Origin: Deltaproteobacteria bacterium
Lineage (GTDB): Bacteria; Desulfobacterota; Desulfobacteria; Desulfobacterales; Desulfosarcinaceae
Length of the DNA: 64,000 bases
Direction of reading: 5' to 3'
Assembly: GCA_021824175.1 (NCBI GenBank)
Contig: JAKALP010000003.1
Location: forward strand, 124,001-188,000
Part shown: positions 1 to 64,000 of the stretch, in pieces
Layout of the letters: every line of letters starts with the position of its first letter
How positions within the stretch are numbered: the stretch's first letter is position 1
Made by a program: the position numbers and the translations under genes
Notes under the pieces: generated by a model
Databases searched by the model: none
The model's input: only the letters and a program-made list of their open reading frames with translations
What the model was told of the DNA's origin: nothing

Positions 1-3000
1 ATAGGCCGCGGCCTCGGCCATCAGCTCCATGGCCATGGCCATGGGCAGCACCGGCAGACCGTCCAGGCGGTGATGGTCGAGATAGATGTCGCGCTCAAGC
101 TCCAGACGGCGCACCACCTCCACATTGCCGTCCAGCAGCGGCTTGAAATTGGCGTTGATGAAGAACAGCGGCAGCTGCTCGGCTTTTTTAGCCGGGGTGA
201 CGGCCCGCTTGCGGTCATCCCAGCCGCCGAAGATCACTTCGGCCTGGGAGGCAGCGCCGTGGCTGATCTCATCCAGGAAACAGCGCACGCCCACCTGGGG
301 CGCGATCAGGCTGACCCCCATGGCTTCAAACTTCTGGCGCAATTCGGCGCTGACCATGCCCTGGCTCTCCCAGGGTCCCCACATGAGGGCGGCCACCCGG
401 CCCGGCCAGCGACGGTTCAGCGCCAGCGCGGACTTGGTGTACACCTCGTTGGCCGCGGCGTAGTCCGCCTGGCCCACGTTGCCGAAGCGACCGGCCACTG
501 AGGAGAAAAGGGCCAGGAAGCGCAGCGAGTCAGCGCGCAGCTTGCGGCTCAGGATGAACAGGCTGTCGGCCTTGGTGTCAAAGACCCTGGCAAAGGAGTG
601 GATCTCTTTGTCGCGCACCAGTTTGTCTTCGATCAGGCCCGCGCCGTGCAGCACGCCGTCAATGTGACCGTACTCCTGGTAAATGGTATCGAGCACTGCT
701 CCCAAGGAGGCTTCGTCCGTGACATCGGCCTCGAAATAACGCACCTGGGAGCCGGCGGCTTGCAGTTGGGCCAGGGTCTGGCGAACTTCACGTTGGCGAA
801 TCAGGCGGGTATAGGCTCGCTCCACATCCATGGGTTTGACCTTGGCCTGACCCGCCTTGAGGCGCTGGGTCAAAATGGCCTTCAACTGTTTATGATCCTC
901 GATGCCGGCGGTCTCCGGGTCCTCGGCCGCGGTCAGCGGCGTGCGGCCCACCAGCAGCAGCGTGGGCTGGAAACGGCGCGCCAGTTCCAGGGCGATGGTG
1001 GCCGTAATGCCGCGCGCCCCGCCCGTGATCAACACCCGCCAGTTGGAATCCATGGCCATTGCCGGTGGCTGGCTTGCGTCCACTGGGGCCGGCACCGCAT
1101 CCAAGATGAGGCGGCGGCCATTCACGTAAGCCACCTCCACATCGGCGCAGGCCGTGCGCCACTCATCCGCGATTTGGAGGATGCGCGTCTCCTCGGCAGC
1201 GGTGGGGTCCAGATCCAGGGCGCGCACATTGAGCCCGGGATTTTCCAAGGCCACGGTTTTCAAAAAGCCGGTGATGGCGCCGCTGCCGGGGAAGAATGGG
1301 GACTGGGTCCCGGGATCAGCGCTGGCATCCGTTAAACTGCCAAAAGCCGCGCCCATGGCAGTAACCGCCACCACACCGGCCCGTCCGGCTTCGATGGCCG
1401 CCGTGAGATCACCGCTGAGGTGTTTGGTCAGATAGAAAAGACTTTTTACTTCCAGGGCCAGGCGCTGGCGCCACTGGGACAAATTCATGCTTTCAAAGGG
1501 GATCGCGGCGGACAGGGGCGCCAGATGCAGCAACCCCGCAATGGGCCCGTGCTGGGTCCGGATTTGCGCCACGATGGCTTCGACTTGGTCGGCGGCGGTC
1601 AGATCGGCCGCAAATTCGTTATCAGCGCCGGCCTGGCCCGTTGGCCGGTGAACCAGGCGCACAGGCCGGGCCTGCAGACTGCGCAGCCGGGCCATGACGC
1701 CTTCGGCCAGGGAATCATCGGGCATCTGGGTGACCAGGATGGTTTTATCGACCCAGGCCATTTGGCCGGTGGGCAACAAAGGTTGCTCCCGGCTGGTCAG
1801 GATAAACCGGCGAATGGCGCGGGTGCCGGCCGCCTGGACCGGGTCAGGGCCTGCCAGGGATGTGGCCGCCATCCAGGCCAGCGTATCGGCCAGGCGCAGC
1901 GCTGCCGTGCCTTGAGACGCATCGATCATGGGCGCGGCGCCGACCTTCCGGGCCACGGCGGCGGCAAAAGCTTCCAGAAGCTGGCGCCGGCCTTCGGTGT
2001 CGAGATCCAGCAGCGACCATTCCAACTCGGGCAGGAGCGTCTCTTTGGGAAAACCAGTGTGCTGCTCTACCAGGTTGAAGAGCAGGGCCTGGAGCTGTTC
2101 GCTGCTCAGCAGTGTGCCAACGGCCTGGGCCGGCGGCTCGGCCGGGATCTGGGGCTCGTCAGCGGCGGACACCATGGGTGCGGACGCGGCGGCGACCGGC
2201 TCATTAGCGGCCGCAGCGGGTGCGGACCGGCCAATGAGACCGTTCAGTTTGGCGATGATCTCGCCCAGGGTGGCGCTGCTGGCAATGGCGGCCAGATCGT
2301 CGGTGGGCAGCGTGATTCCTTGGGCCTCCAGGGCCGCCACCAGCGATTCAGTGATCTGCACGCGTTTAATAGAGTCGATGCCCAGCTCCGACTCGATTTG
2401 CAGGTTGAGGTCCAGCATCTCGGCCGGATAGCCGGTGCGTTCGCTCACAATGCCCACCAGGGCCGCGGTCACGTCAAAGCCGGTGGCGGCCGGTGCGCTG
2501 ACGGCGGGCTGGGCCGCTTGCGGCGAGGCCGCGGCCTGATTGATTAAACCTTGCAGCTTGGTGATGATTTCGCCCAGACTGACGCTGCTGGCAATGGCGG
2601 CCAGATCGTCGGTGGGCAGGGAGATGCCCTGTGCCTCAAGGGCTGTCACCAATGTTTCGGTGATCTGCACGCGCTTGATGGAGTCAATGCCCAGATCGGC
2701 CTCGATCTCCAGTTTCAGGTCCAGCATTTCAGCCGGATAGCCGGTGCGGTCGCTGACAATGCCGATCAACAAGCCCGCCACATCAATGCCGCGCTGGGCC
2801 GGGGTCACTTCGGGTTGGGCTGTTGGGGCCGGCTCAAGGGCTGCCGCAGGCGCGGGTTCCGTACGGGGGATGTCCACGCTTGGCATCGCGGCCTGGGTTA
2901 CCCCTGATTGGAGCGCGGCCGCTTGGGGCAGGCCGGGCTGCACATTGAGGTTGGCCAGATTCATGGCCGGGCTATCGATCTGAGCGCCGTTTAAATAGGC

Positions 3001-6000
3001 GGTCATCACGGCCCGCTGGGTCTCTAAAAATTGGGACATCAGATCCTGGAATCTGGCCATGACATTGGCATCCACGGCGGAATGCGAGACATTGGAAGAT
3101 GGTTTGGTATTTTCCATGGGCTCACCGTTCAACGGCAGTTGATTGGTTTCGCGGGGCAGTGGGTCAGTTTCGCAAAACAACACCGATGCAGGCCGGGCTT
3201 CATCGGCAAAGCACACCGGCCGGGGCGGACCGGCCGGCCATCGGGAGATGTGCCCCGCCGGGCGCACACCCTTTTGGCCAATAAGAAAAGCGGTTTTGGG
3301 CAGCGGCGCCGCGCTTTGGGCGGACAAGGATTCCAGATCCACCTGGCGGCAATGACGCTGCGCAAAAAGCCGGGCCGGATTGAAGGCCACGCCCAACACG
3401 GCCAACTGGGCCAGGGCGTGCAGCAATTGGGTCAGGGCCGGACGGCCCTTGATATCGGTGCACACCGCGTAATGGGGGCGTTGCTCCAGAATGCGGCCGA
3501 TCAGATTGGTCAGCACATTGCCGGCGCCCACTTCGATGAAAAGCCGGGCCCCGGCGGCGTACATGGCTTCGATCTCGTCCACGAAACGCACCGGCCGCAG
3601 CAGTTGCTCGGCCAGCAAGGCCTGAATCTCTGCCACGCCGGCTGGAAAGAGCGCGGCGCTGGTGTTGGAGAAAACCGGCCGGCGGGCCGGTTGGAACTTG
3701 AATTGTCCGAAAAAGTCTTTCAGCCGCGCCTGGGCTCCCCCCACGATGGGGCTGTGGAAAGCGCAGGCCACGGCAATGGGCACGCTGGAAATGCCGCGTT
3801 CGCCCAATTTTTGGATGGCCGCGCGCACGCCGGCCTGGGTCCCGCTGATCACGGTCTGAAGGGGCGCATTGAGATTGGCGATCCAAACCTGCTCCAGTCC
3901 CTCAATGGCAGCCGCCACATCTTTTTCCGGCGCTTTGACCGCCGCCATGGTGCCGGGTTCGGGCTGGGACGCTTCGATGATGAAACGGCCGCGGGCCTCG
4001 GAAATCAGGGCCAGGGCCTGTTCATCCAACACTCCGGCGGCATGCAGGGCCGCGTACTCGCCGTAGCTGTGGCCGGCGCACATGGCCGGCTGAATCCCCA
4101 ACTCGGTCAGCAGGGCATTCATGGCCACGTCCACGGCGCCCATGGCTGGTTGGGCAATGTAGGTCTGGGTCAAGTCGCGCTCGCTGTATTTGCGCTCTTC
4201 GGCCGAGAAGAAATCGGGCGGGTAGATGTAGCGGCTCAACGGTTTGGCCAGCTGCATTTCAAGATGGCGATCAAAGCGCTCCACCGTGGCGCGCACCGAT
4301 TCAAACACCAGACCCAGTTCGCGCAGCATGCCGGCGTACTGGGAACCCTGGCCAGGGAAGACAAAGGCGATCTGGCCGGCATCAATGGGCGCGCCCTCGT
4401 GGAAGTAGATTCCGTTGGGCATCGGCGTCTGCTGAGACAGCGCTTTTTCCGCCTCGGCCAGCTTATCGCCAAGTTCCGCCATGGATTTGACCACCAGCGC
4501 CAGGCCCACGCCGCCTTCGGTGCGAGAAGTAAAACGCTCGGCCAGGGTATAGGCCAGATCCTTCAACGCCACCGGTGCTTCCGAACCCGTGGGTAGTATT
4601 TGCCGTTGCAAAGAAGCAATCTGATCCGACAGCGCTTGGCGCGTGGCAGCCTTGAAGAGCAGCAATTCGCTTTCCCAATCGGCCAGGGCCGGCACGCCCT
4701 GCTGAGCGGCTGCCGGGACTTGGGCCTCTTCCAGCACCACATGGAAATTGGTGCCGCCGAAACCAAAGGCGCTGACCCCGGCCCGGCGCGGCCGGCCGTC
4801 CGAGCTGATCCATGGACGCGCCTGGGTATTGAGATAGAGTGGGTTGTTGGGGCCATTAATTTCGGCAATGGGATTTTCCACGCCCCAGGTGGGTGGCAGC
4901 ACTTTGTGGTGCAGGGCCAGGATGGTCTTGATCAAAGAGGCAATGCCGGCCGCGGTCTTGGCGTGGCCGATGAGGGACTTGACCGACCCTACGGCGCACG
5001 ATTTGGCGGGCATGCCGCTTTGACTGAAAAACTGGCTCAAGGCCTCGGCTTCGGATTGATCGCCCACCTGGGTGCCCGTGCCGTGGGCCTCGATCAGGCC
5101 CACGCTGTCGGGGTCCACACCCGCGCTGGTGTAGGCGCGTTTTAAGGCCAGCAATTGGCCGTCCCGGCTGGGTGCGGTCAGGCTCTTGGCCCGGCCGTCG
5201 CTGGAAGCGCCGATGCCCTTGATCACGGCATAGATCCGGTCGCCATCCGCCTGGGCGTCGGCCAGACGTTTGAGGATGACCGAGGCCACCACTTCGCCCA
5301 GCACAATGCCGTCGGCCTTCTCATCAAAGGCCCGGCATTGGCCCTGGGGCGACAGGGCCCCCACTTTGGAGAAGCAACTGAAGGCAAAGGGGCTCATCAG
5401 CATATCGGCGCCGCCCACGATGACCAGGTCGCTCTCGCCAGCCCGCAGCTCCATGACGCCGGCGCGCAGGGCGGCCAGGGCCGAGGCGCAGGCCGCGTCG
5501 ATGGTGCAATTGGTGCCGCCAAGATTAAAGCGGTTGGCCACCCGGCCGGCGGTGATGTTGGTGATCACGCCGGTAAAAGCGTCGGGATTCCAGTCGGGCA
5601 CCGCGGATTTTAAACCGGCAATCAGGCCCTCGGCGCTGGCGCCGAAATAGTGGGGCAGCATACTGCGGAAACTGTACATCTGGCCCAGGTCGCCCTCGCC
5701 GGCACCCGTGCCGATGAACACCGAGGTGCGTTCGCGGTCAAAGGATCGCTCGCCATAGCCGGCATCGGCCAGGGCCTGACGGGTGCTTTCCAGAATCAGC
5801 AGCTGGGCGGATTCAATGTAATTCAGGGAGTTGGGCGGAATGCCGTATTGGAGGGGATCAAATACGATGTCCGGCAGGAAAGCTCCCCAGCGGGAAACGA
5901 TCTTATCCGGCGCCGACAGATCGGCATCATAGTATAAGCGCCAATCCCACCGTTCAGCGGGGATCTCGGTGAAGGCCACCCGTTTGGCTACAATATTATG

Positions 6001-6141
6001 CCAATAGGCGCCCACATCCGCCGCCTGGGGGAAAAAACCAGCCATGCCGATGATAGCAATATCGGCGGCCGGCTTGGCTTTAAGCGGCCCATGAGTCAAA
6101 TGATCACCATCTTGCTCTTCTGCTTGCCCTGGATTCCCCAT
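1..6141 (-). CDS. pfaA: PfaA-like polyunsaturated fatty acid / secondary-lipid synthase, 3' end cut by window
   Basis: Large iterative type I synthase, 2047 codons visible; the frame runs open to base 1. The ketosynthase (about residues 22-470) has the active-site Cys218 in DAACASAL and the histidines in EAHGTGT (about 353) and IGHAKTA (about 394). The acyltransferase has Ser692 in GHSYGEYAAL. Two tandem acyl carrier domains each carry LGIDSIKRVQIT, with pantetheine serines at 1154 and 1257. A third, degenerate ACP-like unit lies near 1382. The ketoreductase has GGARGIT near 1704. The last residues, LDHHRLDGLPVLPM near 2021, begin a hot-dog dehydratase. KS-AT-ACPn-KR order is that of PfaA and related secondary-lipid synthases. 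Start chosen at ATG 6141, the first ATG after an in-frame TGA; no strong Shine-Dalgarno (SD) is seen. Product identity (polyunsaturated acid or other lipid) is not decidable here; partner genes lie outside the window. Confidence 0.93.
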   Translation of the reverse strand, partial: MGNPGQAEEQDGDHLTHGPLKAKPAADIAIIGMAGFFPQAADVGAYWHNIVAKRVAFTEIPAERWDWRLYYDADLSAPDKIVSRWGAFLPDIVFDPLQYGIPPNSLNYIESAQLLILESTRQALADAGYGERSFDRERTSVFIGTGAGEGDLGQMYSFRSMLPHYFGASAEGLIAGLKSAVPDWNPDAFTGVITNITAGRVANRFNLGGTNCTIDAACASALAALRAGVMELRAGESDLVIVGGADMLMSPFAFSCFSKVGALSPQGQCRAFDEKADGIVLGEVVASVILKRLADAQADGDRIYAVIKGIGASSDGRAKSLTAPSRDGQLLALKRAYTSAGVDPDSVGLIEAHGTGTQVGDQSEAEALSQFFSQSGMPAKSCAVGSVKSLIGHAKTAAGIASLIKTILALHHKVLPPTWGVENPIAEINGPNNPLYLNTQARPWISSDGRPRRAGVSAFGFGGTNFHVVLEEAQVPAAAQQGVPALADWESELLLFKAATRQALSDQIASLQRQILPTGSEAPVALKDLAYTLAERFTSRTEGGVGLALVVKSMAELGDKLAEAEKALSQQTPMPNGIYFHEGAPIDAGQIAFVFPGQGSQYAGMLRELGLVFESVRATVERFDRHLEMQLAKPLSRYIYPPDFFSAEERKYSERDLTQTYIAQPAMGAVDVAMNALLTELGIQPAMCAGHSYGEYAALHAAGVLDEQALALISEARGRFIIEASQPEPGTMAAVKAPEKDVAAAIEGLEQVWIANLNAPLQTVISGTQAGVRAAIQKLGERGISSVPIAVACAFHSPIVGGAQARLKDFFGQFKFQPARRPVFSNTSAALFPAGVAEIQALLAEQLLRPVRFVDEIEAMYAAGARLFIEVGAGNVLTNLIGRILEQRPHYAVCTDIKGRPALTQLLHALAQLAVLGVAFNPARLFAQRHCRQVDLESLSAQSAAPLPKTAFLIGQKGVRPAGHISRWPAGPPRPVCFADEARPASVLFCETDPLPRETNQLPLNGEPMENTKPSSNVSHSAVDANVMARFQDLMSQFLETQRAVMTAYLNGAQIDSPAMNLANLNVQPGLPQAAALQSGVTQAAMPSVDIPRTEPAPAAALEPAPTAQPEVTPAQRGIDVAGLLIGIVSDRTGYPAEMLDLKLEIEADLGIDSIKRVQITETLVTALEAQGISLPTDDLAAIASSVSLGEIITKLQGLINQAAASPQAAQPAVSAPAATGFDVTAALVGIVSERTGYPAEMLDLNLQIESELGIDSIKRVQITESLVAALEAQGITLPTDDLAAIASSATLGEIIAKLNGLIGRSAPAAAANEPVAAASAPMVSAADEPQIPAEPPAQAVGTLLSSEQLQALLFNLVEQHTGFPKETLLPELEWSLLDLDTEGRRQLLEAFAAAVARKVGAAPMIDASQGTAALRLADTLAWMAATSLAGPDPVQAAGTRAIRRFILTSREQPLLPTGQMAWVDKTILVTQMPDDSLAEGVMARLRSLQARPVRLVHRPTGQAGADNEFAADLTAADQVEAIVAQIRTQHGPIAGLLHLAPLSAAIPFESMNLSQWRQRLALEVKSLFYLTKHLSGDLTAAIEAGRAGVVAVTAMGAAFGSLTDASADPGTQSPFFPGSGAITGFLKTVALENPGLNVRALDLDPTAAEETRILQIADEWRTACADVEVAYVNGRRLILDAVPAPVDASQPPAMAMDSNWRVLITGGARGITATIALELARRFQPTLLLVGRTPLTAAEDPETAGIEDHKQLKAILTQRLKAGQAKVKPMDVERAYTRLIRQREVRQTLAQLQAAGSQVRYFEADVTDEASLGAVLDTIYQEYGHIDGVLHGAGLIEDKLVRDKEIHSFARVFDTKADSLFILSRKLRADSLRFLALFSSVAGRFGNVGQADYAAANEVYTKSALALNRRWPGRVAALMWGPWESQGMVSAELRQKFEAMGVSLIAPQVGVRCFLDEISHGAASQAEVIFGGWDDRKRAVTPAKKAEQLPLFFINANFKPLLDGNVEVVRRLELERDIYLDHHRLDGLPVLPMAMAMELMAEAAAY

Positions 6142-6670
6142 GAGGACCGGCCCAGGGGCGCCGGCGGAGCTTATGCCACCCGGTCAAGGTCCGGGCATTG
6201 AAGCCGTAACTGTCTGCATCGAATGTTATTCAGCTGCTTGACGATTGTGGGCCTGACACCCACACATAAGGAACTCTCAACGTTCATCAACCAGTACCGC
6301 CCGCCAACACTCGAGCTCAACACAGCTTCAACCCTAAGCCAGACCAATTGACCCGAAACAGAAGAAATTTCATGTTCAGATGATTTACAGTTCCTTATGA
6401 TGTAAAAGTAGTCCAACAGACTATAAAAATCCATTGGAGGAAACCCTATATCTAATTCACCAAAAACCTAAAAAATAAACAACAGTGTCAAATTATCATC
6501 GAGATAAGTCAAGCCTTTTCTGGTGCGGCTTTCAATGGTTGCAACAGGCAGGAATTGTTTGGTCTTTGAGATTTGCGGGGGAACTACACTTGAATTCTGA
6601 ATTCAACTCTCCAAATTCTTGGGTGGCAGATTGTATATAGAATTCATCGGCGCTCGAAAAAGATGGATGC
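6142..6670. other. Intergenic region between exporter and synthase
   Basis: About 530 bases without a credible gene. The half next to the exporter (roughly 6440-6660) is visibly AT-rich compared with its surroundings, which fits a promoter region for the synthase on the minus strand. I could not pick out a convincing -35/-10 pair, sigma-54 site or terminator. Short open frames on the minus strand lack ribosome binding sites and resemble nothing I know. Confidence 0.5.
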
Positions 6671-7882
6671 TTACTCATAGCGCAGCGCTTCGATGGGATC
6701 CAGACGGGCGGCCTTGCGGGCCGGGAAATAGCCGAAAACAATGCCCACGGCACCGGAAAAGAGAAAAGCGCCCACCACAACTCCGATATTGAGCACAAAT
6801 GGCATTTCTAACAGGCGGGCCCCCAGCAGGGCGATACCCAGGCCCGAGGCGATGCCGATCAGACCGCCAAAGGAGGCCAGAACCACGGCTTCGACCAGAA
6901 ATTGCATCAACACCTGGCGCTCCATGGCGCCGATGGCCAATCGAGTACCGATTTCACGGGTGCGCTCGGTGACCGATACCAGCATGATATTCATGATGCC
7001 GATGCCGCCCACCAGAAGGCTCACGGCCGCCACGGCGCCCAACAAGGCCGTGAGGATTTTGGTGGTGCTGGTCATGGTATCGATGATTTCCTTCATATCC
7101 CGGACATAGAAGTCATCGGCCTGGTTGGGGCCAATGTTCCGGCGTTCACGCATGAGCACTTCAATGTCCGCCTTGACCTTGGTGGTGGAGACGCCATCCT
7201 TGGCCGAAACCAGGATGCTGCCCACATCCAAATTGCCGGCCAGGCGGCGCTGGAAGGTGCGGATGGGGATCAGCACGAAATCATCCTGATCCGTGCCAAA
7301 ACTGGATTGCCCCTTGGCTTCCAGCAGACCGATCACTTTGAAGGCTAATTTGCCGATGCGCACCGTTTCGTTGATACTGTCCTCACTGCCGAAAAGCGCC
7401 TTGCGCACGGTTTCACCCAGCAGGCATACCGATTGACCGGCGCGCTCCTCGCCTTCATTAAACCCACGCCCCTGAACCACCTTCCACTCCCTGATAGTGA
7501 GATACTCGGAAGTGGTACCCGTAATGCTGGTGGATTTGTTCTCGCTGCCATAGATGACTTGCATGGGTTTGATGGACATGGGGGCCGCGGCTTGCAAACC
7601 CGCGATTTGGGAGGCAATGGCTTGGGCATCCTCCAAATGGAAGGGGGGCGCATCAGAACTGACCCCGCCGGTCCGGCGAAGCGATTGGCCGACCCGGACC
7701 TGGAGCATGTTGCTGCCCAGCTTGGAGATGTCCTCGGCGACCTTGACGGTAGCCCCGTTGCCCAGCGTTACCATGATGATCACGGCCGCCACCCCGATCA
7801 CAATGCCCAGCACCGTCAAAGAGGAGCGCAGGACATTGCGTCGGATGGCCCGTTGGGCCAACATGAAGGCTTCCCAGAGCAT
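6671..7882 (-). CDS. MacB-type ABC transporter permease (separate permease polypeptide)
   Basis: 403-residue inner-membrane permease of the MacB/FtsX family. The N-terminal membrane segment (about residues 20-42, LTVLGIVIGVAAVIIMVT) is followed by a large periplasmic MacB_PCD domain (about 45-270), then three C-terminal membrane helices starting near residue 278 (LLGAVAAVSLLVGGIGIMN) with the family motif TRTREIGTRLAIGA. The ATPase is a separate upstream gene, so this is a split MacB, as in DevC/DevA-type systems rather than the fused E. coli MacB. It is last in the exporter operon and reads towards the PfaA-like synthase, suggesting export of that lipid or of a toxic compound. Confidence 0.93.
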   Translation of the reverse strand: MLWEAFMLAQRAIRRNVLRSSLTVLGIVIGVAAVIIMVTLGNGATVKVAEDISKLGSNMLQVRVGQSLRRTGGVSSDAPPFHLEDAQAIASQIAGLQAAAPMSIKPMQVIYGSENKSTSITGTTSEYLTIREWKVVQGRGFNEGEERAGQSVCLLGETVRKALFGSEDSINETVRIGKLAFKVIGLLEAKGQSSFGTDQDDFVLIPIRTFQRRLAGNLDVGSILVSAKDGVSTTKVKADIEVLMRERRNIGPNQADDFYVRDMKEIIDTMTSTTKILTALLGAVAAVSLLVGGIGIMNIMLVSVTERTREIGTRLAIGAMERQVLMQFLVEAVVLASFGGLIGIASGLGIALLGARLLEMPFVLNIGVVVGAFLFSGAVGIVFGYFPARKAARLDPIEALRYE

Positions 7883-7915
7883 GGGGGGGGGTGCTCCTTG
7901 GATTAAAAATAGTTA

Positions 7916-8036
7916 GAAGTTTAAAGTTTAAAGTTAAGGTATTCTGCCGATTATATATTTGGTTCGGCAAACAACTCTTGTATCCAATCGCCCCTATTCC
8001 TCAACTTAAAACTTTACACTTAAAACTTTTCAACTT
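7916..8036. repeat. Imperfect inverted repeat of TTTAAAGT-like words
   Basis: The spacer between the ATPase and permease genes contains iterated AGTTTAAAGTTTAAAGTT on the left and ACTTAAAACTTTACACTT on the right, roughly reverse complements around a unique centre. The same word type recurs at 8797-8832 and 40958-41090. It could fold in the operon mRNA; no function is shown. Confidence 0.6.
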
Positions 8037-8039
8037 CCT

Positions 8040-8780
8040 TTAAAACGTCTGTACCCACTCGATCTGGCCATCCAGAAATTGAACCTGGCGCAAGGCATAG
8101 GCAGCCATATCGGGTTCATGGGTGACCATCACGATGGTCAGCCCGCGCTCGCGGTTGAGCTGCACAATCAACTCCATGATCTCCTTGCTGCGGGCCGAAT
8201 CCAGGTTACCGGTGGGTTCGTCGGCCAGCAGCAATTGGGGGTTGGACACAATGGCCCGGGCAATGGCCACGCGCTGTTGCTGGCCACCGGACAGTTCACT
8301 GGGCGTATGCCCCTCCCAATTGCTCAATCCCACGGCCGCCAATGCTTCGCGCGCTTTTTCGCGCCGCTGCTTGATCGGCAGACCGCGGTAGATCAACGGC
8401 AGCTCCACATTTTCCAAGGCCGAGGTGCGCTGCAACAGATTGAACCCCTGAAAGACAAATCCCATATAGTGGCGCCGCAGCAGGGCGCGCTGGTCGCGGG
8501 AGAGTTTGCCCACGGCCACGCCCTCGAAGAAGTATTCGCCGGTGGTGGGAGTGTCCAGGCAGCCCAGGATATTCATGCAGGTGGATTTGCCGGAACCGCT
8601 ATGGCCCATGACCGCCACAAAATCGCCCCTGGGCACCCGCAGGTCGATGCCCTTGAGGGCTTGCACGGCGGCTTGGCCTTTGCCATACACCTTGGACACG
8701 CCCCGCAGATCGATCAGGGCCGTGCTGGCAATCATCTGCGACGCATCTTCGTTTGTTTTTTCTTCAGCTACCTGGAGCAT
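8040..8780 (-). CDS. MacB/LolD-type ABC transporter ATP-binding protein
   Basis: 246-residue cytoplasmic ATPase that powers the MacB-type permease. Walker A is GHSGSGKST (about residues 59-67), the Q-loop follows at VFQGFNLL, the signature is LSGGQQQRVAIARA (near 164), Walker B is LLLADEPTGNLDS, and the switch His is in VTHEP. This is the MacB/LolD/DevA group of the ABC superfamily. The first ATG (8780) has no evident ribosome binding site; the ATG sixteen codons in (8735) is an alternative start. The gene lies 157 bases upstream of the permease and 73 bases downstream of the membrane fusion protein gene, all on one strand. Confidence 0.94.
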   Translation of the reverse strand: MLQVAEEKTNEDASQMIASTALIDLRGVSKVYGKGQAAVQALKGIDLRVPRGDFVAVMGHSGSGKSTCMNILGCLDTPTTGEYFFEGVAVGKLSRDQRALLRRHYMGFVFQGFNLLQRTSALENVELPLIYRGLPIKQRREKAREALAAVGLSNWEGHTPSELSGGQQQRVAIARAIVSNPQLLLADEPTGNLDSARSKEIMELIVQLNRERGLTIVMVTHEPDMAAYALRQVQFLDGQIEWVQTF

Positions 8781-8796
8781 AGGGCTGGCTTTGAGA

Positions 8797-8832
8797 AGTA
8801 TTAAGTTTTAAGTTTTAAGATTAAAGTTAATG
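8797..8832. repeat. Iterated TTAAGTTTTAAG words in operon spacer
   Basis: The short gap between the fusion-protein and ATPase genes consists of repeated TTAAGTTTTAAGTTTTAAG followed by a TTAAAGTTAA segment. It is the same low-complexity word family seen at 7916-8036 and 40958-41090. Confidence 0.55.
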
Positions 8833-8853
8833 TATTTTGTCTAAAACTCTTTT

Positions 8854-10140
8854 CTATCCCTCATAGGTCGCATCCACGATCACCTGCATCCCCGGCTGCA
8901 GATCCGTGTCTTTGACGACTGTCTGAGCGCCGTCGGTGGCGCCAGGGTCCACGCCGATGGCTTCGGGTTGACCATCCTTGAGCACCCACACCTTGCCCTG
9001 GCCGATTTTCCAGCGTTTTTCGCTCTGGCCGCTTTCCTCTTCGGGTTTCGACCGCTTCATCAGTATACCAAAAAGTCCCCGGCCGCCGCTGGTACCATCC
9101 ATTTGCGGGGTGAATCGCAGGGCGGCATTGGGCACCAGCAAGGCATCGTTGATGTGCTTGGCCACGATCTTGGCGGTGGCTGTCATGCCCGGTCGCAGCA
9201 CCAGGTCCGGATTGTCCACATTAAGCATGGTGGTATAGGTCACGACACCATTGGTAATCTGGGAACCATAGCGCAACTGGGCAATGGTGGCCGTGAACAC
9301 TCGGCCCGGATAGGCCTCCACGCTGAAGGTGGCCGTCTGCCCCTCCTGCACCAGACCGACGTCGGCTTCGTCCACGTCCACCTGCAGCTCCATTTTAGAC
9401 AGATCCTCGGCCAAGGTAAAGAGGATGGGGGTTTGCAGCTGGGCGGCCACGGTCTGACCAGGGTCCACGGCCCGCTTCAGCACAATGCCGTTGATGGGGG
9501 AGTAGATGACCGTCTTGGACAGATTGGACTGATCCATTTTCAGCCGGGCCTGGGCCTGTTCAATGGCGGCCTGGGCCGCGGTCACATCGGCCTTGGAGCG
9601 CTGTACATCGGCCTCGGCTAATTCCAGCTCGCCCAATGAGGGCGCTTTTCCGCCTGAAAGCTGGTGAGCCTGTTTGAGCCGTTTGAGATTTTGTTCCTTG
9701 AGCTGAAAGGTGGCCTCGGATTGCTTCAGGCGGGCCTGGGCTGAAGCCATGGCGGCTTTGGATTCCATCACCGCGGCTTCGAATTTGGTGTCATCCAGGC
9801 GCGCCAAGGGCTGCCCGACCTTGACATGGGCGTTGTAATCCACTTCCACGCTCTTGACGATGCCGGACAACTCGCAGCCCACATCCACTTTGTTGGTGGG
9901 GGCGAGATTGCCGGTGGCCGAGACGATGACCGACAGATCCCCACGCGTGACCTCTTCGGTCCTGTATTTTACGGTTTGCTCCGGTTTTCGTTTCAGGCTC
10001 ACGACGGCCAGGAATAACACCGCTATAACAATCAAAACCAGCACCCACCAGCGCTTGCGCGCCTTGCGGCTGGTGGTGCTGGCGTCGAGTCCGAGTGTAT
10101 TGACGATCTCTTTACTTTTTTTGCTTTGGGTTGTTGCCAT
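8854..10140 (-). CDS. MacA-like periplasmic membrane fusion protein (HlyD/RND-MFP family)
   Basis: 428-residue adaptor that bridges the inner-membrane permease to the outer-membrane channel. A single membrane anchor lies at about residues 30-48 (WWVLVLIVIAVLFLAVV). A barrel-sandwich (lipoyl-like) half-motif GNLAPTNKVDVGCELSG follows near 77, then a long alpha-helical hairpin (about 130-210, heptad-rich, many Gln/Lys/Glu) and the second half YSPINGIVLKRAVDPGQTV. Beta-barrel and membrane-proximal domains follow. It overlaps the upstream TolC-like gene by 29 bases, a sign of translational coupling. Length is slightly above E. coli MacA (371), mainly through an insertion near residues 350-375 (GGRGLFGILMKRSKPEEES). 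Confidence 0.93.
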   Translation of the reverse strand: MATTQSKKSKEIVNTLGLDASTTSRKARKRWWVLVLIVIAVLFLAVVSLKRKPEQTVKYRTEEVTRGDLSVIVSATGNLAPTNKVDVGCELSGIVKSVEVDYNAHVKVGQPLARLDDTKFEAAVMESKAAMASAQARLKQSEATFQLKEQNLKRLKQAHQLSGGKAPSLGELELAEADVQRSKADVTAAQAAIEQAQARLKMDQSNLSKTVIYSPINGIVLKRAVDPGQTVAAQLQTPILFTLAEDLSKMELQVDVDEADVGLVQEGQTATFSVEAYPGRVFTATIAQLRYGSQITNGVVTYTTMLNVDNPDLVLRPGMTATAKIVAKHINDALLVPNAALRFTPQMDGTSGGRGLFGILMKRSKPEEESGQSEKRWKIGQGKVWVLKDGQPEAIGVDPGATDGAQTVVKDTDLQPGMQVIVDATYEG

Positions 10141-11662
10141 GTTGCGGGCCGCCTTGTGAGAGATTGGTCTGGGCGGTCCAGCCGCCGCCTAAAGACTTGT
10201 AGAGCTTCACCAGGTTGGTGGTGACGGCGCCCTCGCTCAGGGCCAATTGATCTTCGTAGTTGAGCATCGATTGCTGAGCAATGAGCACCACACTGAAATC
10301 CACCAGTCCGGCCTGGTATTGATTGCGCGCCAGCTTGAAGGCCATGGACGCAGCCTGGGTGGCCGTCACCAATTGGTCCCGGCGCTCCTGTTCCCGGGCA
10401 TAGGCCGCCAGGGCGCTTTCAGCCTCACCCAAGGCGCTCAGCACCGTGGATTTGTAGAATTTGAGCGCCTGCTCCTGGCGGGCGTTTTGGACCTCGATAT
10501 TCTGAAACACCGCCCCACCACGGAAGATGGCCCAACTGACGCTGGGGCCATAGCGATAGGTCAGATTGCCGCTATCGAGCAAATTGTTGCTCGCGTTGCC
10601 GATATTCTGCAGATTTTGGGCTTCATAACCGATGGTCCCAACCAGGCTGAGTTTGGGATAGAGATCAGCTTTGGCCACACCGATGAGGGCGGTCTGGGCC
10701 GCCAATTGGCGCTCAGCCCGACGTACGTCCGGCCGATTTCGCAGCGTTTCGGCTGGAACCCCAACGGCGACGCTGGCGGGCGGCACCGGGATGGGAGCTT
10801 TGGCGCTCAATTGGGCGTGCACAGTGCCTGGCGTCAGCCCCAAAAGCACATCCAGGCTGTTCATGGAAGCCACCAGCCGGGCTTGCAAGGCGGGAATCTG
10901 GGCTCGCGTTCCAGCCAGAGCGTAGCTGGCGCCCTGCACGGCAAGCTCGTCGGTCAATCCGGCCTTGAATCGGGATTGGGTCAGCAGGTAGGTTTCCTGC
11001 TGGGCTTTGACGTTGGCTTCGGCCACCTCAACACGCTTCTGCAGGGTACGCACGTCCACATAGGTGAGCGCCGCCTCGGCCAGCAAGCTCACCAACACGT
11101 TATTGAGATCTTCCTGGGTGGCTGCCAAATCCGCATCAGCGGCCTCTACTGAGCGGCGGACGCCGCCAAACAAATCGATCTCCCAGGCAGCGTCCACACC
11201 AACGTTGTACATCTGATACTCTTTGCCTTGAGCGGTGGGGACAGTGCTTTCACTGGAGCGGTTGGTGGCGTAGTTCCCACTGGCATCCACAGCCGGATAA
11301 TAACCGGCTTGGCTGATACCCCGGCGAGCGCGCGCTTCACGCACCCGGGCCTGGGCGCCTTGCAAATCCAGGTTGCCGGACATGGCGCGGGTCATCAGCT
11401 CGGAGAGCACTGGGTCGTTGAGGGTCGTCCACCAGCGAGCCAGAGCTTCGGTGGACATGGCGGTGGCGCTCAAACCATTATCCAGTTTGGAATGCCAGGC
11501 TTTGGGCTGCTCGACTTCCGGTTTCACATAATCAGGTCCCACGGCCGGGCAGCCACAAAGAGCGATCGCAGCCAAAATGAAGAATTTTTGGACGATACCT
11601 TTAAGGAAGTCAGGCCAGGAAAAGTTCACGCCGCAATGGGTTGGGTTCATCCACTCCTCCAT
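10112..11662 (-). CDS. TolC/NodT-family outer-membrane efflux lipoprotein
   Basis: 516-residue outer-membrane channel of the NodT type. The N-terminal hydrophobic stretch FFILAAIALCGC is a lipobox with the lipidated Cys followed by PAVGPDYVKPE, the usual start of mature NodT-family proteins. Two OEP repeats follow, with the typical RPDVRRAERQLAAQTA in the second half. First gene of the exporter operon, so it sits just downstream of the regulatory region; it overlaps the fusion-protein gene. The most upstream start (11662) gives a 27-residue N-region before the hydrophobic core; the ATG four codons later is equally possible. Confidence 0.93.
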   Translation of the reverse strand: MEEWMNPTHCGVNFSWPDFLKGIVQKFFILAAIALCGCPAVGPDYVKPEVEQPKAWHSKLDNGLSATAMSTEALARWWTTLNDPVLSELMTRAMSGNLDLQGAQARVREARARRGISQAGYYPAVDASGNYATNRSSESTVPTAQGKEYQMYNVGVDAAWEIDLFGGVRRSVEAADADLAATQEDLNNVLVSLLAEAALTYVDVRTLQKRVEVAEANVKAQQETYLLTQSRFKAGLTDELAVQGASYALAGTRAQIPALQARLVASMNSLDVLLGLTPGTVHAQLSAKAPIPVPPASVAVGVPAETLRNRPDVRRAERQLAAQTALIGVAKADLYPKLSLVGTIGYEAQNLQNIGNASNNLLDSGNLTYRYGPSVSWAIFRGGAVFQNIEVQNARQEQALKFYKSTVLSALGEAESALAAYAREQERRDQLVTATQAASMAFKLARNQYQAGLVDFSVVLIAQQSMLNYEDQLALSEGAVTTNLVKLYKSLGGGWTAQTNLSQGGPQHGNNPKQKK

Positions 11663-11674
11663 TTTTACTGGGCA

Positions 11675-12004
11675 TTAAATGGGTCTGTGCCGCGGGGGGT
11701 CATCCCAAAACAACATCCTCAACTGTTTGCCTGTAAACCGATTTCTGAATTGGATGCCCACCCGATTTTCGATGTTGGGGGCGATCCGGAATGGTCTGTA
11801 AAGAAAAGATAATCTGATCTTGCGACGTACCTGTCGCAGGTTTTCCTTCAGATTGGCCGAAAACTTAGTAAAAGCCGCCACGTGGTCGGGGTCGGGGGCC
11901 TCGGCGGTACCATCGAGCAATACCTCCAGGCGGCCGAAATCCGACGCCATCTCGCCGATCCAAAGTATTCCTTCTTTTCTAAATTGGGCGCCGCAAATTT
12001 CCAT
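11675..12004 (-). CDS. Uncharacterised 109-residue protein
   Basis: I do not recognise this family. The start at ATG 12004 is supported by AGGAG eight bases upstream; a longer frame to 12058 exists but lacks such a site. The protein begins MEICGAQFRKEGILWIG, has a mixed alpha/beta look with an Arg/Lys-rich middle (ENLRQVRRKIRL) and ends FWDDPPRHRPI. No signal peptide or membrane segment. It lies 12 bases upstream of the TolC-like gene on the same strand and may be its operon leader gene. Composition resembles real coding sequence of the neighbourhood. Confidence 0.55.
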   Translation of the reverse strand: MEICGAQFRKEGILWIGEMASDFGRLEVLLDGTAEAPDPDHVAAFTKFSANLKENLRQVRRKIRLSFLYRPFRIAPNIENRVGIQFRNRFTGKQLRMLFWDDPPRHRPI

Positions 12005-12522
12005 GAAATCGCTCCTAATCTGCCGGCCCTTGGCATTGGGTGTGTGCTCCAAGGACATTTAGTCCACATCGAATAGTGTCCCTGGTAACTTGCTTCCCAA
12101 CGTCGCCGGTATCCGTACATAATGGGGAAGGATTCTGTCAACCTTTTGATAGTCCATCCAGAATACTTGCGGCTTGCCTGAACGCCATTGTCAAGCCCGC
12201 TTTTACCTCCACCACATCCAACATTATGAAATCATAGGTTAATATAACCTATTAATAATTAACAATTAAGTTAATTTACAGTCCTATTAATTGTAACATT
12301 TACTACGAATCTTTTCGGGTTTGCAATTAGGTCAACTACCAAATCAACCATTCTAAAACCCTAAATTTCAACCAGAATCAATTGCCATGACCGCCCAAAA
12401 CCCTGATTGTCAAAGGCTGTTTGCATAGCAGGTTAGAGTCGCTAACTTGGATTGAATTAAGATGGTGGGCGGCGGCGGGGATGCCTCAGGAGCAGTTTGG
12501 CTATCGATTGCTCACGGGGGAT
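12005..12522. other. Intergenic region upstream of the exporter operon
   Basis: About 520 bases with no credible gene. The part near 12230-12310 is strongly AT-rich and contains a perfect palindrome (separate entry) and a TTGTAACATT word. It separates the exporter operon from the downstream end of the TetR gene array and most likely carries the promoter and operator of the minus-strand operon. Confidence 0.5.
12234..12252. promoter_or_regulatory. Perfect palindrome, candidate TetR-type operator
   Basis: ATAGGTTA and TAACCTAT, separated by three bases, form a perfect 8-bp-arm inverted repeat in the AT-rich region upstream of the small gene and exporter operon and beside four TetR-family regulators. 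Size and symmetry fit a dimeric TetR operator. Binding is inference. Confidence 0.4.
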
Positions 12523-13194
12523 TTACTTTTTCTTTCGGGCTGAGATACCGCGTCTATTCTTGCTTTCAAATTGGCCCGCCAACAGCGATCGGTCGATCAT
12601 GCAGGCTTGTTCAATGACCGCTTCCGTATCGCGCCCCCCAAGTATGGCGCAGTAGACCAGGGCCCCATTGGTAAAAACGATTAACTCGGCAATTTTGGCC
12701 GCAACGTCGGGTAGCTCAATGTAACCCAACTTCTCCTGCTCAATCAACTGGGCCTCAACGGCTTGAATCAACCGGCCGTGGGAGCACGATGGGTCATTGG
12801 TTTGGATGCGGATGGCTTCAAAGGGATTGTCGATCAAAAACCGACGCATGGGCTCAAATCTGGCCAGATCGGTCATAAAGCGCCGGTGGGTTTCCAAGAT
12901 GTGGTCCACGCCGGTTCCAGGCGCTGATTTTATAGCCTTTTCAAAGGTCGGCTTGGTATACGACCACAAGATTTCATCGACCAGCTTTTCACGGCTGCCC
13001 ACCCACCGGTACAGCGTGACCCGACTGACACCCACGGCGTGCGCCAATTCGCCGATGGAGATGTGTTTGCACTGGGCCCACATCCTGCGAGCCACCTTAA
13101 ACGCCTCCATGGGAGTCGGTTGGGGCTCTTCAACAGCCGAAAGGGCCTTCATCAGGGGGGTATCTTTCAGCAACGGCCGATCCAAATGGCACAC
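12523..13194 (-). CDS. TetR-family regulator, QsdR-like (paralog 1 of 4)
   Basis: DNA-binding one-component repressor-type protein. The N-terminal helix-turn-helix contains ISIGELAHAVGVSRVTLYRW, followed by VGSREKLVDEILWS. The C-terminal ligand domain resembles that of the QsdR group (MRRFLIDNPFEAIRIQ; VFTNGALVYCAILGGRD). Three start codons are possible: TTG 13239, GTG 13194 and ATG 13152. I chose GTG 13194 because it gives nearly the same distance to the conserved region as in the paralogs. At DNA level the region still aligns with the paralog start (GGAGTGTGCC) but in a shifted frame, so this copy's N-terminus has been remodelled by an indel. Most diverged copy together with the fourth. Last gene of the array, nearest the exporter. 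Confidence 0.85.
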   Translation of the reverse strand: MCHLDRPLLKDTPLMKALSAVEEPQPTPMEAFKVARRMWAQCKHISIGELAHAVGVSRVTLYRWVGSREKLVDEILWSYTKPTFEKAIKSAPGTGVDHILETHRRFMTDLARFEPMRRFLIDNPFEAIRIQTNDPSCSHGRLIQAVEAQLIEQEKLGYIELPDVAAKIAELIVFTNGALVYCAILGGRDTEAVIEQACMIDRSLLAGQFESKNRRGISARKKK

Positions 13195-13298
13195 TCCAGA
13201 CTCAGGCAGAGATCGAGGTCCATGGAACTTCAAGCCCAAAGCTCGAGCAGCGTCGATTGGCGAAGGTCATAATAGTTCAGGATCCCACGATTTGAACG

Positions 13299-13982
13299 TC
13301 AAGGGTGGTGTTTGCTTTTGGTGCTCCGACCTGTTTTGATTTTCTCGGAAAGCTCGCCTTTCAGCAACAGTTCGCTGATAATGCAGGCCTGGTCAATGGC
13401 CGGGAGGGGATCGCGTCCGCCCACCAGCGCGCTGTACAATAAGGCCCCATTGGTGAAGGTGATCATCTCCGCCAGGCGCGCAACGGGCAAGGATACTTCC
13501 AAATGCCCCCCGGACACCTGCTGTCTCAGATGGTTGGCGCTGGCGGCAATGATCCGGCCATGGGCACTGTTGGGATCGTTGATTTGAATACGGATGGCTG
13601 CGGTCGGGTTTTCATAGACAAAACGCCGCATGGGTTCAAAGGTGCCCAAAGCGGTCATGAAACGGCGATGGACTTCTACGATATGCTCCACGCCGTTGCC
13701 TGGCGTGTCTCGAATGGCGTTTTCAAAGGTGGGTTTGGCAAAGGACCACAAAACTTCTTCGATCAGGCGATCTTTACTGCCCACCCAGCGATATAAAGTC
13801 ACCCGGCTGACCCCCACGGCATTGGCCAAATCATTAATGCTGATCCTCTTACTCTCCAGCCACAATTTGCGGGCCAATTTAAAAACCTCCAGCGGTGTCG
13901 CCTGAGGGCGATTCGCATTGGCCAAGGCCTTTGCCAGGGGGATTCCTTTATCTATTCTTTCATTCAACGCCGCACACTCCAT
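13299..13982 (-). CDS. TetR-family regulator, QsdR-like (paralog 2 of 4)
   Basis: 227 residues. HTH is ISINDLANAVGVSRVTLYRW (about residues 47-66). It is very similar along its whole length to the next upstream copy, including the N-terminal MECAAL and KALANANRPQATPLEVFKL, which points to a recent tandem duplication. The C-terminal half carries FEPMRRFVYENPTAAIRIQ and FTNGALLYSALVGGRDP, as expected for the QsdR-type effector domain. The tail is basic (KIKTGRSTKSKHHP). Start ATG 13982 is supported by the paralog. Confidence 0.9.
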   Translation of the reverse strand: MECAALNERIDKGIPLAKALANANRPQATPLEVFKLARKLWLESKRISINDLANAVGVSRVTLYRWVGSKDRLIEEVLWSFAKPTFENAIRDTPGNGVEHIVEVHRRFMTALGTFEPMRRFVYENPTAAIRIQINDPNSAHGRIIAASANHLRQQVSGGHLEVSLPVARLAEMITFTNGALLYSALVGGRDPLPAIDQACIISELLLKGELSEKIKTGRSTKSKHHP

Positions 13983-14272
13983 GCCCTTTTAAAAACCTAA
14001 AAGGATTATGTAATTTTGCGTTACCATAGAGGCAATGGTTACAGATGTCAATTATTGTCTCAAGGGTTGCGTCTATCCCGAAAAATTCCAACTCAATCAT
14101 ACATCGCTATCAAGCAGCCCATTTTTCCCAACACCCATTCGGCCTGGCGCCCGGCCAATAGCCCAACAGGTGGCTGACCAAAAGAGCCGCATCTTTTGGT
14201 GCTGCCCCTGCATAGGCAGGCGCGATAGTTTGGATGGGGGGGCATGGTTTGGAAAAGCGGAGTGTTAGCCGA

Positions 14273-14959
14273 TCAATCGTTGGGCTTCTTTTTGCTGCTT
14301 CGGACGGCTGCCGGAGCAAGCTCCTGGAACTCGCCTTGCAACAGCAACCGAGTGATAATACATGCCTGCTCGATAGCCGGACGCGGGTCGCGGCCACCCA
14401 CCAGTGCGCTGTAGAGCAAGGCCCCATTGGTGAAAATAATCATCTCCGCCATGCGCGCGGCCGGCATGGGCAGCCGCAAATGACCGGCCGAAGCCTGTTG
14501 GATCAAATGTTTGGTCAGGAGATCAATAATACGACTATGGGCGCTTTGGGCGTCTTTGGTTTGAATTCGGACAGCTACCGTAGGGTTTTCGTGGACAAAG
14601 CGCCGCATGGGCTCGAAGGTCGCCAGATCGTTGAGGAAGCGGCGTTGCACCCCCACAAAATGCTCCACACCATTGCCCGGCGTTTCCTTGACGGCATTTT
14701 CGTACGTCGGTTTGGCAAAGGACCAAAGAATCTCTTCGATCAAATGCTCCTTGCTGCCCACCCATCGGTAGAGGGTCACGCGGCTGACCCCGACCTCATT
14801 GGCCAGATCGCCGATACTGATGCGTTTGCTCTCCAGCCACTTCTTGCGGGCCAGCTTAAATACTTCCAGCGGTGTTGCCTGGGGACGATTCGCATTGGCC
14901 AAAGCCTTGGCCAACGGCATCCCTCTTTCTGATCGTTCGCTCAATGCTGCACACTCCAT
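14273..14959 (-). CDS. TetR-family regulator, QsdR-like (paralog 3 of 4)
   Basis: 228 residues. HTH is ISIGDLANEVGVSRVTLYRW. Start taken at ATG 14959 so that the protein begins MECAAL like paralog 2; a GTG two codons upstream (14965) is possible. Nearly the same residues as paralog 2 through the HTH and linker (KALANANRPQATPLEVFKL), with more divergence in the effector domain (AHSRIIDLLTKHLIQQASAG), as expected if DNA target is shared and ligand differs. The tail is basic (AVRSSKKKPND). Confidence 0.9.
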   Translation of the reverse strand: MECAALSERSERGMPLAKALANANRPQATPLEVFKLARKKWLESKRISIGDLANEVGVSRVTLYRWVGSKEHLIEEILWSFAKPTYENAVKETPGNGVEHFVGVQRRFLNDLATFEPMRRFVHENPTVAVRIQTKDAQSAHSRIIDLLTKHLIQQASAGHLRLPMPAARMAEMIIFTNGALLYSALVGGRDPRPAIEQACIITRLLLQGEFQELAPAAVRSSKKKPND

Positions 14960-15066
14960 TTCCACTCAAAATGGTTAATTATTAAAAGTGCTCTGGGGTT
15001 GCTAAAAGGAAGTATCAACCTGCCAATTTGATACATGGATGTCAACAGCTAAATGAGAAGACATAT

Positions 15067-15076
15067 GTGTAACATT
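15067..15076. promoter_or_regulatory. Possible shared regulatory word GTGTAACATT
   Basis: TGTAACA occurs in three intergenic regions of the TetR block: TTGTAACATT at 12291, GTGTAACATT here, and TGTAACACCC at 15961. It may be a half-site recognised by the near-identical HTH domains. This is a weak, by-eye signal. Confidence 0.2.
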
Positions 15077-15170
15077 ATGGATCTTTGCAATTACTCCGAA
15101 CGCGCTTGGGGGGAGGGGGGGAATCTGTAAAAAAACGCCGCGATCCGCGATAGGTCCAGTCCTTTTCGAG

Positions 15171-15869
15171 TTAAAGGGTTTGGTCAGCCATGCTGGCGTG
15201 GAGATGTTCGGGCGCCAGCTCCTCGGGTAGCGTTAGGTCAGGTGCATCCGCCAATTCTCCTTGCAACAACATCCGGGTCATGACGCCGCCCAAGTGGATG
15301 GCGGTAGAGACGGACCGTTTGCCCAAAATGGCACTATAAAGCAGGGCCGCATGGGTGCAGGTCATCATTTCAGCCAATTCATGAGCCGGCTTCGTAAGGG
15401 TGATGTTTCCCCGCAAAGCTTCCTGGGTGATGAGCTTGGCCTTGAAGGTGATGATGCGACCATGGCAGCTTTCGGGATTGTTGGTCTGGATACGCACGGC
15501 AAAAATCGGATTATCCAGGATAAAGCGTTGCATGGGCTCAAAATTGGCCATGTAGGTCATAAATCGTTGACATACTCCGACCACATAGTCCGCGCCGCTG
15601 CCATGGACCTCCTGGCAGGACTTTTCCAGGGTCGGCTTGGCAAATGACCATAGAATCTCATCGATCAGTCGATCTTTGCTGCCGATCCAACGGTAGAGGG
15701 TCACCCGGCTGACCCCCACGGCACTGGCCAGCTCGCCGATACAAATCCGCTTGCTTTCCAGCCAGAATCGGCGCGCCAATTTGAACACGCCCAAAGGGGT
15801 GGCCTCGGGCCGGTCCGCACGGGTCAAGGCAATGGCCAATGGAATATCTTTTTGTGAATCTGTCTTCAT
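15171..15869 (-). CDS. TetR-family regulator, QsdR-like (paralog 4 of 4)
   Basis: 232 residues from ATG 15869, chosen because AGGGGAG lies just upstream; a longer frame to 15938 has no such site. HTH is ICIGELASAVGVSRVTLYRW, preceded by the family segment RADRPEATPLGVFKLARRFW. The effector domain is divergent (IPLAIAL N-terminus; GADYVVGVCQRFMTYMANFEPM; TCTHAALLYSAILGKR). It is first in the array and divergent from iorA, so it is a candidate regulator of the iorAB-lutABC operon as well as of its own group. Confidence 0.9.
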   Translation of the reverse strand: MKTDSQKDIPLAIALTRADRPEATPLGVFKLARRFWLESKRICIGELASAVGVSRVTLYRWIGSKDRLIDEILWSFAKPTLEKSCQEVHGSGADYVVGVCQRFMTYMANFEPMQRFILDNPIFAVRIQTNNPESCHGRIITFKAKLITQEALRGNITLTKPAHELAEMMTCTHAALLYSAILGKRSVSTAIHLGGVMTRMLLQGELADAPDLTLPEELAPEHLHASMADQTL

Positions 15870-16092
15870 GGATCTCCCCTTATTCATCGTGGTTGAAGCG
15901 GTTTTCAGAGTATTGCAACAAGAAACCCTTGCTGTCAACTATCTTGTCGATTCATAAATTTGTAACACCCTTCAAACGATTTTGAACCACGGCCACGACA
16001 ACCCAATTTTCCCTTGAGTATGACCGCCGGCGGCGATAGAACATCGGCCATGGGATCAACATGGCATTGGATTTCGAATCAAAGGAGCCGCA

Positions 16093-18030
16093 ATGTCTTA
16101 TTTACTTCAGGGAGAAAAAGGCGAAAGGCGTTTGTTCATGGGCAACGAGGCCATTGCCCGGGGCGCGCTGGAGGCGGGCATCGCGGTGGCCGCCGGCTAT
16201 CCGGGCACGCCTTCGTCGGAGATCATCGAAAACCTGGCCAAAGTCTCCCAGCAGCGCCAGCTCTACGTGGAGTGGTCAGTTAACGAAAAGGTGGCCCTGG
16301 AAGTGGCCACGGCCGCTTCCCTGGCCGGTTTGCGGGCGCTTTGCGTGATGAAGCAAAACGGCGTCAATGTGGCTTCGGATTTTCTTCTCCATCTGGCGGG
16401 CTCGGGTACTCGCGGCGGCTTGGTGCTGGTGCCGTGCGATGATCCGGGCGCGCTGTCCAGCGTCAATGAAGGCGAATCACGCCATTTCGCCCGCATGATC
16501 GAAATCCCGCTGCTGGAGCCGGGCAATTTCCAGGACGCCCGGGAGATGATTCCTTACGCCTTCGAGCTCTCCGAGCAGTTGCGCACCCTGGTGATGGTGC
16601 GCAGCGTCACCCGCCTTTCCCACGCCAGCGGCGGGGTGACCCTGGGCGAACTGCCCACCGGCCAACCCAAAGCCTTCTTCAAGCACGACGGCTTTATTCT
16701 GGACCCCCTGGCAGGCGCCGTGCTCAGCGCGCCGGTGGAGTACAAGCACGCCCTGCAACAGGAGAAGATCCGCAATGCCGCCGAGCGCTTCGAGGATTGC
16801 CCTTTTAACACTTACACCGGCCCGCCAAAGCCCGAAGTACTGATCTTCACCAGCAGCGCCTGCAATCTCTACAGCCTGGAAGCGGTGCGCCTGCTCCAGG
16901 CCGAGTCTCGGGTGGGCATTGTCAAAATGGGCACCACCTGGCCCCTGCCGCCGCGCTTCGTGGAGAAGTATTTGCGCCTGGCCGGCAAAATCCTCATCGT
17001 GGAAGAAGTACTTCCCTTCCTGGAAGAAAACGTCAAGATCCTGGCCGCGGAACTTGCACCCACCATCGGCGCCAAGATCTTCTTCGGCAAGCGCGACGGC
17101 ACCCTGCCGGCCACCGGCGAGATGAATCCCGACCGGGTCATCACCGGTCTGGCCAAGGTACTGGGCATCTCCTATGATCCCATGCCCGCGGCCTACGCCC
17201 AAAAGGCCGCTGCGGCCGTTGCCGGCGGCGCGCCCGACCGCGATCTGACCTTCTGTCCGGGCTGCCCCCACCGCGCCGCCTTCTGGACCATTCACAACGT
17301 GCTGCAGCTCGATCATCGCCAGGGTTTCGTGTGCGGCGACATCGGCTGCTACTCACTGGCCATGCGGCCCACCGGCTTCGAGACCCTTAAAACCCTGCAC
17401 TCCATGGGCTCGGGCACCGGCCTGGCCAGCGGTTTCGGCATGCTCAAGCCCTTTGGCATGGACCAGCCGGTGCTGGCCGTCAGCGGCGACTCCACCTTTT
17501 TCCACGCCGTGCTGCCGGCCCTGGCCAACGCGGCCCATCATCGCGCCAACATCACCCTGGTGGTGCTGGACAACGGCGGCACGGCCATGACCGGGTTCCA
17601 GCCCCATCCCGGCCTGGAAGTGGATGCCGCCGGCCACACGGTTCAATCCCTGGACATCACCCGCATCTGCCAGGCCATGGGCGCCGAGGTGCATACCTGC
17701 GATCCTTTTGACCTCGAAACTACCCAGACCATCCTGCTGGAGCTGCTGCAATCCAAACAGGGCCTTAAGGTGCTGATCCTCAAACAGCGCTGCGCCTTGA
17801 GCCCGGAACGCAAGGGCCGGCGCATGTACGAAATGCGCATCGACGCCGCCAAGTGCCGGGGAGAAAATTGCGGCTGCAACCGGCTGTGCACCCGCGTATT
17901 CAAATGTCCGGGCCTGGTGTGGGACAAAGCCCAGGGGGTTTCGCGCATCGATGAAGTGATCTGCGCGGGCTGCGGCGTGTGCGCCTCGCTTTGCCCGGCC
18001 GGAGCCATTCAGAAGGAGGCCGTCCAATGA
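16093..18030 (+). CDS. iorA: Indolepyruvate:ferredoxin oxidoreductase, alpha subunit
   Basis: 645-residue catalytic subunit that oxidatively decarboxylates aryl-pyruvates to aryl-acetyl-CoA with reduction of ferredoxin, in the cytoplasm. The N-terminal half is the pyrimidine-binding domain (GYPGTPSSEII, EWSVNEKVALEVA). The C-terminal half has the thiamine-diphosphate site (GDSTFFHA, then VLDNGGTAMTGFQPHPG). The end carries two [4Fe-4S] clusters in ferredoxin-like sequence (CRGENCGCNRLC and CAGCGVCASLCPAGAI). Start ATG follows AAAGGAG. The gene overlaps iorB by ATGA. Full length for the family. Confidence 0.97.
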   Translation: MSYLLQGEKGERRLFMGNEAIARGALEAGIAVAAGYPGTPSSEIIENLAKVSQQRQLYVEWSVNEKVALEVATAASLAGLRALCVMKQNGVNVASDFLLHLAGSGTRGGLVLVPCDDPGALSSVNEGESRHFARMIEIPLLEPGNFQDAREMIPYAFELSEQLRTLVMVRSVTRLSHASGGVTLGELPTGQPKAFFKHDGFILDPLAGAVLSAPVEYKHALQQEKIRNAAERFEDCPFNTYTGPPKPEVLIFTSSACNLYSLEAVRLLQAESRVGIVKMGTTWPLPPRFVEKYLRLAGKILIVEEVLPFLEENVKILAAELAPTIGAKIFFGKRDGTLPATGEMNPDRVITGLAKVLGISYDPMPAAYAQKAAAAVAGGAPDRDLTFCPGCPHRAAFWTIHNVLQLDHRQGFVCGDIGCYSLAMRPTGFETLKTLHSMGSGTGLASGFGMLKPFGMDQPVLAVSGDSTFFHAVLPALANAAHHRANITLVVLDNGGTAMTGFQPHPGLEVDAAGHTVQSLDITRICQAMGAEVHTCDPFDLETTQTILLELLQSKQGLKVLILKQRCALSPERKGRRMYEMRIDAAKCRGENCGCNRLCTRVFKCPGLVWDKAQGVSRIDEVICAGCGVCASLCPAGAIQKEAVQ

Positions 18031-18653
18031 ACCCAACCCGATCCATCCTGACGGCCGATCCGTACAACATCATCATCACCGGCGTAGGCGGCCAGGGCAA
18101 TGTGCTGGCCTCCCGGGTCCTGGGCAACATGCTCATCGCCCTGGGCCTGCACATCACCATCGGCGAAACCTTTGGCGCCTCCCAGCGCGGCGGCTCGGTC
18201 ATGAGCCACTTGCGGGTCTCCAGCCAACGCGATGTATCGCCCCAAATTCCCAGGGGCCAGGCCCATCTGGTGGTCTCCCTGGAACCCACCGAAGCCCTGC
18301 GCGTGCTCAAGGAGTACGGCAACGCCCAGGCCTTTGTGCTGTGCAACATGCGCCCCATCCACGCCATCAGCGTCATCAGCGGCGAAACCCAATACCCCGA
18401 AGCCGAACAACTCAAACAATGGGTGCGCGATCTCTCCCAGAAAGCCTGGTTTCTCAACGCCACCGACGCGGCTATGGCCATGGGCAACCCCATCTTCGGC
18501 AACATCATGCTGGTGGGGGCCCTCTCCGGCACCGGCCTGCTGCCCCTGGACCGCGAGCTCTTTGCCGCCGCCATCGGCCGCATGGTGCCCAAAGACAAGA
18601 TCGACCTCAACCTCACGGCCTTTGACAAGGGCCGGGAGATGGTCAAAGAATGA
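18027..18653 (+). CDS. iorB: Indolepyruvate:ferredoxin oxidoreductase, beta subunit
   Basis: 208-residue gamma-type 2-oxoacid oxidoreductase subunit. Begins MNPTRSILTADPYNIIITG with the family GVGGQGNVLASRVLG, then GETFGASQRGGSVMSHLR, which are typical of IorB. Start ATG 18027 overlaps the iorA stop by four bases; its own stop overlaps the next gene's ATG in the same way, so the first three genes are translationally coupled. Confidence 0.96.
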   Translation: MNPTRSILTADPYNIIITGVGGQGNVLASRVLGNMLIALGLHITIGETFGASQRGGSVMSHLRVSSQRDVSPQIPRGQAHLVVSLEPTEALRVLKEYGNAQAFVLCNMRPIHAISVISGETQYPEAEQLKQWVRDLSQKAWFLNATDAAMAMGNPIFGNIMLVGALSGTGLLPLDRELFAAAIGRMVPKDKIDLNLTAFDKGREMVKE

Positions 18654-19414
18654 AACTGAATCATAGCCAGAAGAAAAAGGTCTCCCTCTTCATTCCCTGC
18701 ACGGTGGATCTGGTGCTGCCCGCTATCGGCGAGAGCACGGCGGCTCTGGTGCGTCATCTGGGATGCACGCCTGTCTACCATCGGGAGCAGACCTGCTGCG
18801 GCCTGATGGCGTTTAATTCCGGTTTCCGCCAGCAGGCCCGGCGGTTGGCCCGCCACTTTATCGAAGTCTTTGAAAATGATGAGGTGATCGTGTCGCCCTC
18901 CGGCTCCTGCGTGGCCATGGTCAAACAGCGCTACCCGGAGCTGTTTGAAGACCAGCCCGACTGGCAGCGGCGCGCCCTGGCCCTGGCGCCGCGGGTGTTC
19001 GAGCTCAGCCAGTTCATCGTAGATCATCTGGGCATCCGCGATCTGGGCGGGGCCTGCAACGCCAAGGTGGCCTTTCATGAATCGTGCAGCACCTTGAATG
19101 CCCTGGGGATCGGGCCACAGCCCAAGGCCCTGATCAGCGCGGTGCGCGGCGCCTCGCTGGTCTATTTCAAAGGCGCCGATGTGTGCTGCGGTTTCGGGGG
19201 CACCTTCTCCAATGCATTTCCAGATATCTCCACGGCCCTGGTGACGCAGAAGGTCAATGCTTATATTGAAAGCCAGGCCGATCTGCTGGTGATGTGCGAC
19301 CCCGGCTGCCTGCTCAATATCCAGGGATTTTTGCACCGCCGCCATCCGGAAAGAAGAGCGCTGCACCTGGCGGAATTTTTGGCGGAAAGTATTCGAGAAG
19401 AATCAAAAACGTAA
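18650..19414 (+). CDS. lutA: LutA/LldE-like Fe-S oxidoreductase (CCG-domain protein)
   Basis: 254-residue protein with two cysteine-rich CCG domains: REQTCCGLMAFNSGFR (about residues 46-61) and GADVCCGFGGTFSNAF, with CDPGCLLNIQG near the end. LutA/LldE is one of three subunits of the iron-sulfur L-lactate dehydrogenase LutABC. The ATGA overlap with iorB is unusual for lactate operons and suggests that the LutABC-type complex works with indolepyruvate oxidoreductase here, for example on aryl-lactates. That link is inference. Confidence 0.93.
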   Translation: MKLNHSQKKKVSLFIPCTVDLVLPAIGESTAALVRHLGCTPVYHREQTCCGLMAFNSGFRQQARRLARHFIEVFENDEVIVSPSGSCVAMVKQRYPELFEDQPDWQRRALALAPRVFELSQFIVDHLGIRDLGGACNAKVAFHESCSTLNALGIGPQPKALISAVRGASLVYFKGADVCCGFGGTFSNAFPDISTALVTQKVNAYIESQADLLVMCDPGCLLNIQGFLHRRHPERRALHLAEFLAESIREESKT

Positions 19415-19448
19415 AATCCATTAAAACTTCTACCTTCAACCTTTACCA

Positions 19449-20891
19449 ATGAAGCTAACCACCCGCCAATTCAAGCAAACCGCCCGGGCGGAACTCAACG
19501 ACGCCCGCACCCAGAAGTTTCTGCAAATACTTCCCCAGCGATTGTCGGCGCTGCGGCAGGCAGCCTATCAAAGCTTTACCGATGCCGATGCCACCCATCG
19601 CTTTGGTCACGCCATCCGTGAGGAAGTTATTCAACGCCTGCCGGAACTGCTAGAAGACTTTGAAAAGAACGCTCTGGCCAACGGCGCTCAAATCTTCTGG
19701 GCCAGGGACAGCGCCGCGGCCAATCACTACATCGCCAGCTTGGCCAAAGCCAAAGGCGCGCGCTACGTGACCAAGGGCAAATCCATGGTCACTGAAGAGC
19801 TGGGGCTCAACGAGGCCCTGGCCCTGGAGGGCATCGAAGCCTGGGAAACCGACCTGGGGGAATTCATCGCTCAACTATTGGGCAAGCCGCCCTTTCACAT
19901 CGTGGGCCCGGCCATCAATATTGCCGTGGAGCAGATCCGCGACATCTTCCTGCAAAAAGGAGTACTGCGTGAACCCACGCTGGACCCGGTGGCCCTGGGC
20001 AAAGCGGCGCGCCAGTTTCTCAGAAGCAAATTCCGCGATCTGCAAATGGGCATTACCGGGGTCAATATGGCCGTGGCCGCCACCGGCACGGTGATCAATG
20101 TGGAAAACGAGGGCAATATCCGCCTCAACAAATCCAGCCCGCGCACCCTGGTGTGCGTCATGAGCCTGGAAAAGGTGGTACCCACCCTGACCGATGCCCT
20201 GCACATGCTGCGGGTGCTGTGCCGCAGCGCCACCGGCCAGAAGGCCGGGGCCTATCTCTCCTTTGACAGCGGCCCCCGGCGACCGGGGGAGATCGATGGC
20301 CCCGAAGAGCTGCACATCGTCATCCTGGACAACGGCCGTTCGGCCATGTATGCCGATCCCCATACCCGCGAAGCATTGCGCTGCATCCGCTGCGGCGCCT
20401 GCCTCAACACCTGCCCGGTCTACGGCCAGGTGGGCGGTTATCCTTACGGCTGGGCCTACTCCGGCCCCATGGGCCAGGTGCTGACCCCGGCCCTGCAAGG
20501 GCTCACCGACACCGGCGACCTGGTGCGGGCCTGCACCTTGTGCCATCGCTGCAAGATCATCTGCCCGGCGGGCATCGATCATCCCAGTTTACTGCTGTAC
20601 TACCGGCACCAGGATGTTCAAAAAAATCCAAGATTAGGCGGCCGGGGGGCAGCCCTGGGCGAATGGCTGGGCCACACCCTCTTCTCCCTGGCCGGCACCC
20701 GCTATGGCTATTGGCGCCTCTTCACCAAGCTGGCGCGCCTGGCCGCCAACCGCCAACGCCGGGGAGATTGGATTCACGGAATTTCGGCCTACACCCAGGG
20801 CTGGTTCCAGAGCCGCGATCTGCCGGCTTTGCCTGAAAAGAGTTTTCATGAACGGTGGGAAGAAAGCAAAAAGGCGGAAGATAAAAGGTAG
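19449..20891 (+). CDS. lutB: LutB/LldF-like iron-sulfur protein
   Basis: 480-residue LutB/LldF family. The N-terminal LUD domain (about residues 60-300) contains KGKSMVTEELGLN and DLGEFIAQL. Two [4Fe-4S] motifs follow: CIRCGACLNTCPVYGQVGG and CTLCHRCKIICPAGI. The C-terminal DUF3390-like tail is present. The start at 19449 lacks a clear ribosome binding site; the preceding gene ends 34 bases upstream. Electron-transfer subunit of the LutABC complex at the cytoplasmic face of the membrane. Confidence 0.94.
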   Translation: MKLTTRQFKQTARAELNDARTQKFLQILPQRLSALRQAAYQSFTDADATHRFGHAIREEVIQRLPELLEDFEKNALANGAQIFWARDSAAANHYIASLAKAKGARYVTKGKSMVTEELGLNEALALEGIEAWETDLGEFIAQLLGKPPFHIVGPAINIAVEQIRDIFLQKGVLREPTLDPVALGKAARQFLRSKFRDLQMGITGVNMAVAATGTVINVENEGNIRLNKSSPRTLVCVMSLEKVVPTLTDALHMLRVLCRSATGQKAGAYLSFDSGPRRPGEIDGPEELHIVILDNGRSAMYADPHTREALRCIRCGACLNTCPVYGQVGGYPYGWAYSGPMGQVLTPALQGLTDTGDLVRACTLCHRCKIICPAGIDHPSLLLYYRHQDVQKNPRLGGRGAALGEWLGHTLFSLAGTRYGYWRLFTKLARLAANRQRRGDWIHGISAYTQGWFQSRDLPALPEKSFHERWEESKKAEDKR

Positions 20892-20907
20892 AAGTCAATG
20901 GTTTCCG

Positions 20908-20971
20908 ATCCGTGCCATCCGTGTAATCCGTGGTCAATTTTTTTACCACGGATTACACGGATGGCACGGAT
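20908..20971. repeat. Hairpin with perfect 27-bp arms between lutB and lutC
   Basis: The left arm 20908-20934 and right arm 20945-20971 are exact reverse complements of 27 bases around a 10-base T-rich loop. Each arm contains ATCCGTG words repeated with slight changes (CCATCCGTG, TAATCCGTGG). The hairpin lies inside an operon, after the lutB stop and before lutC, so it may tune lutC expression or be a mobile palindromic repeat. Confidence 0.9.
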
Positions 20972-21031
20972 AAATCTCAGCCAGAATGATTGCGGCTGTA
21001 CTACGATAGGCCGTTGGTGGTGAGAATATCC

Positions 21032-21715
21032 ATGAAGGACTCATCTATAAATAGTAGAGAAGAAATTCTTACAAGGCTCAAGGCCGCCGCGCGCGCCCCG
21101 GTGGGGCCGCGACCGGTTCTGCCGCCCGCGCGCGAGTACGCCCTGGACGCGGCCCAGATGCAAAAGCTTTTCGTGGAGCAATTGAAAGCCCAGGGAGGCG
21201 TCGCCCACAGTGTTTCGGATTCGGCGGCGCTGCGGGCCAAGCTGGCCGAGATCTGTCGCCAGGAAGGAATAAGCCGGGCCATGGCCGCCACCGATGAGGT
21301 GGTGGAGACCCTGGATCTGAAAGCCTGGGGCGCGGCCGCCGGCGTGGAGATATTTCTGGCCTCGGATTTTCCCGAGCGCAATGCCTATACCCAAGCGGTT
21401 TTCGACCAGGTCCAGGCCGGCATCACGGGCGCCGATTTCGCCGTGGCCGAGTCCGGCACCCTAGTGCTGGTTCACAACTCCCGCCAGCCACGCTTGATCT
21501 CCCTGGCACCTCTGATTCACTTCGCGGTAGTGCCGGTGCAGCGCATCGTCCCCACCTACGAAGTGGCTCTGGAGAAGATTTTCAGCGCCGGCTCTTATCC
21601 TTCCCAGGTGAGCCTGATCACCGGCCCCAGCATGACGGCCGATATCCAGGCCACGCCCTTTCGGGGCATGCATGGGCCGCAAAAGCTGGTGGTGGTAATT
21701 GTGGAGACTTGGTAG
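21032..21715 (+). CDS. lutC: LutC/LldG-like LUD-domain protein
   Basis: 227-residue LUD-domain protein, third subunit of the LutABC lactate-oxidising complex. Start at ATG 21032 (MKDSSINSREEILTRLKAA) after GGTGAG; a longer frame begins in the hairpin-flanking spacer and is less likely. Family features include the LUD core with GITGADFAVAESGTLVLVHN and the ending SMTADIQATPFRGMHGPQ, where GMHGP is the typical terminus. It is separated from lutB by the 27-bp-arm hairpin. Confidence 0.93.
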   Translation: MKDSSINSREEILTRLKAAARAPVGPRPVLPPAREYALDAAQMQKLFVEQLKAQGGVAHSVSDSAALRAKLAEICRQEGISRAMAATDEVVETLDLKAWGAAAGVEIFLASDFPERNAYTQAVFDQVQAGITGADFAVAESGTLVLVHNSRQPRLISLAPLIHFAVVPVQRIVPTYEVALEKIFSAGSYPSQVSLITGPSMTADIQATPFRGMHGPQKLVVVIVETW

Positions 21716-21736
21716 AATTGCTGACGGGTTTATCAA

Positions 21737-21816
21737 CACCAGGCACAAAGGCACAAAGGGGCAAAGGGACTGAGGGGCTGAGGGGCTGAGGGGCTGAGGA
21801 ATTTTTGCTCAGCCGA
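21737..21816. repeat. Iterated GGGGCTGA and GGCACAAA words
   Basis: After the lutC stop, AGGCACAAA is repeated, followed by four copies of GAGGGGCTGA-like units, then a short reverse-complementary word (TGCTCAGCC). It is one of several short-word arrays in the gaps of this window and lies between lutC and ogt. Confidence 0.6.
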
Positions 21817-21839
21817 GAGTAAAATGCAAGGAGGCTGTT

Positions 21840-22322
21840 ATGATCTATGATTATTTCAACACCCACGTGATCGGCACCCTCACCCTGGTCGCCGATAGTG
21901 AAGGCTTGCGCCACATCGGCTTTGAGTCGGCCCGCAGGCCGGTTCCCATCCTGAGCGGCTGGAAGCATGACGCTGCTTTTTTCAAAGCCGCCAAAAATCA
22001 ACTGCGGGCTTATTTTAATGGAGAACTACAACAATTCGATTTGCCGCTGGCGCCCCTGGGCACGGCCTTTCAGCAAAGTGTCTGGCGGGCGCTGCGCAAA
22101 ATCCCCTATGGCGCGGTGGTCAGCTACCGCTGGGTGGCTGAACAGATCAATAACCCCAAAGCCGTGCGCGCCGTGGGCGGCGCCAATGCCCGCAACCCCC
22201 TGCCCATTGTCGTTCCCTGCCATCGGGTGATCGGCAGCGACGGCGAGCTGACCGGCTTTGGCGGCGGGCTGGATGTGAAACAGCGCTTAATCGAGTTGGA
22301 GAAAAGCAAAATGCCTGGCTAA
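21840..22322 (+). CDS. ogt: Methylated-DNA--protein-cysteine methyltransferase
   Basis: 160-residue suicide DNA-repair protein that removes O6-methylguanine adducts. The active-site motif is PCHRVIG (Cys near residue 126), preceded by AVGGANARNPLPIVV, and the DNA-binding helix region is GTAFQQSVWRALRKIPYG. Length and order fit Ogt/MGMT without an Ada domain. Start ATG after AAGGAGGC. Convergent with the following dehydrogenase gene. Confidence 0.96.
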   Translation: MIYDYFNTHVIGTLTLVADSEGLRHIGFESARRPVPILSGWKHDAAFFKAAKNQLRAYFNGELQQFDLPLAPLGTAFQQSVWRALRKIPYGAVVSYRWVAEQINNPKAVRAVGGANARNPLPIVVPCHRVIGSDGELTGFGGGLDVKQRLIELEKSKMPG

Positions 22323-22346
22323 AAGCATCCCTGCCAGCACAAAACA

Positions 22347-22379
22347 AAAGTCGCGTCGGCGCTCCGCCAACGCGACTTT
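22347..22379. terminator. Bidirectional terminator-like hairpin
   Basis: Arms of 15 bases (AAAGTCGCGTCGGCG against CGCCAACGCGACTTT) with one mismatch and a 3-base loop, located between the convergent ogt and SDR stops. The AAAG/CTTT ends give a short T run in both directions. Position and structure fit a shared terminator. Confidence 0.75.
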
Positions 22380-22405
22380 GAACCTTCGATTTCAGTCTCT
22401 CCAGC

Positions 22406-23284
22406 TTACCGCAACACAATCCCCGAACGCGGCACCGTGGCCAGGGCCGGGCTGGCGTCGGCGCGAATGAAGGCCTCGGTCATCTCCCTGGCCCGTCCTT
22501 CATGCAGGTCGCGGTAGTGGGGATGGGTGAAGATGTAGAATTCGTTGTTGAGCAACCCTTCCAGGACCCGGTTGGCGGCGATATCCGTGTCGATGCCCTC
22601 CACCACGATTTTCTTGTTCATCTCCCGCGACGGCTTTACTTTGACCAGATCCTCATGGTGGATCGGGCCGCCGTAGCGCGCCTGGCGGTTGCGCATGCTG
22701 TCGTAAACCCGTGATTTGACAAAACCGGGGCAGAGTACCGATACTTCGATGCCGTCTTTTTCAAACTCCCTGCGATAACACTCGGACAGACTCACCACGG
22801 CCGCCTTGGTGGCGCAATAGGGACCGGAATACGACACGCCGTGTATACCGGCGATACTGGCCACGTTTAAAATGTGGCCGCCCTCGCCGTGGGCCTTGAG
22901 CAGCGGGAAAAAGACCTGGGTGCCGAACACGATGCTCATCAGATTGACATCGATGATCCAGCGCCAGTCCGACTCCTGAATATACTTCTGCGCTCCGGTG
23001 ACCGCCACGCCGGCATTGCCGATGAGCAGGTGGACCTTGCCAAAGGTTTGAATGGTCTTTTCAGCGGCCACCTCCCAATCAGTTTTAAGGGCCACGTCCA
23101 TGTAAACCCCTTCCACATTCAACCCCTCGCCCTTGAGGGTCTGAACCGCTTGCTCCAGCATCTTGGCGTCAATGTCGCCCAGCATCACCTTCATGCCCTG
23201 TCGCCCCAACACCCGGGCCACATAAAATCCAATTCCCTCGGCGCCGCCCGAAATAAAGGCGGTTTTACCCTTCAAATCCTTCAT
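22406..23284 (-). CDS. Short-chain dehydrogenase/reductase
   Basis: 292-residue classical SDR. Nucleotide-binding GGAEGIGFYVA near residue 13, acidic loop DIDAKML, NAGVAVTG, catalytic Ser in NVASIAGIHGVSY, and catalytic YCATK. The substrate is unknown; it resembles enzymes acting on fatty or hydroxy-acyl or alicyclic alcohols only at the general SDR level. Start ATG 23284 (MKDLKGKTAFISGG) has GGGAGAG upstream; the longer frame adds nine residues without a binding site. Single-gene unit convergent with ogt. Confidence 0.93.
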   Translation of the reverse strand: MKDLKGKTAFISGGAEGIGFYVARVLGRQGMKVMLGDIDAKMLEQAVQTLKGEGLNVEGVYMDVALKTDWEVAAEKTIQTFGKVHLLIGNAGVAVTGAQKYIQESDWRWIIDVNLMSIVFGTQVFFPLLKAHGEGGHILNVASIAGIHGVSYSGPYCATKAAVVSLSECYRREFEKDGIEVSVLCPGFVKSRVYDSMRNRQARYGGPIHHEDLVKVKPSREMNKKIVVEGIDTDIAANRVLEGLLNNEFYIFTHPHYRDLHEGRAREMTEAFIRADASPALATVPRSGIVLR

Positions 23285-24051
23285 TTTTCTCTCCCTTCCC
23301 AATCCAGGCAATGAATTTCAAAAATAGATGACCCATCCCGTTATCAGACATGGGGAGCAACTGTCAATTTTGTCCGCTGCCTGGGGTGTGGATCACGGCC
23401 GTTGCATAATTTAGGCTTTTGCCCAAATCGTACTCGTGCGCGTACTCGTGCTCGACCGCTTTTAAAAGATCTTCGAGTATGTGTACGAGTACGGCAGGGA
23501 AGTGGATGGTACAAAACTACAAGCCATCTCAAAATAGTGATTTTGGGCCAAAAAAATATTTTGAGATGGCTTGTAATAATAGATCGTCTGGTAATTCTTC
23601 CTCTCCACCGTATCTTAAGCGGGGCAGAGGGTCGGAATAATATGCTCACCATAGACAAGAAGTTCCATTCCAATTCCCAAAAGAGTTCTGGCAATGGGCA
23701 CGCCCACGCCAAATGGCTGGTGGCATTGAAAGCGATGGCCGTGAGCACCGCGCGCCGGGCCGGCAATATCCAGATGGCCCATTTCCGCGGGCCGGGCCTG
23801 CGAGGAGATCATCATCAACCCCATCTGCGAACGCTTCCCCCATCACGCCATTCCCACCGTAGAACACGGCTGGCGCGCGCTGGCCGGGGCTGCCGGCATG
23901 CATGCCCATTGACACCTAATTTTTTCTTTTGTTATGGCTTTAAGGAAGGCCACTGCCAACGCGCAGACAGTGGTGTATCATTCCCCCCTTGACCAAAACC
24001 CTTGCCGGCGGACAACTCCATTTGACGACTGGCAAAAATTAGGACTTCACC
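23285..24051. other. Gene-poor region with palindromes and possible degraded coding sequence
   Basis: About 770 bases with no intact gene I can defend. 23416-23500 holds an imperfect inverted repeat of CGTACTCGTG words; 23518-23575 holds a perfect 19-bp-arm palindrome (own entry). Between 23640 and 23915 the base composition looks coding but no frame is complete. On the minus strand near 23779-23750 the residues GHLDIAGPAR recall M17 aminopeptidases, and frames switch on either side. A decayed gene is the likeliest reading. Confidence 0.4.
23518..23575. repeat. Palindrome with perfect 19-bp arms (AGCCATCTCAAAA family)
   Basis: TACAAGCCATCTCAAAATA at 23518-23536 is exactly reverse-complementary to 23557-23575, with a 20-base spacer. 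A diverged relative with AGCCATCCCAAAA and TTTTTTGGAGATGGCT occurs at 32341-32400. Two copies of similar size suggest a dispersed repeat family. Confidence 0.8.
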
Positions 24052-25344
24052 ATGAGCGCCGTCGCGACCCCTAAATCCTGGCCCTCTTTTGCCACCAGTG
24101 CTCCGGGGCTGATCACCTTTCTGATCCTGCTGGAAGGGTTCAAAATTCGAAGATATCTACCGGCTTTCGAGGCGGGAATCGTTCTGCTGCTGGCCATTGC
24201 CATCCCTATCATTGCAGCCGAGGCCCTGGTCTTCAAATCGTACCAACACCCCGAGACCGGGCTGGATTTCAGCCGCGGCAGCCCGGCTGCGGCCGGCCGG
24301 GTGGCCGTCAAACTGCTGGGGCTTTACGCCTCCATGGCGTTGATCGGACTTTGCTACTACCTTATCCCCGAGTACCGCGACGCCCTGTATAAGGAGTACT
24401 GGCGGCTGCTGGAACACCTGCTGCCCGCCGCCTTGATCCTGGCCGTGCCTTATATCTGGCTGCTGGATAAGTACCTGGTAGACAAGCAAGACGCCAACTG
24501 GCAGGCCGGCATGCTGGTATTGGGCCGGATCAAGTCCGTGGATAAAGTGATTCTGAAGAACCACATCCTGGGATGGTGCGTGAAGGGATTTTTTCTACCC
24601 TTGATGTTTTGCTATTTGGTCCGCAACATGGATCATTTCCAGACTCAGAGCCTGGCTGGCAATTTCTGGACAATGATGATCGACCGCAATCCCTATCCTT
24701 TCTATCACACGGCGGTCACTTTGATTTTCACCATCGACCTGGCCTATGTGAGCATCGGATATTTGCTGACCTTCAAGCTGCTCAATTCCCACATTCGCTC
24801 GGTGGAGCCCACTGTTTTGGGATGGGCCGCGGCCCTGGCCTGCTACCATCCGTTTTGGGATTACATCGGTTCCAAATTTTTGCACTACAACAACGATGGA
24901 TATAACTTCGATGCCTGGCTGGGGCCCCACCCCATCTTCCTGACAGCCTGGGGCGTGGCCATCCTCCTGCTGCTGGCGGTCTATGTCTGGGCCACGATCC
25001 AATTCGGCATTCGCTTCTCCAACCTGACCCACCGGGGCATCATCACCAATGGACCCTACAAATACTGCAAACACCCGGCCTATGTGTCCAAGAATCTCTC
25101 CTGGTGGCTGATCGCCGTGCCCTTCATCCCCAACGGACACTGGCTGGAAGCGCTCCAGAACTGTCTGATGCTGGCCGCGGTCAATCTGATTTACTACTTG
25201 CGGGCCAAGACCGAAGAGGCCCACCTGGGCAAAGACAAATGCTACCAGGAGTATATGGCTTATATGCGGGAACATTCGCTCTACAGTAAAATCAGACGAA
25301 TGCTGCTGCCCAAACCCGTGATGGCGCGGACATGCGACCCATGA
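24052..25344 (+). CDS. Polytopic membrane protein with ICMT/PEMT-like methyltransferase C-terminus
   Basis: 430 residues with about nine hydrophobic segments, for example GLITFLILL, VLLLAIAIPIIAAEALV, LGLYASMALIGLCYYLI, AALILAVPYIWLLDKYLV and TAWGVAILLLLAVYVW. The C-terminal 110 residues show the isoprenylcysteine-carboxyl/phospholipid methyltransferase signature: THRGIITNGPYKYCKHPAY then LRAKTEEAHLG and YQEYM. This family uses S-adenosylmethionine to methylate membrane lipids or lipid-like substrates. Start ATG follows AGGA. The stop overlaps the next gene's start by 13 bases, so the pair is probably co-expressed. The substrate is unknown. Confidence 0.8.
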   Translation: MSAVATPKSWPSFATSAPGLITFLILLEGFKIRRYLPAFEAGIVLLLAIAIPIIAAEALVFKSYQHPETGLDFSRGSPAAAGRVAVKLLGLYASMALIGLCYYLIPEYRDALYKEYWRLLEHLLPAALILAVPYIWLLDKYLVDKQDANWQAGMLVLGRIKSVDKVILKNHILGWCVKGFFLPLMFCYLVRNMDHFQTQSLAGNFWTMMIDRNPYPFYHTAVTLIFTIDLAYVSIGYLLTFKLLNSHIRSVEPTVLGWAAALACYHPFWDYIGSKFLHYNNDGYNFDAWLGPHPIFLTAWGVAILLLLAVYVWATIQFGIRFSNLTHRGIITNGPYKYCKHPAYVSKNLSWWLIAVPFIPNGHWLEALQNCLMLAAVNLIYYLRAKTEEAHLGKDKCYQEYMAYMREHSLYSKIRRMLLPKPVMARTCDP

Positions 25345-26516
25345 TTTACAAGGTTCATCAACCAAGGCTTGACACGAAGCACTCCAGCAGCAGGCGCTCC
25401 TGGCCAGCCCTACTGAACGCCCTCGGCGTACTGCTTCTTCTCGTCCATTGCGCCTGGATGCCCCCAGGCCATGGCTTTGAGCCGCTGGCCGAACCGGCCG
25501 CTGATTTTGATCGCCTGTTCCAGCGCCTGGGTGATGGCTGGACCGGCGGGGACGGCACCTTGTCGATCCTGCTGCCCGATGGCCGCAGTGTCTGGCTCTT
25601 TGGCGATACGCTGCTGGGAACCATTGCCGCCAACAACACCCGCGCGGCCGATACCCCCTTCATCCACAATTGCCTGGTGGCGCAGGACCGGCAACAATTG
25701 ACCACGCTTTACCGCAGCGATGGCGGAGTCCCCAGCGCTTTCTTTAGTCCGCCCATCGGTCCAGGATGGTTTTGGCCTGGCGACGGCCTGGTGACGGCGA
25801 ATCAGCTTTTGCTCTTTCTCCATTACTTTGAGCCCCAGGGAAGTGATTTGTGGTCCTGGCGCTGGCGCGGCACCATGATCGCCACCTTGAGCCTGCCTGA
25901 TCTGCAATGGATCGCCACTGATCCGGCGCCCGGCGCGGATCACATTCTTTATGGGGTGAGCATTCTTCAAACCGAAGAATTTACTTATATCTACGGTGCC
26001 GATGATCAACCTTTTCCCAAGCATGCCCATGTGGCCAAGGCGCTGCCCGGCCGGATCAAAGATCCGTGGCGCTATTTCAGCTCCCAGGGCTGGAGCGCGG
26101 ACCCGCGCGCCACCAGCTCCATTCTGACGGGGGTCTCCGCTCAGTACAGCGTGATCCAACGCCAGGGTTTCTTCTTTCTCTTCACCATGGACGGCCGCGA
26201 GCCTTTTTCCAATTTGCTGGTGGCGTATCGCGCTCTATCCCCCAGCGGCCCCTGGCAGGGACCGGTGAAGCTCTATCAAGCGCCCGAAGCCAAGGGCGAT
26301 ATTGTGGCGTACAATCCATTCGCGCACACCCAATTCAGCGACCAAAACAAAATCTTGATTTCATACAATCTCAACCACATCAGCGATGCCACCAGCTTAT
26401 TTCGCGATGCCAGCATCTACCGGCCGCGCTTTGTGCGCATCCGCATCCCGGCCATGGAGCAGCAATTCGATGCCATGGCCGGGGGCCCTACGCCAAAGTT
26501 CCAGGGGACTGAATAG
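25332..26516 (+). CDS. Secreted DUF4185/DUF5005-like beta-propeller protein
   Basis: 394 residues. An N-terminal hydrophobic signal-like segment (ALLNALGVLLLLVHCAW, about residues 28-44) suggests export. The mature part has GDGWTGGDGTLSILLPDG followed by VWLFGDTLLG, which matches the start of the DUF4185/DUF5005 five-bladed propellers related to glycoside hydrolase family 43. Later blades include SWRWRGTMIATLSLPDLQW and FFLFTMDGREPFSNLLVAY. It overlaps the membrane methyltransferase-like gene. Function is unknown; a carbohydrate-binding or hydrolytic role is a family-level guess. Confidence 0.8.
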   Translation: MRPMIYKVHQPRLDTKHSSSRRSWPALLNALGVLLLLVHCAWMPPGHGFEPLAEPAADFDRLFQRLGDGWTGGDGTLSILLPDGRSVWLFGDTLLGTIAANNTRAADTPFIHNCLVAQDRQQLTTLYRSDGGVPSAFFSPPIGPGWFWPGDGLVTANQLLLFLHYFEPQGSDLWSWRWRGTMIATLSLPDLQWIATDPAPGADHILYGVSILQTEEFTYIYGADDQPFPKHAHVAKALPGRIKDPWRYFSSQGWSADPRATSSILTGVSAQYSVIQRQGFFFLFTMDGREPFSNLLVAYRALSPSGPWQGPVKLYQAPEAKGDIVAYNPFAHTQFSDQNKILISYNLNHISDATSLFRDASIYRPRFVRIRIPAMEQQFDAMAGGPTPKFQGTE

Positions 26517-26613
26517 ACGCAAGCATTACGACAAACTTTTTTATTTACGGGAAGAGCCGGCATCACTATAATAGCTTTTGTCTCAAGAATTCCCCCAAAG
26601 AAAGGAGAAGCGC

Positions 26614-26718
26614 ATGGGAAAATCAAAAGACACTAAGAAAGAGACCAAAAAGAAACCGGCCATGACCCCCAAAGAGAAGAAAAAGGCCAAACAAGAGAAG
26701 AAAAAGGAGCAGCAATAA
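26614..26718 (+). CDS. Lysine-rich microprotein, 34 residues
   Basis: A short frame starting MGKSKDTKKETKKKPAM and ending KEKKKEQQ, preceded by a strong AAAGGAG seven bases before the ATG and closed by TAA. More than a third of the residues are Lys, mixed with Glu and Gln, with no hydrophobic core, so it is probably disordered or binds nucleic acid. Stand-alone gene between the DUF4185-like protein and the PhoH gene. The binding site and its isolated position make translation likely. Confidence 0.6.
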   Translation: MGKSKDTKKETKKKPAMTPKEKKKAKQEKKKEQQ

Positions 26719-27133
26719 CCTCCCTCCGGCGGCATTGTTGCGCTACGGCGCAACGGGATTCCCTTTTAATACCAGGGGCGTCCCGTTGCGCCGTTGCAAT
26801 GCTGCCATGATTTTTCCCGCCGCCACATAGTGCTTGAACGAAAAGCCCCTATTTCCCCAAGTTCAAGGCGGAGGCGAAATTTTAACCGCAGGAATGCACG
26901 TAGTATTTCGAGGATTAAAATTTTGCCCCAACGCAGAAATTGGAGAAATAGGGGCTTTTCGTTCAAGCACTACATCTTTCCTTGTGCTCCAAGACTTTTC
27001 TGGGTTATACTTAAATCATGCGAATCCTCTTGGAATGGTACTTCCCTAACCCAAGACCGCAGCCGCCGCACTGCCTCCCCACCTATTACCTACGGCCCCG
27101 CCAAACCCACCCTTCAGCGAATAAAGGAGGGCT
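26719..27133. other. Intergenic region with a palindromic element
   Basis: About 415 bases upstream of the PhoH gene. It contains a GC-rich TTGCGCTACGGCGCAACGGGA-type inverted repeat near 26738-26795 and the 145-bp element at 26828-26972 (own entry). No gene is supported. Confidence 0.5.
26828..26972. mobile_element. MITE-like palindromic element, copy A
   Basis: Terminal inverted repeats of exactly 27 bases: 26828-26854 (TAGTGCTTGAACGAAAAGCC...) is the reverse complement of 26946-26972. The interior is an imperfect palindrome too (CAAGTTCAAGGCGG and AAATTTTAACCG face TTAAAATTTTGCCCCAACG), so the whole 145 bases can fold into one long hairpin. A diverged copy lies at 46621-46766. It encodes nothing, and fits a MITE or REP/BIME-type element moved by a transposase elsewhere in the genome. 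Confidence 0.75.
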
Positions 27134-28327
27134 ATGAGCCAGAGCAAAAATTACATTGTGGACACCAATGTGTTGCTGGACGACCCCGCTGCGCTCATCA
27201 AGCTGCGCAACGGCAGTGAGAACCATATCTTCATTCCCTACCACGTCTTGCTCGAGCTGGATAAGTTGAAGCAGGATCCCCGTTTGGGCCATATCGTGGC
27301 CAAGGTCATTGAGTATTTGAGCGACCATCCCGACCATATAACCCTGTTGCGCACCGATGAAATCTCGCCCACCTTCAACCAGCAAGTCGACACCCACATT
27401 TTGCGCGAAATTCTGGCCAGCCACTTGGAAGCCCCCATCTTGGTCACCAATGACAAGATCATGCAGTTGCAGGCCGGCTTGCGGGGCATCCGCAGTGAAA
27501 GCTTCAAGGACTCTGCGCCGTTTAAATCCGAAGCTGAGCATGTGACCGGCTTTGTAACCTCGCCCCAGGAGGCCTTTCCCAACTGCTTCATGTGGAACGA
27601 CACCGGCAAGCCGGTTTACTTCAGCAACAACGGCGAAAAGGTCATCGACTACCAGCATAAAATCTGGAACGTCACGCCCCGCAATGTGTATCAAAACCTG
27701 ACCCTGGAATTGATGACCGATCCAAGCATCCACCTGGTTTCCATCCAAAGCGAAGCGGGCTACGGCAAAAGCTTTCTGGCCCTGGCCACGGCGCTTTACC
27801 TGATGCTGGAAAAGAAAAGCGTGGAAAAGATCTATGTGGTTAAGCCCATGATCGAGATCGGCCAGAAGATGGGCTATCTGCCCGGCACCGTGGAAGAAAA
27901 GATGGCTCCCTATACGCGCTATGTGGTGGACCTGATTTTGAAGCTGCATCAAATGCGGCCCGCCAACCGGCTGTTCATCGATGCCGAGCACAACCCGCCC
28001 GAGCTCAACCCCATGCGCCTGGAACTGCTGCCCCTGACCTATGTGCGCGGCATGAACATTGAGAACGCCGTGGTGATCATCGACGAAATCCAGAACATGT
28101 CGCGCAACGAATGCCGCACCTTGCTGTCGCGCATGGGCGAGGGCGTCAAATGTTTTTGCCTGGGCGACACGCGCCAGGTGGATCATCCCTATTTAAACAC
28201 CGAGAACAACGGCCTGAACTGGCTGGTGAAAAAATTCAAGGGCAACCGCATCTATGCCCATCTGGTGCTCAAGGGGGATCGCTCCCGCGGGCCGATCACC
28301 GATTTGGTGATCAAATCAGGGTTGTAA
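27134..28327 (+). CDS. PIN-PhoH family protein (YlaK-type ATPase with PIN nuclease domain)
   Basis: 397 residues. The N-terminal PIN domain (about 5-130) starts YIVDTNVLLDDPAAL with acidic residues typical of PIN ribonucleases (D10, E41 in LLELDKLK, D109 in VTNDK). The C-terminal PhoH ATPase has Walker A SEAGYGKSFLA (near 212) and Walker B VVIIDEIQNM (near 316), and the helicase-like CLGDTRQVDHP. PIN-PhoH proteins unwind and cleave RNA in mycobacteria; here an RNA-processing role is inferred. Start ATG follows AAGGAGGG. Confidence 0.93.
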   Translation: MSQSKNYIVDTNVLLDDPAALIKLRNGSENHIFIPYHVLLELDKLKQDPRLGHIVAKVIEYLSDHPDHITLLRTDEISPTFNQQVDTHILREILASHLEAPILVTNDKIMQLQAGLRGIRSESFKDSAPFKSEAEHVTGFVTSPQEAFPNCFMWNDTGKPVYFSNNGEKVIDYQHKIWNVTPRNVYQNLTLELMTDPSIHLVSIQSEAGYGKSFLALATALYLMLEKKSVEKIYVVKPMIEIGQKMGYLPGTVEEKMAPYTRYVVDLILKLHQMRPANRLFIDAEHNPPELNPMRLELLPLTYVRGMNIENAVVIIDEIQNMSRNECRTLLSRMGEGVKCFCLGDTRQVDHPYLNTENNGLNWLVKKFKGNRIYAHLVLKGDRSRGPITDLVIKSGL

Positions 28328-28371
28328 TCGACGCACCTTTGCCCTTGAAAAAAAAGTTGTTTGCGGTAGTA

Positions 28372-28806
28372 ATGAAATTCATGAAGATGCGATCGATCAT
28401 TATTGGAGCGATCATGAGCGGCCTGTTGGCCGCCACGGTGTTCAGCCACGCCCAGGATGGCATCACGAGCACGGACAGTCACCCCTTCAAACTGATCCGG
28501 GCGGTCATGTGTGAAACCATCGACGGGTTCGAGCCAAAATTCATTGCGGCGGCCTTCTCCATCAACACAGGCAAAATTTCGTGTTTCACCTCTTTTGATG
28601 GCATCACGGAAACCACCTATATCGATCACAAGTGGTTTCGCCGCGATGAATTGGTCACTTCCAAACGTTTAACCATTAAACCACCCACCTGGTCCACCTA
28701 CAGCAGCATCCAGCTTCGCGAGGCGGATAAGGGGCCGTGGCGCGTGGAGATCTGGGACGCACAAAGTCAGCTGATCAAGACATTACGGTTCAGCGTGACC
28801 AACTGA
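28372..28806 (+). CDS. Exported DUF2914 protein
   Basis: 144 residues with an N-terminal signal peptide (MKFMKMRSIIIGAIMSG then LLAATVFSHAQ, likely cut after SHA). The mature part matches the DUF2914 pattern: RAVMCETIDGFEP, DGITETTYIDHKWFRR, and the final GPWRVEIWDAQSQLIK. DUF2914 is common in deltaproteobacteria; function unknown, with an immunoglobulin-like fold suspected. ATG 28372 and ATG 28381 are both possible; neither has a strong SD. It starts 45 bases after the PhoH stop. Confidence 0.8.
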   Translation: MKFMKMRSIIIGAIMSGLLAATVFSHAQDGITSTDSHPFKLIRAVMCETIDGFEPKFIAAAFSINTGKISCFTSFDGITETTYIDHKWFRRDELVTSKRLTIKPPTWSTYSSIQLREADKGPWRVEIWDAQSQLIKTLRFSVTN

Positions 28807-28913
28807 CCGCGGAAGCAAAAGCTTCCAACCCATAGTTCAACCCATGCCGGTGGCCGGCCCCGCCGCAATTATGCGGTACTCCAGCCGCCGGTAAATACTT
28901 ATAGCAGCAGTTG

Positions 28914-30350
28914 ATGAAAGCCTTAATCTCTTTTCTGCTCTCCATCCGATGGCAAGACATCGCCGATGTACTTCTCAACAGTTACATCCTCTTCCGGCTC
29001 TATGTCCTGTTTCGTGGCACCAATGTGATTCGCGTCATTGCAGGGCTGGCGCTGCTGTGGATGTTCCAGCGCGTGGCCGTGACCGTGGGCCTGATCGTCA
29101 CCAGTTGGGCCTTGCAGGGTATCATCACGGTCGCGGCCCTGATCATTGTGATTGTCTTCCGCAATGAAATCCGCAACGTCTTGCAGGCCAAGAATTTGCG
29201 TGCCCTGTTGTGGGAATTCCCCCAGAAGGTGGTGCGCACTCCAGTGGATGCCATCGTGGAGGGCATCTATGAACTGACCCGTGGCCGCATCGGCGCGCTG
29301 CTGGTATTGCCGGGCAAGGAAGATTTGGATGAATCGGTTCAGGGCGGGGTGGCCTGGGACGGCATAGTCTCCAAGGAGATGTTGATCTCCATCTTCTGGA
29401 ATGGCAACCCGGTGCACGACGGCGCCGCCATTCTCCAGGGCAATCGTATCGCCCGTGTGGGCGTGATCCTGCCCTTAAGCCAGCGCGATGATTTGCCCCA
29501 GTACTACGGGACACGGCACCGGGCCGCGGCCGGTTTGGCTGAAAAGACCGATGCCCTGGTGATCGTGGTATCGGAAGAGCGCCGAAAGGTGACCGCGGCC
29601 AAGGGCAATGACCTGATCCCCATTGAAGACAATCTCGCGCTGCGCCGCATCTTGCTGGATCATTGGGGCGCCGCGGCCCGCGCCAGCGATGGCTTCCGGC
29701 GCGAGCGCCGGGAATTGCTTTTCGCGGCCGTGATATGCCTGCTGTGCATGAGTGGCGTGTGGTTCAGTTTCGCCAAAGGCATGGAAACCATGACCAGCAT
29801 CGAAGTGCCGCTGGAATATCTCAACCGCGATTCGCGCATGCAGATTGTCTCCACCTCCGACAACACCGTGCGGTTGTATCTCAGTGGTTCCAGCGCCTTG
29901 CTCAGCTCTTTGCGGCCGGACCAGGTCAGGGCCAAACTGGATTTGAGCAATGCGGTCAACGGCACCAATCACTTCTCCCTGGGAGCTGACAATGTGATTT
30001 TCCCACCCGGACTGCGCCTGAGCCGCATCGAGCCATCGGATATCAAGGTGGTCCTGGATGTGCCCGCCAAAAAGGCAGTCCCGGTTCAAGTGGATTGGGT
30101 GGGTGCGCTGCCCGAGGGCCTGATTCTGGAAAGCGTGGCCGTGGAGCCGGCCAAAATCACCGTCTCCGGCCCCCAGAGCGTCCTTGGCCGCACGGATACC
30201 ATTTACACTGAAAAAGTCGATTTAAGCTCCCTGCATGCCACCGGCCGGATGACCGTTTCCGTGGTCATCGAGTCAGCGGCCCTGAAGCTGGCCGACGATC
30301 AGAAAGACAAGGTGGATGTGATTTATACGATTGGTAAGCGGCCGCTGTAA
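28914..30350 (+). CDS. dacA: Diadenylate cyclase (CdaA type) fused to YbbR-like domains
   Basis: 478 residues. Membrane segments lie in the first 85 residues (VIRVIAGLALLWMFQRVAVT; GIITVAALIIVIVF). The diadenylate cyclase domain (about 100-225) has the catalytic VHDGAAI (D169-G170-A171) and the GTRHRAA motif (199-205), so it should make cyclic di-AMP from ATP at the membrane. A further membrane helix near 268-284 leads into two YbbR-type repeats (about 290-478), which in Bacillus form the separate regulator CdaR. Start taken at ATG 28914; a TTG lies one codon upstream. The cyclase and its presumed regulator are thus one polypeptide. Confidence 0.93.
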   Translation: MKALISFLLSIRWQDIADVLLNSYILFRLYVLFRGTNVIRVIAGLALLWMFQRVAVTVGLIVTSWALQGIITVAALIIVIVFRNEIRNVLQAKNLRALLWEFPQKVVRTPVDAIVEGIYELTRGRIGALLVLPGKEDLDESVQGGVAWDGIVSKEMLISIFWNGNPVHDGAAILQGNRIARVGVILPLSQRDDLPQYYGTRHRAAAGLAEKTDALVIVVSEERRKVTAAKGNDLIPIEDNLALRRILLDHWGAAARASDGFRRERRELLFAAVICLLCMSGVWFSFAKGMETMTSIEVPLEYLNRDSRMQIVSTSDNTVRLYLSGSSALLSSLRPDQVRAKLDLSNAVNGTNHFSLGADNVIFPPGLRLSRIEPSDIKVVLDVPAKKAVPVQVDWVGALPEGLILESVAVEPAKITVSGPQSVLGRTDTIYTEKVDLSSLHATGRMTVSVVIESAALKLADDQKDKVDVIYTIGKRPL

Positions 30351-30419
30351 TTACAACCCGCTTGGATTTCCATCTCGCCCATTATTCTTCCAGAAGCAAA
30401 GCAAATCGATGGAGAGTTG

Positions 30420-31517
30420 TTAGGCTGGCCCCCGGATAAAAGCCTCGGTCAGGCGATAGGCGTCATCATCGGAAAATTGCCGGGGGGGATGCTTGCAAAA
30501 GTAGGCCGATGGCCCTTCCAGGACGCCGCCCAGGCCGCGATCCAGGGCCAGCTTGACGCAGCGAATGGCGTCGATGGTCACCGCGGCCGAATTGGGCGAA
30601 TCTTCCACCGACAACCGCAACTCCAGATTCATGGGCACATCGCCGAACAGGCGCCCTTCCATGCGGATAAAGCACACCTTGTTGTCGTTTTGCCAGGGCA
30701 CATAGTCGCTGGGGCCGATGTGGATGTTCTCCTGATCTAAGCGCCGGGCCGCCACGGACTGCACAGCTTCGGTCTTGGATTTCTTCTTCGATGAAAGCCG
30801 CTTGCGGTTGAGCATGTTCAAAAAATCGGTGTTGCCGCCGGTGTTGAGCTGATAGGTGCGATCCAGGCTGACCCCTCTTTTTTTGAACAGATCGGTCAGA
30901 ACCCGGTGGGTGATGGTGGCCCCGATCTGGGCCTTGATGTCGTCGCCGATGATGGGGATGCCCTTGGCGGCAAAACGCGCGGCCCACTGGGGGTCGCTGG
31001 CGATAAAGACCGGAATATTGTTGACCAGGGCCAGGCCGGCCTCCAGGGCGCATTCGGCGTAAAAGCGCGAAGCCTCTTCCGATCCCACCGGCAGGTAGTT
31101 GAGCAGGATTTCGGCCCGGCTCTCTTTAAGAAGTTGAACCACCTGGGCCTGGTCCGGCTCGCTCAGGCCGGCCCGCACAAAGGTGCGGTGGGGCTCGTAC
31201 TCAGCCATGTGGTCGGCAATGCCGTCGAGCACCCGGCCCATCTGAACTGTAACGCCCGTGGAGGTGATGTCCTTACAAAAAACAGCAGTACAATTGGGTT
31301 CAGCGAAAATGGCTGCGCTCAAATCCTTGCCCACCTTACGCTGATCCACATCAAAGGCCGCCACCACTTTAATATCCCCCGGCGTGTAACCGCCGACTTG
31401 CCAGTGCATCAACCCACTGGCTTTTTCAGCGGGTTGGGATTTGTAGTAATATAGCCCTTGGACCAGCGCGCTGGCGCAGTTGCCCACGCCCACGATGGCG
31501 ATTTTGATGGCGTTCAT
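30420..31517 (-). CDS. ino1: myo-Inositol-1-phosphate synthase
   Basis: 365-residue NAD-dependent isomerase converting glucose 6-phosphate to inositol 3-phosphate, the first step to inositol lipids and solutes. The dinucleotide motif is IAIVGVGNCASALVQG near the start. Other family regions are LLNYLPVGSEEASRFYAE, IPIIGDDIKAQIGATI and LNTGGNTDFLNML, with LSSKKKSKTEAV nearby. The size is that of the prokaryotic (actinobacterial/archaeal) type rather than the longer eukaryotic enzyme. GGAGG lies upstream of the ATG. Convergent with dacA. Confidence 0.95.
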   Translation of the reverse strand: MNAIKIAIVGVGNCASALVQGLYYYKSQPAEKASGLMHWQVGGYTPGDIKVVAAFDVDQRKVGKDLSAAIFAEPNCTAVFCKDITSTGVTVQMGRVLDGIADHMAEYEPHRTFVRAGLSEPDQAQVVQLLKESRAEILLNYLPVGSEEASRFYAECALEAGLALVNNIPVFIASDPQWAARFAAKGIPIIGDDIKAQIGATITHRVLTDLFKKRGVSLDRTYQLNTGGNTDFLNMLNRKRLSSKKKSKTEAVQSVAARRLDQENIHIGPSDYVPWQNDNKVCFIRMEGRLFGDVPMNLELRLSVEDSPNSAAVTIDAIRCVKLALDRGLGGVLEGPSAYFCKHPPRQFSDDDAYRLTEAFIRGPA

Positions 31518-31606
31518 CCTGCTCGTGCCCCTCCTTCGCAGCGAATTGAATTTCCTATCAGGTCAGCGGGACCCTTGGCAAGCGTCATGATCCGCATCCG
31601 AATTAG

Positions 31607-32302
31607 TCAGCTACGGATCAAACACTGCTGCACCCAGGGCGCGGCCAAGGTTTGAAGCTGCTTCAACTCGCGAGGCGGGATGCTTGGATTGGCTTGTCCG
31701 AAAAAATCCGGCTGCAGCAGCAATGCCTTCCGGAAAGGTTGCAACACATAGCGGCGGGCGCCTTCAATGGCCTGGGCCATTGGAACGATGAGCTGCTCAT
31801 CCACAAAGGGGCGTACGCAGGTGGTCCGGAACTCGTAATCCACGCGGCCAGTCTTGATCAGTTTGATGCTTTGGACAATCAGCGGCTTGACCGCATCAGC
31901 AACCAGCACCGGCGCATACCCTTCAATGGCGGTTTTCAGATCCATGGCGATGTAGTCCACCAGCCGCTCTTCCATCAATTGGGCCAGCACATCGGGTCGG
32001 CTGCCGTTGGTATCCAGCTTAATCTCCAGACCCAAGTTACGGATGGCGCGGCACAGCTCCGCCAACATAGGAGTCAACGTCGGTTCGCCGCCCGTGATGA
32101 CCACGCCATCGAGCAGCAGGCGGCGGGGCTGCAGAAATCGGATCAGTTCGTCAACGCTGATGCGTTCGGGGTAGCGGCCTAAGGCCAAATCGGGATTGTG
32201 GCAGTAGGGACAGGCAAAGTTGCAGCCCGCCACAAACACCACGCAGGCCACCTTGCCTGGGTAATCGATCAGGGAATTTTTTTGAATGCCGGCCAGGATC
32301 AT
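31607..32302 (-). CDS. nrdG: NrdG-like anaerobic ribonucleotide reductase activating radical SAM protein
   Basis: 231 residues. The radical SAM cluster motif CNFACPYCHN (near residue 28) follows IQKNSLIDYPGKVACVVFV, the usual beginning of the NrdG2/PflA-like group, and VVITGGEPTL follows. It would reductively cleave S-adenosylmethionine to install a glycyl radical on a partner enzyme; no partner lies in the window. Assignment to ribonucleotide reductase rather than another glycyl radical enzyme is by similarity only. The start has no obvious SD. Confidence 0.85.
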   Translation of the reverse strand: MILAGIQKNSLIDYPGKVACVVFVAGCNFACPYCHNPDLALGRYPERISVDELIRFLQPRRLLLDGVVITGGEPTLTPMLAELCRAIRNLGLEIKLDTNGSRPDVLAQLMEERLVDYIAMDLKTAIEGYAPVLVADAVKPLIVQSIKLIKTGRVDYEFRTTCVRPFVDEQLIVPMAQAIEGARRYVLQPFRKALLLQPDFFGQANPSIPPRELKQLQTLAAPWVQQCLIRS

Positions 32303-32340
32303 GAAAATTCAAGGAAATTATCAGGGAGAAGATATTAGGC

Positions 32341-32400
32341 TGAATTACGAGCCATCCCAAAACACTGATTTAGTTGAAAACCCTTTTTTGGAGATGGCTA
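32341..32400. repeat. Imperfect palindrome, second member of the AGCCATCTCAAAA family
   Basis: GAGCCATCCCAAAACACTGATTT on the left and TTTTTTGGAGATGGCTAT on the right are inverted relatives, and match the arms and spacer (TAGTGATTT) of the palindrome at 23518-23575. It lies between the cNMP-binding gene and the NrdG-like gene and could act as a terminator. Confidence 0.6.
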
Positions 32401-32404
32401 TCGA

Positions 32405-32950
32405 TTAATCTGTATTTCGGAACCGTTCCAATTCCTCTTTGGCCTTGAGATACTTTTCGGTGGTGATGCTCAGACGTTTGGCCAGCACCTCGGCAATGCT
32501 GCGGAAAACGGCATAACGGAACACGAAGCGATTTTCACTGGGCAGGCCGTCCACCTTTGAGACGTTGATCTTGAGGCAGGTGGTTTCATCCAACGCATGC
32601 ACCGACCCCAGCCGATCCCCGGCCCCCATGGGCCCCATGTCACCAAACACGTCGCCGGTGCGCCGCAACACCGCCGATTCAACGCCCTTTTTAGCGATGC
32701 GGATCCGGCCGGCGATCAGATAGTAGATCCAGCCAGAAGAAGCGTTTTCATCGGCGATTAGCTCGCCCGGAGCATAGCGGCTGATCTTGCTGATCCGCAA
32801 CAGCTCCTTGAGGTCATTCTCATCAAAGCCCTCCAGCACCGGCAGGGTTTTGATCTTTTCCAGAAAATCGACGCTCTCTTTAAGCTTGTCCGCTGGTGGC
32901 ATCTCAAAGGCCTCCTTGATTGAAACGGCCTCATCGGTTCCGTAAAACAT
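32405..32950 (-). CDS. Cyclic-nucleotide-binding domain protein without DNA-binding domain
   Basis: 181 residues. One cNMP-binding beta-roll (about 35-150) with LLRISKISRYAPGELIADEN, IYYLIAGRIRIAK and RTGDVFGDMGPMGAGDRLG; the phosphate-binding cassette is degenerate. It ends in a coiled-coil-like helix (STTEKYLKAKEELERFRN) instead of a helix-turn-helix, so it is not a Crp-type activator. AGGGG precedes ATG 32950. Role unknown; possibly a regulatory subunit of a signalling complex. Confidence 0.85.
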   Translation of the reverse strand: MFYGTDEAVSIKEAFEMPPADKLKESVDFLEKIKTLPVLEGFDENDLKELLRISKISRYAPGELIADENASSGWIYYLIAGRIRIAKKGVESAVLRRTGDVFGDMGPMGAGDRLGSVHALDETTCLKINVSKVDGLPSENRFVFRYAVFRSIAEVLAKRLSITTEKYLKAKEELERFRNTD

Positions 32951-33415
32951 AGCATCCCCTCTAAATCTAACGCAACGAGATTGTTAAACATCGATATTTG
33001 GAGGCTCTACCAGAGTTATCGGGTCTTTGGCGCCGAAACTTAAGCCGCCCAGGATTCCCAGGGCCGCGTCTTCCGGCCGCAGTCCCTGGCGTTTTTTATC
33101 GAATCTCCCACCGCATTGGTCCCTTTTAGCAACTTTGCGCACCGGACGGGCTTTTGTGGCCCCTTACATCACACACCACCCATTCATATTCCCAATGAAG
33201 CCACCTTAAAGCCATCGAACCTATCACTTTGACAGCCCGTATCAAACTGGGCTAAGCGGCTATCGCTTACAATACAACGAACCTGGAATTCAGCCTGCGG
33301 ACACTTATTCCATGTCTTCACTCCTTTTTTCAAAAGGTTTCGCCTGAGGAAGTGCGACACCTGCCCGGGGCGGCAGGTCCAGTGCAACTCTAACGAACCG
33401 AAGAAAGGAGTACCA
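32951..33415. other. Divergent intergenic region upstream of the phosphatase
   Basis: About 465 bases between divergent genes. It contains a small CCTTTT/AAAAGG hairpin at 33323-33337 and a perfect 7-bp-arm hairpin at 33359-33378 just before the phosphatase. I saw no 18-base Pho box and no gene. Confidence 0.5.
33359..33378 (+). promoter_or_regulatory. Leader hairpin before the phosphatase gene
   Basis: ACCTGCC and GGCAGGT form a perfect stem with a six-base CGGGGC loop, 38 bases upstream of the ATG. It may be an attenuator or an mRNA-stabilising leader; no T run follows. Confidence 0.35.
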
Positions 33416-35158
33416 ATGAAGCCTATCCAAAGAATTGTGGTAAACACCCTCGCCATCCTCCTGCTGAATATGATTACTGGGACAGGCCTGGCCGACAATG
33501 CCCAAGAGGCCGATCTGCTGCCCATGATCCAGCGCAACTGTGCACCCAATGGGTTCGAGGCCAGCCCGGAACTCTACCTTGTCTATTACCCGGATGTTCT
33601 GACCAGCACCAACCCGGACACTGCCTTTGCCTGTTCCCATGGTTTTCCCTGGCCCGAAGACACCCACGTTCCCCTGATCCTGTATGGAAGCGGGGTGCGC
33701 AAAGGCGCCCGGTCTGCCAACAGCCCCTCGCTGGAAGATATCTCGCCGACATTGGCTTATGCCCTGGGACAGGCCCCGCCCCGGAGTGTCAGCGGCCGCG
33801 TGCTGCGCGAAGCTTTATTGCCCCATGGCCCGAGATCTTGCGGCAATGCGCCCAGGGCCGCCATGGTGCTCGTCATGGACCAATGCCGGGCCGATTACCT
33901 TACCAATCCCCAAATCCGTCCGGCCCTGGCCTTTGCGCGTTCCGAGCTGATGCGGCATGGCGCCAGCTATGCCAACGCCCGGCTCAGCTACGCCGGAGCC
34001 CGCACCGCGGTGTCCCATGCCACCATCGGCACCGGCGCCATTCCGGGAATCCACGGCATCATTAACAACAACCTGCGCGTGGGCGATGCCTTTCCGCTGG
34101 CTTTCAATGACGAGCCGCGCCACAGCATGAATATGTTCAACCTGCTGGTGCCCACCCTGGCCGATGTCATGGACCTGGCCCTGGACAACAAACCCATCAT
34201 CATCTCCATGAGCGCCTACGGCCGCGCGGCCCTGGGCATGGCCGGTCACGGCGCGGCCTTTGACGCGCGCAGCGACAAGGACATCGTTCTCAAAATGTCC
34301 AAGGATACAGGCCTGCCCTATACCAATGGCGACTACTTCCATCTGCCGGCCAGCCTGACCTATTCTTCTCAAAACCCCATCCGCATCGATCAGTGGCTGG
34401 CGGCCAACTACGGAATCGACATCCAGACCGCCCAATGGACCGAATCAACCGTCATTGTGGACAAAGGCCCCTATGCCGTGCGCCGCGACAATGTGATCCG
34501 TGGCCCCCAGGGGGCTTTCCCCGACGGCACAACCTTTACTTTCAGCCATCCCATCGTGACCGCGGGCAAAACCCCGCCGACTTCCACCAAACAGCTCTGG
34601 GATGGCAGCTACCCCGGCAACGCGTATTTCGATGAGACCCTGAAAACACCCTTTTACACCCTGTGGGATACGGATATGCTGCTGCGCGCCATGGAGAGCG
34701 AGGGGGTGGGCCAGGATCGCATCGCCGACCTGATTTACTACAACTTCAAGGTCCTGGATACCATCGGCCATGCGTATGGCGTCAACTCCCCGGAACTCTA
34801 TGCCTATCTCTACACCGTGGATTACTGCCTGAAGAAGATCGTGCAGTTCCTGGATCGCCGGATCGGTTCCGACAAGTACCTCCTGGTCTTGACCGCGGAC
34901 CACGGCGCCCACAACGCCTATGGTGACCGTATTCTGTATGCCTACGATCTCTTCGATGCCGTGGAAGAAAGGTTCGGCGAAAATGTAATTCTCAACGATC
35001 CCAATGACGGCGCGCCTTTCGATGACATGCTCTACCTCGATCGCCAGATACTGGGCGAACACACCCTGGCCGAGGTGGCTGATTTCATCAAATCGCGCTT
35101 CAAGGAGCATGTTTACCAAGTCTACACCAAGGATGAAATTTTTCAATCCACTCCTTGA
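33416..35158 (+). CDS. Alkaline-phosphatase-superfamily protein with apparently permuted domain order
   Basis: 580 residues with a signal peptide (about 1-27). In PafA-like phosphatases the order is N-terminal metal-binding core, nucleophile, then a C-terminal segment with the last His ligand. Here that C-terminal segment comes first: YYPDVL, DTHVPLILYGSGVRKG (His84), then LEDISPTLAYALG and SGRVLREAL (about 53-135). The core begins afterwards with VLVMDQCRADYL (Asp155), the nucleophile region GARTAVSHATIGTG (Thr197), FKVLDTIGHAYG (Asp448, His452) and LTADHGAH (Asp495, His496), and ends soon after. All ligands are thus present in circularly permuted order. Start ATG after GAAAGGAG. It precedes pstSCAB, fitting phosphate scavenging in the periplasm. 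Confidence 0.85.
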   Translation: MKPIQRIVVNTLAILLLNMITGTGLADNAQEADLLPMIQRNCAPNGFEASPELYLVYYPDVLTSTNPDTAFACSHGFPWPEDTHVPLILYGSGVRKGARSANSPSLEDISPTLAYALGQAPPRSVSGRVLREALLPHGPRSCGNAPRAAMVLVMDQCRADYLTNPQIRPALAFARSELMRHGASYANARLSYAGARTAVSHATIGTGAIPGIHGIINNNLRVGDAFPLAFNDEPRHSMNMFNLLVPTLADVMDLALDNKPIIISMSAYGRAALGMAGHGAAFDARSDKDIVLKMSKDTGLPYTNGDYFHLPASLTYSSQNPIRIDQWLAANYGIDIQTAQWTESTVIVDKGPYAVRRDNVIRGPQGAFPDGTTFTFSHPIVTAGKTPPTSTKQLWDGSYPGNAYFDETLKTPFYTLWDTDMLLRAMESEGVGQDRIADLIYYNFKVLDTIGHAYGVNSPELYAYLYTVDYCLKKIVQFLDRRIGSDKYLLVLTADHGAHNAYGDRILYAYDLFDAVEERFGENVILNDPNDGAPFDDMLYLDRQILGEHTLAEVADFIKSRFKEHVYQVYTKDEIFQSTP

Positions 35159-35168
35159 GAATCCATAG

Positions 35169-35230
35169 GGCTTTTCGATTGGCCACAAGGGTGCCGGGTG
35201 TGATAGCTGCACGGGCACCCTTGAAAAGCC
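35169..35230 (+). terminator. Long two-part hairpin after the phosphatase gene
   Basis: GGCTTTTC (35169-35176) pairs with GAAAAGCC (35223-35230), and AAGGGTGCC (35187-35195) with GGCACCCTT (35214-35222), giving 17 perfect pairs around an inner loop. It follows the phosphatase stop and precedes pstS. No strong T tract follows, so it may attenuate or stabilise rather than fully terminate. Confidence 0.55.
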
Positions 35231-35265
35231 ATTGACTTTACTACCGGCAGAGAAAGGAATTTTCC

Positions 35266-36096
35266 ATGAAGATGAAACGGACTTGCATCAGTATACTTCT
35301 GCTATGGTTCGCCTGCGGCGCGGCCGCGGCCTGGGCCGGCGACCTGGACCCCTTCCGCGACGAAAGCGGCGCCATTAAGATTTCGGGCGGCACGGCCCAT
35401 ATTCCGGTCATGAAGGCGGCGGCCGACCTCATCATGCAGCTCAATCCCAAAATCCAAATCAGCATTGCCGGCGGCGGCAGCGGCGTGGGCATCAAGCAGG
35501 TGGGCGAAGGATTGGTGGATATCGGCAACTCCGGCCGCAAACCCACGGACGAAGAGATCCAGAAATACGGCCTGGTGCTGCACCAGTGGGCCATTGACGG
35601 CGTGGCGGTGGTGGTGCACCCCCAAAATCCGGTCAAAGCCCTCACCTCGGAACAGCTCAAGGCCATCTATGCTGGAACCATGACCAACTGGAAAGCACTG
35701 GGCGGGCCGGATAAGGCCATCAATATCTATACCCGCGACGAGGCCAGCGGCACCCGCGAAGTATTCTGGGAAAAGGCCCTGGCCAAAGGCGAGATCAGCC
35801 CCAAGGCGCTTTTTGTGGCCTCCAACGGTGCCATGAAGACTGCCGTGGCTCAGGACCCCAATGCCATCGGCTATGTGTCGGTGGGTCACATCGACGATAG
35901 CGTGGCGGCGGTGGCCCTGGACGGCGTGGCCCCGACCCTGGAGAATGTGAAGGACGGGAAGTATAAAATCGCCCGGGGTCTTTTCAGCAACACCAAAGGC
36001 GCACCCCAAGGGCTGACTAAGAAGTTCATTGATTTTATCTTCAGCTCACAAGGGCGAGCGCTGATCGTCGAGCAGGGGTTCATTCCGGTCAAATAA
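35266..36096 (+). CDS. pstS: Phosphate ABC transporter substrate-binding protein
   Basis: 276 residues with a signal peptide (MKMKRTCISILLLWF... cut near AWA). The mature protein has the PstS phosphate-binding segments ISGGTAHIPVMKAAAD, AGGGSGVGIKQVGEG, IGNSGRKPTDEE and TRDEASGTREVFWE. Short, 'SphX/PstS-type' length common in anaerobes. GAAAGGAA lies upstream of the ATG. First gene of pstSCAB; no phoU is present in the window. Confidence 0.95.
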   Translation: MKMKRTCISILLLWFACGAAAAWAGDLDPFRDESGAIKISGGTAHIPVMKAAADLIMQLNPKIQISIAGGGSGVGIKQVGEGLVDIGNSGRKPTDEEIQKYGLVLHQWAIDGVAVVVHPQNPVKALTSEQLKAIYAGTMTNWKALGGPDKAINIYTRDEASGTREVFWEKALAKGEISPKALFVASNGAMKTAVAQDPNAIGYVSVGHIDDSVAAVALDGVAPTLENVKDGKYKIARGLFSNTKGAPQGLTKKFIDFIFSSQGRALIVEQGFIPVK

Positions 36097-36129
36097 CTGA
36101 GGGGTCGGGGAGTTTCTCAAGCAAAGGTG

Positions 36130-36205
36130 CGTCATTCCCGCGAAGGCGGGAATCCAGTTTTCTTGAATGCTATCGCGCTGGATGCCCGCCTGCGCGGGCA
36201 TGACG
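36130..36205. repeat. Palindromic repeat of the GTCATTCCCGCG type
   Basis: CGTCATTCCCGCGAAGGCGG on the left and GCCCGCCTGCGCGGGCATGA on the right form a long imperfect hairpin between pstS and pstC. Such repeats (GTCATTCCCGCGAAAGCGGGAATCC-like words) are dispersed in many proteobacteria. Its position inside the operon could lower expression of pstCAB relative to pstS. Confidence 0.75.
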
Positions 36206-36267
36206 GAAGTAACACCCCGAGTCCTGAAGTAACTAATAGATTTTCTTTTGATGGCGGCACCAGAAAA

Positions 36268-37122
36268 ATGCGCAGCGAACGTTGCATGCAAAGCGCGCTG
36301 GCCGCGGCGGCCTGGATCAGCGCCGCCGCGGCCGTGTTGATCTTTCTCTTCATGGCGGTCCTGGGCTGGCCCCTCCTGGGAAACGGCGATCTCATGCAGG
36401 TCCTCTGCGGCCCGTGGTCGCCAATGCACCACCAGTACGGCATCCGGCCCATGATCCTGGGCACGCTTTGCATTGCCTCACTGGCATTGGCGCTGGCCGT
36501 GCCGGTCAGCCTGGGATGCGCCGTTTTCATCCAGGTCACAGCGCCCAAAGGCCTGGGCCGCGCGCTCCATCATCTCGTGCGGCTGATGACCGGCATCCCC
36601 ACGGTGGTCTATGGTTTCGTGGGCATTTTTCTGCTGGTGCCGCTGGTGCGCAATCTCTCCGGCCACGGCGCGGGGTTGTCGATTCTGTCGGCCGGTCTCA
36701 TGCTCAGCCTGTTGATTGCGCCCACCATGATCCTTTTCTTTGTTCAAGGTCTGGCCGCGGTGCCGCAAAGCCACCGCCAGGCGGCGTGTGCCCTGGGCGC
36801 CACGCCGGTCCAGCAATTGATCTATGTGCTGCTGCCCCAGGCCCGGCGCACCCTGCTGGCCGGCGTGGTGCTGGGACTGGGCCGGGCCATGGGCGACACC
36901 CTGATTGCCTTGATGCTGGCCGGCAACAGCGTGGCCACGCCCCAATCGATCCTGGACCCGACGCGCACCCTCACGGCGCACATCGCCCTGATCATTGCAG
37001 CCGACTTTGAAAGCCCTGAGTTTCGTACCCTTTTCATCTGCGCGCTGATTCTCTATTTGATGACCACCTTGGCCGTGGCGGTGATGCGCCGCCTGGCCGC
37101 CAAACCCGTGGAGATACCATGA
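36268..37122 (+). CDS. pstC: Phosphate ABC transporter permease PstC
   Basis: 284-residue inner-membrane permease with six predicted helices, beginning MRSERCMQSALAAAAW. Family motifs include GTLCIASLALALAVPVSLG, TGIPTVVYGFVGIFLL and the EAA-like loop SHRQAACALGATPVQQ, with AMGDTLIALMLAGN. Start ATG 36268 excludes the palindromic repeat, which an upstream frame would otherwise translate. Ends four bases into pstA (ATGA overlap). Confidence 0.93.
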   Translation: MRSERCMQSALAAAAWISAAAAVLIFLFMAVLGWPLLGNGDLMQVLCGPWSPMHHQYGIRPMILGTLCIASLALALAVPVSLGCAVFIQVTAPKGLGRALHHLVRLMTGIPTVVYGFVGIFLLVPLVRNLSGHGAGLSILSAGLMLSLLIAPTMILFFVQGLAAVPQSHRQAACALGATPVQQLIYVLLPQARRTLLAGVVLGLGRAMGDTLIALMLAGNSVATPQSILDPTRTLTAHIALIIAADFESPEFRTLFICALILYLMTTLAVAVMRRLAAKPVEIP

Positions 37123-37997
37123 GAGTCGCGGGCCAACGGGCCATTACCGCCTGGAGCTGGATCAGCAGCCTGTTGTTGACCGGCAGCGTTGTGACAGTGG
37201 TCGGTTTTGTGCTGATTAAAAGCCTACCGGTGCTCCATTGGCGCTTGATCTTCGGCCGCACCCCGCCCCTGGAGGCCTTGTGGCGGTGGGCGCCGGTGAC
37301 CGGCGGCCTGTGGCCGGCCATAGGCGGGACCTTTTTTCTGGTAATCACGGCCGTGGGGCTGGCGCTGCCTTTTGGCCTCGGCGCGGGCATCTACCTGGCC
37401 GATTGCGCCGACGGCCGCCTCAAGCGCGGGCTAACGCTGCTGTTCGATGTGCTGGCCGGTGTTCCCTCCATTGTGGTGGGGCTATTCGGCTTTTCCCTGA
37501 CCATCTTTTTGCACCGTTACCTCAGCGCCCGCATTTATCCTTCGTTGTTGATCTCGGCCTTGGCCCTGGCCTTTCTGGTCCTGCCCTATCTGATCCGCGG
37601 CACCCAGGAGGCCCTGGAAAATCTGCCGAACGCCCTCCGCCTCATCGCGCCGGCCCTGGGCGCCACCCGGATGCAAAATATCTTCCGGGTGCTGGTGCCC
37701 AAGGCCCTGGATGGCATTGCCGGCGGTGTTCTGCTCTCCATCGGCCGTTGCGCCGAGGACACGGCCGTAATCATGCTCACCGGCGCCGTGGCCAGCGCCG
37801 GATTGCCCAAATCGCTGTTGGGAAGCTTCGAGGCCCTGCCGTTCTATATCTACTACATCTCCTCCCAGTACCGGGACCCGCAGGAATTGCAGCAAGGATA
37901 TGGCGCGGCCCTGATCCTGCTGCTGGTGTGCGCCGTGCTGTTGGCCACCAGCCTGATTCTTAAAAACCTGTTGGCCCGAAGGGTGCGGGGCTGGTGA
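37119..37997 (+). CDS. pstA: Phosphate ABC transporter permease PstA
   Basis: 292-residue inner-membrane permease. Motifs include WPAIGGTFFLVITAVGLALPF, DVLAGVPSIVVGLFGFSL and the EAA loop ENLPNALRLIAPALGAT followed by GRCAEDTAVIMLTGAV. The ATG overlaps the pstC stop; pstB starts four bases downstream. Confidence 0.94.
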   Translation: MRVAGQRAITAWSWISSLLLTGSVVTVVGFVLIKSLPVLHWRLIFGRTPPLEALWRWAPVTGGLWPAIGGTFFLVITAVGLALPFGLGAGIYLADCADGRLKRGLTLLFDVLAGVPSIVVGLFGFSLTIFLHRYLSARIYPSLLISALALAFLVLPYLIRGTQEALENLPNALRLIAPALGATRMQNIFRVLVPKALDGIAGGVLLSIGRCAEDTAVIMLTGAVASAGLPKSLLGSFEALPFYIYYISSQYRDPQELQQGYGAALILLLVCAVLLATSLILKNLLARRVRGW

Positions 37998-38001
37998 TCT
38001 C

Positions 38002-38712
38002 ATGAACCCAAACACCGATTGCAAAATCCGGTTGACCGATCTCTCCTTTTACTACGGCCCGCGCCGGATTCTGGACCGCATCAACGCGAGCTTTTCCGAA
38101 CATGCCCTGACGACCATCATCGGCCCTTCCGGCCAGGGCAAATCCACCCTGCTGACGATCCTCAACCGCTTGTGGGAAGAGATCGGCGGCGGTCGCATTC
38201 AAGGCAAGGTAGAGATCCGCCTGGATGGGCACATGGTGGATATCTACCGCGACCTACATCCGTTGGACCGGCTGCGGCGCAAGGTAGGCATGGTATTCCA
38301 GGAACCCAATCCGCTGCCCATGAGCATCTACAAAAACGTGGCCTTCCCCTTGAAGTTGATCGGCGCGACCAAAGACTGGCATGCCGTGGAGGCCAAGGTG
38401 CAATCCGCGCTCAGTCAGACTTTTCTCTGGAACGAGGTCAAGGACCGGCTCCACCACGACGCCCGCACCCTCTCCGGCGGCCAGCAGCAGCGCCTGTGCA
38501 TCGCCCGGGCCCTGATGGCCCAACCCGAAGTACTTCTCCTGGACGAACCCACGGCTTCTTTGGATGCCCGGGCCGCCGAGGTTATCGAAGAACTTCTGAC
38601 GCGCCTGAAATCCACCTGCACCCTGATCATGGTCTCCCACTACCTGGAGCAGGTGCGTCGCGTGGCCGATCAGGTCATGGAACTGACCCATGGCCGGCTG
38701 AACCATCAATAA
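38002..38712 (+). CDS. pstB: Phosphate ABC transporter ATPase PstB
   Basis: 236-residue ATPase. Walker A IGPSGQGKST (near 40), Q-loop VFQEPNPLPMS, signature LSGGQQQRLCIARA, Walker B LLLDEPTASLD, and switch MVSHYLEQ. PNPLPMSIYKNVAFPLK is characteristic of PstB. Last gene of the operon; no phoU follows. Confidence 0.95.
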   Translation: MNPNTDCKIRLTDLSFYYGPRRILDRINASFSEHALTTIIGPSGQGKSTLLTILNRLWEEIGGGRIQGKVEIRLDGHMVDIYRDLHPLDRLRRKVGMVFQEPNPLPMSIYKNVAFPLKLIGATKDWHAVEAKVQSALSQTFLWNEVKDRLHHDARTLSGGQQQRLCIARALMAQPEVLLLDEPTASLDARAAEVIEELLTRLKSTCTLIMVSHYLEQVRRVADQVMELTHGRLNHQ

Positions 38713-39070
38713 TTCCAATGGCAGATCACGGAAGCCATCGACCATTTCACTTTGACTTTCAACACCTGCCCATCTATATGTCGCCCTTGGTCCATTGAAC
38801 GATAAAATACAGCAGTGCAGTATAAGCCATGCCCCAAGTTCACCGACATATCGGATTTACCTGAGCCAGCGGCTGCTCGCAGCCCGGGCCGGCGTGCGCA
38901 GGTATTGTCCGGGGATCGGTGCCCATCCACTGAATAATCGTTTTCAGTTCAGCCAGCATCGCCCTCGGGCCATGCTTCCCCATAACGCAACCTGAAGGTT
39001 GCGGCCTCTGATCTATTGCCAGCCCGGTTTTGAGCAGCTCGTTATTACACTGTAAAAAGGAGAACTGCTC
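38713..39070. other. Intergenic region before the Hdr/Fdh cluster
   Basis: About 360 bases with no gene. It contains a perfect 16-base palindrome GCAACCTGAAGGTTGC at 38987-39002, which could be an operator for the cluster that begins at 39071. No clear promoter hexamers were recognised. Confidence 0.45.
38987..39002. promoter_or_regulatory. Perfect 16-base palindrome upstream of the Hdr cluster
   Basis: GCAACCTGAAGGTTGC reads as two 7-base arms around GA. It lies about 70 bases upstream of the HdrD-like start, a usual operator distance. Function is inferred from position only. Confidence 0.3.
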
Positions 39071-40405
39071 ATGACCCAGGCCATTGTCCTCAAAAAAGGC
39101 AAAACCGAACGATTTCTCGATAAAGTCCGCCACCTGATCCCCAAAGGGGAAAATCTCAACCTCTGCCTGACCTGCGGGGCCTGCGCCTCGGGCTGTCCGG
39201 CCACGGGCCTGGAGAACATGGACCCGCGCAAGTTCCTGCGCATGGTGATGCTGGGCATGGACCAAGAGATCACCAAACATCCCTGGGTGTGGATGTGTTC
39301 CATGTGCACCCGCTGCACGCATGTCTGCCCCATGGAGATCAACATCGCCGGCCTGGTGTACGAAGCGCGCAAGCTGTGGCCCAGGGAGGAGCGGCCCAAG
39401 GGCATCCTGGGCTCTTGCGATATGGCCCTGCGCAATGAGAGCGGCAGCGCCATGGGCACACCGCCGGAAGATTTTACTTTCGTGGTGGAAGATGTGGTGG
39501 CCGAGGTGCGCGAAAGCCAGCCCGGTTGGGAGAACCTCGAGGCGCCGCTGGAAAAACAGGGCGCTCACTTTTTCTTGAGCCAGAACTCCCGCGAGCCGGT
39601 CACCGAGCCGGATGAGCTGGTGCCGCTGTGGAAGATCCTGCATCTGGCCGGTGCGGACTGGACCTATAGCAACCAGGCCTGGGGCGGTGAAAACTACTGC
39701 ATGTTCCTGGCCGACGATGAGAACTGGAAGAAAATCGCCAGCAACACCTTGAACCGGGCCGAAGAGCTGGGCTGCAAAGTCTATCTGAACACCGAGTGCG
39801 GCCACTCCACCTTTTCGGTGTGGCAGGGCAATCGGAAGTTCGGTCTCAAGTCGCCGCTGGAGATCGCACCCATGGTGGCCTACTACTACGAGTGGATCAA
39901 GGCCGGTAAACTCAAGGTCAGCTCCGACTGGAACAAAGACCTGAAGATCAAATTCACGGTCCAGGACCCCTGCAACCAGATCCGCAAGAGTTTCGGCGAT
40001 GAACAGGCTGACAAGATGCGCTATGTGGTCAAGGCCTGCGTGGGTGAAGAAAACTTCGTGGAGATGTTCCCCAACAAGTCCAACAATTACTGCTGCGGCG
40101 GGGGTGGCGGCTATTTGCAATCGGGCTATACCGAAGCCCGTTTCAAATACGGCAAGATCAAGTTCGACCAGATCATGACCACCGGCGCCGACTACTGCCT
40201 GACTCCCTGCCATAATTGCCATGCCCAAATTCACGAATTGGCCAAGCACTTCGGCGGCAAATATCACGTCACCCACCTGTGGACCATCATCGCCCTCTCT
40301 TTGGGGGTGCTGGCCGAAAACGAGCGGGAGTATTTGGGCGACGACCTGAAGGAAGTATGGCTGCCGGGTGAGCCGGGAACTCCGGACCCCTTTGGGGAGC
40401 GTTAA
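39071..40405 (+). CDS. HdrD-like Fe-S heterodisulfide reductase subunit
   Basis: 444 residues. Two [4Fe-4S] ferredoxin motifs, CLTCGACASGCPATGLENMD (near 32) and CSMCTRCTHVCPMEI (near 77), are followed by two CCG-type regions: one degenerate near TECGHSTFS and one complete at NYCCGGGGGYLQ and CHNCHAQIHE. This combination of HdrC- and HdrB-like parts is the HdrD layout; the CCG site would hold a noncubane [4Fe-4S] cluster. Start ATG follows AAGGAG. It is first in a cluster with MvhD and HdrA, so it probably accepts or donates the disulfide-side electrons of a bifurcating complex; its physiological disulfide (possibly DsrC) is not known. Confidence 0.9.
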   Translation: MTQAIVLKKGKTERFLDKVRHLIPKGENLNLCLTCGACASGCPATGLENMDPRKFLRMVMLGMDQEITKHPWVWMCSMCTRCTHVCPMEINIAGLVYEARKLWPREERPKGILGSCDMALRNESGSAMGTPPEDFTFVVEDVVAEVRESQPGWENLEAPLEKQGAHFFLSQNSREPVTEPDELVPLWKILHLAGADWTYSNQAWGGENYCMFLADDENWKKIASNTLNRAEELGCKVYLNTECGHSTFSVWQGNRKFGLKSPLEIAPMVAYYYEWIKAGKLKVSSDWNKDLKIKFTVQDPCNQIRKSFGDEQADKMRYVVKACVGEENFVEMFPNKSNNYCCGGGGGYLQSGYTEARFKYGKIKFDQIMTTGADYCLTPCHNCHAQIHELAKHFGGKYHVTHLWTIIALSLGVLAENEREYLGDDLKEVWLPGEPGTPDPFGER

Positions 40406-40515
40406 TTCGTTGAATGGTTGATTGGTTGATTCGTGAAATGCTTCACCCTTCCGAGCCCAACCCGTCAGCCATTCAACGAATCAACCAATAAACGAATCAA
40501 CGAATCAACGACCAT
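40406..40515. repeat. Inverted array of AATCAACG / TTGATTGGT words
   Basis: TTCGTTGAATGGTTGATTGG on the left faces ATTCAACGAATCAACC and further ACGAATCAACG copies on the right. The word AATCAACGAATCAACC reappears at 41726-41780 between mvhD and hdrA. Located in an operon spacer. Confidence 0.65.
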
Positions 40516-40529
40516 CAAGGAGCACATCA

Positions 40530-40961
40530 ATGGAGCCGCAAACTCAAATTGCTTTCGAGCCCCAGATCCTGGCTTTCTGCTGCAAGTACTGCGCCTATGC
40601 GGCCGGTGATCTGGCCGGCAGCATGCGGCTAAACTATCCGGCCAATGTCAAAATCATCCAGGTGCCGTGCACCGGCCGGGTGGACATGCTGCATCTGCTC
40701 AAGGCCATCGAAGAAGGCGCGGACGGCGTCTATGTGGCCGGCTGCCTGGAAGGTGAATGCCACTTTCTGGAAGGCAATCTGAAGACCAAGCGCAAAGTCA
40801 AAGCGGTCCAGAAGGCTTTGGCCGAAGCGGGTCTGGAGCCTGAGCGGGTGAAGATGTTCAATCTGAGCTCGGCCATGGGCCCGCGCTTTGCCGAAATCGC
40901 CCAGGAGATGACGGATGCCATCCGGGAGCTTGGCCCGACGCCGATGGAAAAGCAGTGTTAA
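40530..40961 (+). CDS. mvhD: MvhD-like [2Fe-2S] electron-transfer subunit, first copy
   Basis: 143 residues of the MvhD/FrhD family. Cysteines lie in FCCKYCAYAAGDLAGS, VPCTGRVD and GCLEGECHF, and the family GNLKTKRKVK follows. The sixth position, which is selenocysteine in some homologs, is an ordinary TGC here. Start ATG follows AAGGAGCAC. MvhD passes electrons between a hydrogenase or formate dehydrogenase and HdrA. Confidence 0.92.
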   Translation: MEPQTQIAFEPQILAFCCKYCAYAAGDLAGSMRLNYPANVKIIQVPCTGRVDMLHLLKAIEEGADGVYVAGCLEGECHFLEGNLKTKRKVKAVQKALAEAGLEPERVKMFNLSSAMGPRFAEIAQEMTDAIRELGPTPMEKQC

Positions 40962-41090
40962 GTTTAAAGGTTAAAGTTTTAAGTAAAAGAATACTCTCCA
41001 TTCAATGGACGAATGAATAGATTTCAATCTAAAAACGGCAGAATTCATTTGCTTTAAACTTTCTGCTTTAAACTTTGAACTTAGCGTATT
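40958..41090. repeat. Inverted array of TTTAAACTTT words
   Basis: TAAGTTTAAAGGTTAAAGTT at the left and CTTTAAACTTTCTGC... at the right are imperfect reverse complements across a unique centre. Same word type as in the exporter operon spacers at 7916 and 8797. Confidence 0.6.
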
Positions 41091-41149
41091 GAACCAAACA
41101 AGCAGCATTATGGACATACGTATAAGCGCTCAAACCCAGGAGTAAAACC

Positions 41150-41587
41150 ATGGACTGGCAACCCAAAATCATCGCATTCTTCTGCAACTGGTGCACCTAC
41201 GGCGCGGCCGACCTGGCCGGCGTGAGCCGCCTGCAATATCCGCCCAATATCCGCGTAATCCGCGTGCCGTGCAGCGGCCGCATCAGCCCCAAATTCATCT
41301 TGAACGCCCTGCGCAATGGCGCTGACGGCATCTGGGTGTCGGGCTGTCATCCAGGCGACTGCCATTACATCGAAGGCAATTTCTACGCCCGGCGCAAGTT
41401 CGCCCTGCTTAAAAATCTACTGGAGTATATGGGGTTGGAGCCAGGCCGAATCCAGTTCTCCTGGATCTCTTCGGCCGAATCCACCAAATTCGCCGCCACG
41501 GCCCAGCAGGTGACGGAAGCAATTACGGCTCTCGGCCCAGCCGCTAATTTCGTCAAATCGTTCAGTGGTTTATTGGTTGAGGCGTAA
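41150..41587 (+). CDS. mvhD: MvhD-like [2Fe-2S] electron-transfer subunit, second copy
   Basis: 145 residues, paralogous to the first copy but closer to canonical MvhD: FFCNWCTYGAADLAGVSR, VPCSGRISPKFI and GCHPGDCHYIEGN. Two different MvhD subunits in one cluster imply two docking partners for HdrA. Start ATG follows CAGGAG. All motif cysteines are encoded by normal codons. Confidence 0.93.
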   Translation: MDWQPKIIAFFCNWCTYGAADLAGVSRLQYPPNIRVIRVPCSGRISPKFILNALRNGADGIWVSGCHPGDCHYIEGNFYARRKFALLKNLLEYMGLEPGRIQFSWISSAESTKFAATAQQVTEAITALGPAANFVKSFSGLLVEA

Positions 41588-41725
41588 GGGATGGAGAAAA
41601 ATCCGATATTCCGTTTAATGGTGGTGCAGCCCCCTCACCCCGGTCTGTACACCCCCGGGGGAGAGGGAGCACTCGCTCGTGAGACCGATTTTATTAACGG
41701 TATATTGGCATACTCCGCTTCCCTA

Positions 41726-41780
41726 ATCGTTGCCCAATCAACGAATCAACCAATCAACGAATTAAAGAATCAACGAACCA
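41726..41780. repeat. AATCAACGAATCAACC word array before hdrA
   Basis: Direct reiteration of AATCAACGAATCAACCAATC and variants ending just before the hdrA ribosome binding site. Same word family as 40406-40515. Confidence 0.6.
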
Positions 41781-41790
41781 AGGAGTATAC

Positions 41791-44700
41791 ATGAAAACCC
41801 AACCCACAGGGGCCGTGCTCGTCGCCGGCGGCGGCATCGCCGGTATTCAGGCGGCCCTGGATCTGGCCAACTCTGGTTATAAAGTCTTCATGGTGGAGCA
41901 AAAAGCGGCCATCGGCGGGGTCATGGCCATGCTGGATAAAACCTTTCCCACCAACGACTGCGCCATGTGCATCATGAGCCCCAAGCTGGTGGAGGTGGGG
42001 CGCCATCCCAATATCGATATTCTCACCATGACCGATATCGAAGCCATCGAGGGAGTCCAGGGCGATTTCAAGGTCAGCGTGCGCCGGCGGCCGCGCTATG
42101 TGGATCTGGGCAAATGCATCGCCTGCGGCCTGTGTGCCGAGAAGTGCCCCAAAAAGGTGACCGATACTTACAACCAGGGCCTGATCAAGCGCAAGGCCGC
42201 CTATGTGCTCTACCCCCAAGCCGTACCGCTCAAATATGTCATTGATGAAGAAGCGTGCATCTACCTGCAAAAGGGCAAATGCGGGGCCTGCGCCAAGGTG
42301 TGCCCGGCCGGCGCCATTCGTCTGGACGAAAAAGAGACCCGGCAAACACTTCAGGTGGGCGCGGTGATTCTGGCGCCCGGCTACAAGGCGTTTGATCCGA
42401 CGGGGCTGAATCATCTTGCCTATGGCCTTCATCCGGATGTGATGACCTCCCTGGAATTCGAACGCGTTCTGTCGGCCTCGGGCCCTTACGGCGGCCATCT
42501 GATGCGCCCTTCGGACCGACGTGAACCGCACCGCATTGCCTGGTTGCAGTGTGTGGGTTCGCGCGACCAGAATCGCTGCGCTAACTTCTACTGCTCGGCC
42601 GTATGCTGCATGTACGCCATCAAGCAGGCGATCATCGCCAAGGAGCATTCGGAGCACCCCCTGGAGTGCACCATCTTCTACATGGACATGCGCACCCACG
42701 GCAAAGGCTTCGAGGATTGCTACAACGAGGCGCGCCACAAGCACGGCGTACGCTTCCTGCGGACCCGCGTGCACACGGTTGTGCCCGACCAGGAGAGCGG
42801 TCTGCTGTCGCTGCGCTATCTCAGCGAGCAGGGCCATGTCCAGGTGGAGGACTTTGACATGGTGATCCTCTCGGTGGGATTGGAAACGCCACCAGACCTG
42901 CGCGGTTGGGCCGCAAACCTGGGCGTGGAGCTGAGTCCCGGCGGTTTTGCCCGCATCGACGATTTCAAGCCCACGGCCACCTCCCGGGAGGGCATCTATG
43001 TCTGCGGCGCCTTTGCCGGTCCCAAAGACATCCCCCAGTCGGTCATCGAGGCCGGCAGCGCGGCCTTGTGCGCCGGCGCCGATCTATCCGCCGGGCGCCA
43101 TACGCTGACGGTGCGTGCTGAAGTGCCCCCCGAACGCGATGTGCGCGGCGAGCCGCCCCGGGTGGGGGTCTTTGTCTGCCACTGCGGCATCAACATCGGC
43201 GGCGTGGTGGATGTGCCCGCGGTGCGCGACTTTGCCCGCAGTCTGCCCAATGTGGCCTATGTGGCTGACAATATGTACTCCTGCTCCCAGGACACTCAAA
43301 ACATCATCAGCAGCAAAATCCGGGAAGAGAACCTGAACCGGATCGTGGTGGCGGCCTGCTCGCCCAAGACCCACGAACCGCTTTTCCAGGAAACCCTGGC
43401 CGTTGCCGGGATCAACAAATACCTGCTGGAGTTTGTCAATATCCGCAACCAGGATTCCTGGGTGCACATGAACCAGCCTGAACTGGCCACAGCCAAGGCC
43501 AAGGATCTGGTGCGCATGGCCGTGGCCAAGGTGCTGCGGCTCTCCCCGCTGAGAGAAGAGCTGCTGAATATCTCCCAAGCCGCCATGGTGGTGGGCGGCG
43601 GAGTCTCCGGCATGGCCGCGGCCCTGGCGCTGGCCCGCCAGGGATATCCGGCTGTGATTGTGGAACGCGAGGGCACACTGGGCGGTCAGGCCCGCCATTT
43701 GTTTAAGACCGCCAAAGGGGACCCGATCGCAGCCCGCCTGGCCGGACTGATCGCCGAAGTTGAGGCGGACGCGCGCATCCGCGTGTATCTCAATGCCAAG
43801 CTGACCAAAGTGGAGGGCTTCGTGGGCAACTTCAAGTCCACGGTGGCCGCCAATGGAGTCGAAACCGTCATCGAGCACGGGGTCGCGGTCATCGCCAGCG
43901 GCGGCCAGGAGGCCCAGCCCACGGAATATCTCTTCGGCCGGGATGAGCGGGTTATCACCGGTCTGGAGTTGGACCGGCGCCTGAAAGCCGGCGATCCGGG
44001 ACTGGCCAAAACCCGCACCGCGGTTTTTATTCAATGCGTGGGCTCGCGCGAACCCGAGCGGCCATACTGCTCGCGCATCTGCTGCACCCATTCAGTGCTT
44101 GCAGCGTTGCATTTGAAAGAACTCAACCCGGAAATGGAAGTATTTGTTCTTTACCGCGACATCCGCACCTATGGTGAACGGGAAGGGCTCTACCGCCGGG
44201 CACGTGAAAAGGGCGTAGTCTTCATCCGTTACGATTGTGAGCAAAAGCCCCAGGTCAAGGCCACCTCCGAGGCCCTGGAGATCACGATCATGGACCATGT
44301 GCTCAGGCGGCCGCTGCTGATTCCGGCCGATCTACTCACCCTGGCTTCGGCCATCGTGCCCCACCGGGACGAGCAATTGGCCCAATTCTTTAAGGTGCCC
44401 ATGAATGCTGACGGCTTCTTCGTGGAAGCCCACGTCAAGCTCAACCCTTGCGCCTTTGCCACGGACGGTGTGTTCCTCTGCGGGCTGGCCCACTATCCCA
44501 AGCCCATCGACGAATCCATTGCCCAGGCCCAGGCCGCGGCTTCGGCCGCTACGGTCCTGCTCTCCCAGCAGACCATCCGCACCAGCGGCACCACGGCCCA
44601 GGCCGATGTGCGCATGTGCTCGGGTTGCGGCGTGTGCGTGAGCCTGTGCCCGTACAATGCCCCCTCTTTGAAAACCGACGGACCCCAGGCCGGTAAGGCT

Positions 44701-44820
44701 GAAATCAATCCGGCCCTGTGCAAGGGGTGCGGCCTGTGCGTGGCCTCGTGCCGGTCCGGGGCGCTACAGCTGCAGGGATTTAATGATGCCCAGATCATGG
44801 CCATGATCGAAGCGGCCTAA
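41791..44820 (+). CDS. hdrA: HdrA-like flavin-based electron-bifurcating subunit, long form
   Basis: 1009 residues. The first FAD domain begins VAGGGIAGIQAALDLANSGY; the HdrA cysteine region DCAMCIMSPKLVEVGRHP follows near residue 57, with Cys60 where some homologs have selenocysteine. Two [4Fe-4S] motifs come next (CIACGLCAEKCPKK, CGACAKVCPAGAI). A second Rossmann FAD domain starts near 600 (MVVGGGVSGMAAALALARQG), so the protein is internally duplicated. The C-terminus has CSGCGVCVSLCPYNAP and CKGCGLCVASCRSGAL. HdrA carries the FAD that splits electron pairs between ferredoxin and the disulfide side. Cytoplasmic. AAGGAG precedes the ATG. Confidence 0.95.
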   Translation: MKTQPTGAVLVAGGGIAGIQAALDLANSGYKVFMVEQKAAIGGVMAMLDKTFPTNDCAMCIMSPKLVEVGRHPNIDILTMTDIEAIEGVQGDFKVSVRRRPRYVDLGKCIACGLCAEKCPKKVTDTYNQGLIKRKAAYVLYPQAVPLKYVIDEEACIYLQKGKCGACAKVCPAGAIRLDEKETRQTLQVGAVILAPGYKAFDPTGLNHLAYGLHPDVMTSLEFERVLSASGPYGGHLMRPSDRREPHRIAWLQCVGSRDQNRCANFYCSAVCCMYAIKQAIIAKEHSEHPLECTIFYMDMRTHGKGFEDCYNEARHKHGVRFLRTRVHTVVPDQESGLLSLRYLSEQGHVQVEDFDMVILSVGLETPPDLRGWAANLGVELSPGGFARIDDFKPTATSREGIYVCGAFAGPKDIPQSVIEAGSAALCAGADLSAGRHTLTVRAEVPPERDVRGEPPRVGVFVCHCGINIGGVVDVPAVRDFARSLPNVAYVADNMYSCSQDTQNIISSKIREENLNRIVVAACSPKTHEPLFQETLAVAGINKYLLEFVNIRNQDSWVHMNQPELATAKAKDLVRMAVAKVLRLSPLREELLNISQAAMVVGGGVSGMAAALALARQGYPAVIVEREGTLGGQARHLFKTAKGDPIAARLAGLIAEVEADARIRVYLNAKLTKVEGFVGNFKSTVAANGVETVIEHGVAVIASGGQEAQPTEYLFGRDERVITGLELDRRLKAGDPGLAKTRTAVFIQCVGSREPERPYCSRICCTHSVLAALHLKELNPEMEVFVLYRDIRTYGEREGLYRRAREKGVVFIRYDCEQKPQVKATSEALEITIMDHVLRRPLLIPADLLTLASAIVPHRDEQLAQFFKVPMNADGFFVEAHVKLNPCAFATDGVFLCGLAHYPKPIDESIAQAQAAASAATVLLSQQTIRTSGTTAQADVRMCSGCGVCVSLCPYNAPSLKTDGPQAGKAEINPALCKGCGLCVASCRSGALQLQGFNDAQIMAMIEAA

Positions 44821-44894
44821 GTTCACGCTGGCGTGATTACAAGGAATTATCGTTTCAAGGAAATTTTCACGGAGTTGGGACGGGCCAACGGGCC

Positions 44895-45020
44895 AACCCC
44901 GCTAAAGAGCAGCGGGATCAAACATCTGATTGATAAAATTATGGTGTTTGACGGGCTAACCCCGCTAAAGAGCAGCGGGATCAAACATCTGATTGATTAA
45001 ATTACGGTGTTTGACGGGCA
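44895..45020. repeat. Two 63-bp tandem repeat units
   Basis: 44895-44957 and 44958-45020 are the same 63-base unit with about three substitutions. Each contains the hairpin CCCGCTAAAGAGCAGCGGG (6-bp perfect arms). GGGCCAACGGGC and GGGCAAACGGGC words flank them. It lies between hdrA and the RelE-like gene. Confidence 0.9.
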
Positions 45021-45045
45021 AACGGGCTAACGAAAGAGGACAACC

Positions 45046-45543
45046 ATGCTCCAATGCAACATCGACCCCAAGGTCAAAAAACGGTTGGACGCATTGCGCC
45101 GTTCCGGGAAAAAGGCCTGCCTGGCGGCCGAGCGGGCCGAGGAGATCATCGGCCGCCTGAAATCCGAAGGAGTCATCCCTGACCGGGTGGGCACCGTAAC
45201 CAAACACGGAGAACTGCGCATCAAGGGCGTGATGAAGTACGACCTGGGCAGCGGTTACCGTCTGGTCACTTTTAAAAACGGCTGCCGTCTTTTTCTTCTC
45301 TACGTGGGGACCCACGATGACTGCCACCGTTGGATCGAAAACAACCGCGAACTGACCGTGGAGCAGATTCAGGAGCGTTGCGAATTGCTGCCGGTCCAGG
45401 AGATTGAAAGCGATCGCCCCGCGACTCGGCATGAAGCAGAGATCGAAGCAGATTTCGACCCCCTGGCATCGCTTTCCGAAAAGGAGCTGCGCCAGGTGTT
45501 TTGCGGCTTGGTGGACGCCGTGGCGCGTGGGATCGAGACTTGA
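45046..45543 (+). CDS. RelE/ParE-superfamily-like protein, 165 residues
   Basis: The middle (about 55-105) has KHGELRIKGVMKYDLGSGYR then LVTFKNGCRLFLLYVGTHDD and CHRWIENNR, which resembles the beta-sheet core of RelE/HigB-type toxins (GYRLV... LLYVGTHD). The N-terminal helix-rich part (PKVKKRLDALRRSGKKACLAAERAEE) and an acidic C-terminal tail could act as neutralising segments. No separate antitoxin gene is adjacent. Sitting inside an energy-metabolism cluster, it may be a regulator or an orphan toxin-like protein; the function is unproven. Start ATG after AAGAGGA. Confidence 0.6.
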   Translation: MLQCNIDPKVKKRLDALRRSGKKACLAAERAEEIIGRLKSEGVIPDRVGTVTKHGELRIKGVMKYDLGSGYRLVTFKNGCRLFLLYVGTHDDCHRWIENNRELTVEQIQERCELLPVQEIESDRPATRHEAEIEADFDPLASLSEKELRQVFCGLVDAVARGIET

Positions 45544-45664
45544 TGGATCACCATGATCATACCCTAAAATCTTGGAACCACCGAATCCCGCGAATGAGCG
45601 CGATGCAAATATTCGGCCGCTTTCATTCGTATTCAACGGCGGTTCCTCTACAAGGAGCAAACCC

Positions 45665-45976
45665 ATGTTAACCGTAACTGAAAAAGCCCAAGAACAGATC
45701 GCCAAATACTTCGAAGTCAATGAAGTCAAACCCATCCGGATTTTCCTGACCAGCGGTTGCGGCGGCCGGCAGATTGCCCTGGCCCTGGACATGGTCCGAC
45801 CCGATGATCGCACCTTTGAATTCGCCGGCATCCAATATGTGGTGGAAAAAGCATTTCTGACCGAGGCCCAGCCCATTGAAGTCGATTTCGCTGGCCACGG
45901 CTTCAAGGTCTCCTCTTCCCTGAAACTGGAGGGCGGCTGCGGCGGATGTGGATCATCGGAGGGGTGTTGCACATAG
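45665..45976 (+). CDS. IscA/HesB-like iron-sulfur protein
   Basis: 103 residues of the HesB/IscA-like fold: MLTVTEKAQEQIAKYF, then FLTSGCGGRQIALALDMV, and a glycine/cysteine-rich end GGCGGCGSSEGCC. Related short proteins in anaerobes are selenoproteins at the SGC position; here the codon is TGC. The start is ATG 45665 after AAGGAGC. It may deliver Fe-S clusters to the surrounding Hdr/Fdh subunits. Confidence 0.85.
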   Translation: MLTVTEKAQEQIAKYFEVNEVKPIRIFLTSGCGGRQIALALDMVRPDDRTFEFAGIQYVVEKAFLTEAQPIEVDFAGHGFKVSSSLKLEGGCGGCGSSEGCCT

Positions 45977-45998
45977 GAATCGAGAGGTGGGATTGGCA

Positions 45999-46586
45999 AT
46001 GACCTGTTCTTCGGCCAACGACGATCCACGGCCCCTTGGTCCGATCCAAGGGCAACCCTGCCCCGAGGATACGCGGGCCGCTCGGATCGCCCAGCGCGCC
46101 CGTGACCTCTACGAAAAACACGGCCTGCTGTGCGCCGAAGCGGTGGTCGTGGCGCTCAACGATAGTCTGGATGGCGGATTGAGCCCCACCCAGGCCTTGG
46201 CCCTTTCGGCTCCTTTCTGCGCGGCCATGGGGGAAAGCGGCTGCCTGTGCGGCGCATTGAGCGGCGCGGTGATGATGTGCGGTCTTGTACTGGGCGGCCG
46301 TCATCCTATTCGCCGCCGGCGCCGGCTGCGGGCGTGGGGCCGTCAATTGCACGATGCCTTCAAGACCGCGCATGGGTCCACCTGCTGCCGGACACTGAGC
46401 CACAAGGTCAAGGGCGATCCCAAAGCCCAATTCAGGCAGTGCGCCGATCTGACGGCCCAAACCGCTGAAATGGCCGCGCGCTTGATTCTGGAACAGCGGC
46501 CCGAACTGGTCCTCAAGGAAAGCTCTTCGAGGAGCTCCTTCATCGGGGGAATGTGCTCGCGTTTAGCCTCCTATTGGTTGCGATAG
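45999..46586 (+). CDS. C_GCAxxG_C_C family redox protein
   Basis: 195 residues. Family cysteine pattern: GLLCAEAVVVALND, MGESGCLCGALSGAVMMCG and STCCRTLSHKVKGD, the latter typical of this group (usually a [4Fe-4S] or redox-disulfide protein, often next to electron-transfer genes). Start ATG 45999 after GAGGTGG. The protein is rather long at its C-terminus (ESSSRSSFIGGMCSRLASYW). Confidence 0.85.
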   Translation: MTCSSANDDPRPLGPIQGQPCPEDTRAARIAQRARDLYEKHGLLCAEAVVVALNDSLDGGLSPTQALALSAPFCAAMGESGCLCGALSGAVMMCGLVLGGRHPIRRRRRLRAWGRQLHDAFKTAHGSTCCRTLSHKVKGDPKAQFRQCADLTAQTAEMAARLILEQRPELVLKESSSRSSFIGGMCSRLASYWLR

Positions 46587-46620
46587 AGGTGTGGGCCAAG
46601 CGGCTCGCGGCGATAGTAAC

Positions 46621-46766
46621 CAGTACGTGACTTAAAAGCCCCTACTTTTCCAAGTTCAAGGCGGAAACAAAATTTTAACCGAAGCAATCCATGGAGTATT
46701 TCGAGAATAAAAATTTCGCCCCAACGCGGAAATTGAGAAAATAGTTGGTTTTCAGTCATGCACTAA
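46621..46766. mobile_element. MITE-like palindromic element, copy B (diverged)
   Basis: Shares with copy A (26828-26972) the ordered blocks AAAAGCCCCTA, CAAGTTCAAGGCGG, AAAATTTTAACCG, GTATTTCGAG, GCCCCAACGCGGAAATTG and a terminal GCACTA. The inverted ends are no longer perfect. It is in the gap between the C_GCAxxG gene and fdhA. Confidence 0.7.
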
Positions 46767-46814
46767 CAATCGCTATTCTTTTCGAAAGAAAAGCAAACAC
46801 TCCTCAGAGGCGCC

Positions 46815-49610
46815 ATGACAACCCATTTATTGCTCGTCATCAACGGCCGCGAATTCTCCTTCACCCGCGGCGAAACCATCCTCGATGTGGCCCAGCGCCA
46901 CGCTATCGACATCCCCACCCTGTGCCACCTTAAGGCAGCCACGCCCACGGGCGCTTGCCGCGTCTGCCTGGTCGAAGTAGAGGGGGCGCGCACCTTGCTG
47001 GCCGCCTGCGCCACGCCGGCAACGGCTGGCATGCGCGTGCGCACCGAATCGCCGGCCGTGGTGGCGGCGCGCAAACAGATTATCCAACTGATGCTCGGCT
47101 CGGGCAACCATAACTGCGCCGCGCGCGGTGGCGACGCCGGCCAATGGACCGACTTTCAAATCAAAGTCCAAAGCGAAGACAACGGCGCGGACCTGTGCCC
47201 GGCGTGGGGCGACTGCCGCTTGCAGGAGTTGGCCTATCGCTATCAAGTGTCGGCCCCACAATTTAATCCCACCCCGGCGCGCTACCCCATGGAGACGGTC
47301 AATCCCCTGATCCTGCGCGATTTCTCGCGCTGCATTCTCTGTGGCCGCTGCGTGCAGGCGTGCAATGAAGTGCAGGTCAACAACGCCATTGCGTTCGGCT
47401 ATCGCGGCGCGCGGGCGAAAATTGTCGCCGCCGGGGACCGTCCCTTGAAGGATTCCGATTGCGTCTTTTGTGGCGAGTGCGTTCAGGCCTGCCCGGTGGG
47501 GGCACTGGTGGAGAAGAAGGCGCGTGACCTATGGCGGCCCTGGAAAGAGAGCACGGTGCGCACCACCTGCCCCTATTGCGGGGTGGGCTGCCAGCAGTTG
47601 CTGCACGTTCAGGACGGCCGCATCGTCAAGGTGACCGGCGTTGCGGGGGCCGAGCCCAACCAGGGCCGGCTGTGCGTCAAGGGCCGCTTCGGCTACGACT
47701 TCATCTATTCCGCAGAGCGCCTGAAGACCCCCTTGATCCGGGAGAAAAACGGCTTCCGCGAAGCCTCCTGGGACGAGGCCCTGGACCTTGTGGCCGACAA
47801 GTTCAAGCAGATCATCGAAGAGAGCGGGCCCGACGCCCTGGCCGGCGTGAGCTGCGCCCGCAGCATCAACGAAGACTCCTACAACATGCAGAAACTCTTC
47901 CGGGCCGTGTTCAAGACCAACAACATCGACCATTGCGCCCGTTCGTGCCATGCGCCCAGCGTGGCCGGCCTGGCGGCCACCTTCGGCTCGGGGGCCATGA
48001 CCAATTCGCTCAACGAACTGGCCCGGGCCAAGATGATCGTGGCCATCGGCTCCAACATGACCGAGGCCCATCCAGTGGCGGCCACCTTCGTCAAAAATGC
48101 CGTCCGCAAGGGAGCGCCGCTGATCGTGGTGGACCCCCGTCGCCACAAACTGGCCGAGATGGCCGACCTGCACGTGCCCATCCGGGTGGGCAGCGATGTC
48201 GCTTTCCTCAACGCCCTGATGCGGGAGATCATCGCCCAAGGGTGGCACGACCGCAAGTTCATTCAATCCTGTACCGTGGATTTCGATAAGCTGGCGGCCA
48301 CGGTGGCGCGCTACACCCCTGAATACGCGGCCGACATCTGCGGCGTGCCGGCCGACATGATCCGGGATGTGGCCCGGCGCATGGCCTCGGTCAAGCCCGT
48401 GATGGTGTGCTACACCTTGGGCATCACCGAGCACACCTGCGGCACCCACAACGTCATGAGCATCGCCAACCTGCAAATGCTGCTGGGCAACGTGGGGATC
48501 GAATGCGGCGGGGTCAACCCGCTGCGCGGCCAGAACAACGTCCAGGGGGCCTGCGATATGGGGGCCCTGCCCAATGTCTTGCCCGGCTATCAAAAGGTGA
48601 GCGATGCCGCCATTCGGGAGAAATTCGAACGCGCCTGGGGCGTGGAAAACCTATCCTATGCCAACGGCCTGTTGACTCCCCAGATGCTCGAAGGCCTGGT
48701 GAGCCGCAAAATCCGGGGGTTCTATATCTTCGGCGAAAACCTGGCCAACGTGGAACCGGATATCCGCAAGGTGGAGCACGAATTGGCCGCGGCCGAGTTC
48801 CTCGTGTGCCAGGATATCTTCCCCACCGAGACCACGCGCTTCGCCCATGTGGTGCTGCCGGCGGCGGCCTGGAGCGAAAACGACGGCACGTTCGCCAACT
48901 GCGAGCGGCGCGTCAGCCGGGTGCGCGCGGCCAGCGTACCGCCGGGCGCGGCCAGGCCCAACTGGTGGATCTTCAAGCAGATCGCCCGGCGTTTCGGCCA
49001 CGCGTGGGCAGCCGACAGCGCCCAGGAGATCTGGGACAACGAGGTCTCGGTGCTCGCGCCGCCTTTTAGCGGCATCAAATACTACCGCCTGGAGGGCGAC
49101 GGCCTGCAATGGCCCTGTCCGGAAGAAGATCATCCCGGTACCTGCATCATGCACAAGGAGGGCCGATTCACCTGCGGCCTGGGCATCTTCAAACCGTGCG
49201 AATGGACGCCGCCGGCCGAAGTGCCCGACGCTAAATACCCCCTGGTGCTCAGCACCGGCCGGCGGCTCTATCACTACCATACCCGCACCCAGACCGGCCG
49301 TTGCGAAGGCTTGAACGATCTGCTGGGGGAGGAGACCGCCGACATCTCGCCGGCCGACGCCCAAGCGTTGGGTATCGTTCACAATGAGTTCATCCGGGTC
49401 AGTTCCCGGCGCGGAGAAGTAAAGGTCAAGGCCAACGTCACCGCCCAGGTGCCCCAGGGTATGGTCTGGATGGCCTTTCACTTCCGCCAGGCGTGCGCCA
49501 ACTGGCTGACCAACACGGCCTACGACACCATCACCATGACCGCCGAATACAAGGCGTGCGCGGTGGCGATTGCCCCGCTGGCGAAAACATCCAAGGAGAA
49601 GGCCTTATGA
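46815..49610 (+). CDS. fdhA: Formate dehydrogenase alpha subunit, cysteine form
   Basis: 931 residues. N-terminal NuoG-like [2Fe-2S] domain (CHLKAATPTGACRVC, then CATPA), a [4Fe-4S] site near 100-130, and two ferredoxin clusters (CILCGRCVQACNEVQ, CVFCGECVQACPVGAL). The molybdopterin domain begins TTCPYCGVGCQQLL. The metal ligand is Cys378 (DHCARSCHAPSV; codon TGC), not selenocysteine. The C-terminal domain has STGRRLYHYHTRTQTGR, typical of formate dehydrogenases. No NAD-binding NuoF-like subunit follows, so electrons probably go to HdrA/MvhD. Oxidises formate or reduces CO2 in the cytoplasm. Confidence 0.94.
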   Translation: MTTHLLLVINGREFSFTRGETILDVAQRHAIDIPTLCHLKAATPTGACRVCLVEVEGARTLLAACATPATAGMRVRTESPAVVAARKQIIQLMLGSGNHNCAARGGDAGQWTDFQIKVQSEDNGADLCPAWGDCRLQELAYRYQVSAPQFNPTPARYPMETVNPLILRDFSRCILCGRCVQACNEVQVNNAIAFGYRGARAKIVAAGDRPLKDSDCVFCGECVQACPVGALVEKKARDLWRPWKESTVRTTCPYCGVGCQQLLHVQDGRIVKVTGVAGAEPNQGRLCVKGRFGYDFIYSAERLKTPLIREKNGFREASWDEALDLVADKFKQIIEESGPDALAGVSCARSINEDSYNMQKLFRAVFKTNNIDHCARSCHAPSVAGLAATFGSGAMTNSLNELARAKMIVAIGSNMTEAHPVAATFVKNAVRKGAPLIVVDPRRHKLAEMADLHVPIRVGSDVAFLNALMREIIAQGWHDRKFIQSCTVDFDKLAATVARYTPEYAADICGVPADMIRDVARRMASVKPVMVCYTLGITEHTCGTHNVMSIANLQMLLGNVGIECGGVNPLRGQNNVQGACDMGALPNVLPGYQKVSDAAIREKFERAWGVENLSYANGLLTPQMLEGLVSRKIRGFYIFGENLANVEPDIRKVEHELAAAEFLVCQDIFPTETTRFAHVVLPAAAWSENDGTFANCERRVSRVRAASVPPGAARPNWWIFKQIARRFGHAWAADSAQEIWDNEVSVLAPPFSGIKYYRLEGDGLQWPCPEEDHPGTCIMHKEGRFTCGLGIFKPCEWTPPAEVPDAKYPLVLSTGRRLYHYHTRTQTGRCEGLNDLLGEETADISPADAQALGIVHNEFIRVSSRRGEVKVKANVTAQVPQGMVWMAFHFRQACANWLTNTAYDTITMTAEYKACAVAIAPLAKTSKEKAL

Positions 49611-49678
49611 AGAAAGCCATCATTCTTTTATTGCTGCTGGTCATCGTCACCGGGCGCATCAATGATAAGCGCTCTTGA
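49607..49678 (+). CDS. Small membrane peptide, 23 residues
   Basis: MKKAIILLLLLVIVTGRIND plus three residues, overlapping the fdhA stop (ATGA). AAGGAG lies eight bases upstream inside fdhA. One strongly hydrophobic helix (residues 4-15) with basic ends, so probably an inner-membrane microprotein. Too short to assess by homology; it may also be the remnant of a truncated signal peptide. Confidence 0.4.
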   Translation: MKKAIILLLLLVIVTGRINDKRS

Positions 49679-49694
49679 AGCCATATTCTTCTTT

Positions 49695-49786
49695 AGGGGC
49701 AATGGTGCTGGGCACCCCGCGGTCTTCAAAACCGTCGGCCTCGTCTAAGCAACGAGGAGGAGGTTCGATTCCCCTTGCCCCCTCCA
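49695..49786 (+). tRNA. selC: tRNA with UCA anticodon: selC-like, but with U73 (candidate tRNA-Cys decoding UGA)
   Basis: Folded by hand. Acceptor GGGGCAA (49696-49702) pairs with TTGCCCC (49775-49781), extended by an A1-C72 mismatch to eight positions. D arm is GGTGC/GCACC. The anticodon stem GCGGT/ACCGT encloses CTTCAAA, giving anticodon TCA. A long variable arm CCTCG/CGAGG has a 9-base loop. The T arm has loop TTCGATT with a four-pair stem GG(A)GG:CCCC containing one bulged A. Encoded CCA is at 49784-49786, so the discriminator is T49783 (U73). Bacterial tRNA-Sec normally has G73; U73 is the main CysRS identity base. An extra 8/4-branched tRNA-Cys mimicking tRNA-Sec has been reported in deltaproteobacteria (Mukai et al. 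2017, from memory). selB starts 20 bases downstream. Confidence 0.9.
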
Positions 49787-49805
49787 TTATTCGCGAGGGC
49801 ACTGG

Positions 49806-51728
49806 ATGAATGCTGCCTATACCATCGGTGTCGCCGGTCATGTGGACCATGGCAAAACCACTCTGGTCAGAACCCTGACCGGTGTTGATACGGACCGCCG
49901 GGCCGAAGAGAAAGCCCGTGGGCTTTCCATCGAGGCCGGCGTGGCCGAATTGAAGCTGCCCGATGGCCGCGGCGCGGCCCTGATCGATGTGCCCGGCCAC
50001 ACTGATTTTCTGAAAAATACCATCCGGGGTTTGAACGGTATCGACATGGCTATTCTGGTGATCGCGGCGGACGATGGCGTCATGCCCCAAACCAGGGAGC
50101 ACCTGGAAATTTTAAAATTCTTTAAGGTAGCCGCGGCAATGGTGGTGTTGACCAAGATCGATCTGGTGGATGAGGAAACACTTGAATTGGCCGAGCTGGA
50201 AGTAAGCGAACTGCTCAACAGTACTCTTCTCCACAACGCCCCCATTTTCAAATTCACGCCGACCAAGCCGGAACTTTGCGCGGACATCCTAAAAGGAATC
50301 GATAGCGCCTTGGCCCGCCTGCCGGTTAAAAAAACCGATAGACCCTTGCGTCTCTGGATCGACCAGGTCAGAAGCATTGCCGGCCACGGTACGGTGGTCA
50401 GCGGCACCGTATCTTCCGGGAAAATTTGCTGCAATGACGAAATCGAACTTCTGCCCGCTGAAACCAAGATTCGCGTGCGATCACTGCAAATTCACGCTTG
50501 CTCGGTTGACCAAGCCGTGGCCGGTCAAAGGGTCGGCATCAATCTGCATCGGGTCCCTTTGGGCCAAGTGCTGCGCGGCATGAGCCTGTCGGCGCCTGGG
50601 GCCATTAGGCCGACCTATTTGCTCAATGCGCAAATCCGGGTTTTGCCGGGGGCCAAAAAAGGGATCAAAAACCGGCAGAAGGTCAAAGTCCACCTGGGCA
50701 CCTCCATGACCACCGCCATGATTGTTTTTATGAACGGCGATCGCCTTGATCCGGGGGATTGCGGCCTGGTTCAAATCCGATTGCTGAGACCAACGGCCGC
50801 CCAGCCCCAGGATGCGTTTGTGATATCCCTGCTGAACATCAACACGGTGATTGCGGGCGGCCTCGTGTTGGAGATCCCGCGCGAAAAATTCCGGATCGCT
50901 AAAACCCAATCCGTTCTTCCGTTGTTGACGGCACTTCAAAAAACAGATGCCGAAGCATATGTTGAGACTTTATTTGAGCATACCAGCGGCAGCCCGATCA
51001 CCGCAAAAAAACTTGCCGAAAAGACCGGCTGGCCGCCGGCGGTGTTCGAACGAACCATCAATTCCAAAGTACAAAAGGGGGAGTTGCTCTATCTTAAAGG
51101 CCATGGCGCCATCAAAAAGAGTCATCTGTCTACCCTTGAAAAGCAATTCAAGACGGTCATCGCGGAAGCATTCGTAAAAGACCCGCTGAAAAAAAATGTC
51201 GCTCTGTCCGAAGTAGCCGAACACCTGGATTGCCGTGTTGATGCTGCCTTGCTTGACTTCATCGCCGAGACGCTGTGCAAAAACGGCGTAATCGCCCGCC
51301 TGGACGGCGGCTATCGCCTGACCCGCAATGAGCCATCATTGGATGCGCGGCAAGAATCCCTGGTTTCCCATGTATTGGACTATATGCATGCTTCGGGACT
51401 GACACCCATCAATCCTAACTTTTTTTGGAAGCAGCACCCGTCGCGATACAGCCAGGCAAAAGCCGTCCGGCTGTTCAATTATTTGTATTCCCAAAAAAGA
51501 CTGATACGGCTGGACGACGGGCGTTTCTTATCCCTGCAAGCGCTTGCGGAGATCAAAAAGAGGGTGAGCCAGGCCATCATGGACAGAGGATTTATCTCTC
51601 TGTACGACTGCAAGAAACTATTCGGATATGGACGCACGGGTGGGGCTCATGTGCTGGACTATCTGAATCAAATCGGCTTCACCGTGCGCCAGGAAGACAA
51701 GCACTACTTGAAAAAGGACGGCTTTTGA
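49806..51728 (+). CDS. selB: Selenocysteine-type elongation factor SelB
   Basis: 640 residues. G-domain motifs GHVDHGKT (near 10), DVPGHTDF and TKID; switch region EEKARGLSIEAGVAEL. Domains II/III follow (GHGTVVSGTVSSG) and then about 280 residues of winged-helix repeats that in SelB bind the SECIS hairpin (SQAKAVRLFNYLYSQKRLIR). SelB brings an aminoacyl-tRNA to recoded UGA. It lies 20 bases after the UCA tRNA and overlaps cysS by one base, so the three are one unit. Sequence here is visibly richer in A/T wobble codons than the neighbours, which may indicate transfer; not computed. Confidence 0.94.
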   Translation: MNAAYTIGVAGHVDHGKTTLVRTLTGVDTDRRAEEKARGLSIEAGVAELKLPDGRGAALIDVPGHTDFLKNTIRGLNGIDMAILVIAADDGVMPQTREHLEILKFFKVAAAMVVLTKIDLVDEETLELAELEVSELLNSTLLHNAPIFKFTPTKPELCADILKGIDSALARLPVKKTDRPLRLWIDQVRSIAGHGTVVSGTVSSGKICCNDEIELLPAETKIRVRSLQIHACSVDQAVAGQRVGINLHRVPLGQVLRGMSLSAPGAIRPTYLLNAQIRVLPGAKKGIKNRQKVKVHLGTSMTTAMIVFMNGDRLDPGDCGLVQIRLLRPTAAQPQDAFVISLLNINTVIAGGLVLEIPREKFRIAKTQSVLPLLTALQKTDAEAYVETLFEHTSGSPITAKKLAEKTGWPPAVFERTINSKVQKGELLYLKGHGAIKKSHLSTLEKQFKTVIAEAFVKDPLKKNVALSEVAEHLDCRVDAALLDFIAETLCKNGVIARLDGGYRLTRNEPSLDARQESLVSHVLDYMHASGLTPINPNFFWKQHPSRYSQAKAVRLFNYLYSQKRLIRLDDGRFLSLQALAEIKKRVSQAIMDRGFISLYDCKKLFGYGRTGGAHVLDYLNQIGFTVRQEDKHYLKKDGF

Positions 51729-52984
51729 TGGCGATCCGCATCTTCGATACCCTTACCCGCGCCAAGAAGCCTTTCATCCCGATCGTTCCAGGCAAGGTGA
51801 GTATTTATGTGTGCGGCCCTACCGTATATGACGAACCCCATCCGGGCCACGCCCGCTCGGCGGTAATCTACGATGTCATCCGGCGCTATCTGACGGCCGC
51901 TGGATACTCGGTCACCTATGTGCGCAATGTCACGGATATCGATGATAAGATCATTGAAAAAGCGCGCGATCAAAACCGGAATTTCCAAAATATAAGCGCT
52001 CATTTCCTCCAGCGCTATCATCGGGCCATGGCGCGTCTGAACGTTCTGAGCCCCGACGCTGAACCCAGGGCCACTGATTTTATTCTTCCCATGCATGCTT
52101 TGATTTCAAGGTTGATCCAAGGCGGGCATGCTTACCAAGCCGGCGGCAATGTGTACTTTTCAGTAAAATCCTTCGGCGGCTACGGAAAATTATCGGGTCG
52201 CGCCATTTCAACACTATCCGAAGAAAACATCGTCCCACCTGAACCGAATAAAAAGCATCCCGCTGATTTTGCCCTATGGAAGGCAAGTCCATCGCAAGAG
52301 CCCTTCTGGCCCAGCCCCTGGGGGCCCGGCCGGCCTGGCTGGCACATTGAGTGCTCGGCCATGAGCACCGGATTGCTGAGCGAAGTTTTCGATATCCATG
52401 GCGGCGGGTCGGATTTGATCTTCCCCCATCATGAAAATGAAATCGCCCAGTCGGAAAGCATATCCGGGAAAAACCCCGCCAATCATTGGGTGCATAACGG
52501 ACTGGTCCATGTCAATGGCGCGAAAATGTCCAAGTCGTTGGCCAACAGTCCGACGCTCAATGAACTGCTGGATACTTACGCCCCGGAGATCGTGCGGCTG
52601 TTTTTACTTTCAAAGCGCTATGGGCGCCCCATGGAGTTCTCGCGCCATTCAATGCTCATGGCAGCCAGGAGCTTTGCCCGGCTGCAACGCTTTTTTTCGC
52701 GGTTTTCGGCGCCGGCCGCCGCGCCAAAAAAAACCGGAATGCGCCAAGGCAACTTATGGGAGCGATTTTGCGACGCCATGGATGATGACTTCAATTTTCC
52801 CATGGCGCTCTCCGTTGTATTCGAAGGGGTCAGGCGCATCAATCGGCAACTGGTGATGGATTCAAATCCATCTTCCATGGAAGATTTGGGTGTTCTGAAA
52901 ACGACCCTCTCCAACCTTGCCTTCATGTGCCGGGAGATACTTGGATTTAACTTTGAAAGGAGAAGAAAAGGAGAATCAACATGA
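51728..52984 (+). CDS. cysS: Cysteinyl-tRNA synthetase lacking the C-terminal anticodon-recognition region
   Basis: 418 residues. Zinc and catalytic motifs are complete: YVCGPTVYDEPHPGHAR (HIGH-type HPGH), WHIECSAMSTG, FPHHENEIAQSE and KMSKS at 266-270. E. coli CysRS has KMSKS at the same position but 461 residues, so about 43 C-terminal residues, the part that reads the GCA anticodon, are absent; the frame ends naturally in ATGA. Coupled to selB and the UCA tRNA, this enzyme could charge a tRNA with U73 irrespective of anticodon. An alternative is a non-translational role like the similarly short MshC ligase. The start ATG overlaps the selB stop. Confidence 0.92.
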   Translation: MAIRIFDTLTRAKKPFIPIVPGKVSIYVCGPTVYDEPHPGHARSAVIYDVIRRYLTAAGYSVTYVRNVTDIDDKIIEKARDQNRNFQNISAHFLQRYHRAMARLNVLSPDAEPRATDFILPMHALISRLIQGGHAYQAGGNVYFSVKSFGGYGKLSGRAISTLSEENIVPPEPNKKHPADFALWKASPSQEPFWPSPWGPGRPGWHIECSAMSTGLLSEVFDIHGGGSDLIFPHHENEIAQSESISGKNPANHWVHNGLVHVNGAKMSKSLANSPTLNELLDTYAPEIVRLFLLSKRYGRPMEFSRHSMLMAARSFARLQRFFSRFSAPAAAPKKTGMRQGNLWERFCDAMDDDFNFPMALSVVFEGVRRINRQLVMDSNPSSMEDLGVLKTTLSNLAFMCREILGFNFERRRKGEST

Positions 52985-54261
52985 GTGAAGACTATCGTTT
53001 GATGTGGAAGAATTTGGGCTTGAACCTCGAGGCCCATGACATGTTGCTGGGGGTTCTGGGCAACGCTTACAAGGATATTTATCTGAGCCAAAAGGAGCGG
53101 CCCGAGGGCATGGCCTATTTTGACTTTGTCATGAGCGAGGTCCACGGCCTGCGCATCAAGGAGCTGCTCGACGAAAAGGCCGCCGGCCGCAAGATCGTCG
53201 GCGCCTACTGCGTCTTTGTGCCCGAGGAGATCGTGCTGGCCGCCAACGCCACCTTGGTGGGATTGTGCTCGGGCGCTGATTTTGCCATTGAAGAGGTGGA
53301 AAAATTGCTGCCGCGCAACACCTGCGCCCTGATCAAATCCGCGTTCGGCTTCAAGCTGGGCAAGGTGTGCCCCTACCTGGAAAGCGCGGACATGATCGTG
53401 GGCGAAAACACCTGCGACGGCAAGAAGAAAGCCTATGAAACCCTGGGCCAACTGGTGAGCAATCTCTATGTCATGGATCTGCCCCAGGTCAAAACGCAAA
53501 ACGGCCGGGCCCTGTTGAAAGCGGAGTATTTTCAGTTCAAGGCGGCCGTGGAAAAGCTCACCGGCAAGGCCATCACCGCCGACTCATTGAAGGCCGCCAT
53601 CCAGACGGTCAATGCCAAGCGCAAGGCCATTCACCGTCTGTCGGCCCTGCGCCAGGCCGATCCCGCCCCCATCTCGGGCCTGGATGCGCTTTTGGCCAAC
53701 CAGGTGTTCTTCTACGACAACCCGGCGCGCTTTACCGCCTCGGTCAACAAAATCTGCGATGAACTGGAAAAACGAGTCGAGGAGAAAAAAGGCGCCTTCC
53801 CCGCCAGAACCCCGCGCCTGCTCATCTCCGGCTGCCCCCAGGCCGTGCCCAACTGGAAGCTGCCCTTTATCATCGAGACTTCAGGGGCCGTCATCGTGGG
53901 CGAGGAGTCGTGCGTGGGCGAGCGCGGCACCCGCAACCTGACCGCCGAAACAGGGAATACGGTTGAAACTATGATGGAGGCCATCGTGGATCGTTACTTT
54001 CAGGTGGATTGCGCCATCTTCACCCCCAACCCGGATCGCCTGGCCCACATCGAGCAGATGGCGGCCCAGTACAAAGCTGACGGCGTGATTCATTACGGCT
54101 TGCAGTTCTGCCAACCCTATCTAATGGAAGCGATTCCGGTGGAAAAGGCCCTGGAGAAGAAGAATATCCCCTGCCTGCGCATCGAGACCGACTACAGCAT
54201 GGAGGATGCGGGGCAGCTGAAGACCCGCATTGAAGCGTTCATCGAGCAGATTAAGGGATAA
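52981..54261 (+). CDS. 2-Hydroxyacyl-CoA dehydratase / double-cubane family protein, copy 1
   Basis: 426 residues of the HgdB/YjiM-like family. Cysteine positions in family context: VGAYCVFVPEE, NTCALIKSAFG, GKVCPYLE, GENTCDGKKKAYE, SGCPQAVPNWKLP, GEESCVGERG and YGLQFCQPY, enough for a double-cubane [8Fe-9S] or a [4Fe-4S] dehydratase site. Partner activase follows. ATG overlaps the cysS stop. Double-cubane proteins reduce small substrates at very low potential; the substrate here is unknown. Most likely a double-cubane protein rather than an alpha/beta dehydratase because no other dehydratase subunit is required by context. Confidence 0.88.
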   Translation: MSEDYRLMWKNLGLNLEAHDMLLGVLGNAYKDIYLSQKERPEGMAYFDFVMSEVHGLRIKELLDEKAAGRKIVGAYCVFVPEEIVLAANATLVGLCSGADFAIEEVEKLLPRNTCALIKSAFGFKLGKVCPYLESADMIVGENTCDGKKKAYETLGQLVSNLYVMDLPQVKTQNGRALLKAEYFQFKAAVEKLTGKAITADSLKAAIQTVNAKRKAIHRLSALRQADPAPISGLDALLANQVFFYDNPARFTASVNKICDELEKRVEEKKGAFPARTPRLLISGCPQAVPNWKLPFIIETSGAVIVGEESCVGERGTRNLTAETGNTVETMMEAIVDRYFQVDCAIFTPNPDRLAHIEQMAAQYKADGVIHYGLQFCQPYLMEAIPVEKALEKKNIPCLRIETDYSMEDAGQLKTRIEAFIEQIKG

Positions 54262-54398
54262 AGAAAATGCTCTTGCAAAGGCGCAAAGCTCGCCAAGGAA
54301 GCACACTCCTTGTGAATCCATCTTTGCGCTCTTAGCGCCTTGGCGAGAGAGTTAAAATTGATATTATTTTCGTGCAAGCAGCAGATTGGAAGTTTCAG
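54262..54398. repeat. Inverted GCGCAAAG / CTTTGCGC words between copy 1 and activase
   Basis: CTTGCAAAGGCGCAAAGCTC and CGCCAAGG on the left face CTTTGCGCTCTTAGCGCC and TTGGCGAGAG on the right, forming a long imperfect hairpin centred near 54310. CTTTGCGC...TTGGCGAGA words are widespread intergenic repeats. Confidence 0.6.
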
Positions 54399-55157
54399 AT
54401 GGCTCATCGTTTCGCCGGCATCGACATCGGCTCGCGCACCATCGAGCTGGTAGTGGTGAATCAATCGGGGCAAGCGATACATACCCTCAAGGCTGATACC
54501 GGTTTCGATCCCATGGCTGAGGCCAAACAGATGATCGGCGCGGTGGTCTATGAAGGCATCATGGCCACCGGTTACGGGCGTAACCTGTTCGAGATTGCCT
54601 TTGAGGCGCCGACCGTCACCGAAATCAAGGCTCACGCCCGGGGGGCGCGGGCCTTTTTTCCGGAAGCCCTCAATGTGCTGGACATCGGCGGCCAGGACAG
54701 CAAGGCCATCGCGCTGTCTGACAACGGCAAGGTGAAGAAGTTTGAAATGAACGACCGTTGCGCTGCCGGCACCGGCAAGTTCCTGGAGATCATGGCCCGC
54801 ACGCTGGGCTACGCCATCGAGCAGTTCGGCAACGAAGCCCTGCTGGCCGAACAGGAAACCACCATTTCCAGCATGTGCACGGTTTTCGCCGAATCCGAAG
54901 TCACCTCCCTCATCGCCAAAGGCCAGGACCGCCGGGAGATCGCCCTGGGCGTGCACGCCAGCGTCATGCGCCGGGTGGCAGCCATGCTCCAGCGCGTCGC
55001 GCCGGAGGGAGATATTGTCTTTACCGGCGGTGTGGCCAACAACGCCTGCCTGCGCGCCCTGCTGGCCCAAAAGCTGGGGCGCCGGATTCTATATGCGCCC
55101 CAGGCCCAGTTTGCAGGCGCCTTGGGTGCGGCATTGCTGGCGCTGGAGGCGGCCTAA
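54399..55157 (+). CDS. ATP-dependent activase of 2-hydroxyacyl-CoA dehydratase / double-cubane proteins
   Basis: 252 residues of the HgdC/YjiL family (ASKHA ATPase fold). Phosphate-binding GIDIGSRTIELVVV at the start, DIGGQDSKAIALSDNG, and GGVANNACLRALLAQKLG near the end; the bridging [4Fe-4S] cysteines are in MNDRCAAGTGKFLE and SSMCTVFAESE. Such activases transfer an electron with ATP hydrolysis to their dehydratase or double-cubane partner. Start at ATG 54399 after GGAAG; a GTG at 54372 would add nine residues. Sits between two possible partners. Confidence 0.93.
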   Translation: MAHRFAGIDIGSRTIELVVVNQSGQAIHTLKADTGFDPMAEAKQMIGAVVYEGIMATGYGRNLFEIAFEAPTVTEIKAHARGARAFFPEALNVLDIGGQDSKAIALSDNGKVKKFEMNDRCAAGTGKFLEIMARTLGYAIEQFGNEALLAEQETTISSMCTVFAESEVTSLIAKGQDRREIALGVHASVMRRVAAMLQRVAPEGDIVFTGGVANNACLRALLAQKLGRRILYAPQAQFAGALGAALLALEAA

Positions 55158-55159
55158 CG

Positions 55160-55318
55160 GAGTTTACCCGTTTGCCCGTTTGCCCGTTCGCCCGTTCGCC
55201 CGTTGGGCCATTGCTCCCCGCGATCTGGCCCAAAGCACAGACTACCGCGGTTTGTGCTCTTTCTCACGTATTAACGGGCGCACGGGCCAACGGGTTCACA
55301 CGCAAACGATTAGATTGG
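55160..55318. repeat. Inverted CCCGTTTGCCCG / CGGGCCAACGGG array
   Basis: Left side repeats CCCGTTTGCCCG and CCCGTTCGCCCG five times; the right side carries AACGGGCGCACGGGCC and AACGGG copies in reverse complement. The same words recur at 61404-61508 and around 44881. Located in an operon spacer. Confidence 0.7.
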
Positions 55319-55326
55319 AGAAAATA

Positions 55327-56481
55327 ATGTTGACGATACCGCCTCTGATGGATGACGGCTTTGCCGGCGAGCCGGCCAAGCGGGTATTGCAATACATGCA
55401 GGCCCACAAAGCCAAGGGCGATCCCATTGTCGGGATTTACTGTGGCTATGCGCCCATCGAACTGATTCAGGCCATGGGTCTTGTGCCCGCGGTGCTGTGC
55501 GCATTTTCCAAGGTGCCCATCCCAGCGGCTGAAACCGTGCTGCCGGCCAACCTCTGCCCACTGATCAAATCGAGTTTCGGGTTCATCATCGAAGGCACCT
55601 GCCCCTTTTACGCCATGTCCCAGGCGGTCATCGCCGAGACCACCTGTGATGGCAAGAAGAAGATGTTCGAGCTGATCGCCGACATCAAACCCACCCATGT
55701 CATGGATCTGCCCCAGGTGCCGGATCAGCGCGAGGCCCTGCCCAACTGGAAGCAGATGATCCTGAGACTGCAGGAATTTCTGGAGAAGACTTTTGATCGA
55801 AAGGCGGACGAAAACAAAATCGAGGCCTCGCTGCAAGCCGCCAACCGCAGGAACGCCTTGATGCAGAAAATCTTTGACTATGCCGCGTTGCGGCCTTCGG
55901 CCCTGCACTGGTCCGAGATGTACGATGTGGGGTTTTTGGCCCTGCCCGCCACCGGGGCAGAGATGGCACCCAGGCTGGAAGCTCTGCTGGAGCGGCTGGA
56001 AAAGCGGGTCCGGGACGGTTTGCACTTCGGCCGGCCCGACGCGCCCAGGGTGCTGGTCACCGGCTGTCCGGTGGGCGGTGATGCTACGAAAATCTTCAAG
56101 GTGATCGAGGCCGCCGGCGGGGCGGTAGTGGCGCCGGATGCCTGCACCGGCATGAAGGCATTTGCCGGGACCTTTCAGGAAAACAGCGGTGATCCCATCG
56201 GCGCCATGGCCGAGCGGTATCTAAAAATCCCATGCGCCTGCATGACCCCCAACGAGCGGCGCCTGACGGATTTGTCGATCATGATCGATCGATTTAAGCC
56301 TGACGCGGTGATCGACGTGGTGCTGCAGGCCTGCCATGCTTATAATATAGAATCGCACAAGGTGGGCCGACATGTTCAGGAGGCCCATGGGCTGCCGTTT
56401 CTGAAGGTGGAGATTGATTATTCGGAGGGCGATATCGGTCAACTGCGCACGCGGGTCGAAGCACTGTTTGAAAGCATATAA
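55327..56481 (+). CDS. 2-Hydroxyacyl-CoA dehydratase / double-cubane family protein, copy 2
   Basis: 384 residues, homologous to copy 1: IYCGYAPIELI, LPANLCPLIKSSFGF, EGTCPFYAM, AETTCDGKKKMFELI, VMDLPQVPDQRE, TGCPVGGDATK, PDACTGMKAF and VVLQACHAYNIESHKV. Ends in EIDYSEGDIGQLRTRVEALF like the family. Start ATG 55327 after GGAG. selD starts five bases after its stop, so it is co-transcribed with the selenium genes. Confidence 0.9.
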   Translation: MLTIPPLMDDGFAGEPAKRVLQYMQAHKAKGDPIVGIYCGYAPIELIQAMGLVPAVLCAFSKVPIPAAETVLPANLCPLIKSSFGFIIEGTCPFYAMSQAVIAETTCDGKKKMFELIADIKPTHVMDLPQVPDQREALPNWKQMILRLQEFLEKTFDRKADENKIEASLQAANRRNALMQKIFDYAALRPSALHWSEMYDVGFLALPATGAEMAPRLEALLERLEKRVRDGLHFGRPDAPRVLVTGCPVGGDATKIFKVIEAAGGAVVAPDACTGMKAFAGTFQENSGDPIGAMAERYLKIPCACMTPNERRLTDLSIMIDRFKPDAVIDVVLQACHAYNIESHKVGRHVQEAHGLPFLKVEIDYSEGDIGQLRTRVEALFESI

Positions 56482-56485
56482 GGTT

Positions 56486-57535
56486 ATGCCCGAGGATAGG
56501 AAAATACGCCTGACTGCCACGGTCAGCGGCGCCGGTTGAGCCTCCAAACTGGCTCCGGGGGACCTGGACAAGGCGCTGTGCGGCCTGATAATCCCTGCCG
56601 ATGAGAATGTGCTGGTGGGTTTGGATCGGGCCGACGACGCGGGTGTGTATAAAATCACCGATGATCTGGCGCTGATTCAGACCGTGGATTTTTTCACTCC
56701 CATCGTTGATGATCCCTATTGGTTCGGCCGCATCGCCGCCGCCAACGCGTTGAGCGATGTCTATGCCATGGGCGGCATTCCCAAAACCGCCATGAACATA
56801 GTGGCTTTCCCTGCCCAAACTATGGATTTGGCGGTTCTGCGCCAGATCATTCAAGGTGGGCTGGATGCCTTGACCGAAGCCGACGCCGTGTTGGTCGGCG
56901 GCCACAGCATCGAGGACAAAGAGCTCAAATACGGTCTGTCGATAACCGGCGTCATTCATCCAGCGCGGGTTTTGACCAAGAAGCATCTGCAACCCGGCGA
57001 CCGGCTGATTCTGACCAAACCGCTGGGTAGCGGCATCGTCAATACCGCCGTCAAGGCCGAAATGGCGCCTGCGGCCCTGGTCGAACGGGTGACCCGTCTG
57101 ATGGCCGCGCTCAACCGCACGGCGGCCGAAGTCATGCAACGCTTCAAAGTCCATGCCTGCACCGATATCACCGGGTTCGGTTTGCTGGGCCACCTGTCCG
57201 AGATGGTGGCCGGATCGGGCCGGGGGGTGCGGCTCTTTTCCACCCAAATACCGATCATCGCCGAGTCCGTGGAGTATGCCGCCATGGGTTTGATCCCGGC
57301 TGGCGCCTATAAAAACAGAGAGTTCCGGCAGGCCATGATCACCTTTGAGGCGTCGGTGGCGCGGGTGCTGCAGGACATCTTCTTCGATCCTCAGACCTCG
57401 GGTGGCCTGCTAATTAGCGTGGCCGCCGGCCAGGCCGAAGAAATATTAAGCGCTCTTAAATCCGAGGGCCTGGAGGATGCGGCGCTGATTGGAGAAGTAA
57501 TGGAAGCGCCCGAAGAAAAGATTCTGGTGAAATAA
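56486..57535 (+). CDS. selD: Selenide, water dikinase SelD with in-frame UGA at the active site
   Basis: 349 residues when TGA at 56537-56539 (codon 18) is read through: MPEDRKIRLTATVSGAG-U-ASKLAPGDLDK. Residue 18 is the catalytic Cys/Sec of SelD, followed by the conserved Lys. The rest is canonical: LIQTVDFFTPIVDDPYWFGR, ANALSDVYAMGG, GGHSIEDKELKYG, TKPLGSG and DPQTSGGLL. SelD makes selenophosphate from selenide and ATP. Start ATG 56486 after AAGG, five bases past the preceding stop. An automatic call would begin downstream of the TGA (56609) and miss the active site. Whether UGA is read as Sec or, through the nearby U73 tRNA, as Cys is open. Confidence 0.93.
56549..56567 (+). promoter_or_regulatory. 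SECIS-like hairpin after the selD UGA
   Basis: CTGGCTCC (56549-56556) can pair with GGACCTGG (56560-56567) in eight positions including one C-C mismatch and two G-T wobbles, around a GGG loop. It begins nine bases after the UGA, the distance range of bacterial SECIS elements. The fold was made by hand. Confidence 0.45.
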
Positions 57536-57549
57536 ATAGGAGAGCCCTT

Positions 57550-58146
57550 ATGAAAGAAATTGATGCCCGTGGATTGGCGTGTCCAGCGCCTGTTCTTCAA
57601 ACCAAAGCCGCCCTGCGGGAAGAGAGTCCAGGCCAGGTGCAGGTGGTGGTGGACAACAGCGCCGCCCAGCAGAATGTGCAGCGTTTTCTGGAGTCCCAGG
57701 GATTTGAAACCACCCTGGAACAAAAGGGCGCCGATTTTTTAGTGATCGGACGCTGTGCGGCGGCCCCGGCCGAGCGGAGCCGACCGGCCGCGGCGCCGGA
57801 GACGGGGAGCCAGAAAATTCTCATCCTGTGCGCCACCGACCGCATGGGTTATGGCGATGACGAGCTGGGGTTGAAGCTGATGGTCAACTACCTGCGCACC
57901 CTCAAGGAGATGGGACCCGACCTGTGGCGGCTGATTTTCGTCAACAACGGCGTCAAGCTCGCCATCGATGGTTCGGAAGTCTTGCCGGACCTGCAGGGCT
58001 ATGAGCAGGCGGGGCTGAAGATCCTGGTGTGCGGCACCTGTCTGAACCACTTCAATTTATTGGCGCGCAAGCAGGTGGGCGAAACCACCAACATGCTCGA
58101 CATCGTCACGGCCATGCAGCTGGCGGACAAGGTGATTTCTCTTTAG
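57550..58146 (+). CDS. yedF: YedF-like selenium metabolism protein (TusA + DsrE domains)
   Basis: 198 residues. The N-terminal TusA-like domain (1-70) has the redox motif DARGLACPAPVL, with Cys11. The C-terminal DsrE-like domain (about 88-198) contains ILCATDRMGYGDDELG and CGTCLNHFNLL. This fusion co-occurs with SelD in selenium-using bacteria and is thought to handle selenide. Starts 14 bases after selD with AGGAGAG. Probably last of the operon that begins at the UCA tRNA. Confidence 0.93.
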   Translation: MKEIDARGLACPAPVLQTKAALREESPGQVQVVVDNSAAQQNVQRFLESQGFETTLEQKGADFLVIGRCAAAPAERSRPAAAPETGSQKILILCATDRMGYGDDELGLKLMVNYLRTLKEMGPDLWRLIFVNNGVKLAIDGSEVLPDLQGYEQAGLKILVCGTCLNHFNLLARKQVGETTNMLDIVTAMQLADKVISL

Positions 58147-58281
58147 CTGCTCTGCAATCAATGTCGAATGGGCGTTCAGACCAACCACGTGAAATGCCCG
58201 TGCACACAGCAACCTTCAGTGGCATTCCGATAATATTTATGTTATTGTATTGTTTACATAACGCCGGGACAGGAGGACGTT

Positions 58282-58332
58282 ATGGCCCCATCAACAATTT
58301 GCTTTACATGCTGGAAAAGATTGTGTTACTGA
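58282..58332 (+). CDS. Possible 16-residue Cys-containing leader peptide before dksA
   Basis: MAPSTICFTCWKRLCY followed by TGA, with a strong AGGAGG seven bases before its ATG. Three cysteines in sixteen residues. It ends 46 bases before the dksA-like start. Either a leader peptide or a decoy; if UGA were read through, the frame would continue about 40 codons into the dksA region, which I do not favour. Confidence 0.3.
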   Translation: MAPSTICFTCWKRLCY

Positions 58333-58378
58333 ATTTTTTTTGTATTGGCCCTTAATCCCTGCTCAAAGAGAGTTGCCT

Positions 58379-58741
58379 ATGAAAAAGAAAGATTTGAAGT
58401 TTTTCGAGGATCTTCTGCACGAACAACTCCGGGAGCTGCTGCACCAGGCCGATAACACCGTATCGGGAATGACCGAGCAAAAAGAGAACTTTCCCGACCC
58501 CACCGACCGCGCCTCACTGGAATCCGACCGCAATTTCTTGCTCCGCATCCGGGATAGGGAACACAAGCTGATCAAAAAAATCAAAAAGGCGTTGGAACGG
58601 ATCGATAACGGTACTTTCGGCATTTGTGAGTCGTGCGGCGAAGAGATCTCCATTGAACGGCTCAAGGCCCGTCCGGTCACCACTCAATGCATTGAGTGCA
58701 AAACCAAAGAGGAGGCTTTTGAAAAAGCCCTTGGACTCTAA
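58379..58741 (+). CDS. dksA: DksA/TraR-type zinc-finger protein
   Basis: 120 residues. N-terminal coiled coil (KKKDLKFFEDLLHEQLREL... to about 70) with acidic residues at its tip (DPTDRASLES), then a four-cysteine zinc finger CESCGEEISIERLKARP to CIEC. This is the DksA/TraR pattern: the protein enters the RNA polymerase secondary channel and modulates transcription together with ppGpp. Start ATG 58379 rather than the upstream in-frame codon, by family length. Overlaps the next gene's start region. Confidence 0.92.
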   Translation: MKKKDLKFFEDLLHEQLRELLHQADNTVSGMTEQKENFPDPTDRASLESDRNFLLRIRDREHKLIKKIKKALERIDNGTFGICESCGEEISIERLKARPVTTQCIECKTKEEAFEKALGL

Positions 58742-59615
58742 TTTACACGGGGGCATTGATCTCCACATCCACTCCACGGCATCGGATGGCACCTTCACCC
58801 CATCCGAACTGATTTCGATGGCTGCCCAACTCGGGTTGCAAGCCATTGCCATTACCGACCATGACACTTTAGAAGGGGGCCGCCAGGCCCAAAACTGCGC
58901 GATTCCGGATCACCTGCGCCTGCTCTCGGGCGTTGAGATCAGCGCCGCGCCGCCAGAGGGCTTCTCCATGAGCGGTAGCCTGCACATCCTGGGCTACGGC
59001 ATAGATCTCAATTTTGTACCGCTACAGCAGGCACTGGCTGATCTGCAGCACGCCCGCGACATGCGTATTCCCAGAATCGTCGAACTTCTCAATCGGCTCG
59101 GCATTGACATCACCATGCCAGAGGTATTGGAGCAGGTGGGCCAAGGCAGTGCCGGACGGCCCCATGTGGCCCGGGTGTTGATCAACAAAGGGGTGGCCAC
59201 TGATGTCAACGATGCCTTTGACCGGTTCCTGGCCAAGGGCCAGCCAGCCTATGTGGACAAATACCGGATTCCCTGCCGCCGCGCCCTGGATCTAATCCAC
59301 ATGGCCAAGGGCGTGTCCGTGCTGGCCCATCCCTACTTGGTGCCAGGCGGATCATCCCAGCTGCACATGCTCGTCAAGACCTTAAAAGGCATGGGATTAA
59401 TGGGGATCGAAGCATTTTATCCCCACCACACGCCCGAAGGGGTCAAACTCTACACGGATCTGGCCCGCCAATTCAATTTGCTGGTCACGGGCGGTACCGA
59501 TTTCCACGGCACTCTGACACCGGACATCCGCATGGGCTCCGGTCGGGGTGATCTCAAGGTGCCTTTTTCCGTGTACGAAACTCTGGTCGCCCATTTGCCC
59601 AACCCGAAGCAGTAG
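58719..59615 (+). CDS. PHP-domain metal-dependent phosphoesterase (YciV/TrpH-like)
   Basis: 298 residues. PHP motifs: DLHIHSTASDGTFTPSE (metal-binding His), ITDHDTLEG, GVEISA, VLAHPYLVPGG and GGTDFHGTL. The group includes E. coli RNase AM/YciV, a 5'-3' exonuclease that also hydrolyses 3',5'-bisphosphate nucleotides. Start TTG 58719 is chosen because AGAGGAGG lies just upstream inside the dksA end; there is no ATG between it and the catalytic His, so an ATG start would destroy the domain. Overlaps dksA by 23 bases. Confidence 0.9.
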   Translation: MKKPLDSNLHGGIDLHIHSTASDGTFTPSELISMAAQLGLQAIAITDHDTLEGGRQAQNCAIPDHLRLLSGVEISAAPPEGFSMSGSLHILGYGIDLNFVPLQQALADLQHARDMRIPRIVELLNRLGIDITMPEVLEQVGQGSAGRPHVARVLINKGVATDVNDAFDRFLAKGQPAYVDKYRIPCRRALDLIHMAKGVSVLAHPYLVPGGSSQLHMLVKTLKGMGLMGIEAFYPHHTPEGVKLYTDLARQFNLLVTGGTDFHGTLTPDIRMGSGRGDLKVPFSVYETLVAHLPNPKQ

Positions 59616-59621
59616 CTTACC

Positions 59622-60341
59622 ATGGAATCAGCCACCAGCCATTTAGCGCTCATAGAATCCATGGCGTACCGGTTCTCAGATCCGTCTTTGTTGGAAGAGG
59701 CCTTGCGGCACAGCTCCTTTGTCAATGAGCAGGGCGCTGCCGAATTGCGTGATAATGAACGTCTGGAATTTCTAGGCGACGCGGTGTTGAACCTGGCCAT
59801 CGGCCGACTCCTGATGGATGCCTATCCCCAGTTGCGCGAAGGGGACCTTTCCCGTATCCGCGCCAACCTGGTCAATGAGACCCAGCTGGCCAATTTGGCG
59901 CGTGGCCTTGCTTTAGGCCAATACATTCAGCTGGGCAAGGGTGAATCCCAAACCGGGGGCCATGAAAAAAACTCCATCCTGGCCAATGCCATGGAGGCGG
60001 TCATTGCCGCCATTTACATCGACGGCGGGTTTGATGAGGCCTTTGCCTTCATTCATCATCATTTCAGGGAGTTGATCTTGGGGGCGCAGGACCTCAACGC
60101 GGCTCAGGATTTTAAGAGCCGGTTGCAGGAAGCGGTCCAGGGCCGCTCCCGGGAAGTGCCGCGCTACCGGGTGATCGAAGAGCAGGGGCCGGATCACGAC
60201 AAAATCTTTTGTGTGGTGGTCACCATTGGTGACCTCGAGGCCCAGGGCCAAGGCAAAAGCAAAAAGCTGGCTGAACAGGATGCGGCGCGCAATGCCTTGA
60301 CGGCCATGAGTCTTCCCGACGCATCGTTATCACCGAAATGA
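59622..60341 (+). CDS. rnc: Ribonuclease III
   Basis: 239 residues. Signature NERLEFLGDAVLNLAIG (catalytic Glu/Asp near 46-54) and second acidic site ANAMEAVIAAIYIDGG; C-terminal double-stranded-RNA-binding domain (DFKSRLQEAVQG ... GKSKKLAEQDAARNAL). Processes rRNA and other double-stranded RNA. Six bases after the PHP gene and eight before the radical SAM gene, a common arrangement in deltaproteobacteria. Confidence 0.97.
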   Translation: MESATSHLALIESMAYRFSDPSLLEEALRHSSFVNEQGAAELRDNERLEFLGDAVLNLAIGRLLMDAYPQLREGDLSRIRANLVNETQLANLARGLALGQYIQLGKGESQTGGHEKNSILANAMEAVIAAIYIDGGFDEAFAFIHHHFRELILGAQDLNAAQDFKSRLQEAVQGRSREVPRYRVIEEQGPDHDKIFCVVVTIGDLEAQGQGKSKKLAEQDAARNALTAMSLPDASLSPK

Positions 60342-60349
60342 TATAGTGG

Positions 60350-61402
60350 ATGAACCCAGCAGCCTCCCATGACAAGCCATTTATTGTTCCGGTGTTCATC
60401 CCCCACGCCGGTTGCCCCCAGCGTTGCATTTTCTGTAATCAACATAGCACTACGGGCCAGCGCCAATCCCTGCCCTCCCTCAAAAACGTCCAAAAAACCA
60501 TTCATGATTTTCTGGCTCATCGCCGCGATAGCGGCCGGCGGACTGAAATCTCATTTTATGGGGGCAGTTTCCTGGGCTTGCCCACCGGCCTGATCCAATT
60601 GCTGTTGGCCACGGCCACCCATTTTGTTCGCCAAGGTCTGGCCCACGGCATCCGCTTCTCCACCCGGCCCGACACCATTGATTCAGCCCGCCTGGCCCTG
60701 CTGGATAAATTTCCCGTGACCACCGTTGAAATCGGGGTTCAATCCATGAGCGATCCCGTACTCGAACGCTGCCTGCGCGGTCACAACGTCCAAGACACCT
60801 TGCGGGCCCTGGCCCTGCTCAAATCCCGCAGCTATTCCATCGGGGTCCAAGTCATGCTGGGATTGCCCGGCGACAGCCCGACCGCGGCCAAGGCCACGGC
60901 GCGGCAGTTGGCGGGTTTGGGGCCCCATTTTGCGCGTATCTATCCCACCGTGGTGCTCAGGGGCAGCGCGCTGGCGCAACTGTATGCCAAAGGGCAATAT
61001 GAACCCCTGGCATTGGACGAGGCCGTGGCCCTGGCCGCAGAGGTGCACCAAATCTTTGCCCTCAATGATATTCCCGTGATCCGCATGGGGTTGCAGGACG
61101 CCGACGAGCTATCGCCGGACGCGGACCTGGTGGCCGGCCCCCATCATCCGGCTTTTGGCGAATTGGTCTACTCCAAACTCTGGCAGGATGCCATCTGCAA
61201 ACACATCGAAAAAGAAGGGCTGCTGCGCTCGGACGTGATGCTGGCCTTTCATCCGCACCTGCAGTCGCAGATCAAGGGCCCCAAAGATGCCAACATCTTC
61301 GAGATCCTGCAACGCTGCGCTTTGTCTTCCCTGGAAATTCAGACCAACGAAACCATTGAGATGGATCGGGTAACCATCAACGGCCAAGAGTGCCGGCGAT
61401 AA
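60350..61402 (+). CDS. Radical SAM protein (Elp3-like, with radical SAM C-terminal extension)
   Basis: 350 residues. Cluster motif CPQRCIFCNQ (near residues 22-31), then ISFYGGSFLGLP and the family TVEIGVQSMSDPVLERCLRG, which groups it with Elp3/YhcC-type proteins; the C-terminal extension has VIRMGLQDADELSPDA. Often found beside rnc. Substrate unknown; a tRNA or lipid modification is possible. Start ATG 60350. Confidence 0.88.
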   Translation: MNPAASHDKPFIVPVFIPHAGCPQRCIFCNQHSTTGQRQSLPSLKNVQKTIHDFLAHRRDSGRRTEISFYGGSFLGLPTGLIQLLLATATHFVRQGLAHGIRFSTRPDTIDSARLALLDKFPVTTVEIGVQSMSDPVLERCLRGHNVQDTLRALALLKSRSYSIGVQVMLGLPGDSPTAAKATARQLAGLGPHFARIYPTVVLRGSALAQLYAKGQYEPLALDEAVALAAEVHQIFALNDIPVIRMGLQDADELSPDADLVAGPHHPAFGELVYSKLWQDAICKHIEKEGLLRSDVMLAFHPHLQSQIKGPKDANIFEILQRCALSSLEIQTNETIEMDRVTINGQECRR

Positions 61403-61403
61403 T

Positions 61404-61508
61404 CGTTTGCCCATCACCCCGTTTGCCCGTGGGCCCGTGGCCCGTTTTACCGCGCAACGGTGTTGTTGGAACGGGTAAACGGGCGGACGGGCTCACGGGC
61501 CAACGATT
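61404..61508. repeat. Inverted CGTTTGCCC / GGGCAAACG array between convergent genes
   Basis: GTTTGCCCATCACCCCGTTT and CCCGTGGGCCCGTGGCCCG on the left face AACGGGTAAACGGGCGG and CACGGGCCAACG on the right. It lies exactly between the convergent radical SAM and U32 genes, so it may serve as a bidirectional terminator. Same words as at 55160-55318. Confidence 0.7.
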
Positions 61509-61509
61509 G

Positions 61510-63510
61510 CTATTTCAACCCAATCTCCCAATTCCATTTGCCGGGCCGTTTTTTGATCTGGACCGATTTGGGAATCGGTTCTTCCAGATGGACCAAGAGG
61601 CGATAGCCGGCTTTGGTCAGAGTGTTCTGGGCCGATTGCAATTGGATGGGCCAGTTGGGAAAAATCCAATACAGTTCGCCGTAGCGTTGCACCCAGCCCT
61701 CTTCGCCCTTGGGACTGACAAAGGTCTGACCGGGTTTGAGATCTTCAGCCAATACCCGCGACACACAAAAAGGCCACTGGCCGGAAACCACCGCCCCCAG
61801 GGGCAGCACGCTCTTGGCCGCCAAATTCTCCATATCCTGGCGTCCCAGCTCCGGACTGACAATGGCGCCGTGGAAGCCCAACAGTTTCAGCGCGCGCACG
61901 GCCAGGGGGTTGGCGATATTGCAAAACGGGCCTGCCCAGAGACTCAACTCACTGCTGCGATGAAAAAAAGCCACTTGCCATGGCGCATTGAGCACGAAGC
62001 GCTGGGCCTCCTTGGCCAGCAGATCCTTGATCAACTGCTGCCAGAGGGCCTCCTCCCCAGGCCAGATCACGGGCGGCAGCCACCACCAAGTGGTGCTCAC
62101 CTGTCCGGCGGGCAGGCGGCGGACGATATCGGCGGTAAGCCACAAGGCCAGGCTGGTCTTGGGAATGCGCGCCCCGGCGTGACGCATCACGTGCATCAGG
62201 CGCACATTGGGATTGCGGGGACCGCCGGGCGCCAGACGCAGGTTAAAACTCGATTGATCCTCGGGCGGGGTGGCCACCGTACGAATCTGGCGCTCCAGGC
62301 GCTGGATCTCATCCGCCAGATAAGATTCTCTCCGATCGATGAGAAAGACCGGCAGACTTTTGCCGGCCGCGCCGCCCTTGGCGGTCTTGAAGAAGTATTT
62401 GCCGCCCTTGGGCACGCTCTGATTCAGATCCAGGGTCTGGTGCCCCTCTTCGTCTTCGTAACCGATGCGCAACTTGTCACCGCTAAACAGATCGAGGCGC
62501 GGTTCGATGTATGGCTTTTCCCGCCCCCCGCGTATGGTTCCCACTAACAGACCGGAGGCGGAATCGGTGCTGGTGTCAATGGGGTTCTGGGGCCGCTGGG
62601 GCAGAAAATGATAATGGGTCCCTGGCCGGCCCAGGGATTGTTCCAGCAGCCCTACGGCCGAGCGCTTGGCCTGGGCATCCTGGCCTTCGTCGCGCAACAT
62701 TTTATACGCCGCCACCGTGTAGTACACATAATGGGGACCTTTTTTACGGCCTTCGATTTTCCAGGCCCGCACCTGGGGAATCTCGGCCAGCACCTTGACC
62801 AGCACATCCAGGCTCAGATCCTGGCAGGCGAAAAAGCGCTTTTCATCACGCTCATGGGTATAGCGGCGGCGGCAGGGTTGCACGCAGCGGCCCCGCAAGC
62901 CGCTTTTGCCGCCCATGTAGCTGCTCCAGTAGCAGCGCCCCGACACGCCGTAGCACAGCGCGCCATGCACGAAAAGCTCCAGCCCCAGCTCGGGCGGACA
63001 GGCTGCGGCCATCAGCTTGATCTCTTCAATGTTGAGTTCCCGGGGCAGCACCACGCGCTGCACGCCCAGGGTCTTGACCAGATGGGGCAATGCCGCCGGC
63101 TGGGAGACATTGGCCAGCGTGGAGAGATGGAATTCGCCGTTGTAGCCTACCTGTTTGGCCAGGCCCATGACCGCCAGATCCTGCACGATGAGGGCATCGG
63201 GCTTGGCGTGCTGGGTAATCCAGTCCAATTGCCGGCCCAGGGGCAACAGCTCATTGGGTTTGATCAGGGTGTTGACCGTCAAATAGACTTTAGCGTTTTG
63301 GCGGTGGGCCAGATCCACCAGCTCGGCCAATTCCTTGGGTTGGAAATTGGTGGCCGCCATGCGGGCTGAATAGGACTTCAGGCCGCAATAGACTGCATCG
63401 GCTCCGGCGGCCAAAGCCGCCAGAAAGCTTTCCCGATTGCCGGCCGGCGCCAGAATCTCGGGTTTGGGGCCTTTAAAATCGCCGGCCTTGCGTCGTACGA
63501 TATTTTGCAT
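61510..63510 (-). CDS. Peptidase U32 family protein
   Basis: 666 residues. N-terminal U32 domain: PEILAPAGNRESFLAALAAG and ADAVYCGL, with HLSTLANVSQPAAL and VVLPRELNIEEI. The U32 signature region ELFVHGALCYGVSGRCYWSS is followed by GRCVQPCRR, cysteines that coordinate an Fe-S cluster in rRNA/tRNA hydroxylation relatives (RlhA, TrhP). A long C-terminal half, including a DUF3656-like region, is also present. Members named peptidase are mostly RNA-modification enzymes, so a role in tRNA or rRNA hydroxylation is likely. Start ATG 63510. Confidence 0.92.
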   Translation of the reverse strand: MQNIVRRKAGDFKGPKPEILAPAGNRESFLAALAAGADAVYCGLKSYSARMAATNFQPKELAELVDLAHRQNAKVYLTVNTLIKPNELLPLGRQLDWITQHAKPDALIVQDLAVMGLAKQVGYNGEFHLSTLANVSQPAALPHLVKTLGVQRVVLPRELNIEEIKLMAAACPPELGLELFVHGALCYGVSGRCYWSSYMGGKSGLRGRCVQPCRRRYTHERDEKRFFACQDLSLDVLVKVLAEIPQVRAWKIEGRKKGPHYVYYTVAAYKMLRDEGQDAQAKRSAVGLLEQSLGRPGTHYHFLPQRPQNPIDTSTDSASGLLVGTIRGGREKPYIEPRLDLFSGDKLRIGYEDEEGHQTLDLNQSVPKGGKYFFKTAKGGAAGKSLPVFLIDRRESYLADEIQRLERQIRTVATPPEDQSSFNLRLAPGGPRNPNVRLMHVMRHAGARIPKTSLALWLTADIVRRLPAGQVSTTWWWLPPVIWPGEEALWQQLIKDLLAKEAQRFVLNAPWQVAFFHRSSELSLWAGPFCNIANPLAVRALKLLGFHGAIVSPELGRQDMENLAAKSVLPLGAVVSGQWPFCVSRVLAEDLKPGQTFVSPKGEEGWVQRYGELYWIFPNWPIQLQSAQNTLTKAGYRLLVHLEEPIPKSVQIKKRPGKWNWEIGLK

Positions 63511-63779
63511 CTGCTTTCACTACTATTCCGCTCCCGAGTTCTTTCAAAACGCCAGGCGTTTTTACGGGAAGTTGGTCGATTTAATTCCGGTGCCATACTT
63601 GAAATCAAGGTCGTCTCAAATTCGCAGCATCCGATACCCGTCACCATTTCATCACCGATATCCACCGGCAAAGGCTTCCTTCTACCCTTGCACCCTTGGA
63701 GCGTCAAGGCTTTTGAATCCATTTCATCCAGATCTTGCGCGCGTAACCTACCCACTCGACCCGGTCTGTGCGCAAATGC

Positions 63780-64000
63780 TCATTGGACTGCTTTCAGCGC
63801 CCCTTGCCAGCGGCCGGCGATCCACAGCAATGCGCCAAGCATGACCAGCCCGCTGCCCGCCGCCAGCCAAGCGATCACGCCAATGCGCTCGGCCCAGGGC
63901 AATGAAATCATGGCCATGGCCCCGGCCCCGACCAGAAAATAGAGAAAAATCAACAGGGATGAAGCGGTTCCGACATCCTGGCTCACCTGTTCCAGCACCA
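63780..64000 (-). CDS. MFS transporter, 3' end only (Bcr/CflA-like)
   Basis: The final 73 codons of a gene that begins beyond the right edge. The frame stays open to base 64000. Two hydrophobic helices, SSLLIFLYFLVGAGAMAMI and IGVIAWLAAGSGLVMLGALL, preceded by EQVSQDVGTASS, resemble the last two membrane helices of Bcr/CflA-type drug exporters (GxASSL). Ends in WQGALKAVQ. Confidence 0.6.
   Translation of the reverse strand, partial: VLEQVSQDVGTASSLLIFLYFLVGAGAMAMISLPWAERIGVIAWLAAGSGLVMLGALLWIAGRWQGALKAVQ

Follow-up and report, generated by a model that had tools for sequence, protein, structure and literature searches.

Why should a bacterium with the ordinary machinery for inserting selenocysteine (Sec) carry a second tRNA with a UCA anticodon, followed by a second selB and a gene for a shortened cysteinyl-tRNA synthetase (CysRS)? 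The three genes lie on the forward strand of the window (the 64,000-nucleotide stretch of DNA analyzed here) and had been taken, in a sequence-only reading, for a cassette that recodes UGA to cysteine. A selC*-selB*-cysS* cassette of the Desulfobacterales was reportedly published by Mukai et al. in 2017. The recoding reading is sound, supported as it is by a CysRS lacking the CysS_C domain and by an altered SelB pocket, but it is already known from relatives: passages of two reviews (PMC7609411, PMC9437257) describe the trio in Desulfobacterales and assign to it the insertion of cysteine at UGA. Very probably, the window carries such a cassette. We infer that the synthetase (CysRS*), devoid of an anticodon-binding domain, would charge the UCA tRNA with cysteine by reading U73 and the 8-bp acceptor stem rather than the anticodon, that the second SelB (SelB*) would bring this Cys-tRNA to SECIS-marked UGA codons, and that selenoproteins would arise in a cysteine form while the Sec pathway stays intact, most likely as a reserve for times of selenium shortage.

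The tRNA (selC*, 49695-49786, 92 nt including an encoded CCA) has the features ascribed to it earlier: a TCA anticodon (49726-49728), a long variable arm, and a T discriminator (T49783, i.e., U73) just before the CCA (49784-49786). ARAGORN calls tRNA-Sec(tca) at 49696-49782, and the Rfam tRNA-Sec model RF01852, proposed as a check, matches 49696-49781 at 52.2 bits (cut-off 47, E = 1.2e-7). The branch reads 8/4, with 7 of the 8 acceptor pairs intact and a T-stem of 4 bp with a bulged A (T-arm GG(A)GG). When 49690-49790 is folded as plain RNA, 6 of the acceptor pairs form (z = -2.00), but 6 of 200 shuffled sequences fold equally well, so the 8/4 branch with its bulge is borne out by comparison with relatives rather than by the plain fold. 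The comparison drew on 25 more tRNAs built in this way, from 24 other genomes; since each stands directly upstream of a SelB*-type gene, the design of the window tRNA is more than chance. All 26 of the parsed tRNAs have U73, and 25 of them (that of the window included) have a D-stem of 5 bp with a 3-nt loop. In contrast, canonical tRNA-Sec has G73 and a 6-bp D-stem with a 4-nt loop, the D-arm that SelA reads, according to a passage of PMC7609411.

Acceptor pairs 1:72, 2:71, 4:69, and 6:67 vary among the 26 tRNAs yet stay paired, with one exception: in the window, A49695 faces C49782 at 1:72, a mismatch absent from the sequence-only reading. The pair is A:U in 17 tRNAs, G:C in 8, and A.C only in the window, which therefore lacks the A1:U72 trait of the Desulfobacterales form; because eight members have G:C, A1:U72 is the mark of one form and not of the whole family. 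(One further unpaired acceptor position, T.T at 7:66, occurs among the 26, in L151.) The A1.C72 pair could weaken the acceptor stem or be an assembly error. Might it instead mark a loss of function, in a decaying relic whose genes survive for no other reason than their recent origin? Its uniqueness would fit, and relatives do decay: in G117, which has CysRS*, no tRNA of this kind was found and the SelB* match begins only at residue 38, beyond the P-loop, while in the tRNA of G010 the T-stem position adjoining the loop is a C, and no cysS* was found in that genome. But in the window, the reading frames of selB* and cysS* are both intact, with catalytic motifs kept and tightly overlapping, and the tRNA retains U73 and its other stems, which makes a relic unlikely.

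The genes of the proposed cysteine cassette are closely packed. selB* (49806-51728, 640 aa; TIGR00475, 294.9 bits, cut-off 242.25) does begin close after the tRNA, as had been said, although with 19 bases between it and the CCA rather than 20. According to Pfam, the protein has a GTPase domain, a SelB beta-barrel, and one C-terminal winged helix. The overlap noted between selB* and cysS* (51728-52984) amounts to 1 base (TGATG), and the stop of cysS* shares 4 bases (ATGA) with the start of a gene for a double-cubane-cluster anaerobic reductase (HGD-D; 52981-54261; NF040772, 474.5 bits). Next on the same strand come a BadF/BadG-type activase of the reductase, of uncertain start (54372-55157; TIGR00241, 222.6 bits), a second double-cubane reductase (55327-56481, 384 aa from ATG 55327; NF040772, 441.3 bits for a longer frame, from 55168), selD (56486-57535), and yedF, encoding a TusA-DsrE selenium metabolism protein (57550-58146; TIGR03527, 213.8 bits). 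Perhaps the trio serves some end outside selenoproteins, for example as a guard of Cys-tRNA or as the reader of UGA in a single dedicated gene. A passage of PMC4329189 gives a proposed guardian role to a SelB-like protein of archaea that binds Cys-tRNA-Cys, and among 27 other loci, 9 have a gene 74-83% identical to that of the first reductase in the vicinity of selB*. Set against this, the winged helix of SelB* is of the SelB type (23.2 bits, at the Pfam cut-off) and the reductase frame in the window is free of UGA; such a role must be considered very improbable.

If SelB* does carry Cys-tRNA to UGA codons, then selD offers a candidate, with an in-frame TGA at codon 18 (56537-56539) that might be read as Cys or Sec. 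selD as a special target of the cassette was rejected, however: a single TGA is found in each of 32 selD matches from the 28 cassette genomes and equally in each of 89 selD matches from a baseline in which 79 of 80 genomes have selD (only in the selD of the window was this TGA assigned to the catalytic codon). No SECIS element could be shown after the UGA of selD, where the plain fold is no better than that of shuffled sequences (z = 0.02). A scan of the window for other frames with a single TGA was insensitive, as it missed the known selD.

The order as a whole was surveyed (291 genomes), and SelB* was found in 28. Elsewhere in the window genome are all three of the genes that the earlier reading had thought worth seeking, i.e., a second selC with G73 (C32:147833-147926), selA, and a full-length cysS (C43:2327-3460), as well as a second, ordinary selB. 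Two findings named as contrary to that reading, G73 in the window tRNA and CysRS* as sole CysRS, thus fail to appear. All 28 SelB* genomes have selA. Canonical selC was found at 74-77 bits in 19 of the 27 relatives; in G189, G243, G153, G128, and G258, 105 of 408-1158 candidates were scored, and in G242, G048, and G097 (74-86% complete), where all candidates were scored, it was not seen.

How might a SelB come to carry cysteine? The Sec pocket (for background, see passages of PMC4150793) consists in canonical SelB of Tyr/Phe42, Asp180, Arg181, and Arg236 (E. coli numbering). In the SelB* of the window, Asp180 and Arg236 are kept, but Val replaces Tyr42 and Gln replaces Arg181. All 23 canonical SelB proteins of the order have Phe at position 42 and Arg at position 181; of the SelB* proteins, 25 of the 26 readable at position 42 have Val or Ile there, and 4 of 29 have Arg181, while all 29 retain Asp180 and Arg236. 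The two groups separate in a tree with support 100/100 (26 SelB* rows, three partial sequences, L136, L152, and L156, having been left out, vs 23 canonical rows). Not every canonical SelB has Arg181: the alignment puts Ser at that position in the solved SelB 4zu9, with Phe at 42. SelB* thus lacks the aromatic residue that forms the lid of the Sec pocket and, in most cases, one of the two pocket arginines, the kind of change to be expected in a carrier of cysteine. That the tRNA is instead an additional tRNA-Sec, divergent and served by a SelB of its own, acquiring serine through SerRS and then Sec through SelA, is scarcely credible: the Rfam and ARAGORN calls, the long variable arm, the SelB neighbor, and the presence of selA speak for it, but U73 in place of G73, the 5-bp D-stem with its 3-nt loop, the 12-bp branch, the linked CysRS*, and the altered Sec pocket speak against it.

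Within the cysteine cassette, CysRS* has a catalytic tRNA-synt_1e domain, a DALR_2 domain, and the HPGH and KMSKS motifs (the latter at residue 266), and its length of 418 aa falls short of chain 1li5 (461 aa) by 43, as had been estimated. All three CysRS* lack the anticodon-binding domain CysS_C, which each of the three ordinary CysRS tested possesses. According to a passage of one review (PMC11415595), characterization of CysRS* is missing; according to a passage of another (PMC7609411), charging has been confirmed in vivo; passages of PMC8762117, PMC8318568, and PMC11431864 hold nothing on the enzyme.

cysS* was found in only 3 of the 28 SelB* genomes, and in all three the housekeeping CysRS is a divergent one (type B). 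The association, over 27 genomes (G048 gave no CysRS match and was left out), is 3 of 5 type B genomes vs 0 of 22 with the ordinary type A enzyme (Fisher p = 0.0034), but these are not three independent events, because type A and type B genomes share ancestry and CysRS* is a single clade. In G010, a type B genome, no cysS* was found; selB* is cut off by the end of the contig in the type A genomes G249 and G097 and likewise in the type B genome G127; and G110 is type A by identity only (its L253 was dropped from the tree, in which its other CysRS copy, L187, groups with a CysRS of Chloroflexota). A1:U72 occurs in 13 genomes that have type A CysRS and in which no cysS* was found, so A1:U72 alone does not demand cysS*. 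A dedicated CysRS* may be kept where the housekeeping enzyme is of the divergent type; in the other genomes, the charging of this tRNA presumably falls to the ordinary CysRS of type A. In two trees, CysRS* nests with the type A enzymes of the order, although an AU test does not reject CysRS* and type B as one clade (p = 0.309, 44 rows). A tentative account, somewhat short of an even chance, is that CysRS* was once the housekeeping CysRS of the order, kept after a swap to type B as a private charger of selC* without its anticodon-binding domain, while type A charges selC* elsewhere and SelB* was re-tuned in parallel from Sec to Cys by loss of the lid and one arginine. This account is weakened by the lack of Arg181 in 4zu9 and by the two type A contigs that end inside selB*. 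Passages of the secondary literature on the cassette mention neither the type B link nor the change in the SelB* pocket.

The window resembles the Desulfobacterales cassette described in passages of PMC7609411, PMC9437257, and PMC11415595 in its tRNA-selB*-cysS* order, UCA anticodon, U73, 8/4 branch with bulged A, CysRS* without an anticodon-binding domain, and ordinary Sec system alongside; it differs in having A1.C72 rather than the reported A1:U72. To those reports, the survey adds the restriction of cysS* to genomes with divergent housekeeping CysRS and the occurrence of A1:U72 without it. A tRNA called tRNA-ReC is said to have been described in Desulfotomaculum nigrificans by Vargas-Rodriguez et al. 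in 2018. As portrayed in a passage of PMC11415595, this too is a tRNA-Sec-like tRNA-Cys delivered by SelB for insertion of Cys at UGA, but its anticodon is GCA, not UCA, and the passage mentions neither a dedicated CysRS nor a second SelB. Archaeal aSelBL (MM1309) is likewise a SelB relative that handles Cys-tRNA, and passages of PMC3037878 and PMC4329189 report that it keeps the lid and pocket residues and lacks a SECIS- or SBP-binding domain, whereas SelB* has a changed lid and one changed pocket arginine and keeps a C-terminus of SelB length. With canonical Sec machinery (selC, selA, selB), the cassette has in common the SelB family, the UCA anticodon, and the long variable arm, but that machinery, elsewhere in the same genome, has G73, the SerRS/SelA route, and an intact Sec pocket. 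The window is a further genomic example of a single cell in which two separate machineries could assign different amino acids to one codon, and the survey makes testable two questions left open in review passages on the cassette: what makes a dedicated CysRS necessary in some carriers but not in others, and what residues convert an elongation factor for Sec into one for Cys.

The CysRS tree left out duplicates and fragments (L169, L190, L252, L253, L257); of 80 background loci, 46 went into it. The 80 came from a scan of genome contigs with CysRS*, used as tree background only, that gave at least 80 loci; among the matches listed, the CysRS frames span 447-621 aa and all are longer than CysRS*; 1 of these 80 listed loci, L045, has a SelB-type match of over 100 bits in its flanks.

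The genes of interest form one compact run in the window: a selC*-type tRNA (49695-49786), selB* (49806-51728), cysS* (51728-52984), a double-cubane anaerobic reductase whose start lies within the cysS* stop (ATGA), followed by an activase, another reductase, selD (whose frame contains a TGA) and yedF. The sequence-only reading took the first three for a candidate recoding cassette, and correctly: they match a published selC*-selB*-cysS* arrangement, reportedly described by Mukai in 2017. That arrangement was already known in the order (Desulfobacterales); the trio is very likely a further member of it. The assembly containing it (6.07 Mb, 61 contigs) is 99.5% complete, with 3.4% contamination.

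Insertion of cysteine at UGA by the cassette is stated in excerpts from PMC7609411, PMC9437257 and PMC11415595, which disagree on the extent to which CysRS* has been tested; the excerpt from PMC9437257 also posits a role under selenium scarcity. On the basis of these reviews and the anatomy described below, the mechanism as stated likely holds.

The genome also carries ordinary counterparts. The three genes that the sequence-only reading had suggested seeking were all located: a separate selC with G73, selA, and a full-length CysRS (contig C43:2327-3460, 39% identity to CysRS*). There is also a canonical selB (C31:6468-8363, 32% identity to selB*). CysRS* is not the only CysRS of the genome, and the objection that it might be therefore falls. 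An extra CysRS-like frame was seen at C1:12623-13771 (open frame 773 aa, 30% identity), and the listings for 22 of 27 relatives include frames of 759-1172 aa with 31-38% identity.

Both ARAGORN and Rfam call the window tRNA as tRNA-Sec. Its plain fold beats shuffles by a moderate margin only (z -2.00); its architecture was read by comparison with 25 relatives situated directly before SelB*-type genes. That comparison bears out the UCA anticodon, long variable arm and U73 claimed for it, and shows an 8-bp acceptor, a 4-bp T-stem in which a single A is bulged, and a D-stem of 5 bp closing a 3-nt loop. U73 occurs in all 26 tRNAs and UCA in 25, the other having GCA (locus L157, genome G258). The 8-bp acceptor stem is real, because pairs 2:71, 4:69 and 6:67 differ among the 26 yet remain paired; one tRNA (L151) has T.T at 7:66. 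Pair 1:72 is A:U in 17, G:C in 8 and A.C in the window alone, which is either a genuine exception or a sequencing error.

A search with SelB* found it in 28 of 291 genomes of the order, this one included (assigned at 375 bits or more; next match 344). All 28 have a selA match, which in G249 is divided between two contigs. At the threshold applied, G243 and G005 had no canonical SelB among their listed matches. No tRNA was found adjoining selB* in three carriers: G005, whose contig begins inside selB*; G207, whose contig begins 171 bases upstream of it; and G117. Locus L139 (G215) has two tandem selC*-selB* units, the second SelB* match divided over two frames.

SelB* and canonical SelB split with support 100/100 in a tree of 26 and 23 rows. 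According to an excerpt from PMC5059743, the selenocysteine pocket of SelB-type factors is built from an aromatic residue, which in bacteria is Tyr, an Asp, an Arg that eukaryotes replace by His, and a further Arg; the aromatic residue has been proposed as a lid shielding selenocysteine from oxidation (PMC3037878, in part). When 29 SelB* and 23 canonical SelB of the order were aligned to E. coli numbering, position 42 was Phe in 23/23 canonical proteins vs Val in 12, Ile in 13, Phe in 1 and a gap in 3 of the SelB*, and position 181 was Arg in 23/23 vs Gln in 20, Arg in 4, Glu in 2, and Gly, His and Lys in 1 each. Asp180 and Arg236 are kept in all 52. The lid is the firmer mark of SelB*, because in a solved SelB (4zu9) the residues aligned to 181 and 42 are Ser and Phe. 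A SelB* without the lid and one positive charge would fit a neutral thiol cargo. The sole SelB* combining Phe42 and Arg181 (L157) adjoins the GCA tRNA.

The window SelB* groups with those of G153 and G162, from other families (100/99), apart from those of G189 and G243, from its own. Five genomes of the same genus have one SelB match each, of canonical score, and a sixth (G256) has none. Together these suggest lateral transfer.

Residues 1-382 of CysRS* align to solved CysRS; HPGH and KMSKS are in place, as are the metal site's Cys/His/Glu motifs, which are the zinc ligands. Pfam detects its catalytic and DALR_2 domains; the lack of an anticodon-binding domain, as claimed, was confirmed, CysS_C being absent in 3/3 CysRS* (window, G153, G117) and present in 3/3 ordinary CysRS tested. 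Housekeeping CysRS of the order fall into two classes, here called type A (about 44-52% identity to CysRS*) and type B (about 37-40%). The genome's own is type B: it is accepted by the cysS model TIGR00435, and its highest bit score comes from PRK14536, though under the PRK14536 cut-off. Both trees place CysRS* as a single clade among type A enzymes (in the first, SH-aLRT is 99 for this clade and 97 for the group around it; in the second, 100/98 and 98/93), and CysRS* may be a salvaged housekeeping enzyme of that type. Against this, an AU test does not reject CysRS* and type B as a single clade (p 0.309), and the trees have long branches. In these trees a named Desulfosarcina CysRS clusters with members of the window's family, which points to Desulfobacterales as the order.

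Why do so few carriers have cysS*? It turned up in just three genomes, the window's own, G153 and G117, each time adjoining selB*. When 389 genomes of the order were searched with CysRS*, G153 alone exceeded 437 bits among the matches listed, and the best 25 following were 470-487 aa; a distant cysS* may exist elsewhere, and one match (G304, L257) extends to a contig end. By the account in an excerpt from PMC7609411, A1:U72 is unrecognisable to ordinary CysRS, hence cysS*. This fails for most carriers, because 14 tRNAs from 13 type-A genomes have A1:U72 without cysS*. The type of housekeeping CysRS does better. Of 27 carriers with readable CysRS, 22 are type A (their type-A CysRS measuring 457-492 aa, with no second one of that type listed apart from the two in G110) and five type B (G000, the window's own, and G153, G117, G127 and G010); cysS* occurs in 3/5 type B vs 0/22 type A (Fisher p 0.0034, uncorrected for shared ancestry). 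For type-A G249 and G097, the absence comes solely from the whole-assembly search, because their contigs stop inside selB*.

As to the two type-B carriers where no cysS* was found, the contig of G127 stops inside selB*, and the G010 tRNA has C at the T-stem position adjoining the loop. Locus L143 (G010) thus pairs a T-stem-changed tRNA with SelB*, without cysS*, and L147/L251 (G117) combines CysRS* with a SelB* match that lacks the P-loop, no tRNA being found. In these two genomes, of one family, the cassettes are seemingly decaying.

Among 27 other loci, viewed over 20 kb at most and often less where contigs were short, 9 have the double-cubane reductase (74-83% identity) close to selB*, downstream of it in 8, and 5 have selD and/or yedF nearby. 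HesB-like proteins, C-GCAxxG-C-C proteins and formate dehydrogenase alpha subunits are frequently selenoproteins. All three occur at 45572-49610, the first as a weak Fe-S_biosyn match under the Pfam cut-off; their frames are open with sense codons, and one matching model bears "(seleno)protein" in its name. In selD, codon 18 is an in-frame TGA (56537-56539). TGA lies within selD in 28/28 cassette genomes and 79/80 baseline genomes, the remaining one having no selD match; therefore the enzyme required for selenocysteine synthesis seems to require the reading of UGA itself. A second selD holding TGA lies elsewhere in the window's own genome (C51:42445-43365), and two selD genes also occur in the other type-B carriers except G117 (G153, G127 and G010).
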